From positions 1-54,729 of the forward strand of contig JAJYBV010000006.1 of assembly GCA_021778805.1 (NCBI GenBank): DNA of 54,729 nucleotides, written 5' to 3'. Source of the DNA: Chloroflexota bacterium (GTDB lineage: Bacteria; Chloroflexota; Ktedonobacteria; Ktedonobacterales; JACDGC01). The notes under the pieces are model-generated. The model was not told the origin of the DNA. It searched no databases and was given only the letters and a program-made list of their open reading frames with translations. Shown piece after piece: positions 1-54,729 of this stretch (positions within the stretch are counted from its first letter, which is position 1; each line of letters begins with the position of its first letter). Position numbers and translations under genes: made by a program.

Positions 1-137
1 CAACTTATTTTACAATTCGGGGTATGGGCAGCCGTGGCCAAATCAATATTATTTTGACACCTGCATGCCAAACCTGAACTATGACAATGAACAAGCAACG
101 CCATGTTATAAAACACAAGTGATAGGAGAACAGCAGC

Positions 138-719
138 ATGAAAAAAGCCATCTCAGTTATTATTCTGGGTATAGCGGTATTGGGAATAGGAGTTATCATA
201 TTTATCTCGCAAACAGCACAACCGGCGCAAACGGTGTTTAGTGGATCGGCGTCTGGCGGAGGAAAGGTGTTGCCCACTGCTTTCCCCAAATATCAGGGTA
301 CACCAACGAAGCGTAATCATCCTACTCCATTGGCAACATCCTGTCCGGTACCGATACCAACGATGGGGGTAGCGCCAACACCAACTCAAGGGATTATACT
401 GGGCACACCGATGAATTATCCATATAATATGATCAATGGAGCTGCAGGTATGGTTTCAGGTGGTAATGTATATCTTATTACAAGCGGAGAATTGAAGGCG
501 AATCCCCAGCAGGGAGTTATTACGGTGCAATTGGAAGAGATAGATGAATGCAAAGATATGGCAAATAATATAACTCCGATACCAACTGCTGAAGCGCTGG
601 AGCCTGGGTTGCATGGTGGAATCACCACCACCGGCATATCCGGGGCAGTAATAAGTTTTCGAGCAGCCGATGGGACCACCGGTCATTTTAATTATGTAAC
701 CCTAACGTTTATGCCATAA
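138..719 (+). CDS. Secreted or membrane-anchored hypothetical protein
   Basis: A 193-residue protein of unknown function. Residues about 4-26 form one hydrophobic segment after two lysines, so it is a signal anchor or signal peptide; no lipobox cysteine is evident. The next 60 residues are rich in Pro, Thr and Gly (PTPLAT, PIPT and APTPTQ stretches), like an extracellular linker. A C-terminal part of about 100 residues could be a small beta-rich domain (GGNVYLITSGELKANPQQG region). Three cysteines are present. The start is set by AGGAGA about 9 nt before the ATG. It is monocistronic, with a strong inverted repeat just after the stop. I recognise no family. Confidence 0.6.
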   Translation: MKKAISVIILGIAVLGIGVIIFISQTAQPAQTVFSGSASGGGKVLPTAFPKYQGTPTKRNHPTPLATSCPVPIPTMGVAPTPTQGIILGTPMNYPYNMINGAAGMVSGGNVYLITSGELKANPQQGVITVQLEEIDECKDMANNITPIPTAEALEPGLHGGITTTGISGAVISFRAADGTTGHFNYVTLTFMP

Positions 720-740
720 CCGGCATAAATCGGCAACAGT

Positions 741-772
741 ATCCGGATATGGTGAATTATCCATATCCGGAT
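741..772 (+). terminator. Hairpin, probable terminator of the secreted hypothetical gene
   Basis: A perfect 12-bp inverted repeat (ATCCGGATATGG and CCATATCCGGAT) with an 8-nt loop lies 22 nt after the stop at 719. Only a short T-rich stretch follows, so it may act as a terminator or as an mRNA-stabilising hairpin. Confidence 0.5.
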
Positions 773-832
773 GTTTAGGAATAACTCTTAGTTCATATTT
801 TACATCCCACATTAGGAATATTTTTTAAAATA

Positions 833-914
833 AATGTATTTGGGAACACCCCAAACCCCGCGCATGGGGTATTTGTTCCTTGCGAATCCTTGGCATTACC
901 TCCTGAGTAGTTAT
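833..914 (+). mobile_element. Degenerate copy A of the 8-bp-TSD repeat family (right half)
   Basis: This stretch carries the GGGAACACCCCAAACCCCG module and ends with CCTCCTGAGTAGTTA, which matches the right terminus of the intact copies at 7478-7774 and 20069-20333. A left terminal repeat is not convincing; ATAACTCTTAG near 780 is a weak candidate. No matching target duplication is visible. I read it as an eroded or truncated copy lying directly downstream of the tetR-like gene. Confidence 0.55.
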
Positions 915-919
915 CTATA

Positions 920-1537
920 CTAAGATGATGTTAATTTCATTTCTGATTCCAAAAATGTAAGACTGGATTGCAGGAGTTCTTTAATATCTTTTTCGGGATT
1001 ATTGACATAATTCAGCACAACAGCCAATACTACACCAATAACAGCGCCGGAATAAGCAGTTACCCGAATATCATCCGACGACGCGCCAATACGTTTAGCA
1101 ATTAAGTGAGCTGAAGATTGCATGGCGCTTTCTAATTGTTCCATCATTCGCATCCGCAAATTGCTATTTGATAACATTAACTGGCCGCGTTCCCAAATTT
1201 GTTGTAATTCAGTTTCGGAAAGACTGGCAAATACTTGAAGAATCGAATTTAACATAGCCTGAATTGGGGTTAGTTCAGCAGGCTGAGACTCAAATGCTGC
1301 AAAAATAATCGGATCTAGGTCGTCATACAAAATAACATCATCTTTAGTTGGAAAATATCGGAAGAATGTGCTCGGTGAAATTTCAACAGCTTCGGCAATT
1401 TGTTCGATTGTGGTATTTTCATAACCTTGTTCTTTAAAAAGCCGCATAGCCTGCTGTTGAATTGCCATACGCAATTTAGCTTTTTTGCGCTCTCGTAAAC
1501 CCAATTGTTTTTGAATAGGCGCTGAAACATCTGCCAT
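920..1537 (-). CDS. TetR/AcrR family transcriptional repressor
   Basis: The N-terminal TetR helix-turn-helix is clear: TTIEQIAEAVEISPSTFF, followed by RYFPTKDDV, the usual recognition helix and FPTK turn. The remaining helical part would be the ligand-binding and dimerisation domain. About 205 residues is normal for the family. Two ATGs sit close together (1543 and 1537). AGGAG lies 2 nt before the first and 8 nt before the second, so 1537 is preferred. The gene follows the MFS pump on the same strand with a 130-nt gap. The likely role is ligand-relieved repression of the pump and itself, through the palindrome at 3209-3237. Confidence 0.9.
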   Translation of the reverse strand: MADVSAPIQKQLGLRERKKAKLRMAIQQQAMRLFKEQGYENTTIEQIAEAVEISPSTFFRYFPTKDDVILYDDLDPIIFAAFESQPAELTPIQAMLNSILQVFASLSETELQQIWERGQLMLSNSNLRMRMMEQLESAMQSSAHLIAKRIGASSDDIRVTAYSGAVIGVVLAVVLNYVNNPEKDIKELLQSSLTFLESEMKLTSS

Positions 1538-1569
1538 AGCCATTACTCCTGATTTTTCAAACTATCAAA

Positions 1570-1596
1570 TTGGTTCCGGGAATATTCCGGAACCAA
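1570..1596. promoter_or_regulatory. Perfect inverted repeat between the MFS pump and tetR-like genes
   Basis: TTGGTTCCGG and CCGGAACCAA arms of 10 bp surround a 7-nt spacer. It lies in the 130-nt gap between two co-directional genes. There is no T-tract on either side, so it could be an intercistronic hairpin that lowers tetR expression or a protein-binding site. Its sequence differs from the A/T-rich operator upstream of the pump. Confidence 0.45.
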
Positions 1597-1667
1597 CGAT
1601 GATTAGTATTTGTTGCAGCTAATAATCGCAAAAATAAAAATTTATTGTTCAAAAACTTTATACAATA

Positions 1668-3182
1668 TTATTGCGCAGCTGATTTAACAAAGGTTTTTTG
1701 AGCAGGTAGAAATATCAGCGCCAATAATACACCTGCAAGCGCAATAGCGCCTGTGATATCAAGCGCAAAATCCATTCCCTGAACAAAGGCGTTTTGCGCC
1801 ATAATCAGCAAAGAAGGAGAATGAGTTATAGCTGCCGCCTCTATACCGCCAAATAAACTTTGCCGAACCAAATCTGCTATTGCTTTTGGCAAACCATTTA
1901 ATTGCAAATGATTCAGGTAACCATTATTCAATGCGCTGCCTAATATTGCCGCGCCAAACGGGCCGCCAATTTTTTGCAGTGATTGCATAACTGCAGCCCC
2001 CACGCCGCTTCGTTCTTCAGATAATTCTGAAAGCGCCGCTGAAACGGTTGTTGTAAGGGTTATTCCTAATCCTACTCCAATTAAAGCAGTCCAACCTGCA
2101 ATATATATTGAAGCGGAATGTATTTGAGTTGCCGCGCCAAACAAGGCGCCAATTGCTAAAAGCAAAAAACCGAATGATGCCGAAAGCTTAGCGGTGATTA
2201 GTCGTGTTAAATATGGCGCAGGCACCGATCCAACAATTAAGCCACCGACTAACGGCAAAAGTTGATATCCGGTTGTCATAGGGTCCATGCCTGAAACGCC
2301 TTGAAAATATTGTGGTAAAGTAAATAACACTCCCGTCATAGCCAATACTAAGATTGCCAATAACAGTACTCCCCAAGTAAAATTAGCCGAATGAAAAAGA
2401 GTAATATCAATTATTGGTTTAAGACCACGCTTCGTGAGCCACAATTCCCAACTATAAAATCCAATGGCGATTATTGCGCCGGCGGCAATAAACAACAGGC
2501 TGCTTGAATCAGACCACCCAAATTGTCCTGCTCTAATTAAGCCATAAGTTATCGCGGCAAGTCCAATCGCCGAAGTAATAATACCTGCCGGATCTAACCC
2601 CGGTTTGTTTTGCGATTTAGTTTCGGGCACCAAAATGACAACAGCTATAAACCCAAGCAGTGAAACTGGAACATTCAGCAAAAACACCCATCCCCACCAG
2701 AAATGAGTTAAAATCCAACCACCTAGAATTGGTCCGATTGGTAATGATAGAAAATTGGCGACTCCCCATATTCCAACTGCACGTGGACGTTCTTCAGGTG
2801 AAAACAACACAGTTAATGCTGAAACAGCCATTACAATAATTCCTGCGCTGGCTATGCCCAGCAAAATACGCGCCGCAATAAACCATTCTGCTGATGTGGC
2901 AAAAGCACAACCTATAGAACCGGCCCCAAACAACAACAATGCTGCTGTTAATATTTTTTTTCTGCCAACTCTGTCTCCTAATAGACCAGCAGGCAGCATT
3001 GCAACTGCCATTGCCAGTAAATAACCAGATGTAAACCATTGTAAGTTTGCTTCGGATGCGTTTAATGAATGGGCCAGTGTTGGTAATGCAATACTAAGTA
3101 TAGTTGCGTCTAATCCGGCGGAAAATACGGCTACAATAACTGCGCCAAACGCCAGCCATTTTCTTATTCCTACTGTTTTCAT
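1668..3182 (-). CDS. MFS multidrug efflux transporter, DHA2 (14-TM) family
   Basis: A drug:proton antiporter of the inner membrane, related to EmrB/QacA. It has about 14 hydrophobic segments over 504 residues, the usual DHA2 size. The N-terminal half holds the DHA2 beginning (SAGLDATILSIALPTLA) and MFS motif A (GLLGDRVGRKK) after TM2. The frame can be extended upstream to a TTG codon, but GGAGG 8 nt before the ATG at 3182 decides the start. A promoter (TTGACT, 17 nt, TACAAT) and a 29-bp palindrome lie just upstream, and the TetR-type gene follows, so this is a locally repressed, inducible efflux operon. The substrate cannot be inferred from sequence. Confidence 0.92.
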   Translation of the reverse strand: MKTVGIRKWLAFGAVIVAVFSAGLDATILSIALPTLAHSLNASEANLQWFTSGYLLAMAVAMLPAGLLGDRVGRKKILTAALLLFGAGSIGCAFATSAEWFIAARILLGIASAGIIVMAVSALTVLFSPEERPRAVGIWGVANFLSLPIGPILGGWILTHFWWGWVFLLNVPVSLLGFIAVVILVPETKSQNKPGLDPAGIITSAIGLAAITYGLIRAGQFGWSDSSSLLFIAAGAIIAIGFYSWELWLTKRGLKPIIDITLFHSANFTWGVLLLAILVLAMTGVLFTLPQYFQGVSGMDPMTTGYQLLPLVGGLIVGSVPAPYLTRLITAKLSASFGFLLLAIGALFGAATQIHSASIYIAGWTALIGVGLGITLTTTVSAALSELSEERSGVGAAVMQSLQKIGGPFGAAILGSALNNGYLNHLQLNGLPKAIADLVRQSLFGGIEAAAITHSPSLLIMAQNAFVQGMDFALDITGAIALAGVLLALIFLPAQKTFVKSAAQ

Positions 3183-3208
3183 GCGTGCAACCTCCAAAAT
3201 AGCGTTTG

Positions 3209-3237
3209 TATATTATGATAATTACTATCATAATATA
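3209..3237. promoter_or_regulatory. Candidate TetR operator
   Basis: Two perfect 12-bp arms (TATATTATGATA and TATCATAATATA) surround a 5-nt ATTAC spacer. It lies between the pump's -10 box and its start codon, where a bound repressor would block transcription. The adjacent TetR-family protein is the natural binder; this is inferred from position and symmetry. Confidence 0.8.
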
Positions 3238-3265
3238 TTGTATATTATTTGGTTGTAACAGTCAA
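3237..3265 (-). promoter_or_regulatory. Sigma-70-type promoter of the MFS/tetR operon
   Basis: Read on the minus strand, TTGACT (3265-3260) and TACAAT (3242-3237) are separated by exactly 17 nt. The -10 abuts the TetR-type palindrome. Confidence 0.75.
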
Positions 3266-3364
3266 TATATCTCAGTTATTTTGTAAAGTTTCCTCAGCAT
3301 ACAAAAATGGCCGGAATCTAAAAGATTCACGGCCATAGGAAAACAACAGGAGAAAAGTAATATG

Positions 3365-3907
3365 TTACGCGGCTGCGGTGGCTTCAACATCCAATGTCAA
3401 TTTTACTTCTTCGCCAACAAGTACGCCACCTGTTTCCAACGTTGCGTTCCAGTTTAAATTGAAATCTTTGCGATTGATTTTGGTTTCAGCAGTTAATCCC
3501 ATAACGGTAGCGCCCCATGGATTTTTGCCTGTTCCGGTAAATTCGGCGTTGAAAACAACTTCTTTGGTAACGCCATGCATGGAAAGATCACCATATACTT
3601 TATAATGATCGCTACCGGCGTGTTCTACCTTCGTGCTTTTAAATGAAATTGTCGGGTAGGTTTCTGCGTCAAAGAAATCAGCGGAGCGCAAGTGGCCATC
3701 GCGCTTTTCATCGCCGGTGCCGATAGAGCTTACTGAAACTTCAGCTTGAACGGATGATAATGATTTGTCGGTTGTGTGTTCTGTGATGGTTCCTTTAACA
3801 TCGGCAAAACTGCCTTTAACGGTAGAAAACATCATATGCTTTACAGCAAATTCCACGTGTGTGTGTGCGGCGTCAATATTCCAAGTGATGGAAGTTGGGT
3901 TAGACAT
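3365..3907 (-). CDS. YceI family lipocalin-like protein
   Basis: A 180-residue YceI-domain protein. It has the family opening TWNIDAAHTHVEFAVKHMM, followed by KGSFADVKGTI, a repeat-rich beta-barrel core and the closing FNLNWNATLETGGVLVGEEV. YceI proteins are beta-barrels that bind long isoprenoid or other amphipathic ligands. No signal peptide is visible, so this copy is probably cytoplasmic, unlike the periplasmic E. coli protein. It follows a MarR regulator on the same strand after a 96-nt gap. MarR-YceI pairs are common and suggest induction by a small lipophilic or phenolic compound. Confidence 0.93.
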   Translation of the reverse strand: MSNPTSITWNIDAAHTHVEFAVKHMMFSTVKGSFADVKGTITEHTTDKSLSSVQAEVSVSSIGTGDEKRDGHLRSADFFDAETYPTISFKSTKVEHAGSDHYKVYGDLSMHGVTKEVVFNAEFTGTGKNPWGATVMGLTAETKINRKDFNLNWNATLETGGVLVGEEVKLTLDVEATAAA

Positions 3908-4003
3908 TGTGTGTGATTCCTCTAAATTTTATTAAATATTCAGCAAATCGGTTCTTAGACCGAGAACATATTGTTTGTCAACAGTTCTCAAATTTACTGT
4001 GTT

Positions 4004-4444
4004 TTATCTTTTTTTTTGCAATGCTTCAGCGGCGCGGAAAGAATGATCCAGTTTTTTTAAAATCGCATACAGTTGCCGTTGTTCGGTATCGGTGAGCGGT
4101 TCAAAAAGCTTGTGCAAAAAATCTTCCTGCAATGGCGTAACCGTTTGAAAAAGATTGCGTCCGGCTTCGGTGAGAAAAATTCTGTTTAGCCTGCCGTCTT
4201 GCGTGCGGCAAATCAGTCCGTTTTGTTCCATGTGGTCCAGCTGCTGGCAGATGTTGCCTTTGGTAACCAAAAGCAGGTCTGCTAATTGCTGCTGGCTTGC
4301 TCCTTCATGTGTTCCGGCTTGCGCCAAAATATCAAATTCTGAAGGAGTGAGGCCAAGATCATTAAGATTTTTCATGGAACGTTTCTGTAATTTTTGGAAT
4401 ACTCGAACTAAACGGACCCATACAAGGACGCTTAACTTTTGCAT
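4004..4444 (-). CDS. MarR family transcriptional regulator
   Basis: A 146-residue winged-helix protein. The recognition segment is TPSEFDILAQAG, then ASQQQLADLLLVTKGNICQQ and a wing with NGLICRTQDGRLNRIFLTEAG, all typical of MarR. It is first in a two-gene unit with yceI. A perfect 28-bp palindrome overlaps its promoter, so negative autoregulation is likely. The ligand is unknown. The C terminus is basic (QKKR). Confidence 0.92.
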   Translation of the reverse strand: MQKLSVLVWVRLVRVFQKLQKRSMKNLNDLGLTPSEFDILAQAGTHEGASQQQLADLLLVTKGNICQQLDHMEQNGLICRTQDGRLNRIFLTEAGRNLFQTVTPLQEDFLHKLFEPLTDTEQRQLYAILKKLDHSFRAAEALQKKR

Positions 4445-4467
4445 GTTACCAGCCTCACATTTGCATA

Positions 4468-4495
4468 TTCATAAGTTTAGTACTAAACTTATGAA
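4468..4495. promoter_or_regulatory. MarR operator overlapping the marR promoter
   Basis: A perfect 28-bp palindrome with no spacer; each half contains CATAAGTTTAGT. On the minus strand TTGACT (4503-4498) lies immediately upstream and a weak -10 (TAAACT) falls within it, so a bound dimer would cover the promoter core. Length and symmetry suit a MarR dimer. Confidence 0.82.
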
Positions 4496-4579
4496 AAAGT
4501 CAAGAGCAATTTTTTTTGTTTTCTCATTTTTTAAAAACAGCAAAAATTCCGGCATTTAAGCGCAAAGATAAGATAGGTC

Positions 4580-4608
4580 TTGCATGATACCATAAGTAAT
4601 GGTATAGT
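4580..4608 (+). promoter_or_regulatory. Promoter of the purine nucleoside phosphorylase gene
   Basis: TTGCAT and TATAGT are separated by 17 nt. A 7-bp inverted repeat (ATACCAT, 5 nt, ATGGTAT, 4587-4605) spans the spacer and enters the -10, so a regulator may act here. The start codon is about 94 nt downstream. Confidence 0.6.
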
Positions 4609-4701
4609 TGAAAATATCGCCATTAATTTTAAGCGCCAGCATTTGAGAAAGAGGAATGATTAATCGGCGTCTTTCAGGCAGCATATATTCAGGAGGAAAA
4701 A

Positions 4702-5625
4702 ATGCGAAAAATTGATATAACCAGATTGCCGCCAAGCGCAGCTAGAGAATCAGCCTATTGGCTGAAAGAACGTTTTGAACATACCGGATTAGGTGTATGC
4801 AGTCCCAAAATAGCAATTATTCTTGGATCCGGATTAAATGACACCCTACAAAATTCTACACTGCTTCAGCGCTATTATTACCAGGAAATCCCCCACTTTG
4901 CCGCCCCAACAGTTCAAGGCCACTCCGGTGTTTTAGATATTGCAGAAATAAACGCACAACAGGTCGCTATTTTACGCGGCCGTTTTCATTTTTATGAAGG
5001 TCATTCCGGAAATCGGATTATATTACCGGTTCGGGTGATGAAAGAACTTGGGGTAGAAACACTTATTGTTACAAATGCCGCCGGTGGACTGAATCCCGCA
5101 TTTCGGCAGGGCGATTTAATGGTGATTCAAGATCATATTGGTTTACCAACGCTTGCCGGCTCTAATCCATTAGTCGGCCCAAATGATGACGCGCTGGGTC
5201 CGCGATTTGTGCCAATGGGTGAAGCGTATGCGCCGGAATATATTCAGTTAGCGCACGAAGTAGCAGCAGAACATCGCATTACCCTGCGAGAAGGTGTATA
5301 TTTGATGGTTTCGGGGCCAACATATGAAACACCGGCAGAGATACGCATGATGCGTATATTAGGCGCCGACGCTGTGGGCATGTCTACCGCGCCTGAAGTG
5401 ATTGCCGCGCGGCATTCCGGCATGAAAGTGCTGGGAATCAGCTCTATTACAAATACCGCTGCGCCGGAAACAGCAAAAAATGTAAACCACGAAGAAGTTT
5501 TAGCCGGCGCCCAAATGATTTTGCCGCGGCTGAATACTCTGCTTACCGGTATTTTACAGCGACTAACCGCTCCTGTAATTCCTTCGGCGCCGCCAACGGC
5601 TGTGCGTTCCTCAATGTATACGTAA
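4702..5625 (+). CDS. punA: Purine nucleoside phosphorylase, trimeric class
   Basis: It catalyses phosphorolysis of inosine and guanosine to base plus ribose-1-phosphate in purine salvage. The family landmarks appear in order: IAIILGSGLND (phosphate site), VQGHSG, ILRGRFHFYEG, TNAAGGLNPAFRQGDL, DHIGLPTLAGSNPL, SGPTYETPAEIRM, GADAVGMSTAPEVIAARH and SSITNTAA. At 307 residues it is slightly longer than usual, with an extra C-terminal tail rich in Pro, Ala and Thr. AGGAGG precedes the ATG by 5 nt. It stands alone with its own promoter and a hairpin downstream shared with the converging ino1 gene. Confidence 0.95.
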   Translation: MRKIDITRLPPSAARESAYWLKERFEHTGLGVCSPKIAIILGSGLNDTLQNSTLLQRYYYQEIPHFAAPTVQGHSGVLDIAEINAQQVAILRGRFHFYEGHSGNRIILPVRVMKELGVETLIVTNAAGGLNPAFRQGDLMVIQDHIGLPTLAGSNPLVGPNDDALGPRFVPMGEAYAPEYIQLAHEVAAEHRITLREGVYLMVSGPTYETPAEIRMMRILGADAVGMSTAPEVIAARHSGMKVLGISSITNTAAPETAKNVNHEEVLAGAQMILPRLNTLLTGILQRLTAPVIPSAPPTAVRSSMYT

Positions 5626-5665
5626 AGAGAAGCAATATAAGAAGAAAAATAGTTGTTGAAATGAG

Positions 5666-5699
5666 ACATTTGCAAGAGGTGGTTGCCCCTTGCAAATGT
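5666..5699. terminator. Hairpin between the converging punA and ino1 genes
   Basis: An 11-bp perfect inverted repeat (ACATTTGCAAG and CTTGCAAATGT) lies in the 112-nt gap between two genes that end towards each other. Neither side has a strong immediate T-tract. It most likely works as a bidirectional transcript end. Confidence 0.55.
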
Positions 5700-5737
5700 T
5701 GTGTCGCTGTGTGTAGATTCTATTGACCTTGGCTGGT

Positions 5738-7237
5738 TTATTCCGCGGGTGTTTCGCTGAAAGACTGAGCTGCAGCAGCTCCTGCGCCATATTCACTGAT
5801 GAATTGTTCTACCATAATTCGCGCTTGCGGATCGGTATACTGCACCGGAGGAGATTTCATAAAATAAGCGGATGGTCCAAGGAGCGCGCCGCTGACATCG
5901 TTATCTTTTGCTAATTTTGCGCAGCGGACTGCGTCGATGACAACGCCGGCGGAATTCGGAGAATCCCATACTTCTAATTTCAGTTCCATATTTAAGGGAA
6001 CATCACCGAATGTGCGGCCTTCCATGCGGATGTAAGCCCATTTGCGGTCTGTTAGCCAAGCAACATAATCACTGGGGCCGATATGCACATTTTCCGCGCC
6101 AATATTATAATCTAACTGACTGGTTACAGAATTGGTTTTCGAAATTTTCTTCGATTCCAATCTTTCGCGTTCCAGCATGTTTAAGAAATCGGTGTTGCCT
6201 CCGACATTCAACTGCATGGTGCGCTCTAAGCGAACGCCACGTTCGCGGAAAAGTCTTGTAAGTGTGCGGTGTACAATGGTTGCGCCAACCTGACTTTTAA
6301 TATCATCACCAACAATTGGCAAATGTTCCGCTTCAAAGCGTTCGCGCCAATATTGCTCGCGGCCGATAAAAACGGGGATGCAGTTTACAAAGCCGCATCC
6401 GGCGCGCAGCACTTGTTCTACATACCATTTCGTAGCAGTTTCGCTGCCTACGGGCAGATAATTAACCACAACATCGGTGCCGGTGTCGCGCAGAATTTTT
6501 ACGATATCGCTGGTTGAACCTGGAGCTTTTGTAATGACTTGGGACAGATACTTACCTAATCCGTCGTGTGTCATGCCACGATTTACAGTAACGCCTAAAT
6601 TGGGGACATCAGAGAATTTGTAGGTATTGTTAGGGCCGGAGAAAATCGCTTCGCTCAGGTCTTTGCCAACCTTGGTGGAATCGATATCAAATGCGGCGCT
6701 GAATTCAATATCATGAATATGATATCCGCCTAAGTTAACGTGCATAAGTCCCGGAATAAAATCTTGTTCGCTGGCGTTTTGGTAGTATTGCACACCCTGA
6801 ACAAATGAAGATGCGCAATTTCCGGTGCCGATAACGGCAACCCGAACTTTTTTGCTCATTGAATATTTCTCCCTTGTTGAATCTTGCGCCTGTGTGTGTG
6901 GCGCTTTTGCAAGTATTTGCTGGCCGCTCAGCGAATCGCCAAACGGGGCTGAAGCATAAATAAAGCGGTTTATAGCTGCATATATGCGCGAAAGCGCCCG
7001 ATCGTTTACGGAATAATAGGCTTGCCTTCCGCGCTGGAGTTTTTGCACAACATCTGCCTCGCGCAGAATGCGCAAATGAAATGAGATAAGCGGCTGACTC
7101 TTTCCAAGCGCCAGTGTAATTTCTGATACCGTCATTGCTCCTTGCGAAGCAAGTAATCGCAAGATATTTAACCGGTATATGTCGCCTAATGCGCGCAGGC
7201 TGTGATCAAATTCTGAAGAAGACTGCCATTGATACAA
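5738..7237 (-). CDS. ino1: ArsR-type HTH domain fused in frame to inositol-3-phosphate synthase
   Basis: One open frame of 499 residues. Residues about 8-100 are an ArsR/SmtB winged helix ([17 protein letters not shown], then [18 protein letters not shown] and a wing with [11 protein letters not shown]). A 26-residue polar linker follows. From about residue 127 comes a complete NAD-dependent myo-inositol-1-phosphate synthase of the short actinobacterial/archaeal type: [16 protein letters not shown] (NAD site), [32 protein letters not shown] and EDPP-region equivalents. It turns glucose-6-phosphate into inositol-phosphate for inositol lipids or solutes. The frame opens with TTG and no clear ribosome site. 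A second start at 6859 (MSKKVRV) has GGGAG 9 nt upstream, so a separate 373-residue enzyme may also be made. An HTH fused to this enzyme is unusual. Confidence 0.85.
6857..6873 (-). promoter_or_regulatory. Internal ribosome binding site and start for the synthase part
   Basis: On the minus strand AAGGGAG stands 9 nt before an in-frame ATG at 6859, exactly where the synthase domain begins. It would allow the enzyme to be made without the ArsR domain. The presence of both a fused frame and this site is what makes the arrangement ambiguous. Confidence 0.6.
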
Positions 7238-7469
7238 ACCAATTATCTCAACATATCAATTTATTTTTATATATCTATGTATCCCGATGTTTTCGGGGTT
7301 CTTCAATATTTATAACAGATCTTGTACTCAAAAGTCAAGTATTTTTTACAGATAAATGTAAATATTTTTATATATAAATATTTATTTATATAATTTGCCC
7401 AATTATGGGTATGGCGCATTATCAAAACATGTGTTTGTTGAAAATGCTAATGAATTGCCGTTGCGCTTA

Positions 7470-7782
7470 GATATTTAGTAACTACTCAGGAGGTAAAGCC
7501 AGGAATTGCTAATTCAACCACTGCACGGTACCCATGAGGCGATGCAATCCGGTAGGGGCGACCCTTGCGGTCGCCCTTGGCCCCGGCTACTATTGCTTTG
7601 GGAATAGTGTTTTAAATAATATTTATTGGGGCGTACCGTGCGGCGGTTGTATTAAAAAAAATGTCTTATGGGGACACCCCAAACCCCGCGCAAGGGGCTA
7701 TCGCCCCTTACGAATCCCCGGTGTGTACCGTGCGGTATCTTTGTGGTTCTTGGCCATATCCCCTGAGTAACTACGATATTTA
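7470..7782. mobile_element. MITE-like element B with 8-bp target duplication
   Basis: The element spans 7478-7774 (297 bp). Its left end GTAACTACTCAGG and right end CCTGAGTAACTAC form imperfect terminal inverted repeats that extend about 28 bp (AAGCCAGGAA against TTCTTGGCC). It is flanked on both sides by GATATTTA (7470-7477 and 7775-7782), a perfect 8-bp target duplication. Inside are hairpin modules: GGGCGACC/GGTCGCCC around CTTGC, ACCGTGCGGC, GGGGACACCCC and CCCCGCGCAAGGGG. It has no credible coding frame. This is the signature of a non-autonomous element moved by a transposase supplied elsewhere. It lies between the AT-rich ino1 upstream region and the gene at 7981. Confidence 0.85.
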
Positions 7783-7980
7783 TTTCTTAGATATTGGTTA
7801 TCTTAACAATTTCTAAACATCTTTGCTATTTTATTTTTTTGATCCGCCAATATTTGCTATAATGGCCGTAAAATGTAACAATCGCAGAGATAAAATAATA
7901 AATTTACAATAACTGCAATAACCGCACTGAAAAACGCCGTTTGCTATGCGCGTGCGGCTCCAGCAGTTTTTATAAAGAAC

Positions 7981-8496
7981 GTGCCAATCATGTATCATCA
8001 AGTCAATGAAACAAATGTAACAATCGTTCGTATTATAGTTATTGAACAAAATTTATGCGGATACAGCTTTTTACTGACCTTAAAAGATATCCAGCCTTTG
8101 TTAGCGTCTCTTGCTATGAATCCGGCAACTTTTGTGGCGCTGCTGCAAAGTATCGACGCATTACGTTCCGGTTCTGCCGGTATGATTATGGATCAATTTA
8201 TTCATACAGATCGCATAAAACTAGCTATGATGTATGCAGCGCAAACACCTGAACGACGGCCATACACCGGCGAAGACGCTTGGCAAATTACCGGCGAAGC
8301 GACATTGCATGCTGCAATGTACTCCGAACAGAATGAAAAAATAGTGATTTATTTGGCGGAGAAAAATATAGGCTCAACTCTGCCATATGTATACAGTCAT
8401 TTAACCGGAGAACTTCATTTTTTTGATGGATTAGCTTTTTTAAAGGAATCCGTTACCTATGATCTTCGCGTTAATTGGCATTTTTCTTTTATATAA
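7981..8496 (+). CDS. Hypothetical protein upstream of the GT2 glycosyltransferase
   Basis: A 171-residue protein with no family I recognise. The frame opens with GTG at 7981; an ATG at 7990 is as likely, and neither has a strong ribosome site. It has no signal peptide or clear membrane segment. Two parts can be seen: residues about 1-80 with alternating hydrophobics (TLKDIQPLLASLAMNPATFVALL) and a C-terminal part with EATLHAAMYSEQNEKIVIYLAEKN. It ends 58 nt before the glycosyltransferase on the same strand and may be co-transcribed with it. Confidence 0.55.
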   Translation: MPIMYHQVNETNVTIVRIIVIEQNLCGYSFLLTLKDIQPLLASLAMNPATFVALLQSIDALRSGSAGMIMDQFIHTDRIKLAMMYAAQTPERRPYTGEDAWQITGEATLHAAMYSEQNEKIVIYLAEKNIGSTLPYVYSHLTGELHFFDGLAFLKESVTYDLRVNWHFSFI

Positions 8497-8554
8497 TCTG
8501 CTTTTTCTGTGATTTGCTTGCTTTGCATTTTGTGAATTGAGAGGATATTGATAA

Positions 8555-10522
8555 ATGGACGCGCTTCCTCATTTGTTTGCAGTCCAATCTTTCAGCAAAG
8601 ATAGCGCAGCGGCCTGGGGAATATTGTGGTGGGGCATAGTTATATTTATAATTCGGACGCTGGAGCTTGCGGCGGCCGGAAATTCGCGCGTAAAACGAAT
8701 GAGTTTGCGAAATGTTTTGTTTGCCGCTGCAGCATATATTGCGCCTGTATATATTGGGTATCTAGCCGGAACGCCTCTGGTTATTTTGCTTATTGCGACG
8801 CTGGCTGCAGAATTGATGGATATCGGTGTTTATTTTACCCATGCCGAATGGAGTATTATAGGCTGTTTAGCTTTTAATGCCCCTATTTTATTTTCCCTCA
8901 GTTTTTTGCAATATGCTTTGTTTGTTTCAGTAACAACAGCAATGCAATGGTATGGGTATGCGCTGGCATTTTTGCTTATTGCCGGAGAATTAGCGTCTGC
9001 GTTTATTGATGTATATTATACTAATGAATTGATTGATGTGCTTTGCCGAACTCAATGGAATATGCGGCTTTATCCGTCAAAAAATAGCGCGTCGCCGGCG
9101 CAGTTGCCCATGGTTTCGCTGCATGTTCCTGCGCATGATGAGCCGCCGGAAATGGTTATTCAAACTTTGCAAGCAATCCTTCGGTTAGACTATCCTTCCT
9201 TTGAAATAATCCTTATTGATGATAATACGCAAGATTCATTAAAGTGGCGCCCGGTGATGGATTTTTGTCTGCAAAATACTATTAAAGTATTTCACTTGCA
9301 GCAATATCCCGGTTATAAGGCCGGGGCGCTGAATTTTGCTCTAACACAAACCAGCCCCAACGCCGAATTGATTGCAATTGTAGACGCTGATTATTTGGTT
9401 CAGCCGAATTGGTTGAAAGAAACTGCGCCACTTTTCCTGCAGAATCCGGAAATGGCATTTTTGCAAACGCCGCAAGCATTTACATATGCCCCAAAAGATA
9501 CGTATCATCATATGAACGCATTAGCGGAACGGTATTTTTTCTCGGTAGGCATGAAATCCCGCGCGGAACGGAATTCTATTATTTTTTGCGGAACTATGGG
9601 GTTAATTCGCCGCAGAGTGTTAGAACGCATTGGCGGCTGGGCAGAATGGAGTGTAACGGAAGACGCTGAAGCTAGTTTGCGGATTTTTACCAAAGGGTAT
9701 TTTGGGGGATATTTGGATGAGGTGTATGGATATGGGCAGTTGCCGGCAACATTAGCCGATTTAAAAAAACAGCATTATCGCTGGGCCTATGGCAGCGTGC
9801 AGTTAACACGTTCATATATTTCTTTGTTGCTGTTTGGCCGAAAACTGCACAATAAAAATCCTAAACAAGGGGCAGTAGCCGGCGCGTCGGCGCGGCTTAC
9901 AGCAAAACAGCGCTATGATTATCTTATGCATGGTATGCACTGGTTTCATCCATTCCTGCAAATAGCATTGGGGCTATTTCTTAATTGTATTATTGTGGCG
10001 CGTATATTCCATATTCCCCTTACAGTGCGGCCATTAATTGCTTCTGCGCTGTTAGCGCCAATTTTAGGTACAGTAATTGGCGCGGCGCGTGTTTTATGGT
10101 CATCTAAGTTAGTGATGAAAATTTCTTGGAAAGAAGCAGTAGGAGTTTTAATAGGATTGTTTGCCGTTCATTGGGCTGTTTCTCGCGCTTCTTTTGCGGG
10201 ACTGTATCGCCGGCGCCTGCCATTTTTGCGGACACCGAAAAATACATCCGCGCTTTCAATCGGCGACGCATTAAAAATGGCTGCGCCGGAAACTATTTTC
10301 ACGGCAATTGCCGCTGGATCCATCATTGTACTACTTGCTCAATCTATTAGCAGTGAAACGATATTGTTATCACTGCTGCTGTTATGGCACATTTTAGTAA
10401 TTAGCCCGGCTATTGTAATGGCGCTGCTGAATATGCGGCAGATTAGGAACAAGCAAAAAGAACAAGAGAATCCTGCTGAAATTGAAACAATTAAGATTCC
10501 GGCTATGGCTCACCGCTCCTAA
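8555..10522 (+). CDS. Membrane glycosyltransferase, GT2 cellulose-synthase-like
   Basis: A 655-residue processive-type GT2 enzyme. Several N-terminal membrane helices (about residues 20-165) come before a cytosolic catalytic domain. The four GT2 signatures are intact: LIDDN near residue 221, the DxD motif IVDADY near 277, TEDAE near 368 and QHYRW near 406. Further membrane helices follow (about 455-640). This order is that of cellulose synthase BcsA and similar polysaccharide synthases that couple sugar transfer to export. There is no PilZ domain, so control by cyclic di-GMP is not evident. The product polysaccharide cannot be told. No bcsB-like partner is nearby. It sits between an unknown protein and a pseudokinase. 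Confidence 0.9.
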   Translation: MDALPHLFAVQSFSKDSAAAWGILWWGIVIFIIRTLELAAAGNSRVKRMSLRNVLFAAAAYIAPVYIGYLAGTPLVILLIATLAAELMDIGVYFTHAEWSIIGCLAFNAPILFSLSFLQYALFVSVTTAMQWYGYALAFLLIAGELASAFIDVYYTNELIDVLCRTQWNMRLYPSKNSASPAQLPMVSLHVPAHDEPPEMVIQTLQAILRLDYPSFEIILIDDNTQDSLKWRPVMDFCLQNTIKVFHLQQYPGYKAGALNFALTQTSPNAELIAIVDADYLVQPNWLKETAPLFLQNPEMAFLQTPQAFTYAPKDTYHHMNALAERYFFSVGMKSRAERNSIIFCGTMGLIRRRVLERIGGWAEWSVTEDAEASLRIFTKGYFGGYLDEVYGYGQLPATLADLKKQHYRWAYGSVQLTRSYISLLLFGRKLHNKNPKQGAVAGASARLTAKQRYDYLMHGMHWFHPFLQIALGLFLNCIIVARIFHIPLTVRPLIASALLAPILGTVIGAARVLWSSKLVMKISWKEAVGVLIGLFAVHWAVSRASFAGLYRRRLPFLRTPKNTSALSIGDALKMAAPETIFTAIAAGSIIVLLAQSISSETILLSLLLLWHILVISPAIVMALLNMRQIRNKQKEQENPAEIETIKIPAMAHRS

Positions 10523-10610
10523 CATAATTGCCGAATTTTGATTTTTTGGCAAAATACAGCTTGGATAACGGTGATTCATTGACTGTAGATTGAGCTAAGT
10601 AACGCATAAA

Positions 10611-10680
10611 GCAGGAGATGCAGGAGGCAGCAAGCCTTTCTGACGGGCCTGGGGTGTTCCCTCGCCTCGTATTCCTTTTT
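10611..10680 (+). other. G/C-rich potentially structured leader before the pseudokinase gene
   Basis: Within an otherwise AT-rich gap (10523-10706), a 60-nt block is strikingly GC-rich. GAGGC (10624-10628) can pair with GCCTC (10664-10668), enclosing smaller potential stems, and it is followed by a T-run (CCTTTTT). It could be an RNA leader, a terminator of the glycosyltransferase transcript, or a remnant. It matches no riboswitch consensus I know. Confidence 0.3.
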
Positions 10681-10706
10681 AAGCTCAGGTCTCTATCTGA
10701 TATAGA

Positions 10707-11666
10707 ATGGGAATTTATGGTATGCCACGGATTAAGAGAAAAAATAATCCTGTTGTTCACATCACTCTTGAAAACAGGTATGAAACACGTTCGTTGATTC
10801 ATTCCGGCGCATATTCTAAAGTATATGCCGGCATAGATACAAAATTGCAGCGCAAAGTGGCGATAAAGCAATTGCTTTTGCCACGTGTTTCGGCAAAAGC
10901 ATTATTTCGTTTTTGGAGCGCCTGCCATGCAATGCTGGAGTGTAACACTCCAACCGCGGCGCAGTTATATGATTTTTTTATTGCTGACGCACAGCCATAT
11001 ATTATTTCGCAATGGATAGATTCAATGCCGCTTGAAGAAACGCTAAAAAATAACCGCCTGTTAACAATGCGCGCTGCCCATAAAATAAGTATTACCTTAG
11101 CGCAGTATCTTGCGGCAATCCATACCAAAGGCTACATGCACCTCAATTTGAATCCGGATAATATTTTCACCGATAAAACCGGCGAAGTAATGGTAACAGA
11201 TTTAGGTGTTGCCAGAATTGTCTCTGATACCGGTATAACTGTAACCGGTATGTTTAATGAAAAATCTTTGATGTATTTAGCTCCTGAACAATGGATGTAT
11301 GATACCGTTTCTTCTGCGTGCGATGTGTTTGCCTATGGAGTTATTTTGTATCGGATGGTGACCGGCGCAATGCCGTTTCCCGCGCAAAGTATACAAAATT
11401 ATTTAGCGGCAATCACACAGGGAAGGTGTGTGGCTGTACAGCCGGCGCTGCTGAACCCGCATGTACCGGCTTATTTGGATAATTTGATAATGCAATGCCT
11501 TGCTCTTCGCTCTGCAGAAAGGCCGGCAGATGGGAACGCAGTGCTTGCGGCTCTGCAATCGCAGGAAGAAACAATTTATATTGCAACGGTACCGGCGCCG
11601 GCGCCGACGCTTATTCTCCCTTTTATAAAACAAAGCCGCAGCAAAACCATACATCGGCCACACTAA
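10707..11666 (+). CDS. Serine/threonine protein kinase homologue, probable pseudokinase
   Basis: A soluble 319-residue protein with a whole protein-kinase fold. The beta3 lysine is present (VAIKQLL, K54), as are the DLG metal motif (D165), the APEQ motif (residues 192-195) and D206 of helix F. Key positions are changed: the glycine loop reads IHSGAYSKV with two of three glycines lost, the helix C glutamate aligns with alanine (FWSACHAM), and the catalytic HRDLKPEN is HLNLNPDN at 145-152, so the catalytic Asp and the Lys are both Asn. It lacks the extracellular PASTA part of PknB. It probably binds partners or nucleotide rather than phosphorylating. It lies between the GT2 gene and the end of the converging tad operon. 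Confidence 0.85.
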   Translation: MGIYGMPRIKRKNNPVVHITLENRYETRSLIHSGAYSKVYAGIDTKLQRKVAIKQLLLPRVSAKALFRFWSACHAMLECNTPTAAQLYDFFIADAQPYIISQWIDSMPLEETLKNNRLLTMRAAHKISITLAQYLAAIHTKGYMHLNLNPDNIFTDKTGEVMVTDLGVARIVSDTGITVTGMFNEKSLMYLAPEQWMYDTVSSACDVFAYGVILYRMVTGAMPFPAQSIQNYLAAITQGRCVAVQPALLNPHVPAYLDNLIMQCLALRSAERPADGNAVLAALQSQEETIYIATVPAPAPTLILPFIKQSRSKTIHRPH

Positions 11667-11680
11667 AATGATACCCATTA

Positions 11681-13480
11681 TCAGGATGTTAGCTGTACGA
11701 GATTACCCGGTGAGGAAACTGCAACGGTCAACGGCAGCATCGGTGTTAAAGTAGCAGCCCCAAAAATAGAATAAGTGATATACCATTGTCCGCCGTTATA
11801 ATTTGGCGCCAGCTGAATGGTTACCGTAATCCATTTTGCGTGGTACAGGTTATCGCCGGCAATAGCTGTTTCAATGGTTGTTCCGCCGGATCCCGATGTC
11901 GTTCGCAAATAAGATGGATATATAATAGTCCCTGCATTGGCGGGTCCGGTCACTCCAAGGTTGATATTTTCGTCGGACTCTGCAACGCCGGGGTTAAATA
12001 TTCTTACCGTTACCTGCTGTCCTTTATACGCCGCGGGTATGGTAAAAATAGGATAATTTGTTTGCGAACCGTTTAAGTAAATAGTTTGCGTATTCCATGC
12101 GCCGACAGTTGCGCCTTCACTTAAACAAGGAGGCGATGCGCCATCTGCGCATATCGCCAGCGCATATGCGTGCAATCCATAGCCGCCGCTGATATCGGCT
12201 GTAAAACGGTAATAAAGCGGCGCGGATGTACTATTGGAAAATGTGTATGGCATAGCCACCCAGTTCATAATATCGCTTGGCGTGGGAACGCAGCCCAAAC
12301 CTGCTGTAATCGGCGGATTATAATAACTGCCACTCTGTGGTATCAGCGCTCCGGAACAACCATGCAGTGTTAGATCTGCGGATGTCATATCAAGGGATGG
12401 CAGATATTTCCATGATCCGGCTGGCAAATATACATTTGGCGCGGATTGTGGCGCATAGTTATTTGGCCAAATAGCGGAAACTAAGGTATCTGCGCTGCGG
12501 TGATACCATTCGGGAACGGAATAAAGCGAATAGGCAATATTGGGATAAAACTGAATATTATCAAAATAGGGTGGTGAAAATATATTTTCATACGAATCGT
12601 AATAACTTCCCGTATTTGTGCCGTTTTGATACACAAACTGAGGGTTGTAAATCCACAATACAATATTTTTTGCGCCCGGAGGAATCATCACGAGATAACT
12701 TTCACCGTTTGGAACGCTGCTGTTTGCAGTTAAAAGTCCGCCAAATCCACCGGGTACCGCATCCGGATTGCCGGGGCTGGCGGGGCTGCACTGCGGCCCG
12801 GTTGGATATTGCGGCGCATTGGTTGAAGTGCCTAACCGTGTTGTATAGATATAGTTTGGCGCATCTGCGTAGGTTGTATTAGATGCGTCACTCCATCCGT
12901 CTTCACAAAGAGTTGAATAGGGATCGCCGAATTCTTTTAAATCATTTTGTCCCGTTAAAAAGATGTATTCGCCGCTGCCCGGAAGGCCGACGGAGCTTTG
13001 TGTGTTATCGGAATTAATCGGGGGCAGCATGTTAGCGGTGGCTGTTACACTTGTCCCTATTGCGTTTACACCAACTAAAGCCATAAGAGTAAATGAAAGA
13101 TTTACTGCAATGGAGACGGTAACTTTGGGTATCGGCTGCATCGTTGCAGAAACAGAAATTTTACTTGTGTCGGTAAATCCATTTTGCGCTGCGGCAATAT
13201 CTGCTGCGCCTACTGCATTTGAACCATCCGGAGCAGGGGTTGCTGCGGTAGGAAATGCAGCATAGGGTACAGCGGCAATGGCGGCGGCGTCTGCAGCGGA
13301 TTGTGCGGAGTTCATTTGTATAAATGCGGTAACCTCATCAATGGCTAAACCTGCTATGGCAATAAGAACGACGGCGCTGAACGCAAATAAAACCAGCGCC
13401 TGACCTTTTTGCGGCCGTCGTGTTTTGCAAAGTACTGATTTGATTGTTGTTCTAGTTTCATTTGTATAAAATTTTGGCAT
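11681..13480 (-). CDS. TadG-like pilus-associated protein with long secreted domain
   Basis: The last gene of the Tad operon. After a basic start it has the TadE/TadG-type segment QKGQALVLFAFSAVVLIAIAGLAIDEVTAFIQMNSAQSAADAAAIAAVP, quoted here in parts: KGQALVLF begins at about residue 25, and the QMNSAQSAADAAA helix follows the membrane segment. That pattern defines the TadG/DUF2134 class. The remaining roughly 450 residues would lie outside the cell and are rich in Ser, Thr, Asn, Tyr, Gly and Pro, with beta-type repeats. TadG proteins are minor pilins or anchors for Flp pili. At 599 residues it is long for the class. It begins 9 nt after the second tadE-like gene. Confidence 0.82.
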   Translation of the reverse strand: MPKFYTNETRTTIKSVLCKTRRPQKGQALVLFAFSAVVLIAIAGLAIDEVTAFIQMNSAQSAADAAAIAAVPYAAFPTAATPAPDGSNAVGAADIAAAQNGFTDTSKISVSATMQPIPKVTVSIAVNLSFTLMALVGVNAIGTSVTATANMLPPINSDNTQSSVGLPGSGEYIFLTGQNDLKEFGDPYSTLCEDGWSDASNTTYADAPNYIYTTRLGTSTNAPQYPTGPQCSPASPGNPDAVPGGFGGLLTANSSVPNGESYLVMIPPGAKNIVLWIYNPQFVYQNGTNTGSYYDSYENIFSPPYFDNIQFYPNIAYSLYSVPEWYHRSADTLVSAIWPNNYAPQSAPNVYLPAGSWKYLPSLDMTSADLTLHGCSGALIPQSGSYYNPPITAGLGCVPTPSDIMNWVAMPYTFSNSTSAPLYYRFTADISGGYGLHAYALAICADGASPPCLSEGATVGAWNTQTIYLNGSQTNYPIFTIPAAYKGQQVTVRIFNPGVAESDENINLGVTGPANAGTIIYPSYLRTTSGSGGTTIETAIAGDNLYHAKWITVTIQLAPNYNGGQWYITYSIFGAATLTPMLPLTVAVSSPGNLVQLTS

Positions 13481-13489
13481 TTTATTTTC

Positions 13490-14023
13490 CTATGGCGCCG
13501 GTTGCGGATTCATTGGCGCAACTGCTTGAACTGAAAGGGTTACGCTGCCGAAAGGCAGCAAGTTCGTTTGCCACGCATAAACATAAACAATTTTTATACC
13601 TAAATCGGCGTTTTGGTACATGAGATTATTACGCGCTGCCGGCAGCCAATTGGTGCTTACCGGGGCCGGCGGTGAAGATGCGCTGCTGCAACCGGGGTTG
13701 CCGGCGTAGATATCTTCGTAGGCAATAGATTGTGAGCCACCGACGGGATTACCTGCTAAGTTAGCTTGGTAAATAATAATTTGATTAATGGTTATACCAT
13801 TTAGTCCTTGCGAACCGTTGTAAATAGCTGCAAGAATTCTGCAATCTGCGGCGGCATTTTTTCCGGAAAACGAACCGGTTAGCGCGCCTTGTAAGGCAGC
13901 GTTTTGTATAGAGTTTTGCGCGTTTAGCAAATTTGCAAGATCAACTATTCCGCCGAGAAGTGTTAACATAATAGTAAGTGTTAAAACAAATTCAACAATC
14001 GATTGTCCTTTAGCGTATGGCAC
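13490..14023 (-). CDS. TadE-like pseudopilin (second copy)
   Basis: A TadE-like minor pseudopilin of the Flp pilus. It starts YAKGQSIVEFVLTLTIML, a prepilin-type motif with the conserved Glu five residues into the hydrophobic segment, then ANLLNAQNSIQNAALQGAL and a secreted region of about 130 residues. The frame extends upstream into the preceding gene, but a GTG at 14023 with a G-rich ribosome site (GGGGGGTG) 7 nt before it is preferred, giving 177 residues. It starts 5 nt after the first tadE-like gene stops. The two copies are divergent in sequence. Confidence 0.8.
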   Translation of the reverse strand: MPYAKGQSIVEFVLTLTIMLTLLGGIVDLANLLNAQNSIQNAALQGALTGSFSGKNAAADCRILAAIYNGSQGLNGITINQIIIYQANLAGNPVGGSQSIAYEDIYAGNPGCSSASSPPAPVSTNWLPAARNNLMYQNADLGIKIVYVYAWQTNLLPFGSVTLSVQAVAPMNPQPAP

Positions 14024-14028
14024 ATCTA

Positions 14029-14553
14029 TCACCCCCCGGAAGGCAAAATGAATGAAACCGCCTGAGCTTGCAGGTGGATTACCGACCAAGATCCAATACT
14101 GGCAACCGGTGAGTTAAATGCGAATTGGATCTCTATTCCGGCGAATACCGGCGTCGAAACGGTAGAAAATCTTTGTGAAACCGGCCAATTTTGTGTAGTG
14201 GGTATTCCACTTGCGCCGCTATAGATATTTTCAGAGCTTATTTGTGGCCCCGAATTGGTTGCTGATGATTGGTAAATAATGATTGATTGTATTTGGATAA
14301 GCGGCAAAATATTAGCGCGGCCAAGTATCATTTGTACTACTTGTGTATCGATAGTTGGATTGGTGTCTCCGTTGACGGCAAGCAGATGTATGGCGTTTTG
14401 CGCGGCGTTTTCACAAATTGAAAGTGAAGCGCCGATAAGGGCAAGTTCAATAATTCCAAACATCAACGCTAACAAAATTGGCGCCACCAATGCAAATTCA
14501 ATAATAGCTTGTCCACGCCTGTGTTTGCGTTTCCAATTTAATTGTTTGCGCAT
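14029..14553 (-). CDS. TadE-like pseudopilin (first copy)
   Basis: A 174-residue protein with the TadE hallmark: a basic N terminus, then RRGQAIIEFALVAPILLAL (Glu early in the membrane helix) and a helical segment with ENAAQNAIHLLAVNG. It is probably processed by a prepilin peptidase, although no peptidase gene is present in this window. It overlaps the tadC stop by one base, which indicates translational coupling. Together with the copy that follows it would form a minor pilin pair. Confidence 0.85.
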   Translation of the reverse strand: MRKQLNWKRKHRRGQAIIEFALVAPILLALMFGIIELALIGASLSICENAAQNAIHLLAVNGDTNPTIDTQVVQMILGRANILPLIQIQSIIIYQSSATNSGPQISSENIYSGASGIPTTQNWPVSQRFSTVSTPVFAGIEIQFAFNSPVASIGSWSVIHLQAQAVSFILPSGG

Positions 14554-15482
14554 TATATATGCGCTCCCGGATAAACCAGCAGAATAATTTTTGGCAAAAT
14601 TGGCGCGGCCATGATCATCAGCAGCGGCGGAAAAATAAAAGCGACTGTTGGAAACATCATTTTAACTGTCGCTTGCCGAGCCATGGTTTCGGCGCGCTGT
14701 CGTCTTTTCGTGCGCATATCTTCTGCTTGTACTTGCAATGCGTTAGCCAGTGGTGTGCCGTATTTTTCCGCTTGAATTATGGCGCTTGTCAACATGCGAA
14801 ATTCATCTATACCAACCCGGTCTGCCATTGCTTTTAAGGCGTCACTGCGGGAAATATTCATATTCATATCCGAAAGTGTATGCAGCAATTCTTCTTTAAT
14901 TGCTCCGGATGATTTATCAATAACCCGTTGAAGTGATTGATCGAAAGAGATACTTTCCAAACAGAGAATTAATAAATCAATCGTGTCCGGGAGTTCTTTG
15001 CGGATGGCGTTTTGCCGGGTTTTTGCCTTGCTTTTCAGCCACATTACCGGGAACATATACGCAAAAATTCCCAATAGTGCGCTGATGATAAACGAGTTGA
15101 AAACCGGCGCGCCGCCTACAATAGAAATTAGAAGGAAAAATAGGAAGACCCCTCCGGTGAAAATGATGCGAATAAGGATAAAGGACGCAACAAACGTTTC
15201 ATCTTTACCGGCAAAGCGCGCAATCTCCATAATGTTGCGCTGCATGCGCTGAGGAATAAACGTATTAGAAAGGCCGGAAGTAAATGAATTAAAGGATTTT
15301 AACCTCCTTCTCAAAGGATGCTTATTTTTATGAAAATGCAATTCGTTTTTTTGCTGTGTGACAAACTCCAGCCGATTTTGAATGGTGTTTGGTTTACGCA
15401 TGCGTTGTGTCAAACCTGTAAAAATAAATATCACGCTTAGAACGGCGCTGAGTGAAGTGAGGAGCGGCAGTATATGTAACAT
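14553..15482 (-). CDS. tadC: TadC-like inner-membrane pilus assembly protein
   Basis: A 309-residue T2SSF-domain platform protein. A TM segment near the N terminus and a long cytoplasmic loop precede a region typical of TadC: ELPDTIDLLILCLESISFDQSLQRVI, then GIDEFRMLTSAIIQAEKYGTPLANALQVQAEDMR and RRQRAETMARQATVKMMFPTVAF. Hydrophobic segments lie at about 5-25, 100-140 and 280-305. It pairs with TadB to form the membrane base on which the ATPase acts. It starts 14 nt after tadB. Confidence 0.92.
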   Translation of the reverse strand: MLHILPLLTSLSAVLSVIFIFTGLTQRMRKPNTIQNRLEFVTQQKNELHFHKNKHPLRRRLKSFNSFTSGLSNTFIPQRMQRNIMEIARFAGKDETFVASFILIRIIFTGGVFLFFLLISIVGGAPVFNSFIISALLGIFAYMFPVMWLKSKAKTRQNAIRKELPDTIDLLILCLESISFDQSLQRVIDKSSGAIKEELLHTLSDMNMNISRSDALKAMADRVGIDEFRMLTSAIIQAEKYGTPLANALQVQAEDMRTKRRQRAETMARQATVKMMFPTVAFIFPPLLMIMAAPILPKIILLVYPGAHI

Positions 15483-15496
15483 AATACTATTTTCCT

Positions 15497-16474
15497 TTAC
15501 ACATTAATATTTGAGATTTTTTGCATAACCCAAAGGCCGATCATAATCAAAATTGCGGATAAACTGAATATAGCGTAACCCAGCCAATGGGTGATGCGAA
15601 AAACGTTAAGAATATAATTTGGGTTAAATATCAGAATCAATACAATGAACCCAACCGGCAGAAGCGCAATAATAATGCCGGAAAAACGCTGCTGTGAGGT
15701 AAGAGACAAAACATCTTTCTGAAATTTTACCCGTTCACGGATGATGGCGCTGAGATTTTCTAAAACAAAAATAATATCACCGCCGCCTTCAACTTGAAGT
15801 GAGATAGCTTGTGTCAGCAGAACAATATCTTTACTGGGAATTTGCTCTGATAATTCATTAAGAGAATCTTGAATTGGCGCAAATTGCAGATTGTGAAAAG
15901 CGTACCCCAACTCAGTAGAAAGTGGTTCCGGAACCTCATCTAAAGCTTGTATAAGCGCGGTTTTTAATATAGCGCCGGATTTTAAAATAGTAATAACATG
16001 GGAAATATATTCAGGGAGCTGCTGTTCAATAAGTTTTAAGCGACGTTCTCCGCGTATTTTTAGTAATAAATGCGGCAGAAAGACGGCAGACAGGATGAGA
16101 ATAGCTCCAATTAGAATATTGCGTGTCCACAAGGCAATAATGATGCAGAAGGTAATAATTGTGGATATGGCGGTTAGATAATCACCTAATTGCATTTGTT
16201 TTAAACCAGCCAACCGCATGGTTTGTTCGATTCTTGCGCCTGCGTTTAGTTGATTGGCCAGTTTTTCAAGACTATTCGCAAATATTCCTTGCTTATGTTT
16301 AACCGAGGTGATATTAAATGGAACAGCTTGTATTTTCTGAGTGTTTTCGGGTGTTTGAAGTTTGACTAAACGAGCTAGCGGTGACCTTTGCATGCTAATC
16401 ATTCGTATTCCAATAAAAATGAATACAATTGAAGATACGCTTAAACCAGTCAGTAAAAATCTTATACTGCTCAT
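15497..16474 (-). CDS. tadB: TadB-like inner-membrane pilus assembly protein
   Basis: A 325-residue T2SSF-domain protein. It has an N-terminal TM, a double TM at about 95-135 and two TMs at the C terminus. The conserved core is ELPEYISHVITILKSGAIL-like (QLPEYISHVI), then LSTELGYAFHNLQF, DIVLLTQAISLQVEGGGDII and LENLSAIIRERVKFQKDVLSLTSQQ, the standard TadB pattern. It partners TadC. The spacing to tadA is 15 nt. Confidence 0.92.
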   Translation of the reverse strand: MSSIRFLLTGLSVSSIVFIFIGIRMISMQRSPLARLVKLQTPENTQKIQAVPFNITSVKHKQGIFANSLEKLANQLNAGARIEQTMRLAGLKQMQLGDYLTAISTIITFCIIIALWTRNILIGAILILSAVFLPHLLLKIRGERRLKLIEQQLPEYISHVITILKSGAILKTALIQALDEVPEPLSTELGYAFHNLQFAPIQDSLNELSEQIPSKDIVLLTQAISLQVEGGGDIIFVLENLSAIIRERVKFQKDVLSLTSQQRFSGIIIALLPVGFIVLILIFNPNYILNVFRITHWLGYAIFSLSAILIMIGLWVMQKISNINV

Positions 16475-16489
16475 AATTTATTTCCGCCT

Positions 16490-17830
16490 TTACGCCTTTT
16501 CAAAGAAATTTTGCGGAAAAGTAAATCCTGCTTTATGTAAACTTGACAGGAATCTTGGTGTGATATTATTGGCAATTAACTTTCCGTGAATTGTGTTGTT
16601 TGCTGAATATCCTGTTTGATCGAAAGTAAAAATATCCACTACCTCAATATTGGCTGTACCGGTGCGACGAATTTCAGAAACATTTTGGATACGCCGTTTG
16701 CCATCGATAAAATGCGCGGTATGCACAATCAGATGAACCGCGCTGGCAATTTGGTCGCGAATGGCGCGTGTTGGCAGATCATATCCGGCCATCAGCACTA
16801 ATGTTTCTAAACGGCTGATGACATCTTGCGGGCTGTTGGCGTGGATGGTCGTCATTGAACCATCGTGTCCGGTGTTCATGGCTTGAAGCATATCCAGCGC
16901 TTCACCGCCTCGGCACTCACCAACGATGATGCGGTTGGGATTCATTCGGAGTGAAGTGCGGACCAAATCTCTTGTAGTAATTTCATTTTTGCCTTCAATT
17001 GAAGCATGCCGGCATTCAAGTTTTACAACATGCTCTTGTTGCAGCTGCAATTCCGCGGAATCTTCAATTGTAATAATGCGTTGTTCCGGTTGTATAAACG
17101 CCGAAAGCACATTTAACAGTGTTGTTTTGCCGGAATTGGTGCCGCCGGAAACAATAATGTTCAACTGCGACTGTACGCAAGCTTCTAAGAAACGCATCAC
17201 AGGATGAGTTACCGAGCCATTTTCAATTAATTTTTCGGGATGTAAAATTGCTTTGGTAAATTTTCGTATAGTTACGTGCGGCCCGTTTAACGAAACCGGC
17301 GGAATAACGATGTGTACACGTGAACCATTTTCTAATCGAGCGTCTACCATTGGGTTTGCTTCATCAATATGGCGTCCGGAACGTGAAACAACCCGTTCAA
17401 TGTAATTCATCAGGTGCTGTTCGTTATAAAATTTTATAGGAGTTTTTTTTTGTAATCCGTTTTGTTCAACACGCACATCAAATGGACCATTAATCATAAT
17501 TTCGGTTATGCTTTCATCTCGTAGCAACGATTCAATTGGGCCATTGCCTAATGTATCATCAATACATTGATCGATAATTGTTTTGCGTTCCCCGCGATTC
17601 ATGGTCTGATAATTTGAAGTCAGCTCGTTCGTTACTATTCGTTCCAAATAACTTTCCAGCATTTGGCGGGTTTTTTCTTTAGGATATGTGCTTAAATCAA
17701 TTTTATTGCCGCGCAGTTCATTGCTTAAAGCCATCAAAATTTTCTTGTAAAAATCATATTGCTTATCTTCCTGACCGCCGGATTTACCGGAGAATTTGTT
17801 ACGATTTACTCCATTTCTATCTTCATTCAT
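16490..17830 (-). CDS. tadA: TadA/CpaF secretion ATPase
   Basis: The hexameric ATPase that powers assembly of the Flp pilus. In its 446 residues it has the CpaF N-terminal helical region, GPIESLLRDESITEIMINGP, then the P-loop SGGTNSGKTTLLNVL, the Asp box TIEDSAELQL, the RTSLRMNPNRIIVGECRGGEALD Walker B region and the His box GHDGSMTTIHANSP. All are intact, so it is probably active. AAGGAG sits 7 nt before the ATG. It is central in the operon, with the regulatory CpaE-like protein upstream and the membrane platform downstream. Confidence 0.96.
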   Translation of the reverse strand: MNEDRNGVNRNKFSGKSGGQEDKQYDFYKKILMALSNELRGNKIDLSTYPKEKTRQMLESYLERIVTNELTSNYQTMNRGERKTIIDQCIDDTLGNGPIESLLRDESITEIMINGPFDVRVEQNGLQKKTPIKFYNEQHLMNYIERVVSRSGRHIDEANPMVDARLENGSRVHIVIPPVSLNGPHVTIRKFTKAILHPEKLIENGSVTHPVMRFLEACVQSQLNIIVSGGTNSGKTTLLNVLSAFIQPEQRIITIEDSAELQLQQEHVVKLECRHASIEGKNEITTRDLVRTSLRMNPNRIIVGECRGGEALDMLQAMNTGHDGSMTTIHANSPQDVISRLETLVLMAGYDLPTRAIRDQIASAVHLIVHTAHFIDGKRRIQNVSEIRRTGTANIEVVDIFTFDQTGYSANNTIHGKLIANNITPRFLSSLHKAGFTFPQNFFEKA

Positions 17831-17917
17831 GGCAAACTCCTTTTATCGAATGTATTTTGTATTTCCAGCCAAATCAGCGCACAATATTTTAATGACGCCT
17901 GATTGCTATTGATCTGC

Positions 17918-19084
17918 TTACCGAGTTTTGATTAAAGATCGCGCCGCAAGTTTATGAGCGATATCAAAAATTGCTTTACTTACCGGATCACGTTTTTTGT
18001 TGATGATGAATGGCATGCCGTTATTGATAGAATCTTCAACAACCGATTCATTTGCCGGAATGGACGCAAAGAAATGTTTTCCGGTGTGACTTTCCAAATG
18101 CCTCGGTTTAAACTGTTTTTTATTGTTAAATTCCGTATTGATCAGAAATATTCTTTCCTGCGGAATTTGGTTTTCGTTGAAAAATCGCAGCATTTTAGTA
18201 GTTCGGCTGATGGTTGCTAGATTCAAGGAAGTTAATAGTAAAACAGCGTCTGAACGTTCCAGAGCTGTAAGCGCTAAACTGTTGTTCGGGTAGCCGATAT
18301 CGGCAATAATATAATCAAAATGCTCACTCATTTCTACAAGAATTCTGCGTAAATCTTCAACGTGAATTTGTGACGCTTCTCCAATATAATCTGGCGCGCG
18401 GAAAAATCGCAGACCCGAAGAGTGCACTGCGGAGTTATAGATTATTGTTTCTTGATCTAGCTCCGGCTCATTGCATAATGAAACTATTGTTTGCTGCGGC
18501 ACTAAATCCAGCAAAATATGATCATCTCCGGTATCGAAAGCCAGATCGATCAATGCGGTTTTCTTTTGTTCAGATTGCAGCGCAACAGCTAAATTTACTG
18601 CCGTAACACTGCACCCGCTGTTGCCTTTTGCGCCACAAACAGCAATTAATGCGCCATCAAATTTCTCTTGATTCGCGGCCGGCAATGCTACGGCTGCGGC
18701 AGAGGTAACAATTTGAGTAATATTGGCGTGCATTTCTTTTGGATTGATTGGTTCTATCAACACATACCGTGCGCCGCGCTGCATTGCTTCTTTCCACAGA
18801 TCGTCATAGCCATGCCCGGTAAGCAGGATAACAGGAACTGCTAAATCCATAATCAATGGTGTATCAAGTACATTTTCGCAATCGGCCAATCGCTGATTCA
18901 TAATCACCAAATGTGGATTGCTTTCTCGGCAAATTTCGACTAATTCATCTGCTGTTCCTGTCATTTCAATGACGCGCAATTGCGGCTTGGATTCTACAAT
19001 CTTGCGCAAATACACCGCAGAATTTTGTGATGGGTGCGCAATTACTACACGTATTTTGGGATCATTTTTGAAAAATCCAGACAT
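17918..19084 (-). CDS. cpaE: CpaE/TadZ-like pilus localisation ATPase
   Basis: A 388-residue protein with two domains. Residues about 10-125 form a receiver-like domain (RVVIAHPSQNSAVYLRKIV) in which the phospho-acceptor position is Asn (HLVIMNQRL), so phosphorylation is unlikely. From about 145 comes a MinD/ParA-type domain with a degenerate P-loop, GAKGNSGCSVTAVNLAVAL: the Lys usual in GKT is missing, as in many CpaE/TadZ proteins. It still has ALIDLAFDTGD and DYIIADIGYPN. The family places Tad machines at one cell site. It is 87 nt upstream of tadA. Confidence 0.88.
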   Translation of the reverse strand: MSGFFKNDPKIRVVIAHPSQNSAVYLRKIVESKPQLRVIEMTGTADELVEICRESNPHLVIMNQRLADCENVLDTPLIMDLAVPVILLTGHGYDDLWKEAMQRGARYVLIEPINPKEMHANITQIVTSAAAVALPAANQEKFDGALIAVCGAKGNSGCSVTAVNLAVALQSEQKKTALIDLAFDTGDDHILLDLVPQQTIVSLCNEPELDQETIIYNSAVHSSGLRFFRAPDYIGEASQIHVEDLRRILVEMSEHFDYIIADIGYPNNSLALTALERSDAVLLLTSLNLATISRTTKMLRFFNENQIPQERIFLINTEFNNKKQFKPRHLESHTGKHFFASIPANESVVEDSINNGMPFIINKKRDPVSKAIFDIAHKLAARSLIKTR

Positions 19085-19104
19085 TGCTTTGAAGATCCTT
19101 TCCT

Positions 19105-19881
19105 TTAAAATCCGAATAAATTATAGATGGTTTGCGGTGAAACCGGTGTTGTTGAAATATGCTCTGTATCATCCGGTTTGCGTAAGGCAATTGAGATTTT
19201 TGTTGTTTCTATGAGCATTTTCAAATTTAATGCGTCTTGATGACTTAAGGCAACAATGAGCGTTTGTGAATCCGGAACCGCATATACAAACACATTTTGC
19301 AGCGTAGTTTGCGCAACTTGGCAGGAACCGGATCCGGAAGACCCCACACAAGCTGTTGCCAATATATCTATGTGGTCTCCCGGAACTGCGCCTATTTGCA
19401 TAGACGATGATGTAAGCGGCAAAACCACCAGAACATCTCCGGCGGGAAGATCCGATGGATCTTTGTTGGCTAAACTTGAAGCAGGACCACCGGAATGACT
19501 GAGTCGGGGATCATTTTGCCGCAAAATGGAGCCGGTAAGAATGGTGTTTTGCACAACCATGTTATTCAGCGCATCGTTTAATTGCTGCTGTGAAGTGTAG
19601 ATAAGCGCATTTGGCGGCAAAGAACTTTGAGGTATGGAAGTAACATGCACTGCAGATGATATTAGAATATAAGGCGGCGCGCTTTGGCTGGTAGAAAGCA
19701 CAGATCCAACACTTAAATTTGTTGTTGCGGTTATTACTTGCGCCATACTTATGTTGGTGGTGGTTTTGCCTAAGTTTTCAGTATAATACAGGATAAATAT
19801 CCCAACTATTAACGCAAAAATCACCCCAGAAATGATAAAAAATACTCCGGTTGAGCCTTTGCGTGAAGATGATGTGCTCAC
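19105..19881 (-). CDS. cpaB: CpaB/RcpC-like pilus assembly protein
   Basis: A 258-residue single-pass protein. Residues about 13-32 are the membrane anchor (FFIISGVIFALIVGIFILYY). The SAF-like region (VITATTNLSVGSVLSTSQ) and the RcpC domain follow, including PAGDVLVVLPLTSS, GAVPGDHIDILATA and a closing segment with LSHQDALNLKMLIETTKISIALRKPDD. CpaB homologues are exported scaffold or pilus-associated proteins. It starts with GTG, with AAGGA about 9 nt upstream. It is separated from flp by a mobile element. No CpaC secretin follows, in keeping with a monoderm envelope. Confidence 0.88.
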   Translation of the reverse strand: MSTSSSRKGSTGVFFIISGVIFALIVGIFILYYTENLGKTTTNISMAQVITATTNLSVGSVLSTSQSAPPYILISSAVHVTSIPQSSLPPNALIYTSQQQLNDALNNMVVQNTILTGSILRQNDPRLSHSGGPASSLANKDPSDLPAGDVLVVLPLTSSSMQIGAVPGDHIDILATACVGSSGSGSCQVAQTTLQNVFVYAVPDSQTLIVALSHQDALNLKMLIETTKISIALRKPDDTEHISTTPVSPQTIYNLFGF

Positions 19882-20060
19882 GTTTGGTTATCCTTACCTT
19901 CAAAATGAAATTTTCTATATATACCTCTTAAGCAAGAATCAGTCCATTTTTACCAAAATTGTTGTGGCTGCTAAACAAATGATTTGCGGTTAAAAAAGGG
20001 GGATAATTGTTGGAGTGAGCGGTATATTTACCGCGTATATTAAGCAATTTATTGCGCTGC

Positions 20061-20341
20061 AAAAATTCGTAACTACTCGGGGGGTTTTGACAAGGTCTCC
20101 TTAAAGCAAAAGATACCGCGCGGCATTGAAAGTCAGGCAGCAAAGGCGACCGCAAGGATCGCCCCTACCGGATTGCATGGCCCCATGTGTACCGTGCGGT
20201 GGTTATTATAAAAAATATTTTGGGGGCATCCCAATCCCCGTGCAAGGGGCTGCCGACCCTTACGAATCCCAGGCTGTTGCAGCTGCGCTGTCGTTAGAAA
20301 AGCCATTCCTGGCTTTACCTCCTGAGTAGTTACAAAAATTC
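20061..20341. mobile_element. MITE-like element C with 8-bp target duplication, inside the pilus operon
   Basis: The element spans 20069-20333 (265 bp). It begins GTAACTACTCGG and ends CCTGAGTAGTTAC; the outer 10 bp of the inverted repeats are perfect. Its flanks are AAAAATTC on both sides (20061-20068 and 20334-20341), a perfect 8-bp target duplication. Inside are GGCGACCGCAAGGATCGCC, ACCGTGCGGT and GGGGGCATCCC modules. The GGTAGGGGCG module is inverted relative to element B, so modules have been shuffled. It contains no gene. It sits between flp and cpaB, so the pilin transcript must pass through about 260 nt of hairpin-rich sequence to reach the assembly genes. Confidence 0.88.
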
Positions 20342-20376
20342 ACTATGCGCCTGAAACTTCACACACAACAAAACTG

Positions 20377-20432
20377 CTCTGCGCAAGGAAAGACGCCGGT
20401 GTACTTCCGTTTTGACTCTAAACTGCGCAGAG
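20377..20432. repeat. Long-loop inverted repeat downstream of flp
   Basis: CTCTGCGCA (20377-20385) and TGCGCAGAG (20424-20432) are perfect 9-bp arms 38 nt apart, about 50 nt after the flp stop. It may be an mRNA-stabilising or attenuating hairpin separating abundant pilin expression from the assembly genes. No T-tract follows on the minus strand. Confidence 0.4.
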
Positions 20433-20483
20433 GAATGTGAGTATGCGGTGGTTTATAATTGCGCTGCGTGTTTGCCGGTATTT

Positions 20484-20627
20484 TTAAAAAACAGAAATGA
20501 TGTTTGATATTGATGGGTATATAACAATTAATACACCGGCGCAAAATACCGCAATAATGGCAATAATCAAAATATATTCCAATATGCTGATTTTATGGAT
20601 TTGTTTTTGAACAGGCTGCTGCGCCAT
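20484..20627 (-). CDS. flp: Flp-type major pilin (minimal, 47 residues)
   Basis: A 47-residue protein with the features of a Flp/Fap pilin: a short basic N terminus, then the prepilin motif region KISILEYILIIAIIAVF with the conserved Glu-Tyr pair, one hydrophobic helix, and a short C-terminal tail ISNIISVF. The typical Gly before the cleavage site is not seen, so processing is uncertain. The start is fixed by GGGAGG about 8 nt before the ATG at 20627, although the frame continues upstream. It has its own strong promoter and is the first gene of the tad cluster. Confidence 0.75.
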   Translation of the reverse strand: MAQQPVQKQIHKISILEYILIIAIIAVFCAGVLIVIYPSISNIISVF

Positions 20628-20699
20628 TTTCTTCCTCCCGGATATTCCCAATTGTCGATTTGCTGAACCTTTCAATCGGAAAACTGCTGTTTCGCTTGT

Positions 20700-20728
20700 A
20701 TTGTAGCAGATTCTACGTATTGCTACAA
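20700..20728 (-). promoter_or_regulatory. flp/tad promoter embedded in an inverted repeat
   Basis: On the minus strand TTGTAG (20728-20723) and TACAAT (20705-20700) are 17 nt apart. Both boxes lie within a perfect 8-bp inverted repeat (TTGTAGCA at 20701-20708 and TGCTACAA at 20721-20728, 12-nt spacer). A dimeric regulator bound there would cover both promoter boxes. The start codon of flp is 72 nt downstream. Confidence 0.65.
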
Positions 20729-20980
20729 GGATATTTTTTTGAGACTGCCATAGCGCTTTCACGCTTGTTATGTGAATTCTTTGGTGGCTATTTCTGCAAA
20801 AATGTGTTAAGTACCTTTGGATTGCAGTATTAAGGACTATTGTACTGTATTGACTTGTGTAAACACGTCGATGTAATTATACAAGACATCCGGAGTCCAT
20901 TTTACCGGAGGAAATACTTTAAAGGACGAACGAAAATAGATTCATCTTTTGAAGAGCGTTAACGAAACGAGGTTTGGCAT

Positions 20981-21364
20981 ATGAATCCAGTCAGAAACTC
21001 AGAGTTATCGGCGTTTACCCAATACCAGGCAGGAGAAGGCACGATTCAGGCGCCAATGTTAATTTCACGAACACAATCTGTTTCGCAGCAGATGCAGTCG
21101 AAATATGTTAAAAATTATAACCATCCTATAAAAGCAAAATCGAAAGATACCGGCGCCGGCGGCGAAGCCCAAAAACAACTTATTGCAGATGGCCATGAAG
21201 CTAATCGAAGAAATCGCGGCCTTTTGCGTAATCCCCAGCGAGAAATGCTTTTGTTGCATTTTATGATTGGCGAGCAAAACCCACATTCTACTATGCACAC
21301 AGATATAGCTGCGGTGTATGGTAAAACCGGCGGCGCACAGCGGGAAAGGCCGCCTCCGAAGTAA
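20981..21364 (+). CDS. Hypothetical hydrophilic protein
   Basis: A 127-residue hydrophilic basic protein without cysteines, rich in Gln, Lys, Arg and Gly, probably partly disordered (PIKAKSKDTGAGGEAQKQ). It has no signal peptide or membrane segment and no family I know. GAGG stands about 10 nt before the ATG. It is divergent from the pilin gene, with about 350 nt between the two starts, and an intrinsic terminator follows at 21494. The terminator and ribosome site support it being a real gene. Confidence 0.55.
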   Translation: MNPVRNSELSAFTQYQAGEGTIQAPMLISRTQSVSQQMQSKYVKNYNHPIKAKSKDTGAGGEAQKQLIADGHEANRRNRGLLRNPQREMLLLHFMIGEQNPHSTMHTDIAAVYGKTGGAQRERPPPK

Positions 21365-21493
21365 TTTGTGTTCATACACGTTGTGTTTTCCTGTGGTTAT
21401 ACCGAGGATAATTCTTAAATCAACAGCTTAAAAATGTTGGATAAAATCTTTTGCTATCGGCGCCGGCAAATACCAAAGAAATTTAAATTTAGG

Positions 21494-21523
21494 CCTGTTC
21501 AATGCAGAACAGGTCATTTTTTT
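21494..21523 (+). terminator. Intrinsic terminator
   Basis: CCTGTTC and GAACAGG arms (7 bp, 6-nt loop) are followed by TCATTTTTTT. It ends the transcript of the hypothetical gene at 20981-21364. Confidence 0.8.
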
Positions 21524-21536
21524 GCCTTCTTAAACA

Positions 21537-22075
21537 GTAAATACTCATGGGGTTATGAGAAAGTCTCCATAAAGCAAAAGCCAGCACAAGCGCCGCCCCA
21601 TATTGTTTGTTTAAGTATACGCTGCGCGGTCACATCTAAGGCAATGCAATCCGGTAGGGGCGACCCTTGCGGTCGCCCTTGCTTCCCGGCTACCAATATT
21701 ACTTAAGGAATTTAGGTTTAAAATAATAATTTTTTGGGGACACCCCAAACCCCGCGCAAGGGGCATCCGCCCCTTACGAATCCCCATGGGTACCGTGCGG
21801 TATTTTGTTTATAAAAAAGAGATTTTGGGGACACCCCAAACCCCGCGCAAGGGGCATCCGCCCCTTACGAATCCCCATGGGTACCGTGCGGTGGTTATTT
21901 ATAAAAGAGATTTTGGGGACACCCCAAACCCCGCACAAGGGGCATCCGCTTCTTACGAATCCCCATGGGTACCGTGCGGTATTTTGTTTATAAAAAAGAG
22001 ATTTTGGGGACACCCCAAACCCCGCGCAAAGGGCATCCGCCCCTTACGAATCCCAGGCTCTTGCAGCTGCGCTGT
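21537..22075. mobile_element. Composite, expanded repeat copy D (right end lost)
   Basis: The left end GTAAATACTC, with the following TGGGGTTATGAGAAAGTCTCC, matches the left part of element C. It is followed by the GGGGCGACC/GGTCGCCC hairpin, then almost four tandem copies of the GGGGACACCCC unit. The right side still matches element C as far as GGCTCTTGCAGCTGCGCTGTCGT, then diverges, so the right terminal repeat is missing. No target duplication can be found. At about 540 bp it is twice the size of B and C because of the internal amplification. Frames that cross it read only repeat sequence and are not taken as genes. Confidence 0.7.
21736..22059. repeat. Tandem array of a 88-91 bp hairpin unit
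   Basis: Units begin with GGGGACACCCC at 21736, 21827, 21915 and 22006 (periods 91, 88 and 91). Each holds CCCCGCGCAAGGGG, GGGGCATCCGCCCC and GGTACCGTGCGGT, then an A/T-rich spacer (TTTATAAAAAAGA type). Units 1-3 are complete and the fourth is cut at GAATCCCAGG. Near-identity suggests recent amplification. Confidence 0.85.
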
Positions 22076-22325
22076 CGTAAGATTCGCATCTTATTTAGAA
22101 TATGAATTTGCGATTGACGTTCAATCTTTCCAAAATTGGTGATCAGATTGGTGTATTATGAGGTACAATAATAGCTAGTGTTATATATATAGTCCTTCGT
22201 GGTACTGTGGAAAATACTGCGCTGTGCGGCAATAATCTCATTGCGAAGACTGTTCCAAACAGGTACCATTTTTAGAACAGCGCAGCAATAAAGCACAATT
22301 TTTTTGCGCAGCAAGGTGCAGTAAT

Positions 22326-23006
22326 ATGTCAGCGAAACCGTCGCAGCAAGTTTTTTTCCCATCGCTCGATCCTACTGGTGTTCGGCTAGCCGGTGAATGG
22401 ACGCCCGCACATGATGCCTCGCCAACAAGCGCCGCGGTTCCCGGCCCCGCAATAGCGCTATGCCATCCGCAGCCGTTGGTTAATGATATGAACGATCCGC
22501 TGACGAAGGCAATGCAGCATGAATTTTTGGAAGCCGGCTGGTCGGTATTGCGATTTAACTTTCGCGGCGCGCAACCCAGTGGCGGAACTTATACTGATGG
22601 CAGATTGGAGTTATATGATGTAGCAGCTGCGGTATTATGGCTGCGCTCTCAGCCTCAGGTAGATCCGGCTAAAGTAGCAATAGCCGGGCATGCATTTGGC
22701 GCAGCAGTAGCTTTGGTGTATGCTGCGGCAGATCCGTCTATAGCCGCAGTGGCAGCGGTTAGCCCTCCGATATTTCGCCTGCAGCAATCGTTAGCAACGC
22801 AAATAACTATACCCTGTTTGCTGCTATCCGGAGAAAATGATGAGGTGTGCCCGCCATATAAATTGGAGCAATGGCTGCAGCAAAATCCAACTAAAAAAAC
22901 ACAAACAACTGTGCCGCGCGCCGAACATCTTTTAAAGGGATATGAAGTTCGGGTTGCGGCGTTAATTGCCTCATATTTTCGTCAAATGATTCCGCAGTTT
23001 GCATGA
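22326..23006 (+). CDS. Alpha/beta hydrolase fold protein lacking the nucleophile serine
   Basis: A 226-residue cytosolic protein of the COG2945-like alpha/beta superfamily. It has CHPQPLVNDMND near residue 46, then VLRFNFRGAQPSGGTY (75-89). The nucleophile elbow is GHAFG at 121-125, where related enzymes have G-x-S-x-G, so the serine is replaced by Ala123. The acid (GENDEVCPP, D172) and histidine (AEHLLKG, H201) remain. Hydrolysis by the usual triad is therefore unlikely; it may bind a ligand. The ATG has AAGGTG about 8 nt upstream. It is monocistronic and converges on rplI. Confidence 0.8.
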   Translation: MSAKPSQQVFFPSLDPTGVRLAGEWTPAHDASPTSAAVPGPAIALCHPQPLVNDMNDPLTKAMQHEFLEAGWSVLRFNFRGAQPSGGTYTDGRLELYDVAAAVLWLRSQPQVDPAKVAIAGHAFGAAVALVYAAADPSIAAVAAVSPPIFRLQQSLATQITIPCLLLSGENDEVCPPYKLEQWLQQNPTKKTQTTVPRAEHLLKGYEVRVAALIASYFRQMIPQFA

Positions 23007-23016
23007 TGATAGGAAA

Positions 23017-23057
23017 CTTCAGGCGCAGTTTGTAATTTGCAAACCGGCGCCGTGAAG
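23017..23057. terminator. Hairpin between the converging hydrolase gene and rplI
   Basis: CTTCAGGCGC pairs with GGCGCC-G-TGAAG with one bulge, and an inner GTTTG/CAAAC stem extends it. It lies 10 nt from each stop codon, between genes that face each other, so it can end both transcripts. T-tracts are short. Confidence 0.55.
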
Positions 23058-23066
23058 TAAAATAGG

Positions 23067-23525
23067 TTATTTTGCAGAATCTTCTTGAACAATAACTACA
23101 GTTAATTGCGGCTCATAATTATTGCCTAACCGCACGGGAACCTTATATTCACCTAATCTGCGGATTGATTCTCGCAACGTAATAGAGCGGCGATCCACGA
23201 TGATTTTTTCCTGTTCGCGAAGCGCATCGGCAATATCTTGATTAGTAACTGAGCCGTAAAGCTGGTTATCTTTACCAACACGAACGGCAAATTTTAAGGA
23301 AACACTGTTCAAGCGATCAGTAAGTGTTTGCAGATCCGACAATAATTTTTCTCTGCGGCGATTTTCAAGAGCTACACGATCTTGGAGATTGGAAAGAGCG
23401 CTAGCGGTTGCGGCAGTAACCATATTGCGAGGTAACAGATAATTGCGGGCATAACCGTCTGCGACATTTTTAACATCACCGGCTTTTCCAAGACCGGGAA
23501 CTTCTTCTAGAAGAATTACTTTCAT
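23067..23525 (-). CDS. rplI: 50S ribosomal protein L9
   Basis: A 152-residue L9 with the complete family pattern: MKVILLEEVPGLGKAGDV, then KNVADGYARNYLLP, the long central helix, and the C-terminal domain with LYGSVTNQDIADAL and DRRSITLRESIRRLGEYKVPVRL. It binds 23S rRNA at the base of the L1 stalk. The usual partners rpsF, ssb and rpsR are not adjacent, so it is transcribed alone here. About 430 nt upstream hold no other gene. Confidence 0.97.
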   Translation of the reverse strand: MKVILLEEVPGLGKAGDVKNVADGYARNYLLPRNMVTAATASALSNLQDRVALENRRREKLLSDLQTLTDRLNSVSLKFAVRVGKDNQLYGSVTNQDIADALREQEKIIVDRRSITLRESIRRLGEYKVPVRLGNNYEPQLTVVIVQEDSAK

Positions 23526-23956
23526 ATCGGCCGAATAAAAGGTCCTTTCAATTGCATGGAAAACGCGAATAAACCGCGTTGCGATAGTATGAGGCTAAAC
23601 GAAAATATCATAAACCGTCATGAAACAGTATATACCAAGGATAAGGCTAAGAGCAAATTTCACTGCTATAGTGTGAAAAACTGACTTAAAAAAGCATACA
23701 AGGACTACTAATATTGTGTTATTGTTTGGAAAGTAGTATATTCAGATAGAGACTTTTACCTTTATTTTTCTGCGCTAACGGATGTATGATATATTGCAGG
23801 CGAACAAACATACAGGTGTACAGAACATTGTGTTATGTCTGCCCGCACAGAAACGTATTGGGTAAAAGTTTTGGTGATATACTAAACGAGGCGTTATTTT
23901 TTACATTTTTTTAAGATGTACTCTTACGATTTATTATTTTTGATGGAGAGAATATT

Positions 23957-24349
23957 ATGTCTGCGCCATCCAATCCACATCAAGATCTAACAGCTAAACA
24001 GCCAAATCCCCTTGCGTTGATATTTCATTTAGGGAAAACATTTCGACTGACCGGCGCGCTTATGAAAGACGGCAGGGTCTCGATTTTTCGCAAGATTTTT
24101 TTTGTTGGCGCTATTATAGCCATGATTGTGCTGCTGTTTTCCGGAGACCTTGCGGTAGAATTATTCGCTAATGTCATACCGTTTATTGGGCCTGCAATCG
24201 GGTTACCGGCAGATGCAGCGTTTGACTGGCTTGCTATTGCAGTGCTTGCTCTAAATTTGCTGAGAGTTTTTCCAATTTCCATAGTGGGCGAACACTACAA
24301 CAGAATTTTTAAAGGGCAGCCGCCTCAACAACAGTTGCTGCAAAACTAA
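23957..24349 (+). CDS. Small membrane protein, DUF1232-like
   Basis: A 130-residue protein. After a hydrophilic N terminus there is a TM at about 47-65 (IFFVGAIIAMIVLLFSGDL). The segment ELFANVIPFIGPAIGLPADAAFDWLAIAVLAL resembles the DUF1232/YkvA motif, where a PD.IP.iG..DD pattern leads into a second TM; this copy has P and G positions but only a weak acidic pair, so membership is tentative. GGAGAG stands 9 nt before the ATG. It is monocistronic, with an imperfect hairpin downstream. Confidence 0.65.
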   Translation: MSAPSNPHQDLTAKQPNPLALIFHLGKTFRLTGALMKDGRVSIFRKIFFVGAIIAMIVLLFSGDLAVELFANVIPFIGPAIGLPADAAFDWLAIAVLALNLLRVFPISIVGEHYNRIFKGQPPQQQLLQN

Positions 24350-24390
24350 TTTTAAAAATAGCTGTAATAGCAAATTGATATAACTTTCAA

Positions 24391-24419
24391 TGCGCAAAAA
24401 GCATGGAGCTTGTTGCGCA
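24391..24419. repeat. Hairpin downstream of the DUF1232-like gene
   Basis: TGCGCAA and TTGCGCA (7 bp) enclose a smaller AAGC/GCTT stem. There is no T-tract on the plus strand. The rest of the 380-nt gap up to livJ holds no gene I can see. Confidence 0.4.
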
Positions 24420-24639
24420 AAAATTATTATTATGTTTTATCAATAAAAATAACTTTGTGTTTCCTCTTGTGCGCTCCTGCATCTTTCCTATTTTCCTCAC
24501 GGTTCTGTGATATTTTACCAAATAAACTGGTGTTTATTCGTAATTATAGGTAAAATAAATCAGATTAACTGTATGATCAATAGCTATATTAAAGTTTTGT
24601 TATATTTTGCCGAAAACTTGCGTATAAAGTAATAATCGG

Positions 24640-24664
24640 CTTGATTGTGTTATGTTCAATCAAG
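24640..24664. promoter_or_regulatory. Inverted repeat upstream of livJ, candidate operator
   Basis: CTTGATTG and CAATCAAG are perfect 8-bp arms with a 9-nt spacer, 66 nt before the livJ start. The surrounding region is AT-rich, so the -10 could lie here. No regulator gene is adjacent. Confidence 0.45.
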
Positions 24665-24729
24665 TTGCGTGCATTCATCGGGAAAAGGGTTTCCGCTGAA
24701 GCACATTAATCTTAAGGAGTGCATACAGT

Positions 24730-26034
24730 ATGCAGCAACAGCAATTTTCGAAGTTCGTGCGCGGATTTGCCCAGTTTTCCGTAGCAGCGATTGCCGTTTT
24801 AGCTATCAGCCTTGCGGCGTGCGGCGGTTCAACCAGCAGCGGATCCAGCGGACCTAAGAATTTGATTATCGCTTCCGAATTGCCCGTCACCGGAACAGAC
24901 GCAGGTGATGGAGTTCCCACCCAAAACGGTGTGCAGTTAGCAGTGTCGCAAAACGCCAATTTAGGAAATGGATATACATTAACGTTTCTCAGTGAAAATG
25001 ACGTAAGCACAACGACCGGCACACATGATCCGACTACCGGCGCAAACAATATTGTAACATTAGCCAATAACCCCAGTGTTATGGGCGTAGTTGGCCCGTT
25101 CAACAGCAATGTTGCCGGCGCAGAAATTCCGGTTGCCAACCGCTATGGTTTGACATTAATCAGCCCGTCAAACACAAACCCCGGCCTTACCCTACAGCAG
25201 TATGCAGCTGCGAATGGATTTGATTTTAGTACCCTGCACCCGGCTGGTAAACCCGATTATTATTTCCGTGTATGCGGCAATGATATCGACCAAGGCAAAT
25301 TAGACGCGAAAATTGCGTCTTCTCCACCGATTAGCGCCAAAACCGCATTTGTTATTGATGATAACGAAGCGTATGGTGTAGGTTTAGCGAATTTCTTCAC
25401 AACATATTTCCAGCAAGATGGCGGCACACTCGTTGGCACACGGCAGTCAATTTCGTTAAGCCAAGCCAGCACATTCCCAACTCTTGCCCAAAATATTGTT
25501 AACGCACATCCAAGCGTAATCTTCTACGGTGGTGTTACATCCAACGGCGCACCTCAGTTAAAAGCTCAGGTAGATAAAGCTGGCGGTCAGAACATCCCGT
25601 GGGTTGGCGGAGACGGTATTGCTGACGATCCTTCTTGGATAACCCAAGGCGGCGCAGACGCATTCAATGTTACTGGCACAGTTGCAGCGCCGGATGTTGG
25701 CACACTTGCAAAAAGCAATGCAGCTGCCCAAACCTTTGTACAGCAATATACTGCGAAATTTGGCTCAGCCCCGATTCCTTACAGCGCCATGTCCTATGAT
25801 GCAGCAATGATTGAAATTACTGCTATCAAAGATTTAATCAGCGCGGGAAAACCGGTAACTCGGGCTGCTGTGCGTGATGAAATTGCTGGTTTAACCTATT
25901 CAGGTGTCACCGGAAATATTTCATTTGATTCCAATGGTGACAACAAAGGTTCCAAGTTCTATAGTATTTATTATGCAGACCCCACATCAAAGCAGTGGGT
26001 ATTTGAAACTCAGATTGATACAAGCACTCTGTAG
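24730..26034 (+). CDS. livJ: Branched-chain amino acid type ABC substrate-binding lipoprotein
   Basis: A 434-residue periplasmic-binding-fold protein (type I, Leu/Ile/Val class). The N terminus is a lipoprotein signal, with lipobox LAAC at about residues 28-31 followed by a GGSTSSGSSG linker, so it is anchored outside the cytoplasmic membrane. Landmarks include GVQLAVSQNANLGNGY, VMGVVGPFNSNVAGAEIPVANRYGL, LISPSNTNPGL, TAFVIDDNEAYGVGLANFF and YDAAMIEITAI. AAGGAG stands 10 nt before the ATG. It heads a five-gene importer cluster, separated from the permeases by a strong hairpin. The real substrate may be an amino acid or amide and cannot be fixed. Confidence 0.93.
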   Translation: MQQQQFSKFVRGFAQFSVAAIAVLAISLAACGGSTSSGSSGPKNLIIASELPVTGTDAGDGVPTQNGVQLAVSQNANLGNGYTLTFLSENDVSTTTGTHDPTTGANNIVTLANNPSVMGVVGPFNSNVAGAEIPVANRYGLTLISPSNTNPGLTLQQYAAANGFDFSTLHPAGKPDYYFRVCGNDIDQGKLDAKIASSPPISAKTAFVIDDNEAYGVGLANFFTTYFQQDGGTLVGTRQSISLSQASTFPTLAQNIVNAHPSVIFYGGVTSNGAPQLKAQVDKAGGQNIPWVGGDGIADDPSWITQGGADAFNVTGTVAAPDVGTLAKSNAAAQTFVQQYTAKFGSAPIPYSAMSYDAAMIEITAIKDLISAGKPVTRAAVRDEIAGLTYSGVTGNISFDSNGDNKGSKFYSIYYADPTSKQWVFETQIDTSTL

Positions 26035-26093
26035 TTTGCAATTTCTGCATGTAAATAGCGCTTAACTCTGCAAAGCGTTCAGCATCCATCGCA

Positions 26094-26140
26094 GCAGCGC
26101 TTTCACTTGCAATTTTAATTCAGTGAGAGCGCTGCTTTAT
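26094..26140 (+). terminator. Hairpin between livJ and livH, probable attenuator
   Basis: GCAGCGCTTTCACT and AGTGAGAGCGCTGC pair over 14 positions with one wobble and a 14-nt loop, then TTTATTTC follows. It lies 60 nt after livJ. Partial termination here would make binding protein in excess over membrane subunits. The rest of the 480-nt gap holds no gene. Confidence 0.65.
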
Positions 26141-26555
26141 TTCAGCAAATTTCAGTTTTTAAAGTGTTTTCTGTAATGCGGCGCTGGTTTTGTCTGTAGC
26201 ATTCCTGGAACCAAAGCCCAGCATTTTTTCACCGATAGTTTGTACTGAGCAAACTTTTAGTTTATGTACAAATCTAATTGGTGGGGAAAGCAAATTTTTG
26301 ATTCTAAAGTTAAGCAAATATCTTGACTTAATTTTTAAAATCAGGCATACTCAATCTTAATATTAGTTTCATTACACGCTGAGCATTTTTCTGTCACTTC
26401 ATCATTTATTGGTGTTAAGAAAACATAAACGCGCTCAAGGCAGTAATTTTTTTAATGTTATCTGCAATTGCAGGTTGTTTCACCCTAAAAAATGAAAATT
26501 GTTACCATAGGCAGTAGTGAATGCTTTAAAAATTAACATTAGACAGGGAGTAGAT

Positions 26556-27497
26556 ATGTTTGTCCTTGCCTCAACTACATCCGGCATATTCATACAAACA
26601 ATGGTTAATGGCATAACCTTAGGCGCAGTTTATGCCTTGGTCGCCCTTGGATACACTATTGTGTATGGAATTGTAGAACTTATCAATTTTGCCCACGGCG
26701 ATGTTTTTATGTGGAGTACAGCTATTACGTTAGTTGTGCTAAACTCAATGCATGTTTCCACAGCAGTATATGGGTTTGCTCTTATCGGCTTGCTGTTATT
26801 GATGATTGTCATCGGCGCAGTCGTTTCCGGAACATTAAATGTCGCTATTGAACGGCTGGCGTATCGCCCGTTGCGCAAGGCTCCTCGCTTGGCTCCTCTC
26901 ATTGCGGCTATTGGTGTTTCATTTATTTTGGAAAACATTGCCGAACTATGGCTTGGCGCTTCCGGTATTTCATACCCAGACTTTTTCCCAAATGGCGGTA
27001 TTGTTTTGGGAGATGTAACTATTCAGTATATTGATTTGGTGGTAGTGGTTTTAACAGTGGTTTTAATGTATGGTTTAAATGTACTTGTCAAATCTACGAA
27101 AATGGGCAAGGCTATGCGCGCTACTGCGCAAGATCCCGAAGCAGCGGCGCTAATGGGCGTGGATATTAACCAAACAATTTCGTTTGCGTTTCTTGTAGGC
27201 GGTGTGTTGGCTGGAGTTGCCGGTGTTTTCTATAGTCTTGTTATCCCTGTTTATGCTTATAACGTCGGGTTTGAACTTGGCCTTATTGCGTTTACTGCGG
27301 CAGTGTTAGGTGGTATTGGAAACATTACCGGAGCAATGGCCGGAGGGTTCCTTATCGGCATCATAAAGGCATTAGCTACAAATTATTTGCCAAATGGCAG
27401 CGATCTGAGTGACGCTGTTGTTTTTGCTATTTTGGTTCTGGTGCTAGCCTTACGCCCATCTGGGTTGTTGGGTCAACAAGTACCGGATAAGGTTTGA
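26556..27497 (+). CDS. livH: Branched-chain amino acid type ABC permease LivH
   Basis: An inner-membrane permease of 313 residues with about 8 hydrophobic segments. It opens GIFIQTMVNGITLGAVYALVALGYTIVYGIVELINFAHGD, the LivH signature (quoted in parts: VNGITLGAVYALVALGYT, then IVELINFAHGD). The coupling region KAMRATAQDPEAAALMGVD is also standard. The frame opens at a GTG at 26517, but GGGAG 5 nt before the ATG at 26556 marks the start. It pairs with LivM to form the channel. Confidence 0.95.
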   Translation: MFVLASTTSGIFIQTMVNGITLGAVYALVALGYTIVYGIVELINFAHGDVFMWSTAITLVVLNSMHVSTAVYGFALIGLLLLMIVIGAVVSGTLNVAIERLAYRPLRKAPRLAPLIAAIGVSFILENIAELWLGASGISYPDFFPNGGIVLGDVTIQYIDLVVVVLTVVLMYGLNVLVKSTKMGKAMRATAQDPEAAALMGVDINQTISFAFLVGGVLAGVAGVFYSLVIPVYAYNVGFELGLIAFTAAVLGGIGNITGAMAGGFLIGIIKALATNYLPNGSDLSDAVVFAILVLVLALRPSGLLGQQVPDKV

Positions 27498-27513
27498 AAG
27501 GAAGTATTACGCA

Positions 27514-28839
27514 ATGTCTGCTTCACCTTCTCATTTTCAACAAAAAATGCAGAACCCATTGAAATCTTTGGGAATACGTAAAAAAATCGGTGATTTTTTA
27601 AATAATACAAAATTTTTGAACCGTTCACTCAGTTGGTATGTAACCGGTTGGCGCGTTGGAGTTTTTTGGGGTCTTATTGCGTTGTTTTTGCCGCAACTTC
27701 TTAATTTTTCCACTAATTTTCTGGATCAAACTTATTTTGCGCCCAATATTTTATTATTAGACGCCATTTTATGCGGCATTTATGTTATGCTGGCGCTTGG
27801 ATTGAATATTGTGGTGGGGTATGCCGGTTTGCTGGATTTGGGCTACGTGGCATTTTTTGTTATCGGTTCCTATACCGTAGCGTTTGCCACCAGCGGCATT
27901 ATTCGCAATATCCATAGTCAAGTAGTTAATATCCCGGCGCTTACTTTCTGGGAGGCTATTCCGCTGGCCGCGTTGATTGCCGGATTTATGGGTGTGCTTC
28001 TTGGCGCGCCGACTTTGCGACTGCGCGGCGATTATTTGGCAATTGTAACGCTGGGTTTCGGTGAAATTGTTCCCATTGTTATTAAAGATGTGCCGTTCTT
28101 TTATGGCGCATTAGGCTTTCAGGTGCCGCCAGCTCCAGTAGTGAACACTCCATTTGGTCAGGTGGATTTTGGCAATCCGCTGGATTTTTCGGCGTTTTAT
28201 TATTTAACATTGGCAGTCATTATTTTGATTGTGATGTTTAATATTTTATTGCGCAACTCAAGTATTGGCAGAGCCTGGATTGCCATTCGCGAAGATGAAC
28301 TTGCCGCATCGGCTTCCGGCGTAAATTTGGTTCGCATTAAACTGATGGCGTTTGGTTTAGGCGCTGCAATTGGCGGCATCGGCGGTGTGTTTAACGGCGT
28401 GATGACATCTAGTATCAGTTACGATCAATTTTCCTTTCAAGTCTCTATATCTGTGCTGATTATGATTGTACTGGGTGGAATCGGCAGCATTCCCGGTGTT
28501 ATCGTCGGCGCAATTTTACTGCGCTTTATTGATGTTTATGTCATTTCAACTATCAGCAATATGCTGCAAACAAATACGGCGCTGGCTAATCCATCTAATC
28601 CATTTCATTTTCTGGTCAGCTTTAACTTGAATACCACCAAGTTTTTGATTTTTGGCTTGGTGCTGCTTTTGATGATTATATTAAGGCCTCAGGGTATCAT
28701 ACCCAATAAACGCCGGCAGCTTGAATTGAAAGGTGTTGGCCTTGCCCCTGAAGAATTATCCGTTATTGGAGAAATAGAGCGCGAAGAAGAAGGCTCTTCC
28801 GCTCCTCCGGAATCTGTTGAAGGCTTGGGAGATATTTAA
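27514..28839 (+). CDS. livM: Branched-chain amino acid type ABC permease LivM
   Basis: A 441-residue permease. A long N-terminal region of about 75 residues with one extra TM precedes the LivM core: GIYVMLALGLNIVVGYAGLLDLGYVAFF, given here in parts (LALGLNIVVGYAGLLDLG), LRLRGDYLAIVTLGFGEI, GRAWIAIREDELAASASG and VLGGIGSIPGVIVGA. The C terminus is a hydrophilic acidic tail. It starts 16 nt after livH, with AAGGAAG upstream, and ends immediately before livG. Confidence 0.95.
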   Translation: MSASPSHFQQKMQNPLKSLGIRKKIGDFLNNTKFLNRSLSWYVTGWRVGVFWGLIALFLPQLLNFSTNFLDQTYFAPNILLLDAILCGIYVMLALGLNIVVGYAGLLDLGYVAFFVIGSYTVAFATSGIIRNIHSQVVNIPALTFWEAIPLAALIAGFMGVLLGAPTLRLRGDYLAIVTLGFGEIVPIVIKDVPFFYGALGFQVPPAPVVNTPFGQVDFGNPLDFSAFYYLTLAVIILIVMFNILLRNSSIGRAWIAIREDELAASASGVNLVRIKLMAFGLGAAIGGIGGVFNGVMTSSISYDQFSFQVSISVLIMIVLGGIGSIPGVIVGAILLRFIDVYVISTISNMLQTNTALANPSNPFHFLVSFNLNTTKFLIFGLVLLLMIILRPQGIIPNKRRQLELKGVGLAPEELSVIGEIEREEEGSSAPPESVEGLGDI

Positions 28840-29640
28840 ATGGCTGGAACATCTAAGGGAGAAGTGCTTTTACAACTGAAAAATGTTACCAAAAGTTTTG
28901 GCGGCCTTACCGCGGTAGATTCCATTAATTTGGAAATTCGCAAAGGTGAAATTTTCAGTATTATTGGCCCAAATGGCGCCGGAAAAACAACGGTATTCAA
29001 TTTAATTACAGGCATTTATCAACCAACGTCCGGAGAAATTATTTTTAATGGATCTTCTATTAAAAATCTTTCACCAGATAGGGTTTTGCGCCGCGGTATC
29101 GCACGCACATTTCAAAATATCCGCCTGTTTAATAATATGACGATTATGGAAAACGCCATGGTTGGGCAGCATCCCTTCATACCAAGTGACTTGTTTTCCG
29201 TAACTTTCCGGCTGCCGAATTACCGCGCAGCAGAAAAAAAAGCGCACAATCGCGCTTTAGAGCTTTTAGCTTTTTTTGGCTCTGAATTGGTTATGCGTAA
29301 AGAAGAGTATGCGGTAAATTTGGCGTATGCGGTTCGCCGCCGCTTAGAAATTGTCCGAGCTTTGGGATCTCGGCCGAAACTGCTGTTGCTTGACGAGCCA
29401 ACTGCCGGCATGAATGACGCCGAAACAGCGGATGCAATTAAATACATCCAAAGATTGCGGCAGGAATTTGATTTAACCATTTTGCTGATTGAACATAAAT
29501 TGCAGGTAACCATGGGCATTTCTGATAGAATTGCCGTTTTGGATTATGGGAAAAAGATTGCCGAGGGGATTCCGGCAGATATTCAGCATAATGATTTAGT
29601 TATCGAGGCATATCTTGGTAGGAAAGTTGAAGGCGCTTAA
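28840..29640 (+). CDS. livG: Branched-chain amino acid type ABC ATP-binding protein LivG
   Basis: A 266-residue ABC ATPase. Walker A is GPNGAGKTT and Walker B is LLLLDEPTAGMN, with IEHKLQVTMGISDRI as the H-loop; the LivG-specific GIARTFQNIRLFNNMT is also present. The ABC signature is degenerate: ANLPYGKQRRLEI in relatives is NLAYAVRRRLEI here, so the Ser/Pro-Tyr-Gly-Gln core is altered. In a LivG/LivF heterodimer one site may thus be weak. The ATG directly follows the livM stop, so the two are coupled. Confidence 0.94.
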   Translation: MAGTSKGEVLLQLKNVTKSFGGLTAVDSINLEIRKGEIFSIIGPNGAGKTTVFNLITGIYQPTSGEIIFNGSSIKNLSPDRVLRRGIARTFQNIRLFNNMTIMENAMVGQHPFIPSDLFSVTFRLPNYRAAEKKAHNRALELLAFFGSELVMRKEEYAVNLAYAVRRRLEIVRALGSRPKLLLLDEPTAGMNDAETADAIKYIQRLRQEFDLTILLIEHKLQVTMGISDRIAVLDYGKKIAEGIPADIQHNDLVIEAYLGRKVEGA

Positions 29641-29644
29641 AAGT

Positions 29645-30349
29645 ATGTTAGAATTGCAGAATATTAATACATTTTATGGCCCCAGCCACGTGCTGCAGGA
29701 TATGACTATAAAAGTGAACCAAGGCGAAATTGTTTGTTTGCTTGGCGCTAACGCTGCAGGTAAAACGACCACTATGAAAACAATTTTCGGCTTGGTGAAA
29801 CCCAAAGAAGGCAAAGTGATCTTTAAGGGCGAACGGTTGGATACACTGAAAACTGATCAAATTATAAAAAAAGGTATCATTCTTTCACCCGAGGGACGCC
29901 GTGTTTTTTCCCGTATGACTGTGCGTGAAAATTTGGAAATGGGTGCATTTATGTTTTCCTCTACCACGCAAATTGCTGAAGATATCGATAAGGTGTATGC
30001 GCTGTTTCCTCGTTTGAAAGAAAGGGATAAACAAATTTCCGGCACCATGTCTGGTGGGGAGCAGCAAATGCTGGCCATTGGGCGCGCTTTGATGGCGCGG
30101 CCGCAATTGTTGTGCTTGGATGAGCCTTCGCTTGGTCTTTCGCCAATTTTAGTGCAAACAGTATTCGACACCATACGTAAAATTCGGCAGGATGGTGTGA
30201 CAATATTTTTGGTGGAGCAAAATGCCTTTATGGCGCTGAATAATGCAGATAGAGGCTATGTTTTGCAATCCGGCAAAATTATATTGGAAGATACTGCGCA
30301 AAATTTGCTGAAAAATGACACCGTGCGGGCAGCATACCTTGGCGGCTAA
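29645..30349 (+). CDS. livF: Branched-chain amino acid type ABC ATP-binding protein LivF
   Basis: A 234-residue ABC ATPase that pairs with LivG. Its P-loop is GANAAGKTTT; the usual GANGAGK has one Gly to Ala change. It keeps SPEGRRVFSRMTVRENLEMGA, a canonical signature (TMSGGEQQMLAIGRALM), LLCLDEPSLGLSP and the H-loop LVEQNAFMAL. The frame extends ten codons upstream, overlapping livG, but the ATG at 29645 gives the family's normal beginning MLELQNINTFYG. Confidence 0.95.
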   Translation: MLELQNINTFYGPSHVLQDMTIKVNQGEIVCLLGANAAGKTTTMKTIFGLVKPKEGKVIFKGERLDTLKTDQIIKKGIILSPEGRRVFSRMTVRENLEMGAFMFSSTTQIAEDIDKVYALFPRLKERDKQISGTMSGGEQQMLAIGRALMARPQLLCLDEPSLGLSPILVQTVFDTIRKIRQDGVTIFLVEQNAFMALNNADRGYVLQSGKIILEDTAQNLLKNDTVRAAYLGG

Positions 30350-30355
30350 TGCATC

Positions 30356-31213
30356 GTGATAATCGACGCGCATACACACATTTTCCCTCCGGAAATATCC
30401 ACCGAAAAAGATAAGTTTTTGCGAAAAGACAGCTGGTTTGCTGAATTGTATACAAACCCCAAAGCGCGGCTGGCTTCCGCTGAAGATCTTATCACTTCGA
30501 TGGACCGCAATGGTATCGATACATCAGTTATATGCGGATTTGCTTGGAAAGACGCCGGGTTAATCCGCTTAACGAATGATTATTTGGCAGATGCTGTTCA
30601 GAAATATCCCTCCCGATGTATAGCGTTTGCTACTGTAAACCCAATAGCAAAAGATTGTACACAAGAAATAGAGCGCTGCGCCGAACTGGGGTTTCGCGGT
30701 ATTGGCGAACTGATGCCTGCCGGACAACGCTATGCATTAAGTGATAGCGCTGCGCTGCGCCCGCTGGCAGAGACGGCGCGAGAGCGCAACCTGATTATTT
30801 TAACCCACACCAGTGAACCTGTTGGCCATGTATACGCTGGCAAAGAGCAGGTGTTTCCTCAGGAATTGGCGGCATTTTTGGCGGCGTTTCCCGAAAATAA
30901 GGTTATTGCAGCGCATTGGGGTGGTGGTTTGCCATTTTATCATCTAATGCCGGAAATCCGTGCGCTTGCGAAAAATTGCTGGTACGACTGCGCAGCGGCA
31001 GCATATTTATACGATCCTGCGGTTTTCTCTGCCGCATTATACAGCGGTGTTTTGCCAGAGCATATTGTGTGGGGCAGCGACTATGCAATAATTAGCCAGA
31101 AAAAAATGCTGGCGTATATTCGGTCTGCCAATATAGAAACAACCGTGCTGGAAGCAGCGCTGGGGCTGAATATGCAACGGCTGCTGGACAGTATGCAAGA
31201 GATAAGCCGCTGA
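30356..31213 (+). CDS. Metal-dependent amidohydrolase (Amidohydro_2 family)
   Basis: A 285-residue TIM-barrel hydrolase or decarboxylase. The metal ligands of the family are visible: DAHTHIF at the N terminus (HxH), ILTHTSEP, VIAAHWGGG and GSDYAI. It begins with GTG 7 nt after livF, so it is probably the last gene of the importer operon. That context suggests it acts on an imported amide, lactone or aromatic acid, but no substrate can be named. The gene ends 3 nt from the converging DUF4129 gene. Confidence 0.88.
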   Translation: MIIDAHTHIFPPEISTEKDKFLRKDSWFAELYTNPKARLASAEDLITSMDRNGIDTSVICGFAWKDAGLIRLTNDYLADAVQKYPSRCIAFATVNPIAKDCTQEIERCAELGFRGIGELMPAGQRYALSDSAALRPLAETARERNLIILTHTSEPVGHVYAGKEQVFPQELAAFLAAFPENKVIAAHWGGGLPFYHLMPEIRALAKNCWYDCAAAAYLYDPAVFSAALYSGVLPEHIVWGSDYAIISQKKMLAYIRSANIETTVLEAALGLNMQRLLDSMQEISR

Positions 31214-31215
31214 AT

Positions 31216-32619
31216 TTATTTTGCCGAAAAATGTTCTGTAATTTGTTTAACCCATCCGCGGGCATTTCTTTTTTGTTCGACATCTGTTGTTATTTGGCCG
31301 TAGCGTTCTTGCCGGTAGGCGTTGGTTAACGCTTGCAGTGCGGTTTGCACATTACTTTTCTCTGGTTCTTCCGCTGCGATCATCTCTGTGAACAATCTTT
31401 GTTCGTATTCCAGCGGTGTTTCAACTATATTGCGCGCCAGCCGGGGCTGCTTTTTCTGAATATATTCCAGCAATTCCCGGTAGCGCGCTCTTATTGAATG
31501 ATCATCGATTTTGCCGGAGTCATAGGGCCAAAGAAAATTGTATTTTTTTGAAATTTCCGGAGATACTGCAAGATGTTCATGGATGTCATCATACGCTTCA
31601 GTGGAAGTGCGAATAAATGCTGTTTGAAGAATGCGCAGTATGATATATATCGTTATCAAGGCTAGCAGCGCTATCAAAATATATTGAATGATGGAAACGG
31701 TTTGCTGTGAAATCGCTGCATTTTGTATAGGTATAAATATTGGTTCTGATGAAGGTGGATTTGTATTGCCGCCTTTGTGAAAAAGGCTTTCTAAGAAATA
31801 GATGAACCAGCGCACCGGATAAAAAGCAAATTCAATAATAACCCCTAATATCAAAATAATTAGGAAAGCAAAAATTCCTAAAACATCCCAAAGCGGTGTA
31901 AAAAATGAAACAACTGCCTCTACCATATTCAGTGAAATAAAGGAATCAAAGACTAAGGAAAGTATCAGCAAGGTTCCGCTTAAAAGCGTTGTAAGCATTA
32001 GCCAGCGCATGGTTGGGCTGTGTCCGGATGTGTTGTTTATAAGATTTTTTTGCAAAACCGATAATCGGGCAAGTGATACAGTTATCAAGCCGCTTAACGC
32101 AAAAATTGGAAACAGCTGCAAAACAAAATTTGTATAGGCAAGTGAACTGAATTTTGTGGCGAATGCCGCCAAAACAAATGCGCCAAATCCTATAAGAAAA
32201 GCTTTTTGATGATCTTCCGCGCTTTTTTTGCCTCCGCTGATAATATGTGTTCGCCATATAACAACAGCAGTCAGCGCAATAATAATTTCTTTCAGCCAAA
32301 AATAATCTGTGAAAATATTGCTTAGGCTGGCAGCAGAAAACAATAGAAACGCCGCTATATAAATTGCAACTTCAAAGAAGCGAACATGCTTTTGAGAGCG
32401 GATTTTTTGTGAATATAGGAATCGGAGCAGCCATATTTGCGCTACATTAATGAGGAAAAATGAGGGCAAACGAAACGGAGAACCTGTGTAGGTATTTGCC
32501 AAAAATTGCGCTAACATTCCAAAAATAATTATGATTGGTGTTGATTCCATGAAACTTTGTGTTATCGGTATTAGGATGGCGTCCAACCGAATAACTGCTG
32601 ACAGTGATTTATTTTTCAT
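31216..32619 (-). CDS. Membrane protein with C-terminal DUF4129 domain
   Basis: A 467-residue protein with about 8-9 TM segments in the first 340 residues, then a cytoplasmic tail. Its DUF4129 part has SIRARYRELLEYIQKKQPRLARN, ETPLEYEQRL and ALTNAYRQERYGQ. DUF4129 is normally the C-terminal part of TgpA-type transglutaminases encoded after MoxR and DUF58 genes. Here the transglutaminase Cys-His-Asp domain is absent, so only the membrane and DUF4129 parts remain. It overlaps the DUF58 gene by 11 nt. Confidence 0.85.
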   Translation of the reverse strand: MKNKSLSAVIRLDAILIPITQSFMESTPIIIIFGMLAQFLANTYTGSPFRLPSFFLINVAQIWLLRFLYSQKIRSQKHVRFFEVAIYIAAFLLFSAASLSNIFTDYFWLKEIIIALTAVVIWRTHIISGGKKSAEDHQKAFLIGFGAFVLAAFATKFSSLAYTNFVLQLFPIFALSGLITVSLARLSVLQKNLINNTSGHSPTMRWLMLTTLLSGTLLILSLVFDSFISLNMVEAVVSFFTPLWDVLGIFAFLIILILGVIIEFAFYPVRWFIYFLESLFHKGGNTNPPSSEPIFIPIQNAAISQQTVSIIQYILIALLALITIYIILRILQTAFIRTSTEAYDDIHEHLAVSPEISKKYNFLWPYDSGKIDDHSIRARYRELLEYIQKKQPRLARNIVETPLEYEQRLFTEMIAAEEPEKSNVQTALQALTNAYRQERYGQITTDVEQKRNARGWVKQITEHFSAK

Positions 32620-33952
32620 CTGGTTTTCCGTTTATAATGTTCCAAAGCTCGGTTCCCCCGATATGATAAATGGGGATAGAGCCGGTGTATATTTGTATTT
32701 CTTCATCGGGTTCACCGGTTAACGCTAAAATAACTCCCATTCCGGCGCGCTGCATGGCAAATAGCTGCTCCACAATGTCGTCGTTTAAGGCGCGTATTGC
32801 GCCAACATACAAAATGGTGGCGCCGATAGGCAGTTCTTTTTGGATATTTTCCAATCGAAGATGCATAGATGATCCCCAAATGGCCAGTAACCTTGCCAGC
32901 GCACTTAATATGCGTTCCCCCTGTACAGAATCTCTGCCGATTGGCACGTAGGTTAAGCGGGTGTCTGTTAATTCCGTAAGCGGCTCATCCATCAGCAAAG
33001 TATCTTCCGAGATAACATGCTGTATAGATTGTAGCAAGCAGTTTGCAAGCAGCCCAACCGAATGCTTTTGCTCTAACGCCCATTCGGATATTGAAGCCGC
33101 AAACGTTATAGCCAGCTCTAGTAAATTTTCATCATACCCCATAGCAATTTGCGGATTTGTTGTTACATTTAAGGCAATCAGCAAATCAATATCATTGCTG
33201 GAATCGTATATTTTGCTGCGGAGCGCGCCGGCCCTTGCGGTGTTTTTCCAATGAATGCGCCGCGGATCGTCACCAATAATATATTCCCGAACACCTGTTA
33301 CCTTCAAAGGATCTTCAAGAAAACGCCGGTAAGGTTTCAATTCGCCCAGCGGACTACGGGCCGGCAGATTAAACAATTCTACATCCATAACTTTGGGATA
33401 GATAATGACGCCGGCGTTAGCGCTTCGCAGCAAGCGAATTTCACGAACTTTCCAGCCGAATGGATCGCTCATGCGAACTGTCACCGGGCCATAGATAAAA
33501 TATCCCCGTTTGGTAGCATGAAACATAAATTTACGGCGAATCCGCTCCATAGACCAAAGGGAGAAAGCGCTGATTAAATCCATTTTTCCGGCTTTGTAGG
33601 AAGATTGCGCGGTTTGTTTCAATAATGGGATATCGACAGATATTTCACAGGTCACTTCTATCCATGGCATGGGCAAGCGTTTCCGGTTTTCAACGGCGAT
33701 TTCCAGCGCAAAATCTTCTCCAATTGTAACGCGCCCGGGGAGCGTCTGTTGTTTTATGGAAACGCCCCGCGGCCCCAATCGATGCCATAATTCAAGAACG
33801 CCGCCGATAAAAGCTGCAAATAAGGCAAGCAGCAAGAATAAACCGTTTTTACTGACTGCGGCAAACAGAATAAGGGTTCCTGCAAAAAGAAACCATCCAA
33901 TGAATGCTAACTTGTCTTGTTCGGTTGGCAAATTGCTGACATTATAATCCAT
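32609..33952 (-). CDS. DUF58 domain protein
   Basis: A 447-residue protein. Two hydrophobic segments near the N terminus (about 14-45) come first, then an extended beta region, then the DUF58 motif GDDPRRIHWKNTARAGALRSKIYD at about residues 225-250 (quoted in part: DDPRRIHWKNTAR), followed by a vWA-like C-terminal fold (IDLLIALNVTTN). DUF58 proteins act with MoxR ATPases, probably in assembly or activation of envelope complexes. It starts 5 nt after the moxR gene and overlaps the DUF4129 gene. Confidence 0.92.
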   Translation of the reverse strand: MDYNVSNLPTEQDKLAFIGWFLFAGTLILFAAVSKNGLFLLLALFAAFIGGVLELWHRLGPRGVSIKQQTLPGRVTIGEDFALEIAVENRKRLPMPWIEVTCEISVDIPLLKQTAQSSYKAGKMDLISAFSLWSMERIRRKFMFHATKRGYFIYGPVTVRMSDPFGWKVREIRLLRSANAGVIIYPKVMDVELFNLPARSPLGELKPYRRFLEDPLKVTGVREYIIGDDPRRIHWKNTARAGALRSKIYDSSNDIDLLIALNVTTNPQIAMGYDENLLELAITFAASISEWALEQKHSVGLLANCLLQSIQHVISEDTLLMDEPLTELTDTRLTYVPIGRDSVQGERILSALARLLAIWGSSMHLRLENIQKELPIGATILYVGAIRALNDDIVEQLFAMQRAGMGVILALTGEPDEEIQIYTGSIPIYHIGGTELWNIINGKPDEK

Positions 33953-33957
33953 ATGAA

Positions 33958-34932
33958 TCAGCGGCCTTTGGTAAATTCAACAGGCGTAACAACCGATGCG
34001 ATAATTTCGGCAATAACATCTTTTGCTCCGGAAGTTCTGCGGCGAATATTGTTTTTCATAATCAATCGATGCGCAAGCACCGGCGCCGCCATTTTTTTTA
34101 CGTCGTCTGGTTCTACAAATGTTCGGCCATTCATAAAAGCCCACGCTTCGCACATTCGATACAACGCGAGGGTTGCGCGGGGACTTGCCCCAAGTTCTAC
34201 AAGCGGATGATTGCGTGTTCCGCGGGTAATTGCAACCAAATAGCGTTCCACATCTGGCGCCCAAACAGCAGTTCTAATCTCTTGCTGCATGCGCATGATA
34301 TCTTCGGTAAAGGAAACCGCTTCAATTGTTTCCAGTGGATCTTTGGTTTTAAATCTGCGTGTTATGTACAGTTCCTCTTCTTCCTCCGGGTATCCCATTT
34401 GAGCGCTAATTATAAATCTATCTAGCTGTGCCTCAGGCAGCGGAAATGTGCCTTCCATTTCTACGGGGTTTTGTGTGGCAATTGCCATAAATGGTTCGGG
34501 CAGACGCATGGTGTCTCTATCTACAGTAACTTGCATTTCCGCCATTGCTTCCAGCAGGGCAGATTGTGTGCGCGGAGTTGCGCGGTTAATTTCATCAAAA
34601 AGCAGCAGTTGGGTAAAGATGGGGCCTTCTCTAAAAATAAAGTTATTTTGCTTTTGGTCGAAATAACTTACCCCGCTGACATCGGTTGGCAGCAGATCCG
34701 GCGTTCCTTGAATACGCTGAAACCGCATACCCAGTGATTTCGCAAGAGATTTTGCCAGCATCGTTTTACCGCTGCCCGGGTAATCATTTAAAAGCGCATG
34801 GCCTTTACTGAGCATGGCGGCCAGCAGCAGATCGATAACTTCTTGCTTGCCAACAATAACTTTGCCGATGTTAGCGCGAATTTTTTGTGACCATTCAAAA
34901 ACGGAAAGAGCATTTGGGGCCTGATTATTCAT
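33958..34932 (-). CDS. MoxR family AAA+ ATPase
   Basis: A 324-residue AAA+ protein of the MoxR subfamily. Walker A is DYPGSGKTMLAKSLAKSLG, with the family sequence FQRIQGTPDLLPTDVSG, Walker B as LLLFDEINRATPRTQSALLEAMAE, the sensor ATQNPVEMEGTFPLPEAQLDRF, and a C-terminal lid. MoxR proteins act as chaperone-like ATPases for cofactor or partner insertion, usually with DUF58/vWA proteins, as here. It is the first gene of the operon. Confidence 0.95.
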   Translation of the reverse strand: MNNQAPNALSVFEWSQKIRANIGKVIVGKQEVIDLLLAAMLSKGHALLNDYPGSGKTMLAKSLAKSLGMRFQRIQGTPDLLPTDVSGVSYFDQKQNNFIFREGPIFTQLLLFDEINRATPRTQSALLEAMAEMQVTVDRDTMRLPEPFMAIATQNPVEMEGTFPLPEAQLDRFIISAQMGYPEEEEELYITRRFKTKDPLETIEAVSFTEDIMRMQQEIRTAVWAPDVERYLVAITRGTRNHPLVELGASPRATLALYRMCEAWAFMNGRTFVEPDDVKKMAAPVLAHRLIMKNNIRRRTSGAKDVIAEIIASVVTPVEFTKGR

Positions 34933-35115
34933 GATGATTCCTTGATATCAAATAAAGTTTAGCTATTTGGATTTAATGAGTTTAGTGTTTTTGCCGAAAA
35001 TAATAATAGTCAAGCATTCAGCCGGTTGCCGAAAACAGGTATTTCGCAGGTATTATAACATGACTATGCGGGAATTGTCATGCTGCCTCTCAGTTGACTC
35101 ACAATACTCATATTA

Positions 35116-35131
35116 TGTGATATAGCTCATG
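35116..35131 (+). promoter_or_regulatory. Possible CRP/FNR-type half-matched site upstream of the CoA-transferase
   Basis: TGTGA-TATAGC-TCATG resembles the TGTGA-N6-TCACA consensus with two mismatches. It lies 101 nt before the start of the CoA-transferase gene, in the 299-nt gap between it and the divergent moxR gene. A TTGACT at 35094 is near. I see no gene in this gap. Confidence 0.3.
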
Positions 35132-35231
35132 TAAAATGAACAGTGTGAGGGATACAATGTGAATAGCGAACTAATCAATGAAATCATGAATTCAAATATG
35201 TGTTGGTTTATATACAGAAAGGTTCTTATTT

Positions 35232-36566
35232 ATGACGACATGGTGCACAGCCGAAGAAGCGGTTCGTGTTGTTCAATCGGGCAATAGAGTATTTGTACAG
35301 GGGTTTGCGGTAACTCCAACCCCGCTGCTTCAGGCGTTAACAGAACGCGGGCAGGAATTGGAAAACGTTGAAATTGTGCATTTGCATACCTATGGGCCAA
35401 CCCCATATACCGATCCGCAATGGGCAGGACATTTTTTGCTGCGCGCAATTTTTGTTGCAGATAATACGCGGCAGGCAATTAACTCAGGGCGGGGTACGTA
35501 TACACCCATTTTTCTTTCAGATGTTCCGGAAACATTTCGTCAAGGCGGCGAAATGGCTATTGATATTGCATTTATTCAAGTATCGCCGCCGGATAGCCAC
35601 GGATGCTGCTCGTTGGGGCCTGCGGTAGACGCTACGCTGGCTGCCGTAAATCATGCAAAACATGTTGTGGCTCTGGTGAATCCGCATGTGCCGCGGGCGC
35701 ATGGAATGGGTTTCATCAATTTTTCTAAAATTGAATATGCCGTACACTGCACAGATCCGTTGTATGTGACTGAGGCAGTGCAGCCGAATGAAGTGCAGCG
35801 CCGTATTGGCCGCTATACCGCTGAATTAATAGAAGATGGCGCGACGCTGCAAATGGGTATTGGCGCTATTCCCAACGCCGTGCTGGCCGAATTGCAAGAT
35901 CGCCGCAATTTAGGTGTTCACACAGAAATGTTTTCCGATGGAATTATCGATTTAGTGAAAAAGGGAGTCATTACCGGCGCGCGCAAGAAACTAGATCCGG
36001 GCAAGATTGTTTCTTCATTTGCCATTGGGTCTCAAGAACTGATGGATTTTATCGACGATAACCCAATGGTTCAATTTTATCCGTTTGATTATACAAATGA
36101 TTCACATATTATCCGGCAGTTTGATCACATGGTGTCTATTAACAGCGCGATTCAGGTAGATTTAACGGGCCAAGTGTGCGCGGAGTCTATTGGGGCATAT
36201 ATATATAGCGGGGTTGGCGGGCAAATGGATTTTCTGCGCGGCGCGGCGCTTTCACACAACGGCAAGCCGATTATTGCGCTTCCTTCCACGGTTTCCGCAA
36301 AAAGAATGACTGATGAAGATTTAAGCGCAATTATGCAGGAACCGATTGATGGGCAAATTTCCCGAATTACGCCGTTTCTAACCCCCGGCGCATCAGTTAC
36401 AACAACGAAGGCGCATTTATATTATGTTATTACCGAATATGGCGTTGCCTATTTGCATGGCCTTAGCCTGAAAGATCGGGCACTGAAATTAATTGAAATA
36501 GCCGCGCCGCAATTTCGGGAACAACTGGAACGCGCTGCCTTTAAAAATAAACTGCTGGCGCGTTAA
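35232..36566 (+). CDS. Acetyl-CoA hydrolase/transferase family (4-hydroxybutyrate CoA-transferase-like)
   Basis: A 444-residue class I CoA-transferase of the Cat1/AbfT group. It has the N-terminal half (ATPase-like GFAVTPTPLLQALTERGQ, then DIAFIQVSPPDSHGCCSLGPAVD) and the C-terminal half with GATLQMGIGAIPNAVLAEL. The catalytic glutamate region is GVHTEMFSDGIIDL, followed by GGQMDFLRGAALSHNGKPIIALPST. It transfers CoA between carboxylic acids such as acetate and 4-hydroxybutyrate, or butyrate. It is alone with no partner dehydrogenase nearby, so the acid is uncertain. A terminator-like hairpin follows. Confidence 0.92.
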   Translation: MTTWCTAEEAVRVVQSGNRVFVQGFAVTPTPLLQALTERGQELENVEIVHLHTYGPTPYTDPQWAGHFLLRAIFVADNTRQAINSGRGTYTPIFLSDVPETFRQGGEMAIDIAFIQVSPPDSHGCCSLGPAVDATLAAVNHAKHVVALVNPHVPRAHGMGFINFSKIEYAVHCTDPLYVTEAVQPNEVQRRIGRYTAELIEDGATLQMGIGAIPNAVLAELQDRRNLGVHTEMFSDGIIDLVKKGVITGARKKLDPGKIVSSFAIGSQELMDFIDDNPMVQFYPFDYTNDSHIIRQFDHMVSINSAIQVDLTGQVCAESIGAYIYSGVGGQMDFLRGAALSHNGKPIIALPSTVSAKRMTDEDLSAIMQEPIDGQISRITPFLTPGASVTTTKAHLYYVITEYGVAYLHGLSLKDRALKLIEIAAPQFREQLERAAFKNKLLAR

Positions 36567-36639
36567 ACGCTTGCGGAAAGAACCAATTTCATGTTATGTT
36601 GTAGCCATGGGCGCTTTCTTTTTTAGGCGCTTTAGGCAG

Positions 36640-36656
36640 TGCGCCGCGCATTTTTT
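36640..36656 (+). terminator. Short terminator after the CoA-transferase gene
   Basis: TGCGCCGCGCA can form a short GC stem and is followed directly by six T. It lies 74 nt after the stop. The stem is short, so efficiency is uncertain. Confidence 0.5.
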
Positions 36657-36739
36657 GTGCATTTCAAGCGCTGCCCCAAAGTAAAACAATACGCCTGAAT
36701 GACAATGCGCTGATTTTGTCTCGATGTGGAGGCCAATGT

Positions 36740-38422
36740 ATGGCAATCTCTGATACTCATAACCATGCCGGGCCGCGTGTGGTGCGTGCGCCGCACGGTT
36801 CCGAAATATCCTGCAAAGGCTGGGAGCAAGAAGCTGCGCTGCGCATGCTGATGAATAACTTAGACCCCGATGTTGCGGAACGCCCGAATGATCTTATTAT
36901 CTATGGAGGATCGGGAAAAGCCGCCAGAAATTGGGAGAGTTTTGACGCAATTGTGCGCACGCTGCGCCGCTTAGAAAATGATGAAACGTTATTAGTGCAA
37001 TCGGGGAAACCCGTTGGTGTGTTTACCACAACACCGGATGCGCCGCGCGTATTAATTGCCAATGCTAATTTGGTTGGCGAGTGGAGCAATTGGGATGAAT
37101 TTCGCCGATTAGATGCCCTTGGCCTTACGATGTATGGCCAAATGACTGCGGGTTCCTGGATTTATATTGGATCTCAGGGTATAGTTCAGGGAACTTATGA
37201 AACATTTGCCGAAGCGGCGCGCCAATACTTTGGCGGATCTTTGCGCGGAACTATAACACTGACTGCCGGCCTTGGCGGCATGGGCGGCGCACAGCCGCTG
37301 GCTGTTACCATGAATGAAGGGGTATGTATTGCTGTAGAAGTAGACCCTTCACGCATTCAGCGCCGTATCGACACCGGATATTTGGATGAATCCAGCGATT
37401 CACTGGATGACGCATTGGCCCGCGCTGAGGCGTATAAAAAAGCTGGAATAGCAAAATCAATCGGACTGCTGGGCAACGCCGCTGAAATTCACCCGGAATT
37501 AGTGCGGCGCGGCTGGGTTCCCGATTTGGTTACCGACCAAACTTCAGCGCACGACGCCTTAAATGGCTATATCCCCGCGCATTATTCGTTAGAAGCCGCC
37601 GCCGAACTGCGTAAAAACGATCCCGCAGAATATGAAAAACTTTCGGTAGCTTCGATGGGCGAACATGTAAAAGCAATGCTCGAGTTCCAAAAACGCGGCT
37701 CGGTTACTTTTGATTATGGCAATAATATTCGTGGGCAGGCGCTAAAAGCCGGCGTTGCTAATGCGTTGGATTTCCCCGGATTTGTTCCGGCGTTTATCCG
37801 GCCGTTGTTCTGCGAAGGCAAAGGCCCGTTCCGCTGGGCTGCCCTTTCCGGTGACCCGCAGGATATCTTTATAACTGATCAAGAACTGCTGAAACTGTTC
37901 CCCGAAGACGCCGGATTGCGTCGCTGGATTACGATGGCGGAGCAGCGCATCCATTTTCAAGGTCTGCCGGCGCGTATTTGCTGGCTTGGCTATGGTGAAC
38001 GCGATAAAGCCGGCCTGCTTTTCAACGAACTGGTGCGTACCGGCAAGGTGAAAGGCCCCATCGTCATCGGCCGCGATCATTTGGATAGCGGTTCCGTAGC
38101 CTCGCCATACCGCGAAACCGAAGCCATGCAAGATGGCTCAGACGCAATTGCAGACTGGCCGATTTTAAATGCGCTGCTGAATACCGCTTCTGGCGCTTCA
38201 TGGGTTTCGGTGCATAATGGCGGAGGTGTTGGCATTGGCTATTCGCTGCACGCCGGTATGGTAGTTGTGGCAGATGGCTCTGAGCGCGCAGCGCAGAAAT
38301 TGCGCCGTGTGCTGACGAACGATCCCGGCACAGGTGTTATGCGGCATGTAGACGCCGGCTATGAAAAAGCTCAAAATGTTGCGCGTGAACGCGGTGTAGA
38401 TATTCCTATGCTTGATAACTAG
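36740..38422 (+). CDS. hutU: Urocanate hydratase
   Basis: It converts urocanate to imidazolonepropionate in histidine breakdown, using tightly bound NAD. In its 560 residues the family landmarks are present: [83 protein letters not shown] and [15 protein letters not shown]. The frame extends 8 codons upstream, but GGAGG 7 nt before the ATG at 36740 sets the start. The other hut genes (hutH, hutI, hutG) are not within this window. An intrinsic terminator follows. Confidence 0.97.
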
Positions 38423-38460
38423 GGAGTATTTACAATGTGATGTTCATGCGCTAAACTTAT

Positions 38461-38507
38461 TGGGAATGCGTAAATGGTGGAACACTTGCGTATTCCCATA
38501 TTTTTTT
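38461..38507 (+). terminator. Intrinsic terminator of hutU
   Basis: TGGGAATGCG and CGTATTCCCA pair over 10 positions with one wobble; the T-tract TATTTTTTT follows directly. Confidence 0.82.
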
Positions 38508-38616
38508 GAAGCAGAACGATTTGGTAGATATTGTGCTCTTACATTAAAATGTACGCGAAGTTCAGCCTTCAAATGTATAGAATTTATAACACATTGGTAA
38601 TATCGAGGAGATTTGT

Positions 38617-39072
38617 ATGGACCCTACAAGCCATCCGTCAGATCAGCAATCTAATGACGCATCCCAATTTACGCAGCAAAATGCTCCGCAATATCCCTAT
38701 CCCGCGGATACACAAACACCGCCATACACGCAGCCATTTCCCACACCTTTTTATATGGCGCCAACACAAGATATGATACAAAAACTAAATGGGTTTTCAT
38801 TAACATCAATGATTCTTGGAATATTTGGCATTTTATCGTCTTGCACAGTAATTTTAGGTGGAATATTTGGCGCTTTAGGTTTAATTTTTGGAATAATTGG
38901 GCTGTCGCAGCAAAAAAGCGGTCGATTTACCGGCAGCAGTAAAGGCTTTGGTATTGCCGGTGTGGTAACATCTATTGTAAGCCTGCTGTTAGTTATCATT
39001 TTTGTTTTATTGGTGGTTGCCGGTAATGGTCATTTCCAATACAATTCTTCAGGAACATATGGCAGCGTGTAA
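38617..39072 (+). CDS. DUF4190 domain membrane protein
   Basis: A 151-residue protein. The N-terminal 50 residues are hydrophilic, rich in Pro, Gln and Thr. After it come two TM helices with the DUF4190 pattern: FSLTSMILGIFGILSSCTVILGGIFGALGLIFGIIGL (quoted in part: SLTSMILGIFGIL, GALGLIFGIIGLSQQ) and GFGIAGVVTSIVSLLLVIIF. Function is unknown for the family. GAGGAG precedes the ATG by 7 nt. The next gene begins 2 nt after its stop, so the two are co-transcribed. Confidence 0.85.
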   Translation: MDPTSHPSDQQSNDASQFTQQNAPQYPYPADTQTPPYTQPFPTPFYMAPTQDMIQKLNGFSLTSMILGIFGILSSCTVILGGIFGALGLIFGIIGLSQQKSGRFTGSSKGFGIAGVVTSIVSLLLVIIFVLLVVAGNGHFQYNSSGTYGSV

Positions 39073-39074
39073 CA

Positions 39075-39617
39075 ATGGCAGATTCATTACCTTTACCACT
39101 TCGGGTTCGTCCCGCGCGAATAGTCGATGCTTCGGCTATTCGCATGGCAGCTACAATTACATGGACATCTGCATATAAACATCTGATAGCTCCGGAAAAT
39201 ATTGCCGCTGTATTGCGGGATAATTATTCCGTTGCCAATGTAGAGCAAAGCATTGCCCGCGAAGATTCAGCGTGGTTCATTGCAGAGTTGATGATGCCGC
39301 CGAATTTGGGAAAAATAATTGGTTATGCGCATTGCGGTTCGTATTTAGCTTTAGGAAACGCCAATGATGTTATGCTGCAATCCATGTATATACTGCCGGA
39401 ATATCAGCGGAAAGGCGCCGGAACAGCGTTATGGGGGCAGGCGCTGGTGTGGGGCAAAGACCACCAAAAAAGTCGAATGTTTATCGGTGTATTAACCCAA
39501 AATGTAGCTGCGCGACGTTTTTATGAGCTGCAAGGCGCAAAAGTAAGCCATGAAGATAAATTGACCATTGGCTCGCAGATATTGCCGGAAACTTGGCTCC
39601 AGTTGGATTTGAGCTAA
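39075..39617 (+). CDS. GNAT family N-acetyltransferase
   Basis: A 180-residue acetyl-CoA-dependent acyltransferase. The acetyl-CoA binding motif A is DVMLQSMYILPEYQRKGAGTALWGQAL, in which YILPEYQRKGAGTAL holds the Q/R-x-x-G-x-G/A loop. Motif B follows with IGVLTQNVAARRFYELQGAK. The N-terminal RVRPARIVDASAIRMAATITW is typical of GNAT starts. The substrate is unknown. It is coupled to the DUF4190 gene and converges with the PH-domain gene. Confidence 0.9.
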   Translation: MADSLPLPLRVRPARIVDASAIRMAATITWTSAYKHLIAPENIAAVLRDNYSVANVEQSIAREDSAWFIAELMMPPNLGKIIGYAHCGSYLALGNANDVMLQSMYILPEYQRKGAGTALWGQALVWGKDHQKSRMFIGVLTQNVAARRFYELQGAKVSHEDKLTIGSQILPETWLQLDLS

Positions 39618-39646
39618 CTTGCCATCGGAGCAATTTTTTGTGCTGC

Positions 39647-41125
39647 TCAATAATCCCACATTTTACTGATATAAAATAAGATGTTGCTGCCCCGCAGCGC
39701 GCGCGCCCCGGGTGAGGGTATTTGTGATATTACAAGCCCAGCCGGTGTGCCGTAGGCAACCGCTTCACCGGCAATCAGCGGGTGCAGCCCGGCAGATTGC
39801 GCCATCTCCATTGCTTCGAGCACTGTTTTTCCTTCAAAATTTGGTGCGGCAATCAGCATTTCCGCTAAAACGGTAACAAATAAATCTTTTATTTCACTTT
39901 GTTGCTTATTGGCCTTATTTGCTGAATGAATTGCTTTGAAAGTGGTAACTATTCGATCTATTTCCAGTTTTAACTGTTCCGGATATGGTGTGTTGTGCAG
40001 CGCCATGGATGGTTTGCCATCTTCATCATCATTTGCGTAAATCAGCAAAGAGCCGTACCCCAGTAATTGTCCCCAAAGAGAGCTTTTTGTTTCAATCTTG
40101 ACAAAATTTTCAAACCGAATGGTGAAGCTGGAACGAAAAAATACAAAATAAAATCGTTCTAAATCGGTTATGCGTTCCGAAGTAATAATCCAAACATCAT
40201 CCGCAAAATTCAAATAAATAACTATTTCCCATAGCGCGGCAATAATAAATAGTATACCTGCAATATACATTGGTATGCGCGATTCCAGCGGCGCGCTAAT
40301 TCCTGAGATAACAATGGCTGTTAGCCCTATGAGGATGGGAACCAATGAAAGGTACAGCAAATAGCTCCAATGTTTGCCAACAACGCCAAGGAGTTTTTCT
40401 GTTCGGTTTATATGATAATTGGTAAACCGGCTTAACGGCCAATGACTGGCAATAATCGGATCGATATTTTGATATTCCGGCGTTGCTTGATCTGTAGTGA
40501 TACTGTTGATGACTTCTTGCATTGCCGGATCTGCAATGATGGGGGCCGGCTTTGCGACAGCGTTTTTTGCTGTGCCGATATGTTCAAATAGCAGAGATTG
40601 TACTTCATAGGGAAATGGGATATTAAGCAAATGAATTTCAGCGCCACCAACAGTTCGGGCATGTACTGTGCCATAGCGGAAGAGATATTCCGGAATTCTG
40701 TTTGTTTGCACAGTTGCGTCTGCAATATTTACTAAATGAATTTCTTGGGATTCTTTAGTAAATGTATTTTTATTGTAAATAATACGCTGATTGGTAATAA
40801 TATAAAAGGTGAACCACCACTCATAACCTTTAGCAACAATCCATCGAAGCAGTGCGCCTAAAAATAAAATGGCAGTAAGCAGTTGCGCTGTGCGATATAA
40901 CGCCGACAGCGCAAGATTGGGTGTATGCAGCAATGTAAAAGCAAGAAACGCCACGGCGCTTAAGATAGCCGGCCACGCCGCAAGCATTGCAGAAGCCCAA
41001 TGCGCGCGGACGGCTAAAAGAACTTGTTCGCTGGAGTTTAAACCGGGAACTGTTTTTTCTCGATTTTGGTCGAGCAATCTTTCAAATGACGGTGAATATG
41101 CGCTATGTGCCATAAAAGCATCCAT
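39647..41125 (-). CDS. Membrane protein with two bacterial PH domains and a C-terminal PASTA domain
   Basis: A 492-residue protein. A TM hairpin (about 48-95) is followed by a bPH_2/YdbS-like domain (TNQRIIYNKNTFTKESQEIHLVNIADAT), here shown in part by ITNQRIIYNKN. A second TM hairpin (about 248-305) and a second PH-like domain (ITSERITDLERFYFVFFRSSFTIRFENFVKIE, in part ITSERITDLER) come next. Residues about 415-490 look like a PASTA domain (NFEGKTVLEAMEMAQSAGL, then GTPAGLVISQIPSPGARALRGSNILFYIS). With an even number of TMs, PASTA would lie on the same side as the PH domains, which is odd. The ATG at 41113 is an alternative start. It follows the CvpA-like gene by 18 nt. Confidence 0.78.
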   Translation of the reverse strand: MDAFMAHSAYSPSFERLLDQNREKTVPGLNSSEQVLLAVRAHWASAMLAAWPAILSAVAFLAFTLLHTPNLALSALYRTAQLLTAILFLGALLRWIVAKGYEWWFTFYIITNQRIIYNKNTFTKESQEIHLVNIADATVQTNRIPEYLFRYGTVHARTVGGAEIHLLNIPFPYEVQSLLFEHIGTAKNAVAKPAPIIADPAMQEVINSITTDQATPEYQNIDPIIASHWPLSRFTNYHINRTEKLLGVVGKHWSYLLYLSLVPILIGLTAIVISGISAPLESRIPMYIAGILFIIAALWEIVIYLNFADDVWIITSERITDLERFYFVFFRSSFTIRFENFVKIETKSSLWGQLLGYGSLLIYANDDEDGKPSMALHNTPYPEQLKLEIDRIVTTFKAIHSANKANKQQSEIKDLFVTVLAEMLIAAPNFEGKTVLEAMEMAQSAGLHPLIAGEAVAYGTPAGLVISQIPSPGARALRGSNILFYISKMWDY

Positions 41126-41143
41126 CCGTAGAAAATGCGCAGG

Positions 41144-41737
41144 TTAATGTTGTTTCTGCTCTTTACCAGACGTTTTGTGAGTTGAAATAATAACCACAAT
41201 AACAATACACAACAGGGCAATCAACATAATCGGCGCGATAATTGAGTGTGTATAATCTTCACTTGGCAGCTGAACGTTCAGGCTTAAATTTATTCCTTTT
41301 TGACTGAACAGGATAATCGCAATAATTGCCCCGTTCACCAAACCAACAAAAAATCCCCCAAACTTAATTAAACGCTTTTCATTTTTCTCGGATTGAAGAC
41401 TATTAATTTTACTTTTTAGCATAATGCTTCCGGCAACATACGCCAAAATGATGATGGAAATAACGCATATCCACAAAGAAATAACCGACGCCGGCGCCCC
41501 TAGCGGATGCGCAGCAGTGGTGTTTGAAGCGCTTTGATATCCTGCAAAAGACTGCAGCGCGGCCCAGCTTCGCAGCGGAAGCTGGGCTAAAATTTGGTTC
41601 GCGCCAAAGAACAGAGCAATAATGGTAATGGCCAAAATGCTTAATGTTATCATTTCTTTAAATGTACCGCGAAATGCTCCGACCACGCCGAAAATGCACA
41701 TAAAGATAATCAGTGTTTCGAACGAGTTAATAATCAT
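41144..41737 (-). CDS. CvpA family membrane protein
   Basis: A 197-residue protein with four hydrophobic segments. The first part FMCIFGVVGAFRGTFKEMITLSILAI matches the CvpA pattern (G-x-x-rG-x-x-x-E near TM1). The rest is less conserved, with a C-terminal TM and a basic tail. CvpA proteins have unclear envelope functions, related to colicin V secretion in E. coli and to stress elsewhere. It heads a two-gene unit with the PH/PASTA gene. A perfect 9-bp inverted repeat within its coding region (CCCAGCTTC/GAAGCTGGG near 41560-41586) may only reflect codon choice. Confidence 0.7.
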   Translation of the reverse strand: MIINSFETLIIFMCIFGVVGAFRGTFKEMITLSILAITIIALFFGANQILAQLPLRSWAALQSFAGYQSASNTTAAHPLGAPASVISLWICVISIIILAYVAGSIMLKSKINSLQSEKNEKRLIKFGGFFVGLVNGAIIAIILFSQKGINLSLNVQLPSEDYTHSIIAPIMLIALLCIVIVVIISTHKTSGKEQKQH

Positions 41738-42341
41738 ATGTTATGTATACCTCCATGAAAAAGGTGCGTTCGGCAATTTGACCTAAAATGTTCCGGAAGC
41801 GCCATCATGGTCTTTTCCAAGAAATTAATTATTGCCGAATTGTAAGAACGCGCCGTAAAATAGGACTTTTGCCGCTGATGAACTGTGTTTCCTGCCGGAT
41901 AGGTACAGCATGCGGATTTCTTTGAGAAAACTTCGCTGTATCTTGCTTTTATTCATATGGAAGCCGCAATCTTGAGCGTGGGAAAAATCCTTATAGTATA
42001 TAATCGGCAAAAAATCTTTTCGCATTTAGTATACCAATTACCCCAAAGAATATTGCTAAAGGTTCGTTTTCTTGCCAAAATTATCTACCGGCCGTACAAT
42101 GGGAGTAGCATATACGTGTATTGTATTGCTGGGCTTTTGCTTCAACCATGCAAAGATGTATCATCTTTTGCGCCAAAAGAGAAGATCGAGTGGCTTTACC
42201 GCCATAGTAAGATTTCCCCAAAATGGCTATATGCTGTGAAAGTTTCAGCATTGAATTGTATAAATGTATCTGGCGTTTACCCAACCGGATAGTGTTCGGC
42301 AGCCGGGTTAATGCTGTTTTCATTGAAAGTAATTCAGGATT
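41738..42341. other. Gene-poor intergenic region with an imperfect inverted repeat
   Basis: About 600 nt without a credible gene. At 41765-41853, GCGTT-CGGCAATT faces ATTGCCGAATTGTAAGAACGC, giving a bulged stem of about 12 pairs. Frames here, including one of 111 codons at 41957-42292, have unlikely composition and no ribosome site. The region separates divergent cvpA-like and ruvX genes, so it should hold both promoters; I could not pin them down. Confidence 0.4.
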
Positions 42342-42776
42342 ATGCAGCCATCATTACGATATATGGCGCTGGATGTTGGTAATATTCGTGTCGGTGTGGC
42401 GCTGAGCGACGCAAGCGGCGCAATTGCTGTACCCTATCCGATACTGCGCCGGCATCCCGAACTTGTTTTAAAACAAGCTATTTTGCAGCTTGCAAACGAT
42501 GAGCATGTAGTAAAAATTATTATCGGTTTGCCGTTGCATGAAGATGGCAGCAGTTCGGAACAATCGGATATTACCGAACGTTTTGCGGAACGTTTAGCCG
42601 ATTTTGTTAAACCTTTGCCGATAGAATTGTGGAATGAATTTGGCTCAACGCAAGACGCCAAATATACATTGCAGGAAATGGGCGAGCCACGGAAAAATTG
42701 GGCAAAATTGCTGGATTCCGTTGCGGCAAGCATTATTTTGCAAAGTTATTTGAGTGCGCATAATCATTCCCAGTAA
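42342..42776 (+). CDS. ruvX: Holliday junction resolvase RuvX (YqgF)
   Basis: A 144-residue RNase H-fold protein that takes part in rRNA maturation (pre-16S nuclease) or resolution of DNA junctions. The active-site aspartate is in MALDVGNIRVGVALSD, then IIIGLPLHEDG, the acidic residue in LWNEFGSTQDA (usual form DERLTT) and LDSVAASIILQSYL with the last Asp. All acidic positions remain, although NEFGST is atypical. It is directly upstream of mltG, the usual neighbour. The ribosome site is weak. Confidence 0.93.
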   Translation: MQPSLRYMALDVGNIRVGVALSDASGAIAVPYPILRRHPELVLKQAILQLANDEHVVKIIIGLPLHEDGSSSEQSDITERFAERLADFVKPLPIELWNEFGSTQDAKYTLQEMGEPRKNWAKLLDSVAASIILQSYLSAHNHSQ

Positions 42777-42853
42777 AAGCCTTTGTAATCGCAGATACAA
42801 ACCCATGTAACTGTAAAAAGATTGCAATATATTTTCAGGAGTAACTATTATTT

Positions 42854-44167
42854 ATGGCCAGACCTCAGCCAAAGTCCGCCGCATCTGCTAGCGCTTCTTC
42901 CGGCGGAAAGACTAATATAATTATTCTTGCATTATTGCTGGGCACTTTGGCGTTTGGCGCCGGCTATGGCGCAATGACTGTTCAAGCGGATATTGCACAG
43001 CCTGTAGCCAAAATCGGGGCGCCATATCAAGCGTTTGTGGTGCATCAAGGTGATAATATTAAGATTATCGAAAATAATTTACAGACTCAGGGCTTGATTC
43101 GCAGCGCCTTTTTTTATAGCATATATTTAAAAATAAAAGGCAAAAGTTCAATTATTGTCGATCCTGGGCTGTATAATTTATCTCCAAGTATGACGTTATC
43201 AGAAATTACCAATATTCTTACCACTCCACCAAAAGCTGATGTCGTAAATTTTACGGTTAAAGAAGGCTTGCGGCTGACACAATATCCGCAGGCAATTATC
43301 AGTTCCGCAAAGTTCCCAGACGGATCTCCGGCAACACTTCCAAATTTCAGCGCGCAAGATTTTCTTACTATTGCTGTTAGCACAGGGGTGTTTACTAACA
43401 GCTCCAATTATTGGTATGTGCGTCCGTGGTCATTATCTTCCGGCGCAGAGGCTGCTTTAGAAGGTTATTTAATGCCGAACACCTATCAGGTGTATCAAAC
43501 TGCTACCGCAACGGATATTATTACTACCATGCTGGATAATTTAGGTGAACAGCTTTGCCCCGGGCCTGCAAGCAACCCTACGGAATATATGTATAATCAA
43601 ACGCAATGTGAAGCGCACCAGGCCATTATAACGCCCACTGCTGTGCCCAGCCAATATACTGCGAATGTTGGCAAGCCAATCGGGGTTTTTTCCGCGCTTG
43701 CCGCGCATAAAGAAACTTTGCAGCAAGCGCTTATTCTTGCGTCACTTGCCCAGCGCGAAGCTCGTACACCAGTAAACTACGAGCTGGTTGCCAGCACATA
43801 TTATAATCGCTGGAAGGATGTTAATAATGGCCAGACTTTTGGGTTATTAGGGGCAGACCCTGCGGAACAGTATTATCTTGGACACAGTGTTGGCCCAAAC
43901 GGGGACCCATGGGCGCCGCTGCCAGATTCCCCCGGTAATTTGTCGAATAACCCCTATAATTTATATAAAACGCCCGGGCTGCCGCCAAGCGCGATCTCTG
44001 GGGTAACAGTCGCTGCTTTATATGCCGGCATTGATCCGCCAAGCACAAATTATGCGTTTTTTTATTTTGCCAAAGATTGCCAAAATCATTATTTTTCTAC
44101 CCTAACAGACTTTAATAACGCGGTGGCGCAAAATCCTGCCGCCGGCCCGAATGATTGCCAGTCTTAG
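42854..44167 (+). CDS. mltG: Endolytic transglycosylase MltG (YceG-like)
   Basis: A 437-residue peptidoglycan lytic transglycosylase that trims new glycan strands. An N-terminal TM (about 23-45) is followed by a LysM-like part (YQAFVVHQGDNIKIIENNLQTQG) and the YceG domain. The catalytic glutamate lies in ILASLAQREARTPVNYELVASTYYNRW, where the family has ILASIVEKE. Landmarks EGYLMPNTYQV and the C-terminal SNPYNLYKTPGLPPSAI-type motif (NNPYNLYKTPGLPP) are present. AGGAG precedes the start by 14 nt. It sits between ruvX and uppP in an envelope gene group. Confidence 0.95.
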   Translation: MARPQPKSAASASASSGGKTNIIILALLLGTLAFGAGYGAMTVQADIAQPVAKIGAPYQAFVVHQGDNIKIIENNLQTQGLIRSAFFYSIYLKIKGKSSIIVDPGLYNLSPSMTLSEITNILTTPPKADVVNFTVKEGLRLTQYPQAIISSAKFPDGSPATLPNFSAQDFLTIAVSTGVFTNSSNYWYVRPWSLSSGAEAALEGYLMPNTYQVYQTATATDIITTMLDNLGEQLCPGPASNPTEYMYNQTQCEAHQAIITPTAVPSQYTANVGKPIGVFSALAAHKETLQQALILASLAQREARTPVNYELVASTYYNRWKDVNNGQTFGLLGADPAEQYYLGHSVGPNGDPWAPLPDSPGNLSNNPYNLYKTPGLPPSAISGVTVAALYAGIDPPSTNYAFFYFAKDCQNHYFSTLTDFNNAVAQNPAAGPNDCQS

Positions 44168-44210
44168 CGTTGTACGCTTGCTGACCATATAAAAAGGAAC
44201 TATTGCAGAC

Positions 44211-45203
44211 ATGATATTTGTAGCGCATCATATTGTTGTATTTGCGCAGTCTTCTTCGGCTGCTTCCAGTTCATCTGCCAACCAAGGGATGAATTTAATT
44301 AATGTTATTGTGTTAGCTATTCTGCAAGGGGTAACTGAATTGTTCCCCATCAGCAGTTTAGGGCACACGGTTATTATTCCCGGCTTGCTTGGCTGGGGCG
44401 ATCTGCTTTCCGGCTCAAATTTCCTGCCTTTAGTGGTTATGCTGCACATTGGAACTTCTGTTGCGCTGCTGACATTTTTCTGGCGCGATTGGCTGAATTT
44501 GCTGCGCGGCGGTGTGCGTGTGCTGAAAGCCGGCCGCATAACGCCGGATGTCGATCCGGGTGGTTATGGGCGTATCCTTGCGCTTGTTATTATGGGAAGT
44601 ATACCTGCCGGACTCATTGGGGTTGCATTTCAAAAACAGCTGGAAAACAACTTTAAAGACCCGATTATTGCTGCGGCGTTTTTAGTGGTAAACGGCGCGG
44701 TATTGTTAACCGCCGAGCGATATGCGCGGAATCAGCGCAAGAATGCCGTACAGCTGGCGCGCGGACGTGGCAATGGGGCGCCTGCCGGCGGCAAAGCAAT
44801 TACAGAGTTATCATTTGTGCAGGCGGCTGTTATCGGATTTGCGCAATCATTTGCTCTGATTCCCGGAATTTCACGTTCCGGGGCTACAATGGCGGCCGGC
44901 ATGGCAAATGGACTGGATCGTGAAGAATCGGCGCGGTTCTCATTCTTAATGGCGGCGCCAATTATTTTAGCCGCAGGTATTGCCGAAATACCCAAACTGC
45001 TGCATAACCAAACTTTGCATGCGTTAGAGCTTGCGATATTTGGCGGAGTTATTTCAGGTATAGCGGCATATTTAAGTGTAAAATTTCTGATGAAATATTT
45101 CGAAACTAACCGGCTCGATCCGTTTGCATATTACTGTGCAATCGTTGGGTTGCTTGCTTTTGGGTATTTTTTCTATCAAGCGTTGCCTTTATTGCAATTT
45201 TAA
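44211..45203 (+). CDS. uppP: Undecaprenyl-diphosphatase UppP
   Basis: An inner-membrane enzyme that recycles undecaprenyl pyrophosphate to the carrier lipid. It has about 8 TM segments in 330 residues. The catalytic boxes are clear: LQGVTELFPISSLGHTVI near the N terminus and FALIPGISRSGATMAAGM near 225. It starts with an extra Ser- and Ala-rich stretch of about 26 residues; an ATG at 44289 would give the usual family start. It is 43 nt downstream of mltG, so the two cell wall genes are likely co-expressed. Confidence 0.95.
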   Translation: MIFVAHHIVVFAQSSSAASSSSANQGMNLINVIVLAILQGVTELFPISSLGHTVIIPGLLGWGDLLSGSNFLPLVVMLHIGTSVALLTFFWRDWLNLLRGGVRVLKAGRITPDVDPGGYGRILALVIMGSIPAGLIGVAFQKQLENNFKDPIIAAAFLVVNGAVLLTAERYARNQRKNAVQLARGRGNGAPAGGKAITELSFVQAAVIGFAQSFALIPGISRSGATMAAGMANGLDREESARFSFLMAAPIILAAGIAEIPKLLHNQTLHALELAIFGGVISGIAAYLSVKFLMKYFETNRLDPFAYYCAIVGLLAFGYFFYQALPLLQF

Positions 45204-45412
45204 CATAAATCCGGTATGATAATTTTGCCGAGTTATCAGCAGAGTTGATAACGGGTTTCCTGTATTGCATTGATTGTATCCATATCGGTTTTGCAGGAAA
45301 CTTTGGTGTCTAACTGTACGTGCGCTAAACCTTATCTGTGTTGCGCACATGCGTACTGCCGCAGAGCGATTTGGCAGCAGATTCAAATATTTATCTAGGA
45401 GAAAAAATTCTC

Positions 45413-45631
45413 ATGAAATTGGCCATTGGGGTTGTATTAGCTCTTATTTTTGCCGGCATCGGCGTTTATTATCTTATTCCGGGTATTCCGCATATATTGG
45501 TTTCGAATGCCGCTACCAACACTCAAATGCAATTGAAACACGTTCTTGCCGCGTTTGTTGTTGCCGCGGTATGCCTTATTGGAGGAATTTTCGCCCACAA
45601 TGGCGATAAAGCTCAAGCTGGATCACGCTAG
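45413..45631 (+). CDS. Small two-TM membrane protein
   Basis: A 72-residue protein with two TM helices (LAIGVVLALIFAGIGVYYLI and VLAAFVVAAVCLIGGIF). AGGAG is 13 nt before the ATG at 45413; the longer frame upstream has no ribosome site. No family is recognised. Its end overlaps the start of the glycosyltransferase gene by about 32 nt, so translational coupling is likely. Confidence 0.65.
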   Translation: MKLAIGVVLALIFAGIGVYYLIPGIPHILVSNAATNTQMQLKHVLAAFVVAAVCLIGGIFAHNGDKAQAGSR

Positions 45632-47252
45632 ATCATTTTTGATACAGCAATATCGCAGAACGCCGGCAGAAGTTTGGCTTGCTATTGGCCTTGCGCTTGT
45701 CGGCGTTTTTTTGCGTCTGAAAGTTATACCCTTTGTTACAAATAATTATGATGAAGGGGTATATACTGCTGCATTGCGATCGTTTACCGCGGGCAATGCT
45801 TTATATCGGCAGGTATACATGGCTCAGCCGCCTTATTTTATCCTACTGCTTGCGCCTTGGTTTATATTGGGCGGCAAAACAATTGTTGCGGCGCGCTATG
45901 GTGTGCTGTTTTATTCGCTTTTTGGCGTTATTGGGGTGTGGGCGCTGGCGCGTTCTTTATCCGGTCCGCTAGCAGGATTGCTGGCCGTTGCCGCATTAAC
46001 GTTTGATCCGCTCTATTTCACGCAATCGGTTTCGGCGCAGGCTGAAGCGCCGGCAGTGGCAATGATGATTGTTGCGGTAGCGTTTGCAGCATCGGCAAAG
46101 AATAAGCCGGATATGCGCAAGACTTTTTTTGCGGGATTTTTCTTTACTGTCGGTATTTTGATTAAATTATTTATTGTACCGGCGATTATTCCAATCTTAT
46201 ATTTTTTACTTTTTCCCTATGGTTTACCGCGTGCGCCGAAATCTTGGAGCGCCATGTGGATTATCTTTCAAGAACGCCGCCGGCTTTTCGCATTTTTGGG
46301 GTTGGGTATTTGGGTAGCGGCTTTGCCGGCTATGGTACTGTTTTTGCAAGATCCATCGGCCATGTGGAATCAGGTAATCGGTTTGCATGTAGCGGCAACA
46401 GGCGCATATGCCCAAAATCGGTTGAATAATATATCGCTGTTTTTTTCAATTTGGTGGGAAGCGCCGCTGGTTGTTGGGGCAACAGCCATATCCATATGGC
46501 TGTACAAAAAGCAGCAGTGTGCTGATGGGCTGATATTGCTGCTGTGGGGATATAGTTCGATAGTTGTGCTTCTCATTCAAACGCCACTGTTTGATCATCA
46601 TTTAGTGTTGATTGTGCCGGGATTTATTGCCTCATTATCTTTGATTGCCCAAGATACCTTGCTGGCGTCTGTGCGGTTTCAGATACGCGGCGCGGCGCAA
46701 ACAGCAATAGCAGGCTTTCTTGTCGTGGTGTTTCTCAGCGCCGGCGCAGTAACGCTGCATCGGGTATCATCTGATGCGCAGACAACCGCGAGTGATCTTT
46801 CTATTACTGCGGTGGCGTTTGAGCTGGATGCGTTAACTTCTCCGCAAGAATATGTAGTGACCGATGATCAGGTGATTGCCGATCTGGCAAACCGCAATAT
46901 TCCTCCTGAATTAGTAGATACCTCAAGTGTGCGCATTGCTTCCGGAAGCTTAACCTCGGCGGATGTAATACAGCAGCTGCAAAATCCGCAAGTCGTCGCT
47001 GTGTTGTGGTATTCCGGAAGATTTAATGCTCTGCCCGGATTGCTGGCGTATGTAAAAGCGCATTTTACCGCGGTTATTCATTATGGCGGCGGCCGTGTTT
47101 TATATATTCGCACACCTCCTGCGCTGCCCGTTGCTGCTGTGAAAAACAGTGGGTCAATGATATCCGGCTACAAATGCAGGGATTCACAAGGAGCGGCGCC
47201 TGCCCCTTGTGCGGGGATTGGGGTGTCCCCAAATACATTTTTATACAAATAA
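45600..47252 (+). CDS. Membrane glycosyltransferase, ArnT/PMT-like, with repeat-derived C terminus
   Basis: A 550-residue GT-C glycosyltransferase with about 11 TMs. The first luminal loop has NYDEGVYTAALRSFTAGNALYRQVYMAQPPYF, shown here in part by NNYDEGVYTAA and MAQPPYF; the Asp-Glu pair is the family's catalytic motif. Such enzymes transfer sugars from polyprenyl phosphates to proteins or lipids. After a soluble C-terminal domain (VVTDDQVIADLANR to GGGRVLYIRTP), the last 25 residues and the stop lie in a repeat element, so the original end has been replaced. An alternative start lies at 45546; 45600 fits the TM topology better. Confidence 0.87.
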   Translation: MAIKLKLDHARSFLIQQYRRTPAEVWLAIGLALVGVFLRLKVIPFVTNNYDEGVYTAALRSFTAGNALYRQVYMAQPPYFILLLAPWFILGGKTIVAARYGVLFYSLFGVIGVWALARSLSGPLAGLLAVAALTFDPLYFTQSVSAQAEAPAVAMMIVAVAFAASAKNKPDMRKTFFAGFFFTVGILIKLFIVPAIIPILYFLLFPYGLPRAPKSWSAMWIIFQERRRLFAFLGLGIWVAALPAMVLFLQDPSAMWNQVIGLHVAATGAYAQNRLNNISLFFSIWWEAPLVVGATAISIWLYKKQQCADGLILLLWGYSSIVVLLIQTPLFDHHLVLIVPGFIASLSLIAQDTLLASVRFQIRGAAQTAIAGFLVVVFLSAGAVTLHRVSSDAQTTASDLSITAVAFELDALTSPQEYVVTDDQVIADLANRNIPPELVDTSSVRIASGSLTSADVIQQLQNPQVVAVLWYSGRFNALPGLLAYVKAHFTAVIHYGGGRVLYIRTPPALPVAAVKNSGSMISGYKCRDSQGAAPAPCAGIGVSPNTFLYK

Positions 47253-47378
47253 AACACCGCACGGTACACATGAGGCCCTGCAATCCGGTAGGGGCGACCG
47301 CAAAGGTCGCCCTGGAATACGGTGTTGGTATATCTTGTCCCTCTTCTGCGGAGCTTTAGGCACCTCTTGAGCAGTTAC
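47179..47378 (-). mobile_element. Repeat copy E, truncated, in reverse orientation
   Basis: On the minus strand it reads like element C: GTAACTGCTC terminus (47378 inward), GGGCGACCTTTGCGGTCGCCCC, ACCGTGCGGT and GGGGACACCCCAATCCCCG. The other end stops at GGGATTCAC near 47179, inside the coding region of the upstream glycosyltransferase, with no terminal repeat. No 8-bp duplication can be matched, in keeping with deletion of one end. It supplies the last codons of the upstream gene. Confidence 0.7.
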
Positions 47379-47443
47379 AGAACGATCGAATGGTAAAAGT
47401 GAGGCAAGTATTTTGCAGACAGAAAAGCAGGGAAATTTGCAAT

Positions 47444-47471
47444 AAAAAAAAGCTGCAGCAAAGACTGCAAC
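47444..47471 (-). terminator. Intrinsic terminator of the tRNA operon
   Basis: On the minus strand GTTGCAG and CTGCAGC pair over 7 positions with one wobble and a 6-nt loop, then seven T follow. It lies 25 nt after tRNA-Cys. Confidence 0.85.
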
Positions 47472-47495
47472 TTTCCAAACATTCACTACACGCTT

Positions 47496-47569
<74 letters not shown>

Positions 47570-47583
47570 ATAGCAACTTATAT

Positions 47584-47658
47584 TGGAGCGGGAGACGGGA
47601 TTCGAACCCGCGACATCTTCCTTGGCAAGGAAGTGCTCTACCACTGAGCCACTCCCGC
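47584..47658 (-). tRNA. tRNA-Gly (GCC)
   Basis: A complete cloverleaf on the minus strand: acceptor GCGGGAG with CTCCCGC, D arm GCTCAGTGGTAGAGC, anticodon loop TTGCCAA with GCC, and T arm GGGTTCGAATCCC. CCA is encoded. It comes 14 nt before tRNA-Cys and directly follows a near-consensus promoter. Confidence 0.97.
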
Positions 47659-47671
47659 ATGTGATATAGAT

Positions 47672-47700
47672 ATTGTATCATGCTCTGCCGTGGTTGTCAA
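47672..47700 (-). promoter_or_regulatory. Promoter of the tRNA-Gly/tRNA-Cys operon
   Basis: On the minus strand TTGACA and TACAAT are separated by exactly 17 nt. It lies 14 nt upstream of the mature tRNA-Gly, so a short leader is removed on processing. It is the strongest promoter in the window. Confidence 0.88.
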
Positions 47701-47742
47701 GTGGGTTTTGCCGTTTTCATGCGTTTCGGCTGAGGTACAGCG

Positions 47743-48543
47743 TTAATTGCCAACCGAAGTAAACTGCTTCAGCGCTCGTTTCCAAAAAAATTGCAGCGCT
47801 AAGGAGCCTACGGCAATCCAGAGTATTTGCATCCCTAAACCGAGCCACAGTTGTGTATTGGAGTAGTTGCCGGCAATGGTTTCGATTGGAAAATTGAATG
47901 TCCATTGAAATGGCAGAAACAATGAGATATTTTGCGCCCATTGCGGCAAAAGTGTAAGCGGCACAAGTCTGCCTGAAAGGATAAGTTCAAAGGCAAAGTA
48001 CAAATCAAAAATAGCGCTTACCCGTGTTGTCCAAAATGTTATCATTCCCAGAAGCCATAGCGCTATAGTGCGGATAATAAACGCCAGCCAAATAGAAATA
48101 ATAAAGACGAAAACACCCAGCGGTGATGGCGCAAAGATAGGGTGAAAAATCAGCGAAAGAACCACTGCAATTGGCAGCCACATAATAATATTGGGTATTT
48201 TTTCACCGCCAAAAAACGCTAAGTCGGAATGTATCGGATGAATGGGCTTGAGTAGCATAGAGGTTAATTGCCCCATCCGAATGCGATCTTCCCAACCAAA
48301 AGGCGTAAACGAAATATTCATTGTCCTGACCAATGTCCAAACAATGTAATACGCCGCAAAAGCCCCTGCCGACATTCCACCGACTGTGCCGCCGCCGGCG
48401 TTAGCTATGGTAGTCCATACAACCAAATAGATTAATGGTTCGGCAATCATACCGAATGTATAAAAATAATAGGCAACCCGATATTGAAACTGTTGAATGA
48501 TTGCAATTTTTATCATAGTTAGGTAATAATTAACGTATACCAT
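47743..48543 (-). CDS. ABC-2 type export permease (COG4587-like)
   Basis: A 266-residue membrane protein with six TMs. It begins YYLTMIKIAIIQQFQYRVAYYFYTFGMI, then IVWTLVRTMNISFTPFGWEDRIRMGQLTSMLLKPIHPIHSDLAFF (shown in part: GQLTSMLLKPIHPIHSD), which matches the ABC-2 subfamily COG4587. It overlaps the ATPase gene by 14 nt. In most genomes COG4586 ATPases are followed by both COG4587 and COG3694 permeases; the second is missing here, because tRNA genes follow. Confidence 0.87.
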   Translation of the reverse strand: MVYVNYYLTMIKIAIIQQFQYRVAYYFYTFGMIAEPLIYLVVWTTIANAGGGTVGGMSAGAFAAYYIVWTLVRTMNISFTPFGWEDRIRMGQLTSMLLKPIHPIHSDLAFFGGEKIPNIIMWLPIAVVLSLIFHPIFAPSPLGVFVFIISIWLAFIIRTIALWLLGMITFWTTRVSAIFDLYFAFELILSGRLVPLTLLPQWAQNISLFLPFQWTFNFPIETIAGNYSNTQLWLGLGMQILWIAVGSLALQFFWKRALKQFTSVGN

Positions 48544-49537
48544 CAGATGACTTCTCCACTATCTGGTCTTTTGCCGAAAATAGTGTATCAATGACATCTT
48601 CAATCGGCGGTTCTTCTATGGTGATATCACCGATTTGGAACTTCTGAAACAGCGCTGCGGAAACCGCGGCTATCTCATTTTTATTTACCCGCATCTTCAC
48701 AGTATTTTCTTCGCGTTCAGTAATTTCCCCATAATCTTCGATATGTTCCGGCGGTTCAATAAACGAAATGGTTATGGTTTTGTGTGAAGAAAAACGATTG
48801 GCAAGTTCATGTAACCCGCCGGTAAAAATAATTTTACCATGGTGAATGATAATTACCCGTTTGCATAACGCCTCTACATCAGCCATATAGTGGCTGGTAA
48901 GCAACACTGCCGCGCCATAGCGCCGGTTATATTCTGCAATAAATTCGCGGATTTTTCGCTGCATGGAAACATCCAAGCCTAATGTCGGCTCATCTAAAAA
49001 TAATATTTTCGGGCGATGCAGCAAAGAGCCGACCAGCTCCATTTTCATTCGTTCACCTAAAGATAAATTGCGGATTGGTTTCTGCGCTAAATCTTTTAAT
49101 TCAAGCAAATCCATCAATTCATCACGCAATTGCATGAATTGTGCGCGTGGAATATTATAAATGGCGCGGTTTAACTCAAATGAATCAAGCGCTGGAATAT
49201 CCCACTGCAACTGATTGCGGTTTCCCATAACCAAAGTGATTTGCCGCAGAAAATTCGGTTCACGCTGCCAGGGAGTATAACCCAGTGTTTTCACTTCTCC
49301 ACTGGAAGGGTGCAGTAAACCGGATAATGTTTTTAATGTGCTGGTTTTACCTGCGCCATTTGGCCCTAAAAAGCCAACAATTTCCCCTTCTTCCAGTGAA
49401 AACGAAATATCATCGATGGCTTTCACTTCGCGCATTTGCCGAAAAAATAAGCTGCGAACCGATTCTTTTAATCCCTCACCGCGTATAGGAATGGAATAAT
49501 ATTTCTTTAAATTTTGTACTTGAATTATTTCAGCCAT
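48530..49537 (-). CDS. ABC-2 type exporter ATP-binding protein (COG4586-like)
   Basis: A 335-residue ABC ATPase from the ATG at 49537. It starts IIQVQNLKKYYSIPIRGEGLKESVRSLF, with a preceding short insert typical of COG4586. Walker A is GPNGAGKTST, the signature NLSLGERMKMELVGSLLH, and Walker B ILFLDEPTLGLD with LLTSHYMADV as the H-loop. The C-terminal extension (TITISFIEPPEHIEDYGEI) is characteristic of the group. The frame opens 34 codons upstream but without a ribosome site. It pairs with the permease it overlaps. The exported compound is unknown. Confidence 0.92.
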   Translation of the reverse strand: MAEIIQVQNLKKYYSIPIRGEGLKESVRSLFFRQMREVKAIDDISFSLEEGEIVGFLGPNGAGKTSTLKTLSGLLHPSSGEVKTLGYTPWQREPNFLRQITLVMGNRNQLQWDIPALDSFELNRAIYNIPRAQFMQLRDELMDLLELKDLAQKPIRNLSLGERMKMELVGSLLHRPKILFLDEPTLGLDVSMQRKIREFIAEYNRRYGAAVLLTSHYMADVEALCKRVIIIHHGKIIFTGGLHELANRFSSHKTITISFIEPPEHIEDYGEITEREENTVKMRVNKNEIAAVSAALFQKFQIGDITIEEPPIEDVIDTLFSAKDQIVEKSSDGIR

Positions 49538-49753
49538 TATTTGCTCTTTCATTGCGCTGCGCAAAGCGGTTTTGCGGAAATATGCCGGGATATTATTGTT
49601 TGCCAAACAATCTTCGTATATATATCCTATCATATCCATATAAAATATGGTTCATAATTACTAAGTGTTTATACGTTGGCAAATGCCTATTTTGGTTGAC
49701 ACAACACCACGACGGATCTACAATGGCAAATATGAAAAGGAGAATACAGCAAC

Positions 49754-50923
49754 GTGAATTCATCAATTACCGCAAGGCAAATACGGACAAATATTTACCG
49801 CAAAACCGATGTTGCCGGATGGAGCTTTAGCGCCGCAGGTTTAATCGCTTTGGCGGCAGGAGCATTTGTTACCAGAAATGAAATGCTTGCTTTGCGGCAG
49901 CCTGAAGCGGCAACAGCGTTATTTGTTTTTTTTGCTATGTGCGCTGGCCTGTTTTTGTTTTTTGCCCTGCAGATTCGCCTGCTTATCTCAATTGTTACAA
50001 CTCCCTATGAAATCATATTGAAACATGGGTTATGGCGTTTTCATATTCCATGGCAACACGTTTCGGGTGTTAGTGAATGGTCTTCTTTGCGCGACAGCGC
50101 TTGGACCCGCTGGATAGCGCTTTGGAGCGCTGACGGAACTAAATTGCAGATTCGCGAAAACGCTGCGCAAGATTTTCAGCAACTGCGCTCTGATATTTTG
50201 CGCCGAGTGGCGTTGAATACCCCAACGCCGCGTGAAACTAGCGATTTAGCTGCGCAGTTTATGGCAACGGAAACATCAAAACGTCCGGCGGAATGGATGT
50301 TTACGGCTGCCGGATATTTGTTGTATGCAGGTTTAATTGTTTGGTTTGCGCTGCAAAACCTATCGGTATGGTCGGAGGTATGTTTCGCTGTAGCTGCAAT
50401 CTTTGGATTATATGGTCTCTACCGGTGGAATGTCCATAGCGAAATAACTATTAATCGCGATGGAATCGGTATGAAACGCGGATTAATGCGTACATTTATT
50501 GCGTGGAATGATATTTATGATGTACAGCGCAATGAAGGGGAACGGTCGCACAACATATTTGCAACCATCGGCAGAACTATTCTTATGCTTATTATCCGGA
50601 TCAGCCGCAAAACGGGCTTTACATTTGGAAGTTACCATACGGGAAGTAAAATTATTATTTCAGGTGGCTCGGGTGTATCTATTAAAATTCTGGAGAATCG
50701 TTTTGAACACCCAGAATGGATTCGCGCACGGCTGCGCGCTGAAATAGATGCGCTTACCGCAAGAGCAGCCTCTGCATCTGCTTCGGCGCGGGTTATTAAA
50801 CCCTTGGCGAAAACCGGCCCGCTTGAAAAAACAGATATGCTGCCACCGGAACCAACGGAGGGCGGCAGCGCTTTATGGCTTCGCGAGAGTTTCGGTTACG
50901 ATCCTTATAAGAATAACAGCTAA
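49754..50923 (+). CDS. Membrane protein with two PH-like domains
   Basis: A 389-residue protein with a repeat of two modules: TM hairpin then a PH-like domain. Module 1: TMs at about 28-47 and 56-78, then the PH-like part TPYEIILKHGLWRFHIPWQHVSGVSEW. Module 2: TMs at about 178-215, then ITINRDGIGMKRGLMRTFIAWNDIYDVQRNE (shown in part: GIGMKRGLMRTFIAWNDI). The C-terminal tail is rich in Ala, Ser and Arg. It starts with GTG; AGGAGA stands 11 nt upstream. Function unknown; it may sense the membrane. A perfect terminator follows. Confidence 0.72.
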   Translation: MNSSITARQIRTNIYRKTDVAGWSFSAAGLIALAAGAFVTRNEMLALRQPEAATALFVFFAMCAGLFLFFALQIRLLISIVTTPYEIILKHGLWRFHIPWQHVSGVSEWSSLRDSAWTRWIALWSADGTKLQIRENAAQDFQQLRSDILRRVALNTPTPRETSDLAAQFMATETSKRPAEWMFTAAGYLLYAGLIVWFALQNLSVWSEVCFAVAAIFGLYGLYRWNVHSEITINRDGIGMKRGLMRTFIAWNDIYDVQRNEGERSHNIFATIGRTILMLIIRISRKTGFTFGSYHTGSKIIISGGSGVSIKILENRFEHPEWIRARLRAEIDALTARAASASASARVIKPLAKTGPLEKTDMLPPEPTEGGSALWLRESFGYDPYKNNS

Positions 50924-50934
50924 CTATCATTCGG

Positions 50935-50972
50935 CAAGGCGCTTGTACAGTACGTTAAGCGCCTTGTTTTTC
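50935..50972 (+). terminator. Intrinsic terminator of the PH-like protein gene
   Basis: CAAGGCGCTT and AAGCGCCTTG pair over 10 bp with a 12-nt loop, and TTTTT follows. It overlaps the 3-prime end of the small ORF on the other strand. Confidence 0.85.
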
Positions 50973-51230
50973 TTCATAGCTTTGTTTCAATGTTTTATCA
51001 GGCCAAATTTCCAGATAGATTCCGAAGCATACCATGCAGTAATCTCCAACGGCTTCGGGGTCGTCCCCGGTTCCGTAATATTTGATGGTATGCGGCTCAC
51101 ACGCGGAATGGCCGCATTTTCGTGTTTCGGCCGGTCCCCTGTGCGGCAATTTATGCTCAAATTGTTCAATATAACAGTCGGAATGATCTAAAAGGTCATC
51201 AAATGCTTCCAAAGCTAAGTACCTACCCAA
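50955..51230 (-). CDS. Small cysteine-rich (zinc-ribbon-like) protein downstream of VKOR
   Basis: A 91-residue frame. From the TTG start, its cysteines are C19, C39, C44, C65 and C68; the C-x4-C pair (KCGHSAC) and the C-x2-C pair (YCMVC) are spaced like zinc ligands. Its composition looks like a real protein. It starts at TTG with no ATG before Met66; a GGTAGG before a second TTG (51212) could serve. It lies in the same frame as the VKOR gene, only 12 nt after the VKOR stop, so read-through or an ancestral fusion is possible. Its function is unknown. Confidence 0.6.
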   Translation of the reverse strand: MGRYLALEAFDDLLDHSDCYIEQFEHKLPHRGPAETRKCGHSACEPHTIKYYGTGDDPEAVGDYCMVCFGIYLEIWPDKTLKQSYEEKQGA

Positions 51231-51242
51231 GCGTATATATAA

Positions 51243-51863
51243 TTAATGTTTATGCTTTCGGCGCAGCATTGCCAGTTGCGCCGATGTATATTGTGCTTCG
51301 CCGTTATCATTTTCGGTTTGCGAGTGTCTTGCCGGAAGCGCAGCGTCTGCCGCGTTTTGCAAATGATACGCCGAAATGAAAAGAATAATAACGGTTGCAA
51401 TATGAACAGCGGTGCACCATTCACATAAATTATGCAGCAATATAAACTCAGCATAGATCAAATATAAAACAAACGCAACACCAAATAAGCTCCAAAGTAG
51501 CTGGAACATTCGTAACCTGCGGGAATCTATGCCATTGACGGCAAAGGCTCGCAAACTGATGATTGCAGTTGCGCCGCTAACAACGAACCAAAGCATACCC
51601 GGAATAGTAATTGGTATAGTCGTGCCCGGAACAACTGAATAGGGGCTGCTGGTTACACGCTGGCAGTTAATAAACCCTGTTGTAGAACATACTAAAGGAA
51701 TGTGTTCGTAATGCACGCTGGTTAAATATATTGATATTATCAATCCGGCTGCAGATAGAATGACAACAGCTGCCTGCCACCAAACAGCCCGCAGCGCCGC
51801 GCCAAACCGCGACGCTGAATTGCTGCTTTGAACCTGTTCAGGATGTTCGTATTCCGTATCCAT
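51243..51863 (-). CDS. Vitamin K epoxide reductase family (VKOR) protein
   Basis: A 206-residue VKOR-like membrane oxidoreductase that reoxidises disulfide-forming partners using quinones. It has four TMs after a hydrophilic N terminus. The loop cysteines are C59 and C67 (LVCSTTGFINC), and the active-site pair is C147/C150 in HNLCEWCTAVH. An upstream ATG at 51896 lacks a ribosome site; the ATG at 51863 has GGGAGA about 13 nt before it. It follows the DUF929 protein on the same strand with overlapping control. It probably works with that thioredoxin-like partner. Confidence 0.92.
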   Translation of the reverse strand: MDTEYEHPEQVQSSNSASRFGAALRAVWWQAAVVILSAAGLIISIYLTSVHYEHIPLVCSTTGFINCQRVTSSPYSVVPGTTIPITIPGMLWFVVSGATAIISLRAFAVNGIDSRRLRMFQLLWSLFGVAFVLYLIYAEFILLHNLCEWCTAVHIATVIILFISAYHLQNAADAALPARHSQTENDNGEAQYTSAQLAMLRRKHKH

Positions 51864-51905
51864 AGCGTTCAAAAATCTCCCATTGCCAAATACCATTGCT
51901 TGCGC

Positions 51906-52988
51906 TTATTTATTAACTTGAGTTTCCAAGCTTTGAATTGCCGGTAATGTACAAACCGCAGCTGGCTGCTGGTTGGTTACATTGCAGAATGCGGCGGTAA
52001 AATAATTTGCCGTGCCGATTATTTGCAGCGAGACGGATGTTTTGGTATTGCTAAGCTGTCCGGCTATTCCCGCCCAATCTAACGAAGATAAAATGGATGG
52101 GTCGATACTGGATCCGGATGCAATATATTGGTTGCTGATATCAAAAAATGGTATACCGCCGGTTGAAGATGTGTAGGGTGATGTATCATATTTTGCAAAC
52201 AGCGCGGATTGCGCAGAGGTTAATTTCTGCAGCGGGTTTTGATTGCGATCTTGATATTCCACACTCTGAAAATCCAGATATTTACTGGTATAGGTAGCGT
52301 TTAAAAATGTAAAGGTGTTGGTGCTGGGAAAAACATCGGTTGCCGAAGACTCCATGGTGTATAGTCCGTTAAAAGTTCCGAAGCGGCTGAGCGCATTTAT
52401 TAATCCCCAGCGCATCGCAGCGCAATACGGACAATATTCTGCGCCGATGTATAAAACAACCGGTTTGCTTTGCGCGTCTTTGTAAATGGCGTTTCCGGTT
52501 AGTTTTACAAATGGGCTTTTGAACGTGCCTGCGCCAACGGATGTGTAAACGTTAGCGGGAATATTAGTCAATTCATTTAACACAGAGTTTGCCGCCGGTT
52601 GAGATGTGAAAGATCCACCGCTGCCGTTTGATCCCAAAAGATGAGTTATTATCACTACTATCCCTACCACCACTACAATAGCGCCAACGATAGATGAAAG
52701 TAAACCGTATTGTTCAAAAAAAGTTTTTTTAACTTTGCGTTTGTTTTTTGATGTAATTTGGGTTCGGTATGTTGGCTTATTTTGCGTTGATGTGCCTGAT
52801 GTTTTACCGGAGGCAATTTTGGCGCTTGGAACGGGCCGTGAAGGAGCTGGAACAGCCTCTCTTACATCCGGTTTGTTGTGCTCTTGTAAATTCTGCTGGT
52901 TAGTTTTACTTCCGCTGACAGTTGCGGCGGAAGATTTGCCGGTAGAAGATGAAGTCTGTGAAGGCTTCTTTTTGCCGGATGAACTCAT
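51906..52988 (-). CDS. DUF929 family thioredoxin-like membrane protein
   Basis: A 360-residue protein. Its first 90 residues are basic and low in complexity ([27 protein letters not shown]) and lie in the cytoplasm. A TM at about 95-118 follows, then an external thioredoxin-like DUF929 domain with the CPYC motif ([15 protein letters not shown], about 186-189) and a proline near the active site (TGGIPFFDI). G-rich ribosome site 6 nt before ATG 52988. The VKOR gene comes next, so the pair forms an extracytoplasmic disulfide-forming system. About 440 nt upstream hold no gene except the hairpin at 53429. Confidence 0.9.
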
Positions 52989-53424
52989 AGTTTTCCCCCA
53001 AAACAGGCTGTAGAATCTAAACAAATCCATTTTCTGAAAACGCTAATATTCCAACTTTGGGCTTTGATTTTAATATCATAAGGATATGCTCATCCGCCGG
53101 AATGGTAAGTATAAAGACAACCCACCGGCTGCAAAGAAACGGTTGTGTCTTTGCGCATCTCCCGATATTTTAATTAGATTAAACCCTGCAGCTAAACCCT
53201 GCAAGCTGATTATATGTTTTCAGAAGATTTTCTTTTTATAAGAATAAATGCGGATTCACTTTGCATTATATACTAATGGACGCGAATATGGGGATAGAAT
53301 AGCCGGTTCTTCAAGATATTTTTACAGATATGTGACAATTTTTGTGAATATCACAATTTTACCTTTATGTGGTTGAATGAAACCATCTGTTGAGCAGTTT
53401 CAGTATGTTGGTGTTTATCATACC

Positions 53425-53454
53425 AAAAGACGCCGTCTTAGGCGTGGCGGCGTC
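53425..53454 (-). terminator. Intrinsic terminator of the ArsR/DUF302 operon
   Basis: On the minus strand GACGCCG and CGGCGTC pair over 7 bp with a 12-nt loop, and TTTT follows. It begins 19 nt after the DUF302 stop. Confidence 0.75.
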
Positions 53455-53472
53455 ATCGTTTTGTCATACGCA

Positions 53473-53877
53473 TTACAGCGCGGCGGCGGCGCGTTCCAGT
53501 TTAATCTTTGCTTCAGCGGCAACTTTGCGCAAAGAAGCGTCATCTGTAATGGTCATCATTACCTCGGGGTCTGCAAATTCAATCAATACGTCTTCAGCAG
53601 TTTGCCGCACAACAACATTGCAGGGCAGCATTAAACTGATGTGTGGATCTTCCGTTAATGCGCGGTGCGCCAAGGGAGGATTGCAAACCCCCAATATGGT
53701 AAAGGATGGATACTCGATGTTTAGCTTTGCCTTCATGGTTGCCTGCACATCGACGGATATTAACACGCCGAAGCCTTCATTTTTCAGGGCTTCGGTAACT
53801 TTTGCCATTGCTTCTGGAAAAGTGGTGTTTAGCGTAACGCTAAAACCCATTGCAGAATCTTTTGTGATCGCGCTCAT
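53473..53877 (-). CDS. DUF302 family protein
   Basis: A 134-residue protein with the DUF302 fold. Its landmarks are FSVTLNTTFPEAMAKVTEALKNEGFGVLISVDVQATMKAKLNIE (in part: VTEALKNEGFGVL), ILGVCNPPLAHRALTEDPHISLMLPCNVVVRQTAEDVLIEFADP. Both Cys (GVCNPP, LPCNVVV) are the conserved ones of the family. DUF302 proteins are often next to heavy-metal or oxidative-stress regulators; the exact role is unknown. It overlaps the arsR stop by 4 nt, so they are coupled. Confidence 0.9.
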   Translation of the reverse strand: MSAITKDSAMGFSVTLNTTFPEAMAKVTEALKNEGFGVLISVDVQATMKAKLNIEYPSFTILGVCNPPLAHRALTEDPHISLMLPCNVVVRQTAEDVLIEFADPEVMMTITDDASLRKVAAEAKIKLERAAAAL

Positions 53878-54293
53878 TTAATTTTTGTATCCAATTCTGT
53901 AGAATAATCTGATGTGGCACCAATAGCCAGCGCTTGTTCTACCGCGTTGCGCTGTGCGCTGCTGCAAACCAGATCGCATAGTTCAATAATGGCGTTGTCA
54001 GAAATTGAGTAATAAATAGTAGTGCCTTGTTTACGGCGTGAAACAATGCCGCCTTGAAGTAAAGCGGTTAGATGTTTGGAAACATTTGGCTGGCCAGCGT
54101 CTGTTTGCGCTACAAGTTCTCCTACACTTTTTTCACCGTCTTTCAGCGCGGCGATTAATTTCAGCCGCATCGGCTCGCTCAGCAGTTTAAATCGGTTTGC
54201 CATCACACTGATCATTGTTTCCGGGAAACCGGAGTCATTTGCGCGCCGCCACAAATCGAAAGATATGTTTTTGGCTTGTTGTATTTTTGCCAT
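53874..54293 (-). CDS. ArsR/SmtB family transcriptional regulator
   Basis: A 139-residue winged-helix repressor. The HTH reads MRLKLIAALKDGEKSVGELVAQTDAGQPNVSKHLTALLQGGIVSRRKQGTTIYYSISD, shown here in part by QPNVSKHLTALLQ and the wing RRKQGTTIYYSI. There is a Cys pair in LCDLVCSS which could bind metal or sense redox. The frame extends to a GTG at 54302, but GAGG about 9 nt before the ATG at 54293 is a better start. It is coupled to DUF302, so it probably controls that gene in response to metal or oxidant stress. Confidence 0.9.
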   Translation of the reverse strand: MAKIQQAKNISFDLWRRANDSGFPETMISVMANRFKLLSEPMRLKLIAALKDGEKSVGELVAQTDAGQPNVSKHLTALLQGGIVSRRKQGTTIYYSISDNAIIELCDLVCSSAQRNAVEQALAIGATSDYSTELDTKIK

Positions 54294-54326
54294 TGCGGCC
54301 ACCTCAAAAGAAAAATAGAATATTTT

Positions 54327-54342
54327 CTATATGCTTATATAG
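54327..54342. promoter_or_regulatory. Candidate ArsR operator
   Basis: CTATAT and ATATAG with a 4-nt GCTT spacer lie about 35 nt upstream of the regulator's start codon in an AT-rich region. ArsR/SmtB sites are often A/T-rich imperfect palindromes of this size. Autoregulation is inferred. Confidence 0.5.
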
Positions 54343-54501
54343 TAATATAAATATCGCCAAATGTCAAGATCCATATTTGAAATAAAGAAAATAACGACAT
54401 AAAAAGAAACGTTACCCGGCAAAAAAGCTTGGGATCAGTAAGGGATGGCAGATCCTTGTGCTGCAATTGAAGGTGTACTCAAAAATAATTACTGTGTGTG
54501 T

Positions 54502-54530
54502 AACCATGTGGTGTTCGTTTCATGGTTTTT
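54502..54530 (+). terminator. Hairpin with T-tract in the right-hand intergenic region
   Basis: AACCATG and CATGGTT (7 bp, 12-nt loop) are followed by TTT. No gene precedes it on the plus strand within the window. It may end a short untranslated RNA, or be accidental. Confidence 0.35.
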
Positions 54531-54659
54531 GTGTCGGCTCGCGCGTCATTTTTCTTAATTCTGTAAACACATTTATCCCAAGTCTGAACTGTTTCTTGCT
54601 GAGGGAGTGGCTAAAGTCACGGGTAAGCGAATTGAACAGACATGAGCTGAATAGCGAGG

Positions 54660-54729
54660 ATGGTCCCGACGAAAGAGCTGACGACGATTCCAAGCATACA
54701 CAAACAGCTGGATCGCATCCTGCAACGCT
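54660..54729 (+). CDS. Possible start of a truncated gene running off the window
   Basis: An ATG at 54660, with GCGAGG directly before it, opens a frame that runs at least 23 codons (VPTKELTTIPSIHKQLDRI) to the end of the window. The composition from about 54540 is more GC-rich than the rest of the gap, which hints at a transferred or insertion-sequence gene. Too little is present to name it. Confidence 0.3.
   Translation, partial: MVPTKELTTIPSIHKQLDRILQR

Follow-up and report, generated by a model that had tools for sequence, protein, structure and literature searches.

The window analysed here is a stretch of 54,729 nucleotides, contig 144 of the 3.25-Mb, 93% complete assembly of a Chloroflexota genome (G000). 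On its minus strand, positions 5738 to 7237 hold 499 codons without a stop, from a TTG start to a TAA stop, which translate into one polypeptide of three parts: an ArsR-type winged helix-turn-helix (HTH) domain (amino acids 14-90; 6968-7198, minus strand), a linker of about residues 97-126 (6860-6949, minus strand) that is disordered in the AlphaFold model and evolves near neutrality yet is stop-free, and an inositol-3-phosphate synthase (INO1) part (residues 127-499; 5741-6859, minus strand) that is recognized by profiles and Foldseek and is likely also made as a separate short product. The same frame is found in five genomes of its family, one of the Ktedonobacteria. The initial annotation had described a single uninterrupted 499-residue frame joining a winged helix to a full enzyme, and translation, profile matches and the AlphaFold model all bear this out; we refer to the gene as the fused arsR-ino1 gene.

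The N-terminal domain matches Pfam HTH_5 over residues 22-66 (E 4e-13; 49.4 bits against a cut-off of 22) and the NCBIfam ArsR/SmtB model NF033788 over residues 14-84 (72.2 bits, above the cut-off of 55). AlphaFold models the winged helix confidently, with block pLDDT values of about 87-97 as compared to less than 50 in the linker (residues 97-127), and lays it out as helices at residues 7-16, 20-32, 37-44 and 48-60, a wing at 64-77 and a further helix at 79-94; the core of the recognition helix, SQPL(I/V)SFHL, is retained in all five fused genes. Foldseek matched the ArsR structure 6j05 (E 1.5e-6), lower in its list than the inositol synthase structure 1gr0. The fused HTH has its winged-helix fold and family profile in common with the ArsR/SmtB repressors (6j05, 6j0e, SmtB), but it is attached to an enzyme and lacks an N-terminal cysteine and hence a cysteine metal site. 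Metal sensing was set aside as a function of this domain because residues 1-126 of the translated protein contain no cysteine at all. The metal-sensing cysteine motif is not universal in the ArsR/SmtB family and is missing from many ArsR proteins that do not sense metals; its absence here speaks against metal sensing only, and not against membership of the family.

Within the enzyme part, in which residues 127-480 make up a complete synthase, Pfam Inos-1-P_synth (PF01658) matches residues 318-426 (E 3e-37; 127.7 bits against a cut-off of 27), and TIGR03450 matches residues 131-480 over the full length of the profile with 532.8 bits, which is below the equivalog cut-off of 638 and leaves the enzyme short of the score for assignment to the mycothiol-type INO1 proteins. 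The Ino1 of Mycobacterium tuberculosis (1gr0) aligns to it without gaps over 353 residues (481 bits) and is also the closest solved structure found by Foldseek (E 3e-41, with 56% identity in the structural match); the two are alike over the whole enzyme part, but 1gr0 has no N-terminal regulator domain. AlphaFold likewise gives the INO1 fold, although some stretches, notably residues 346-398, are modelled with low confidence.

As to where the product goes, the mycothiol pathway was rejected, the genome's match to MshC scoring better as a cysteine-tRNA ligase. The G000 genome has one CDP-alcohol phosphatidyltransferase (L184, contig 147, around 11817-12281), which is closest to the archaetidylinositol phosphate and phosphatidylinositol phosphate synthases at 150 and 141 bits, under the respective cut-offs of 180 and 170. 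This gene lies directly downstream of a family-4 glycosyltransferase gene, a pairing that suggests a glycosylated phosphatidylinositol lipid. In the actinobacterial route inositol-3-phosphate is used directly for phospholipid, and the combination of a phosphatidylinositol phosphate synthase-like gene with no match to an inositol monophosphatase in the G000 genome fits such direct use. It is likely that the product of the fused enzyme feeds phosphatidylinositol phosphate synthesis.

Distribution, origin and selection

The family was sampled with six genomes, of which G000 and G001 represent the window's genus, G003 and G005 a second genus and G004 a third. All five that carry ino1, spanning the three genera, have the fusion in one stop-free frame; the sixth (G002, 80% complete) has no ino1 match, and its ArsR match is unrelated and adjoins an ArsM-like methyltransferase gene. 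Linker length varies between the three genera in steps of complete codons; as delimited here, the linkers measure about 38, 48-50 and 10 codons. The genes that neighbour the fused gene in the window were refound in G001 alone and not in G003, G004 or G005, and no conserved cluster extends beyond the genus in the stretches examined.

Outside the family the picture is that of two genes. In all of the 46 further arsR-linked loci (a figure that includes a few duplicate records) a stop lies between arsR and ino1, and the gap between them measures 2-218 nt except at three loci whose HTH is 726-946 nt away. Such pairs in other Chloroflexota (e.g., G061, G058 and G012) resemble the window's gene in their related HTH and INO1 sequences, gene order, promoter layout and motif, and differ from it in the stop and gap where the fused gene encodes one polypeptide. 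Among the 400 Chloroflexota genomes searched, 350 have ino1; the matches listed, a part of which were re-read, include no other stop-free match that spans HTH and enzyme. The long-open-frame values of that search apparently read through stops, and the candidates that they raised (e.g., G024, G012, G269, G360 and G087) proved on re-reading not to be fusions. Other phyla were sampled through the best 80 matches of one scan. The same domain order, which the initial annotation had proposed to look for in other genomes, does therefore occur elsewhere and, as far as seen, in the window's own family only.

The fused genes group together in a single clade in maximum-likelihood trees of both parts, with support of 100/99 for INO1 and 100/98 for the HTH, and the fused enzyme clade lies amid split sequences from the order to which the family belongs. 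The simplest reading of these trees is a single fusion event in the ancestor of the family through loss of the regulator's stop codon. Loci L028-L033 and others of the sister family Ktedonobacteraceae hold a solo ino1 that has neither an arsR linked to it nor the operator-like site described below, which suggests that the circuit was lost within this order.

The two parts of the fused gene have evolved at very different rates, the HTH far faster than INO1. Between G000 and G001, dN and dS are 0.043 and 0.311 for the HTH (ratio 0.14), 0.211 and 0.328 for the linker, and 0.005 and 0.613 for the enzyme; between G003 and G005 the corresponding values are 0.146 and 0.705 (ratio 0.21), 0.246 and 0.394, and 0.045 and 0.527. 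The linker ratio is thus about 0.6, and the fused HTH values fall inside the range of the split HTH pairs (0.04, 0.17 and 0.52). The fused HTH is under purifying selection. Since it is constrained and no stop precedes the enzyme, we infer that the long form must be made. When the linkers of the three genera are shuffled, the chance that they stay stop-free is about 0.13-0.17, 0.28-0.30 and 0.49, and that of open, in-frame linkers in all three is about 0.002, a rough product that includes one-in-three frame odds for two genera. The arsR-ino1 fusion is real, family-wide and under selection.

Immediately before the enzyme start, the linker of the second genus (L006 and L007, of G003 and G005) contains a conserved motif, C-x2-C-A-H-V-P-P-Y, in which about 20 bases are identical and which is absent from the window's genus. 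A metal or redox function is conceivable for it, as is that of an RNA or DNA element.

Promoter and operator-like site

Upstream of the fused gene, on the minus strand, the sequence presents a -35 element, TTGACT (7333-7338), and, after an 18-bp spacer, a -10 element, TATAAA (7309-7314); a similar TTGAC(A/T)-N17/18-TATA layout is seen in G001, G003, G005, G004 and the split relatives. Across the upstream regions of arsR-linked ino1 genes the common layout is TTGACA-N17/18-TATATAAA, surrounded by an inverted repeat. In the window an operator-like palindrome of the form TATAAA-N6-TTTATA, TATAAATAAATATTTATA, occupies 7373-7390 and is the sole exact copy in the G000 genome. Another inverted repeat, CCCGA-aaaca-TCGGG, lies in the 5' leader (7283-7297, minus strand); in the sister genome G001 it shows a paired change to CCTGA/TCAGG. 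It may fold into a hairpin or offer a further binding site.

The palindrome was first spotted by eye and its pattern picked after viewing the arsR-linked set, and a fair test therefore has to set it against unlinked promoters and entire genomes. Of 38 upstream regions with a linked arsR, 14 contain TATAAA-N5..7-TTTAT, as against none of 106 unlinked ones (shuffled mean 0.05). With more loci, the spacing fixed at 6 and at most two mismatches allowed, TATAAA-N6-TTTATA is found in 35 of 50 arsR-linked promoters as compared to 2 of 113 unlinked. Exact copies number one each in the genomes of G000, G003 and G005 and two in that of G001, and in each of these genomes the fused gene has one upstream of it; G004 carries a copy with one mismatch. 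The control, the same pattern reversed, gave as many as 10 matches in a single genome. The linkage of arsR to ino1 is widespread in Chloroflexota (L009-L027, L036 and L137-L183) and is accompanied by the conserved TATAAA-N6-TTTATA; many of these loci have an additional, third half-site (TTTAT) some 15 bp downstream. This regulatory circuit is apparently undescribed.

The placement of the site is not uniform. It overlaps the -10 element in many split relatives as well as in G003 and G004, and G005 combines an exact site further upstream with a near copy overlapping the -10. In the window's genus (G000 and G001) the geometry is altered: the site is upstream of the -35 and not over the -10, so that simple occlusion of the promoter is not obvious there. 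The fused protein had been suspected of binding to the AT-rich region 7240-7460 at its own promoter; this idea gains weight from the genome's only exact palindrome, which lies within that region, and the binding itself is predicted from this site.

Two starts in one gene

Inside the frame, an ATG at 6857-6859 (minus strand) would start an enzyme-only product, preceded by the Shine-Dalgarno (SD) sequence AAGGGAG (6869-6875, minus strand), which is identical in G001 and different or weaker in G004, G003 and G005. A start codon is present at this site in all five fused genes, as ATG in four and as GTG in G004. Pairing energies of the internal SD (in kcal/mol) are -8.6 in G000, -8.6 in G001, -8.8 in G004, -5.9 in G003 and -5.6 in G005, i.e., strong in three genomes and moderate in two, and the window's value is among the best 1.4% of codon positions in the frame. 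The SD of the long start, which in the window's genus is a TTG (7237 in the window) with weak pairing, gives -2.7, -4.0, -8.4, -9.5 and -7.0 for the same genomes in the same order. To judge from these sites, a short, enzyme-only form of 373 residues is likely also made; in the window's genus it probably outweighs the long form, and in the second genus the proportions may be the other way round. The earlier proposal that the gene yields a long and a short product is plausible in all five genomes, where the internal ribosome site is kept; the two products are predicted from it.

Two other readings of these starts have to be weighed. Only the full-length protein might matter, with the enzyme always tethered and the internal start a relic of the ino1 ribosome site, and the weaker internal SDs and good long-start SDs of G003 and G005 agree with this; but the internal ATG or GTG is kept in five of five genes beside a variable linker, and three genomes (G000, G001 and G004) have a strong internal SD, which in the first two pairs far better than the SD of the long start; we regard this reading as rather unlikely. 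Still less credit attaches to the converse, that the enzyme alone is mostly made and the upstream HTH frame is rarely translated and decaying. The weak TTG start of the window's genus and the much faster evolution of the HTH than of INO1 would suit it, but a decaying frame is hard to match with an HTH dN/dS of 0.14-0.21, similar to that of split HTHs, with the SQPL(I/V)SFHL core and the operator-like site both kept, or with the low odds of open, in-frame linkers in three genera. That an error of sequencing or assembly deleted a stop between two genes, which the two-gene arrangement of relatives outside the family might have hinted at and which the initial annotation had named as grounds for abandoning the fusion, can be dismissed, as can chance, by the recurrence of the fusion without a stop in five genomes of three genera whose differing linkers are all in frame.

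Proposed autoregulation by a candidate trigger enzyme

Profiles and the AlphaFold model place an enzyme and a DNA-binding domain in one protein, which is the make-up of a trigger enzyme, and our preferred reading, to which we give a probability of roughly two in three, is that the fused protein is an autoregulating trigger enzyme that putatively represses its own promoter. A small ArsR-type regulator is often encoded immediately upstream of ino1 in Chloroflexota and would bind TATAAA-N6-TTTATA at the promoter that the two genes share. Loss of the regulator's stop codon in the ancestor of the family would then have made regulator and enzyme one polypeptide, and the long form would now act through its HTH at 7373-7390 to repress or otherwise set its own transcription. 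With the old ino1 ribosome site retained inside the gene, ribosomes probably also make the 373-residue enzyme alone, and the state of the enzyme (NAD, glucose-6-phosphate or inositol phosphate) may tune DNA binding. A more elaborate possibility, which we put forward only tentatively, is that the long repressor-enzyme and the short enzyme form mixed tetramers in which catalytic state and subunit ratio together set binding at the single operator, making this a self-titrating inositol synthase.

PutA and BirA are trigger enzymes, each of them working in a pathway whose genes it also represses (PMC6978683), and it is in this double role that the autoregulating fused protein would resemble them. 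They combine a different enzyme with a different DNA-binding domain, and regulation was shown there by experiment whereas here it is deduced from the site and from selection. In the Corynebacteriales, too, ino1 has a transcriptional regulator of its own that acts through a palindrome: IpsA, a LacI-type activator encoded by a separate gene and unrelated to ArsR, which is released by myo-inositol (PMC3899939). The comparison that had been drawn with regulators next to ino1 in Actinobacteria is accordingly off target, the arsR-ino1 pair belonging to the Chloroflexota and the regulator of the Corynebacteriales being of the LacI type (PMC3899939). A literature search, conducted mainly outside the subscription journals, returned no paper on an ArsR-inositol synthase fusion or on the arsR-ino1 pair of Chloroflexi. 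To our knowledge, the control of bacterial inositol synthesis outside the Corynebacteriales has been little studied.

In this family a regulator and what is apparently its only target have become one protein with the operator-like site kept, and two-gene relatives persist in sister families, so that the origin of a putative trigger enzyme can be traced step by step. The case also brings to light an arsR-ino1 circuit of the Chloroflexota that has a conserved operator-like site.

What the first reader, a model, noticed from the sequence alone, without database searches (positions are those of the whole stretch)
7470..7782. Non-autonomous element with terminal inverted repeats and an 8-bp target duplication
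GTAACTACTC-type termini face each other at 7478 and 7774 and are flanked by identical GATATTTA on both sides. A second copy at 20069-20333 is flanked by AAAAATTC on both sides. Two independent perfect 8-bp duplications show that these are transposed units and not just interspersed repeats. There is no transposase inside, so one acting in trans is implied. Families producing 8-bp duplications include IS1595, ISL3, IS256 and IS6, so the helper is probably one of these (inference).
Basis: partly seen in the sequence, partly recalled or inferred. Interest (0 to 1): 0.75.

Follow-up and report, generated by a model that had tools for sequence, protein, structure and literature searches.

The report
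IS66-type MITE with mosaic interior
The window holds short gene-less DNA units that were pasted around this bacterium's genome by a transposase of the IS66 family; only a broken relic of such a transposase was found in the assembly, and the units' interiors are mosaics of older repeat pieces.

Summary
Elements 7478-7774 (297 bp) and 20069-20333 (265 bp) have facing GTAACTACTC-type ends and perfect 8-bp duplications (GATATTTA, AAAAATTC). The genome has about 61 such ends (reversed-pattern control: 1). Of 29 units picked by their ends alone, 11 have a perfect 8-bp duplication and 7 more match at 7 of 8; mismatched flank pairs give 0 of 1,624 perfect. The length is exactly 8. So this is a real family of non-autonomous transposed units (a MITE). 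IS66 elements of the same order carry the same 12-13 bp ends and 8-bp duplications. The own assembly holds a relic (contig C113:480-1170): the MITE end, matching over about 38 bp, followed by a broken IS66 transposase without its catalytic half. No intact helper was found (assembly 93% complete). The interiors are not IS66 leftovers but mosaics of GC-rich palindromic cassettes, also found in a second, differently ended repeat class and partly in related species. The same-genus genome lacks both elements, though exact empty sites could not be read.

The parts
7470..7477 (.). 8-bp target duplication GATATTTA, left copy of element 1
   Evidence: identical to 7775-7782
7478..7774 (+). Element 1, IS66-type MITE, 297 bp; cassette order t2(+) A(+) B(+) then a t1-like right end
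   Evidence: ends GTAACTACTCAGG / GTAGTTACTCAGG
7775..7782 (.). 8-bp target duplication GATATTTA, right copy of element 1
7541..7575 (+). Cassette A (palindromic GGTAGGGGCGACCCTTGCGGTCGCC) inside element 1
   Evidence: a 24-nt core is also found in order relatives
7669..7718 (+). Cassette B (GGGGACACCCC..AAGGGGC..GCCCCTTACG) inside element 1
   Evidence: also in tandem arrays of this genome and in the same-genus genome
20061..20068 (.). 8-bp target duplication AAAAATTC, left copy of element 2
20069..20333 (+). Element 2, IS66-type MITE, 265 bp, canonical order t1(+) A(-) B(+) t2(-); 93% identical to a copy on contig C126
20334..20341 (.). 8-bp target duplication AAAAATTC, right copy of element 2
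21537..22087 (+). Third, degenerate copy: t1-like end GTAAATACTC, cassettes E, A, four tandem B, remnant of t2; right terminus lost
47179..47378 (-). Fourth, degenerate copy: t4 end GTAACTGCTC at 47369-47378, A, B; other terminus decayed, no duplication seen
839..914 (-). Fifth, truncated copy: cassette B and a t2 end (ATAACTACTC)

Best explanation
The two units are members of one MITE family mobilised in trans by an IS66-family transposase of the single-ORF ISBst12-like group. The transposase recognises the ~13-bp end GTAACTACTCAGG (with family-specific bases inside it) and inserts the unit into AT-rich, mostly intergenic DNA with an 8-bp staggered cut that becomes the duplication. Shown: the ends, the 8-bp duplications, the identity of the ends with those of intact IS66 elements in related genomes, and an IS66 relic carrying this family's own end in the same genome. 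Inferred: that this IS66 (or its intact ancestor) moved the MITEs, that it is now lost or decayed in this lineage, and that the interior arose when IS66 ends came to flank an older pool of palindromic intergenic cassettes that then reshuffled.
For: 11 perfect and 7 near-perfect 8-bp duplications among 29 units chosen without using flanks, 0 perfect of 1,624 in the control. IS66 (PF03050) loci in the order: facing ends GTAACTACTCAG / GTAACTATTCAG with perfect 8-bp duplications in 9 loci, elements ~1.5-1.7 kb with one ORF of ~490-520 aa; in one genome (G040) 32 of 34 ends form 16 pairs about 1,540 bp apart around PF03050 hits. Own genome: NF033517 (transpos_IS66) hit at C113:742-1170, E 5e-16, with two stops, 262 bp behind a GTAACTACTCAGG end at C113:480; its pieces match intact IS66 transposases of relatives at up to 45-55% identity and its first 38 bp match a MITE t1 end at 92%. 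Published: ISDge4, IS66 family ISBst12 group, ends GTGACTACTCAGCA / GTAACTGCTCAGCA and an 8-bp direct repeat at an observed new insertion (PMC12898284); IS66 insertions in Frankia with 8-bp repeats (PMC11946415).
Against: No intact IS66 transposase in the assembly: PF03050 found nothing; only the N-terminal relic exists, so present-day helping is not shown. The end shared with relatives' IS66 is short (12-13 bp); beyond it sequences differ. The interior shows no IS66 sequence, so the MITE is not a simple internal deletion. No exact empty site was recovered: the same-genus genome lacks the elements at both loci but has diverged and has other repeats there. 11 of 29 end-selected units have 6 or fewer matching bases; they may be decayed copies or chance pairings of ends.
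Confidence: 0.88

Rival explanations
1. The helper is IS1595, ISL3, IS256 or IS6, as the first reader inferred from the 8-bp duplication.
For: These families also make 8-bp (or about 8-bp) duplications (general knowledge); no intact IS66 in the assembly.
Against: The end GTAACTACTCAGG sits on IS66 elements in the order with 8-bp duplications and on an IS66 relic in the same genome. Those four families were not searched for one by one.
Confidence: 0.03
2. The units are simple internal-deletion derivatives of the resident IS66 element that later diverged.
For: A deletion derivative of IS66 with a perfect 8-bp duplication exists in a relative (G038, 626 bp). The MITE t1 end matches the relic's first ~38 bp.
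Against: The interior consists of cassettes A and B, which occur in non-IS66 arrays of this genome and in other species without these ends, and the relic's interior does not match any MITE interior beyond the first ~42 bp.
Confidence: 0.08
3. Intergenic repeats that spread by recombination or gene conversion, not transposition; the flanking 8-mers are AT-rich chance matches.
For: Flanks are AT-rich (82% AT in the perfect duplications); cassettes clearly reshuffle.
Against: 0 of 1,624 mismatched flank pairs reach 8/8 against 11 of 29; the length is exactly 8; one duplication is GC-rich (GCGCGGCT).
Confidence: 0.01

Closest known systems
IS66 family, ISBst12 group (for example ISDge4 of Deinococcus geothermalis; PMC12898284)
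   Same: Ends GTRACTRCTCAG, 8-bp direct repeat; single transposase ORF in the relatives' elements
   Different: The units here carry no transposase and an unrelated cassette interior
MITEs proposed to be mobilised in trans by a resident IS (for example RUP with IS630-Spn1, discussed in PMC3049150)
   Same: Short, non-coding, terminal inverted repeats, target duplication, strong predicted folding, mostly intergenic
   Different: Different helper family; the prokaryotic MITE review PMC10969869 does not mention IS66
Composite repeats: pneumococcal BOX (boxA-boxB(n)-boxC), Neisserial mosaic and Correia elements, P. gingivalis BrickBuilt (PMC3049150, PMC4596501)
   Same: Constant ends with variable, sometimes tandem internal modules
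   Different: No sequence relation was tested or claimed; here two end types (IS66 ends and TGAACTTT ends) share the same internal cassettes

Membership tests
MITE (non-autonomous transposed unit) | Terminal inverted repeats, short, no transposase gene | tested here: met
   131-599 bp units with facing ends; no ORF of 90 aa or more within 7478-7774 or 20069-20333
MITE (non-autonomous transposed unit) | Target-site duplication of fixed length at many copies | tested here: met
   11 perfect 8-mers and 7 near-perfect of 29; none longer; control 0 perfect of 1,624
MITE (non-autonomous transposed unit) | Empty site with one copy of the target | tested here: inconclusive
   same-genus genome lacks both elements, but flanks too diverged to read the junction
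IS66 family, ISBst12 group (as source of the ends) | Ends begin GTAA and match intact IS66 ends | tested here: met
   12-13 bp identical to IS66 elements in the order; PMC12898284 ends GTRACTRCTCAG
IS66 family, ISBst12 group (as source of the ends) | 8-bp target duplication | tested here: met
IS66 family, ISBst12 group (as source of the ends) | Intact IS66 transposase available in the same genome | tested here: not met
   none; only an N-terminal relic with stops (assembly 93% complete, 157 contigs)
IS66 family, ISBst12 group (as source of the ends) | Transposition of the unit by the transposase | not testable with these tools
   needs an in vivo assay
IS1595 / ISL3 / IS256 / IS6 derivative | Ends shared with an element of that family | not tested
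   these families were not searched individually; the same ends were found on IS66 instead
BOX-like composite repeat | Constant end modules with a variable number of internal modules | tested here: met
   B in 1-4 copies inside units with IS66 ends (L104, L004) and up to 6 in the other class; resemblance of architecture only, not homology

The most novel reading that the evidence does not exclude
One pool of palindromic intergenic cassettes is shared and reshuffled between two unrelated kinds of mobile ends in the same genome: IS66 ends (8-bp duplication) and TGAACTTT...AAAGTTCA ends whose copies show no direct duplication and instead tend to sit at the centre of palindromes. Cassette exchange at a common junction (ACCGCACGGTAC) would make this a naturally modular repeat system rather than two ordinary MITE families.
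Probability: 0.25. Interest if true: 0.6.

Novelty: new member of a known kind. Interest (0 to 1): 0.4.

Why it matters
It identifies the helper family of a MITE from sequence alone and shows a relic of that helper in the same genome, so the origin of a repeat family can be traced. IS66-type MITEs appear little described in the papers searched here. The shared cassettes give a tractable case of a MITE interior built from pre-existing repeats instead of from the parent transposon.

Tried and rejected
PF03050 in the own genome gave nothing, because the relic lacks the catalytic half; the longer model NF033517 found it. Exact right-end pattern in the GTDB contig collection: 0 hits (own-genome records may be left out there). 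The 19-nt end was absent from 60 relatives. Rfam found only two tRNAs in the window, so the units match no curated RNA family at its threshold. Short facing ends in relatives (86-174 bp; G036, G038, G044) were fetched as possible sister MITEs but have no 8-bp duplications and were not used. A fuzzy regular-expression scan timed out and was replaced by BLAST of cassette consensus sequences.

Full report
What is there. Element 1 runs 7478-7774 (297 bp) and is flanked by GATATTTA on both sides; element 2 runs 20069-20333 (265 bp) and is flanked by AAAAATTC on both sides. The outermost bases are GTAACTACTCAGG (element 2 left: GTAACTACTCGGG), and the right end of element 1 reads GTAGTTACTCAGG. The window also holds three decayed copies: 839-914, 21537-22087 and 47179-47378.

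More than chance. The own genome (3.25 Mb, 157 contigs, 93% complete) has 33 + 28 ends of the form GTARYTACTCNGG against 1 for the reversed pattern. I fetched loci around these ends and chose 29 units by their ends only. Eleven have identical 8-mers outside the ends and seven differ by one base; pairing left and right flanks of different units 1,624 times never gave 8/8 and gave 7/8 fourteen times. The match stops at exactly 8. The targets are 82% A+T, with one GC-rich exception. Twelve of 19 units with duplications interrupt no ORF of 100 aa or more; the other seven have an ORF across the rejoined flanks whose reality was not tested. The closest two copies are 93% identical and most best pairs are 79-90%, so there is no sign of very recent spread.

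Which transposase. IS66 transposases (PF03050) are common in the order to which the genome belongs but absent from the own genome by that model. Around IS66 genes of relatives I found facing ends GTAACTACTCAG or GTAACTATTCAG with perfect 8-bp duplications (L032, L033, L035, L036, L037, L042, L048, L059, L060; further cases). In G040, 32 of 34 ends form 16 pairs about 1,540 bp apart around PF03050 matches. With the longer model NF033517 the own genome gives one hit, C113:742-1170, E 5e-16, with a TAG and a TAA inside. It lies behind a GTAACTACTCAGG end at C113:480. Its two open pieces resemble the N-terminal part of relatives' IS66 transposases (up to 45-55% identity; piece 1 also matches Pfam DUF6444). 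The relic stops before the catalytic domain, which explains the PF03050 miss. Its first 38 bases match a MITE t1 end (L090) at 92%, and several others at 84-92% over similar lengths. So the MITE ends and an IS66 end are linked inside the same genome. Published work agrees: ISDge4, of the ISBst12 group of IS66, has ends GTGACTACTCAGCA and GTAACTGCTCAGCA and an 8-bp repeat at an observed insertion (PMC12898284); IS66 insertions in Frankia made 8-bp repeats (PMC11946415).

Interior. BLAST of cassette consensus sequences against the fetched loci shows recurring pieces: terminal t1 to t4, palindromic A and B, and C, D, E, F. The commonest unit is t1(+) A(-) B(+) t2(-), as in element 2. Element 1 is t2(+) A(+) B(+) with a t1-like right end, so orientation and order vary. 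B occurs in up to four tandem copies in units with IS66 ends (L104, L004). A and B also occur, with C-F, in a second class without IS66 ends. Cassette B occurs in the same-genus genome and a 24-nt core of A in several order relatives, none with this family's long ends. The interior is therefore probably older than the family and not IS66-derived. Single strands of the units fold better than shuffled sequence (z -3.9 as DNA for element 2, z -6.8 as RNA for element 1), as is usual for MITEs.

Absence in a relative. The same-genus genome G001 aligns on both sides of both elements and has no exact GTAACTAYTCAGG anywhere in its 79%-complete assembly. Between the aligned flanks it carries other sequence, including its own B-like repeat at element 2's locus, so a clean junction with one 8-mer could not be read. 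This fits insertion after the split, or loss in G001, without proving which.

Limits. The helper is not intact here and no movement has been observed. Cassette names and boundaries are mine, drawn from a handful of copies.

Noticed in passing
G000 loci L142 (293-1005), L095 (139-564), L138, L124, L184, L185, L191, L203: A second repeat class, about 97 D-type left ends in the genome, ends TG[AG][AT]CTTT...AAAG[TA][TC]CA, cassettes D-C-E-A-B(n)-F, no direct duplication. Flanks tend to be reverse complements of each other (10 of 20 at 8/10 or better against 6% in the control, some of the 10 being nested repeats), as if inserted at the centre of palindromes.
   Followed up: partly
window 21733-22054: Four tandem copies of cassette B (about 90-bp period) create an apparent ORF at 21786-22142 that is probably not a gene.
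   Followed up: partly
G001 loci L169 (about 2000-2100) and L178 (about 460-600): The same-genus genome has its own repeat (CTTTCGCTGCAGCATGGAACATCGGGGATGTAC...) in the same two intergenic regions, in opposite orientations; independent insertions in matching places, or a hot spot.
   Followed up: no
L223 (G038:C1:1296882-1297507): A 626-bp internally deleted IS66 with a perfect 8-bp duplication (ATTCTATG) in a relative: a deletion-type non-autonomous IS66.
   Followed up: partly
L024 915-1513: A 599-bp unit whose t3-E-A-B part is doubled (second copy of A inverted) inside one pair of ends with one duplication (GCGCGGCT).
   Followed up: no
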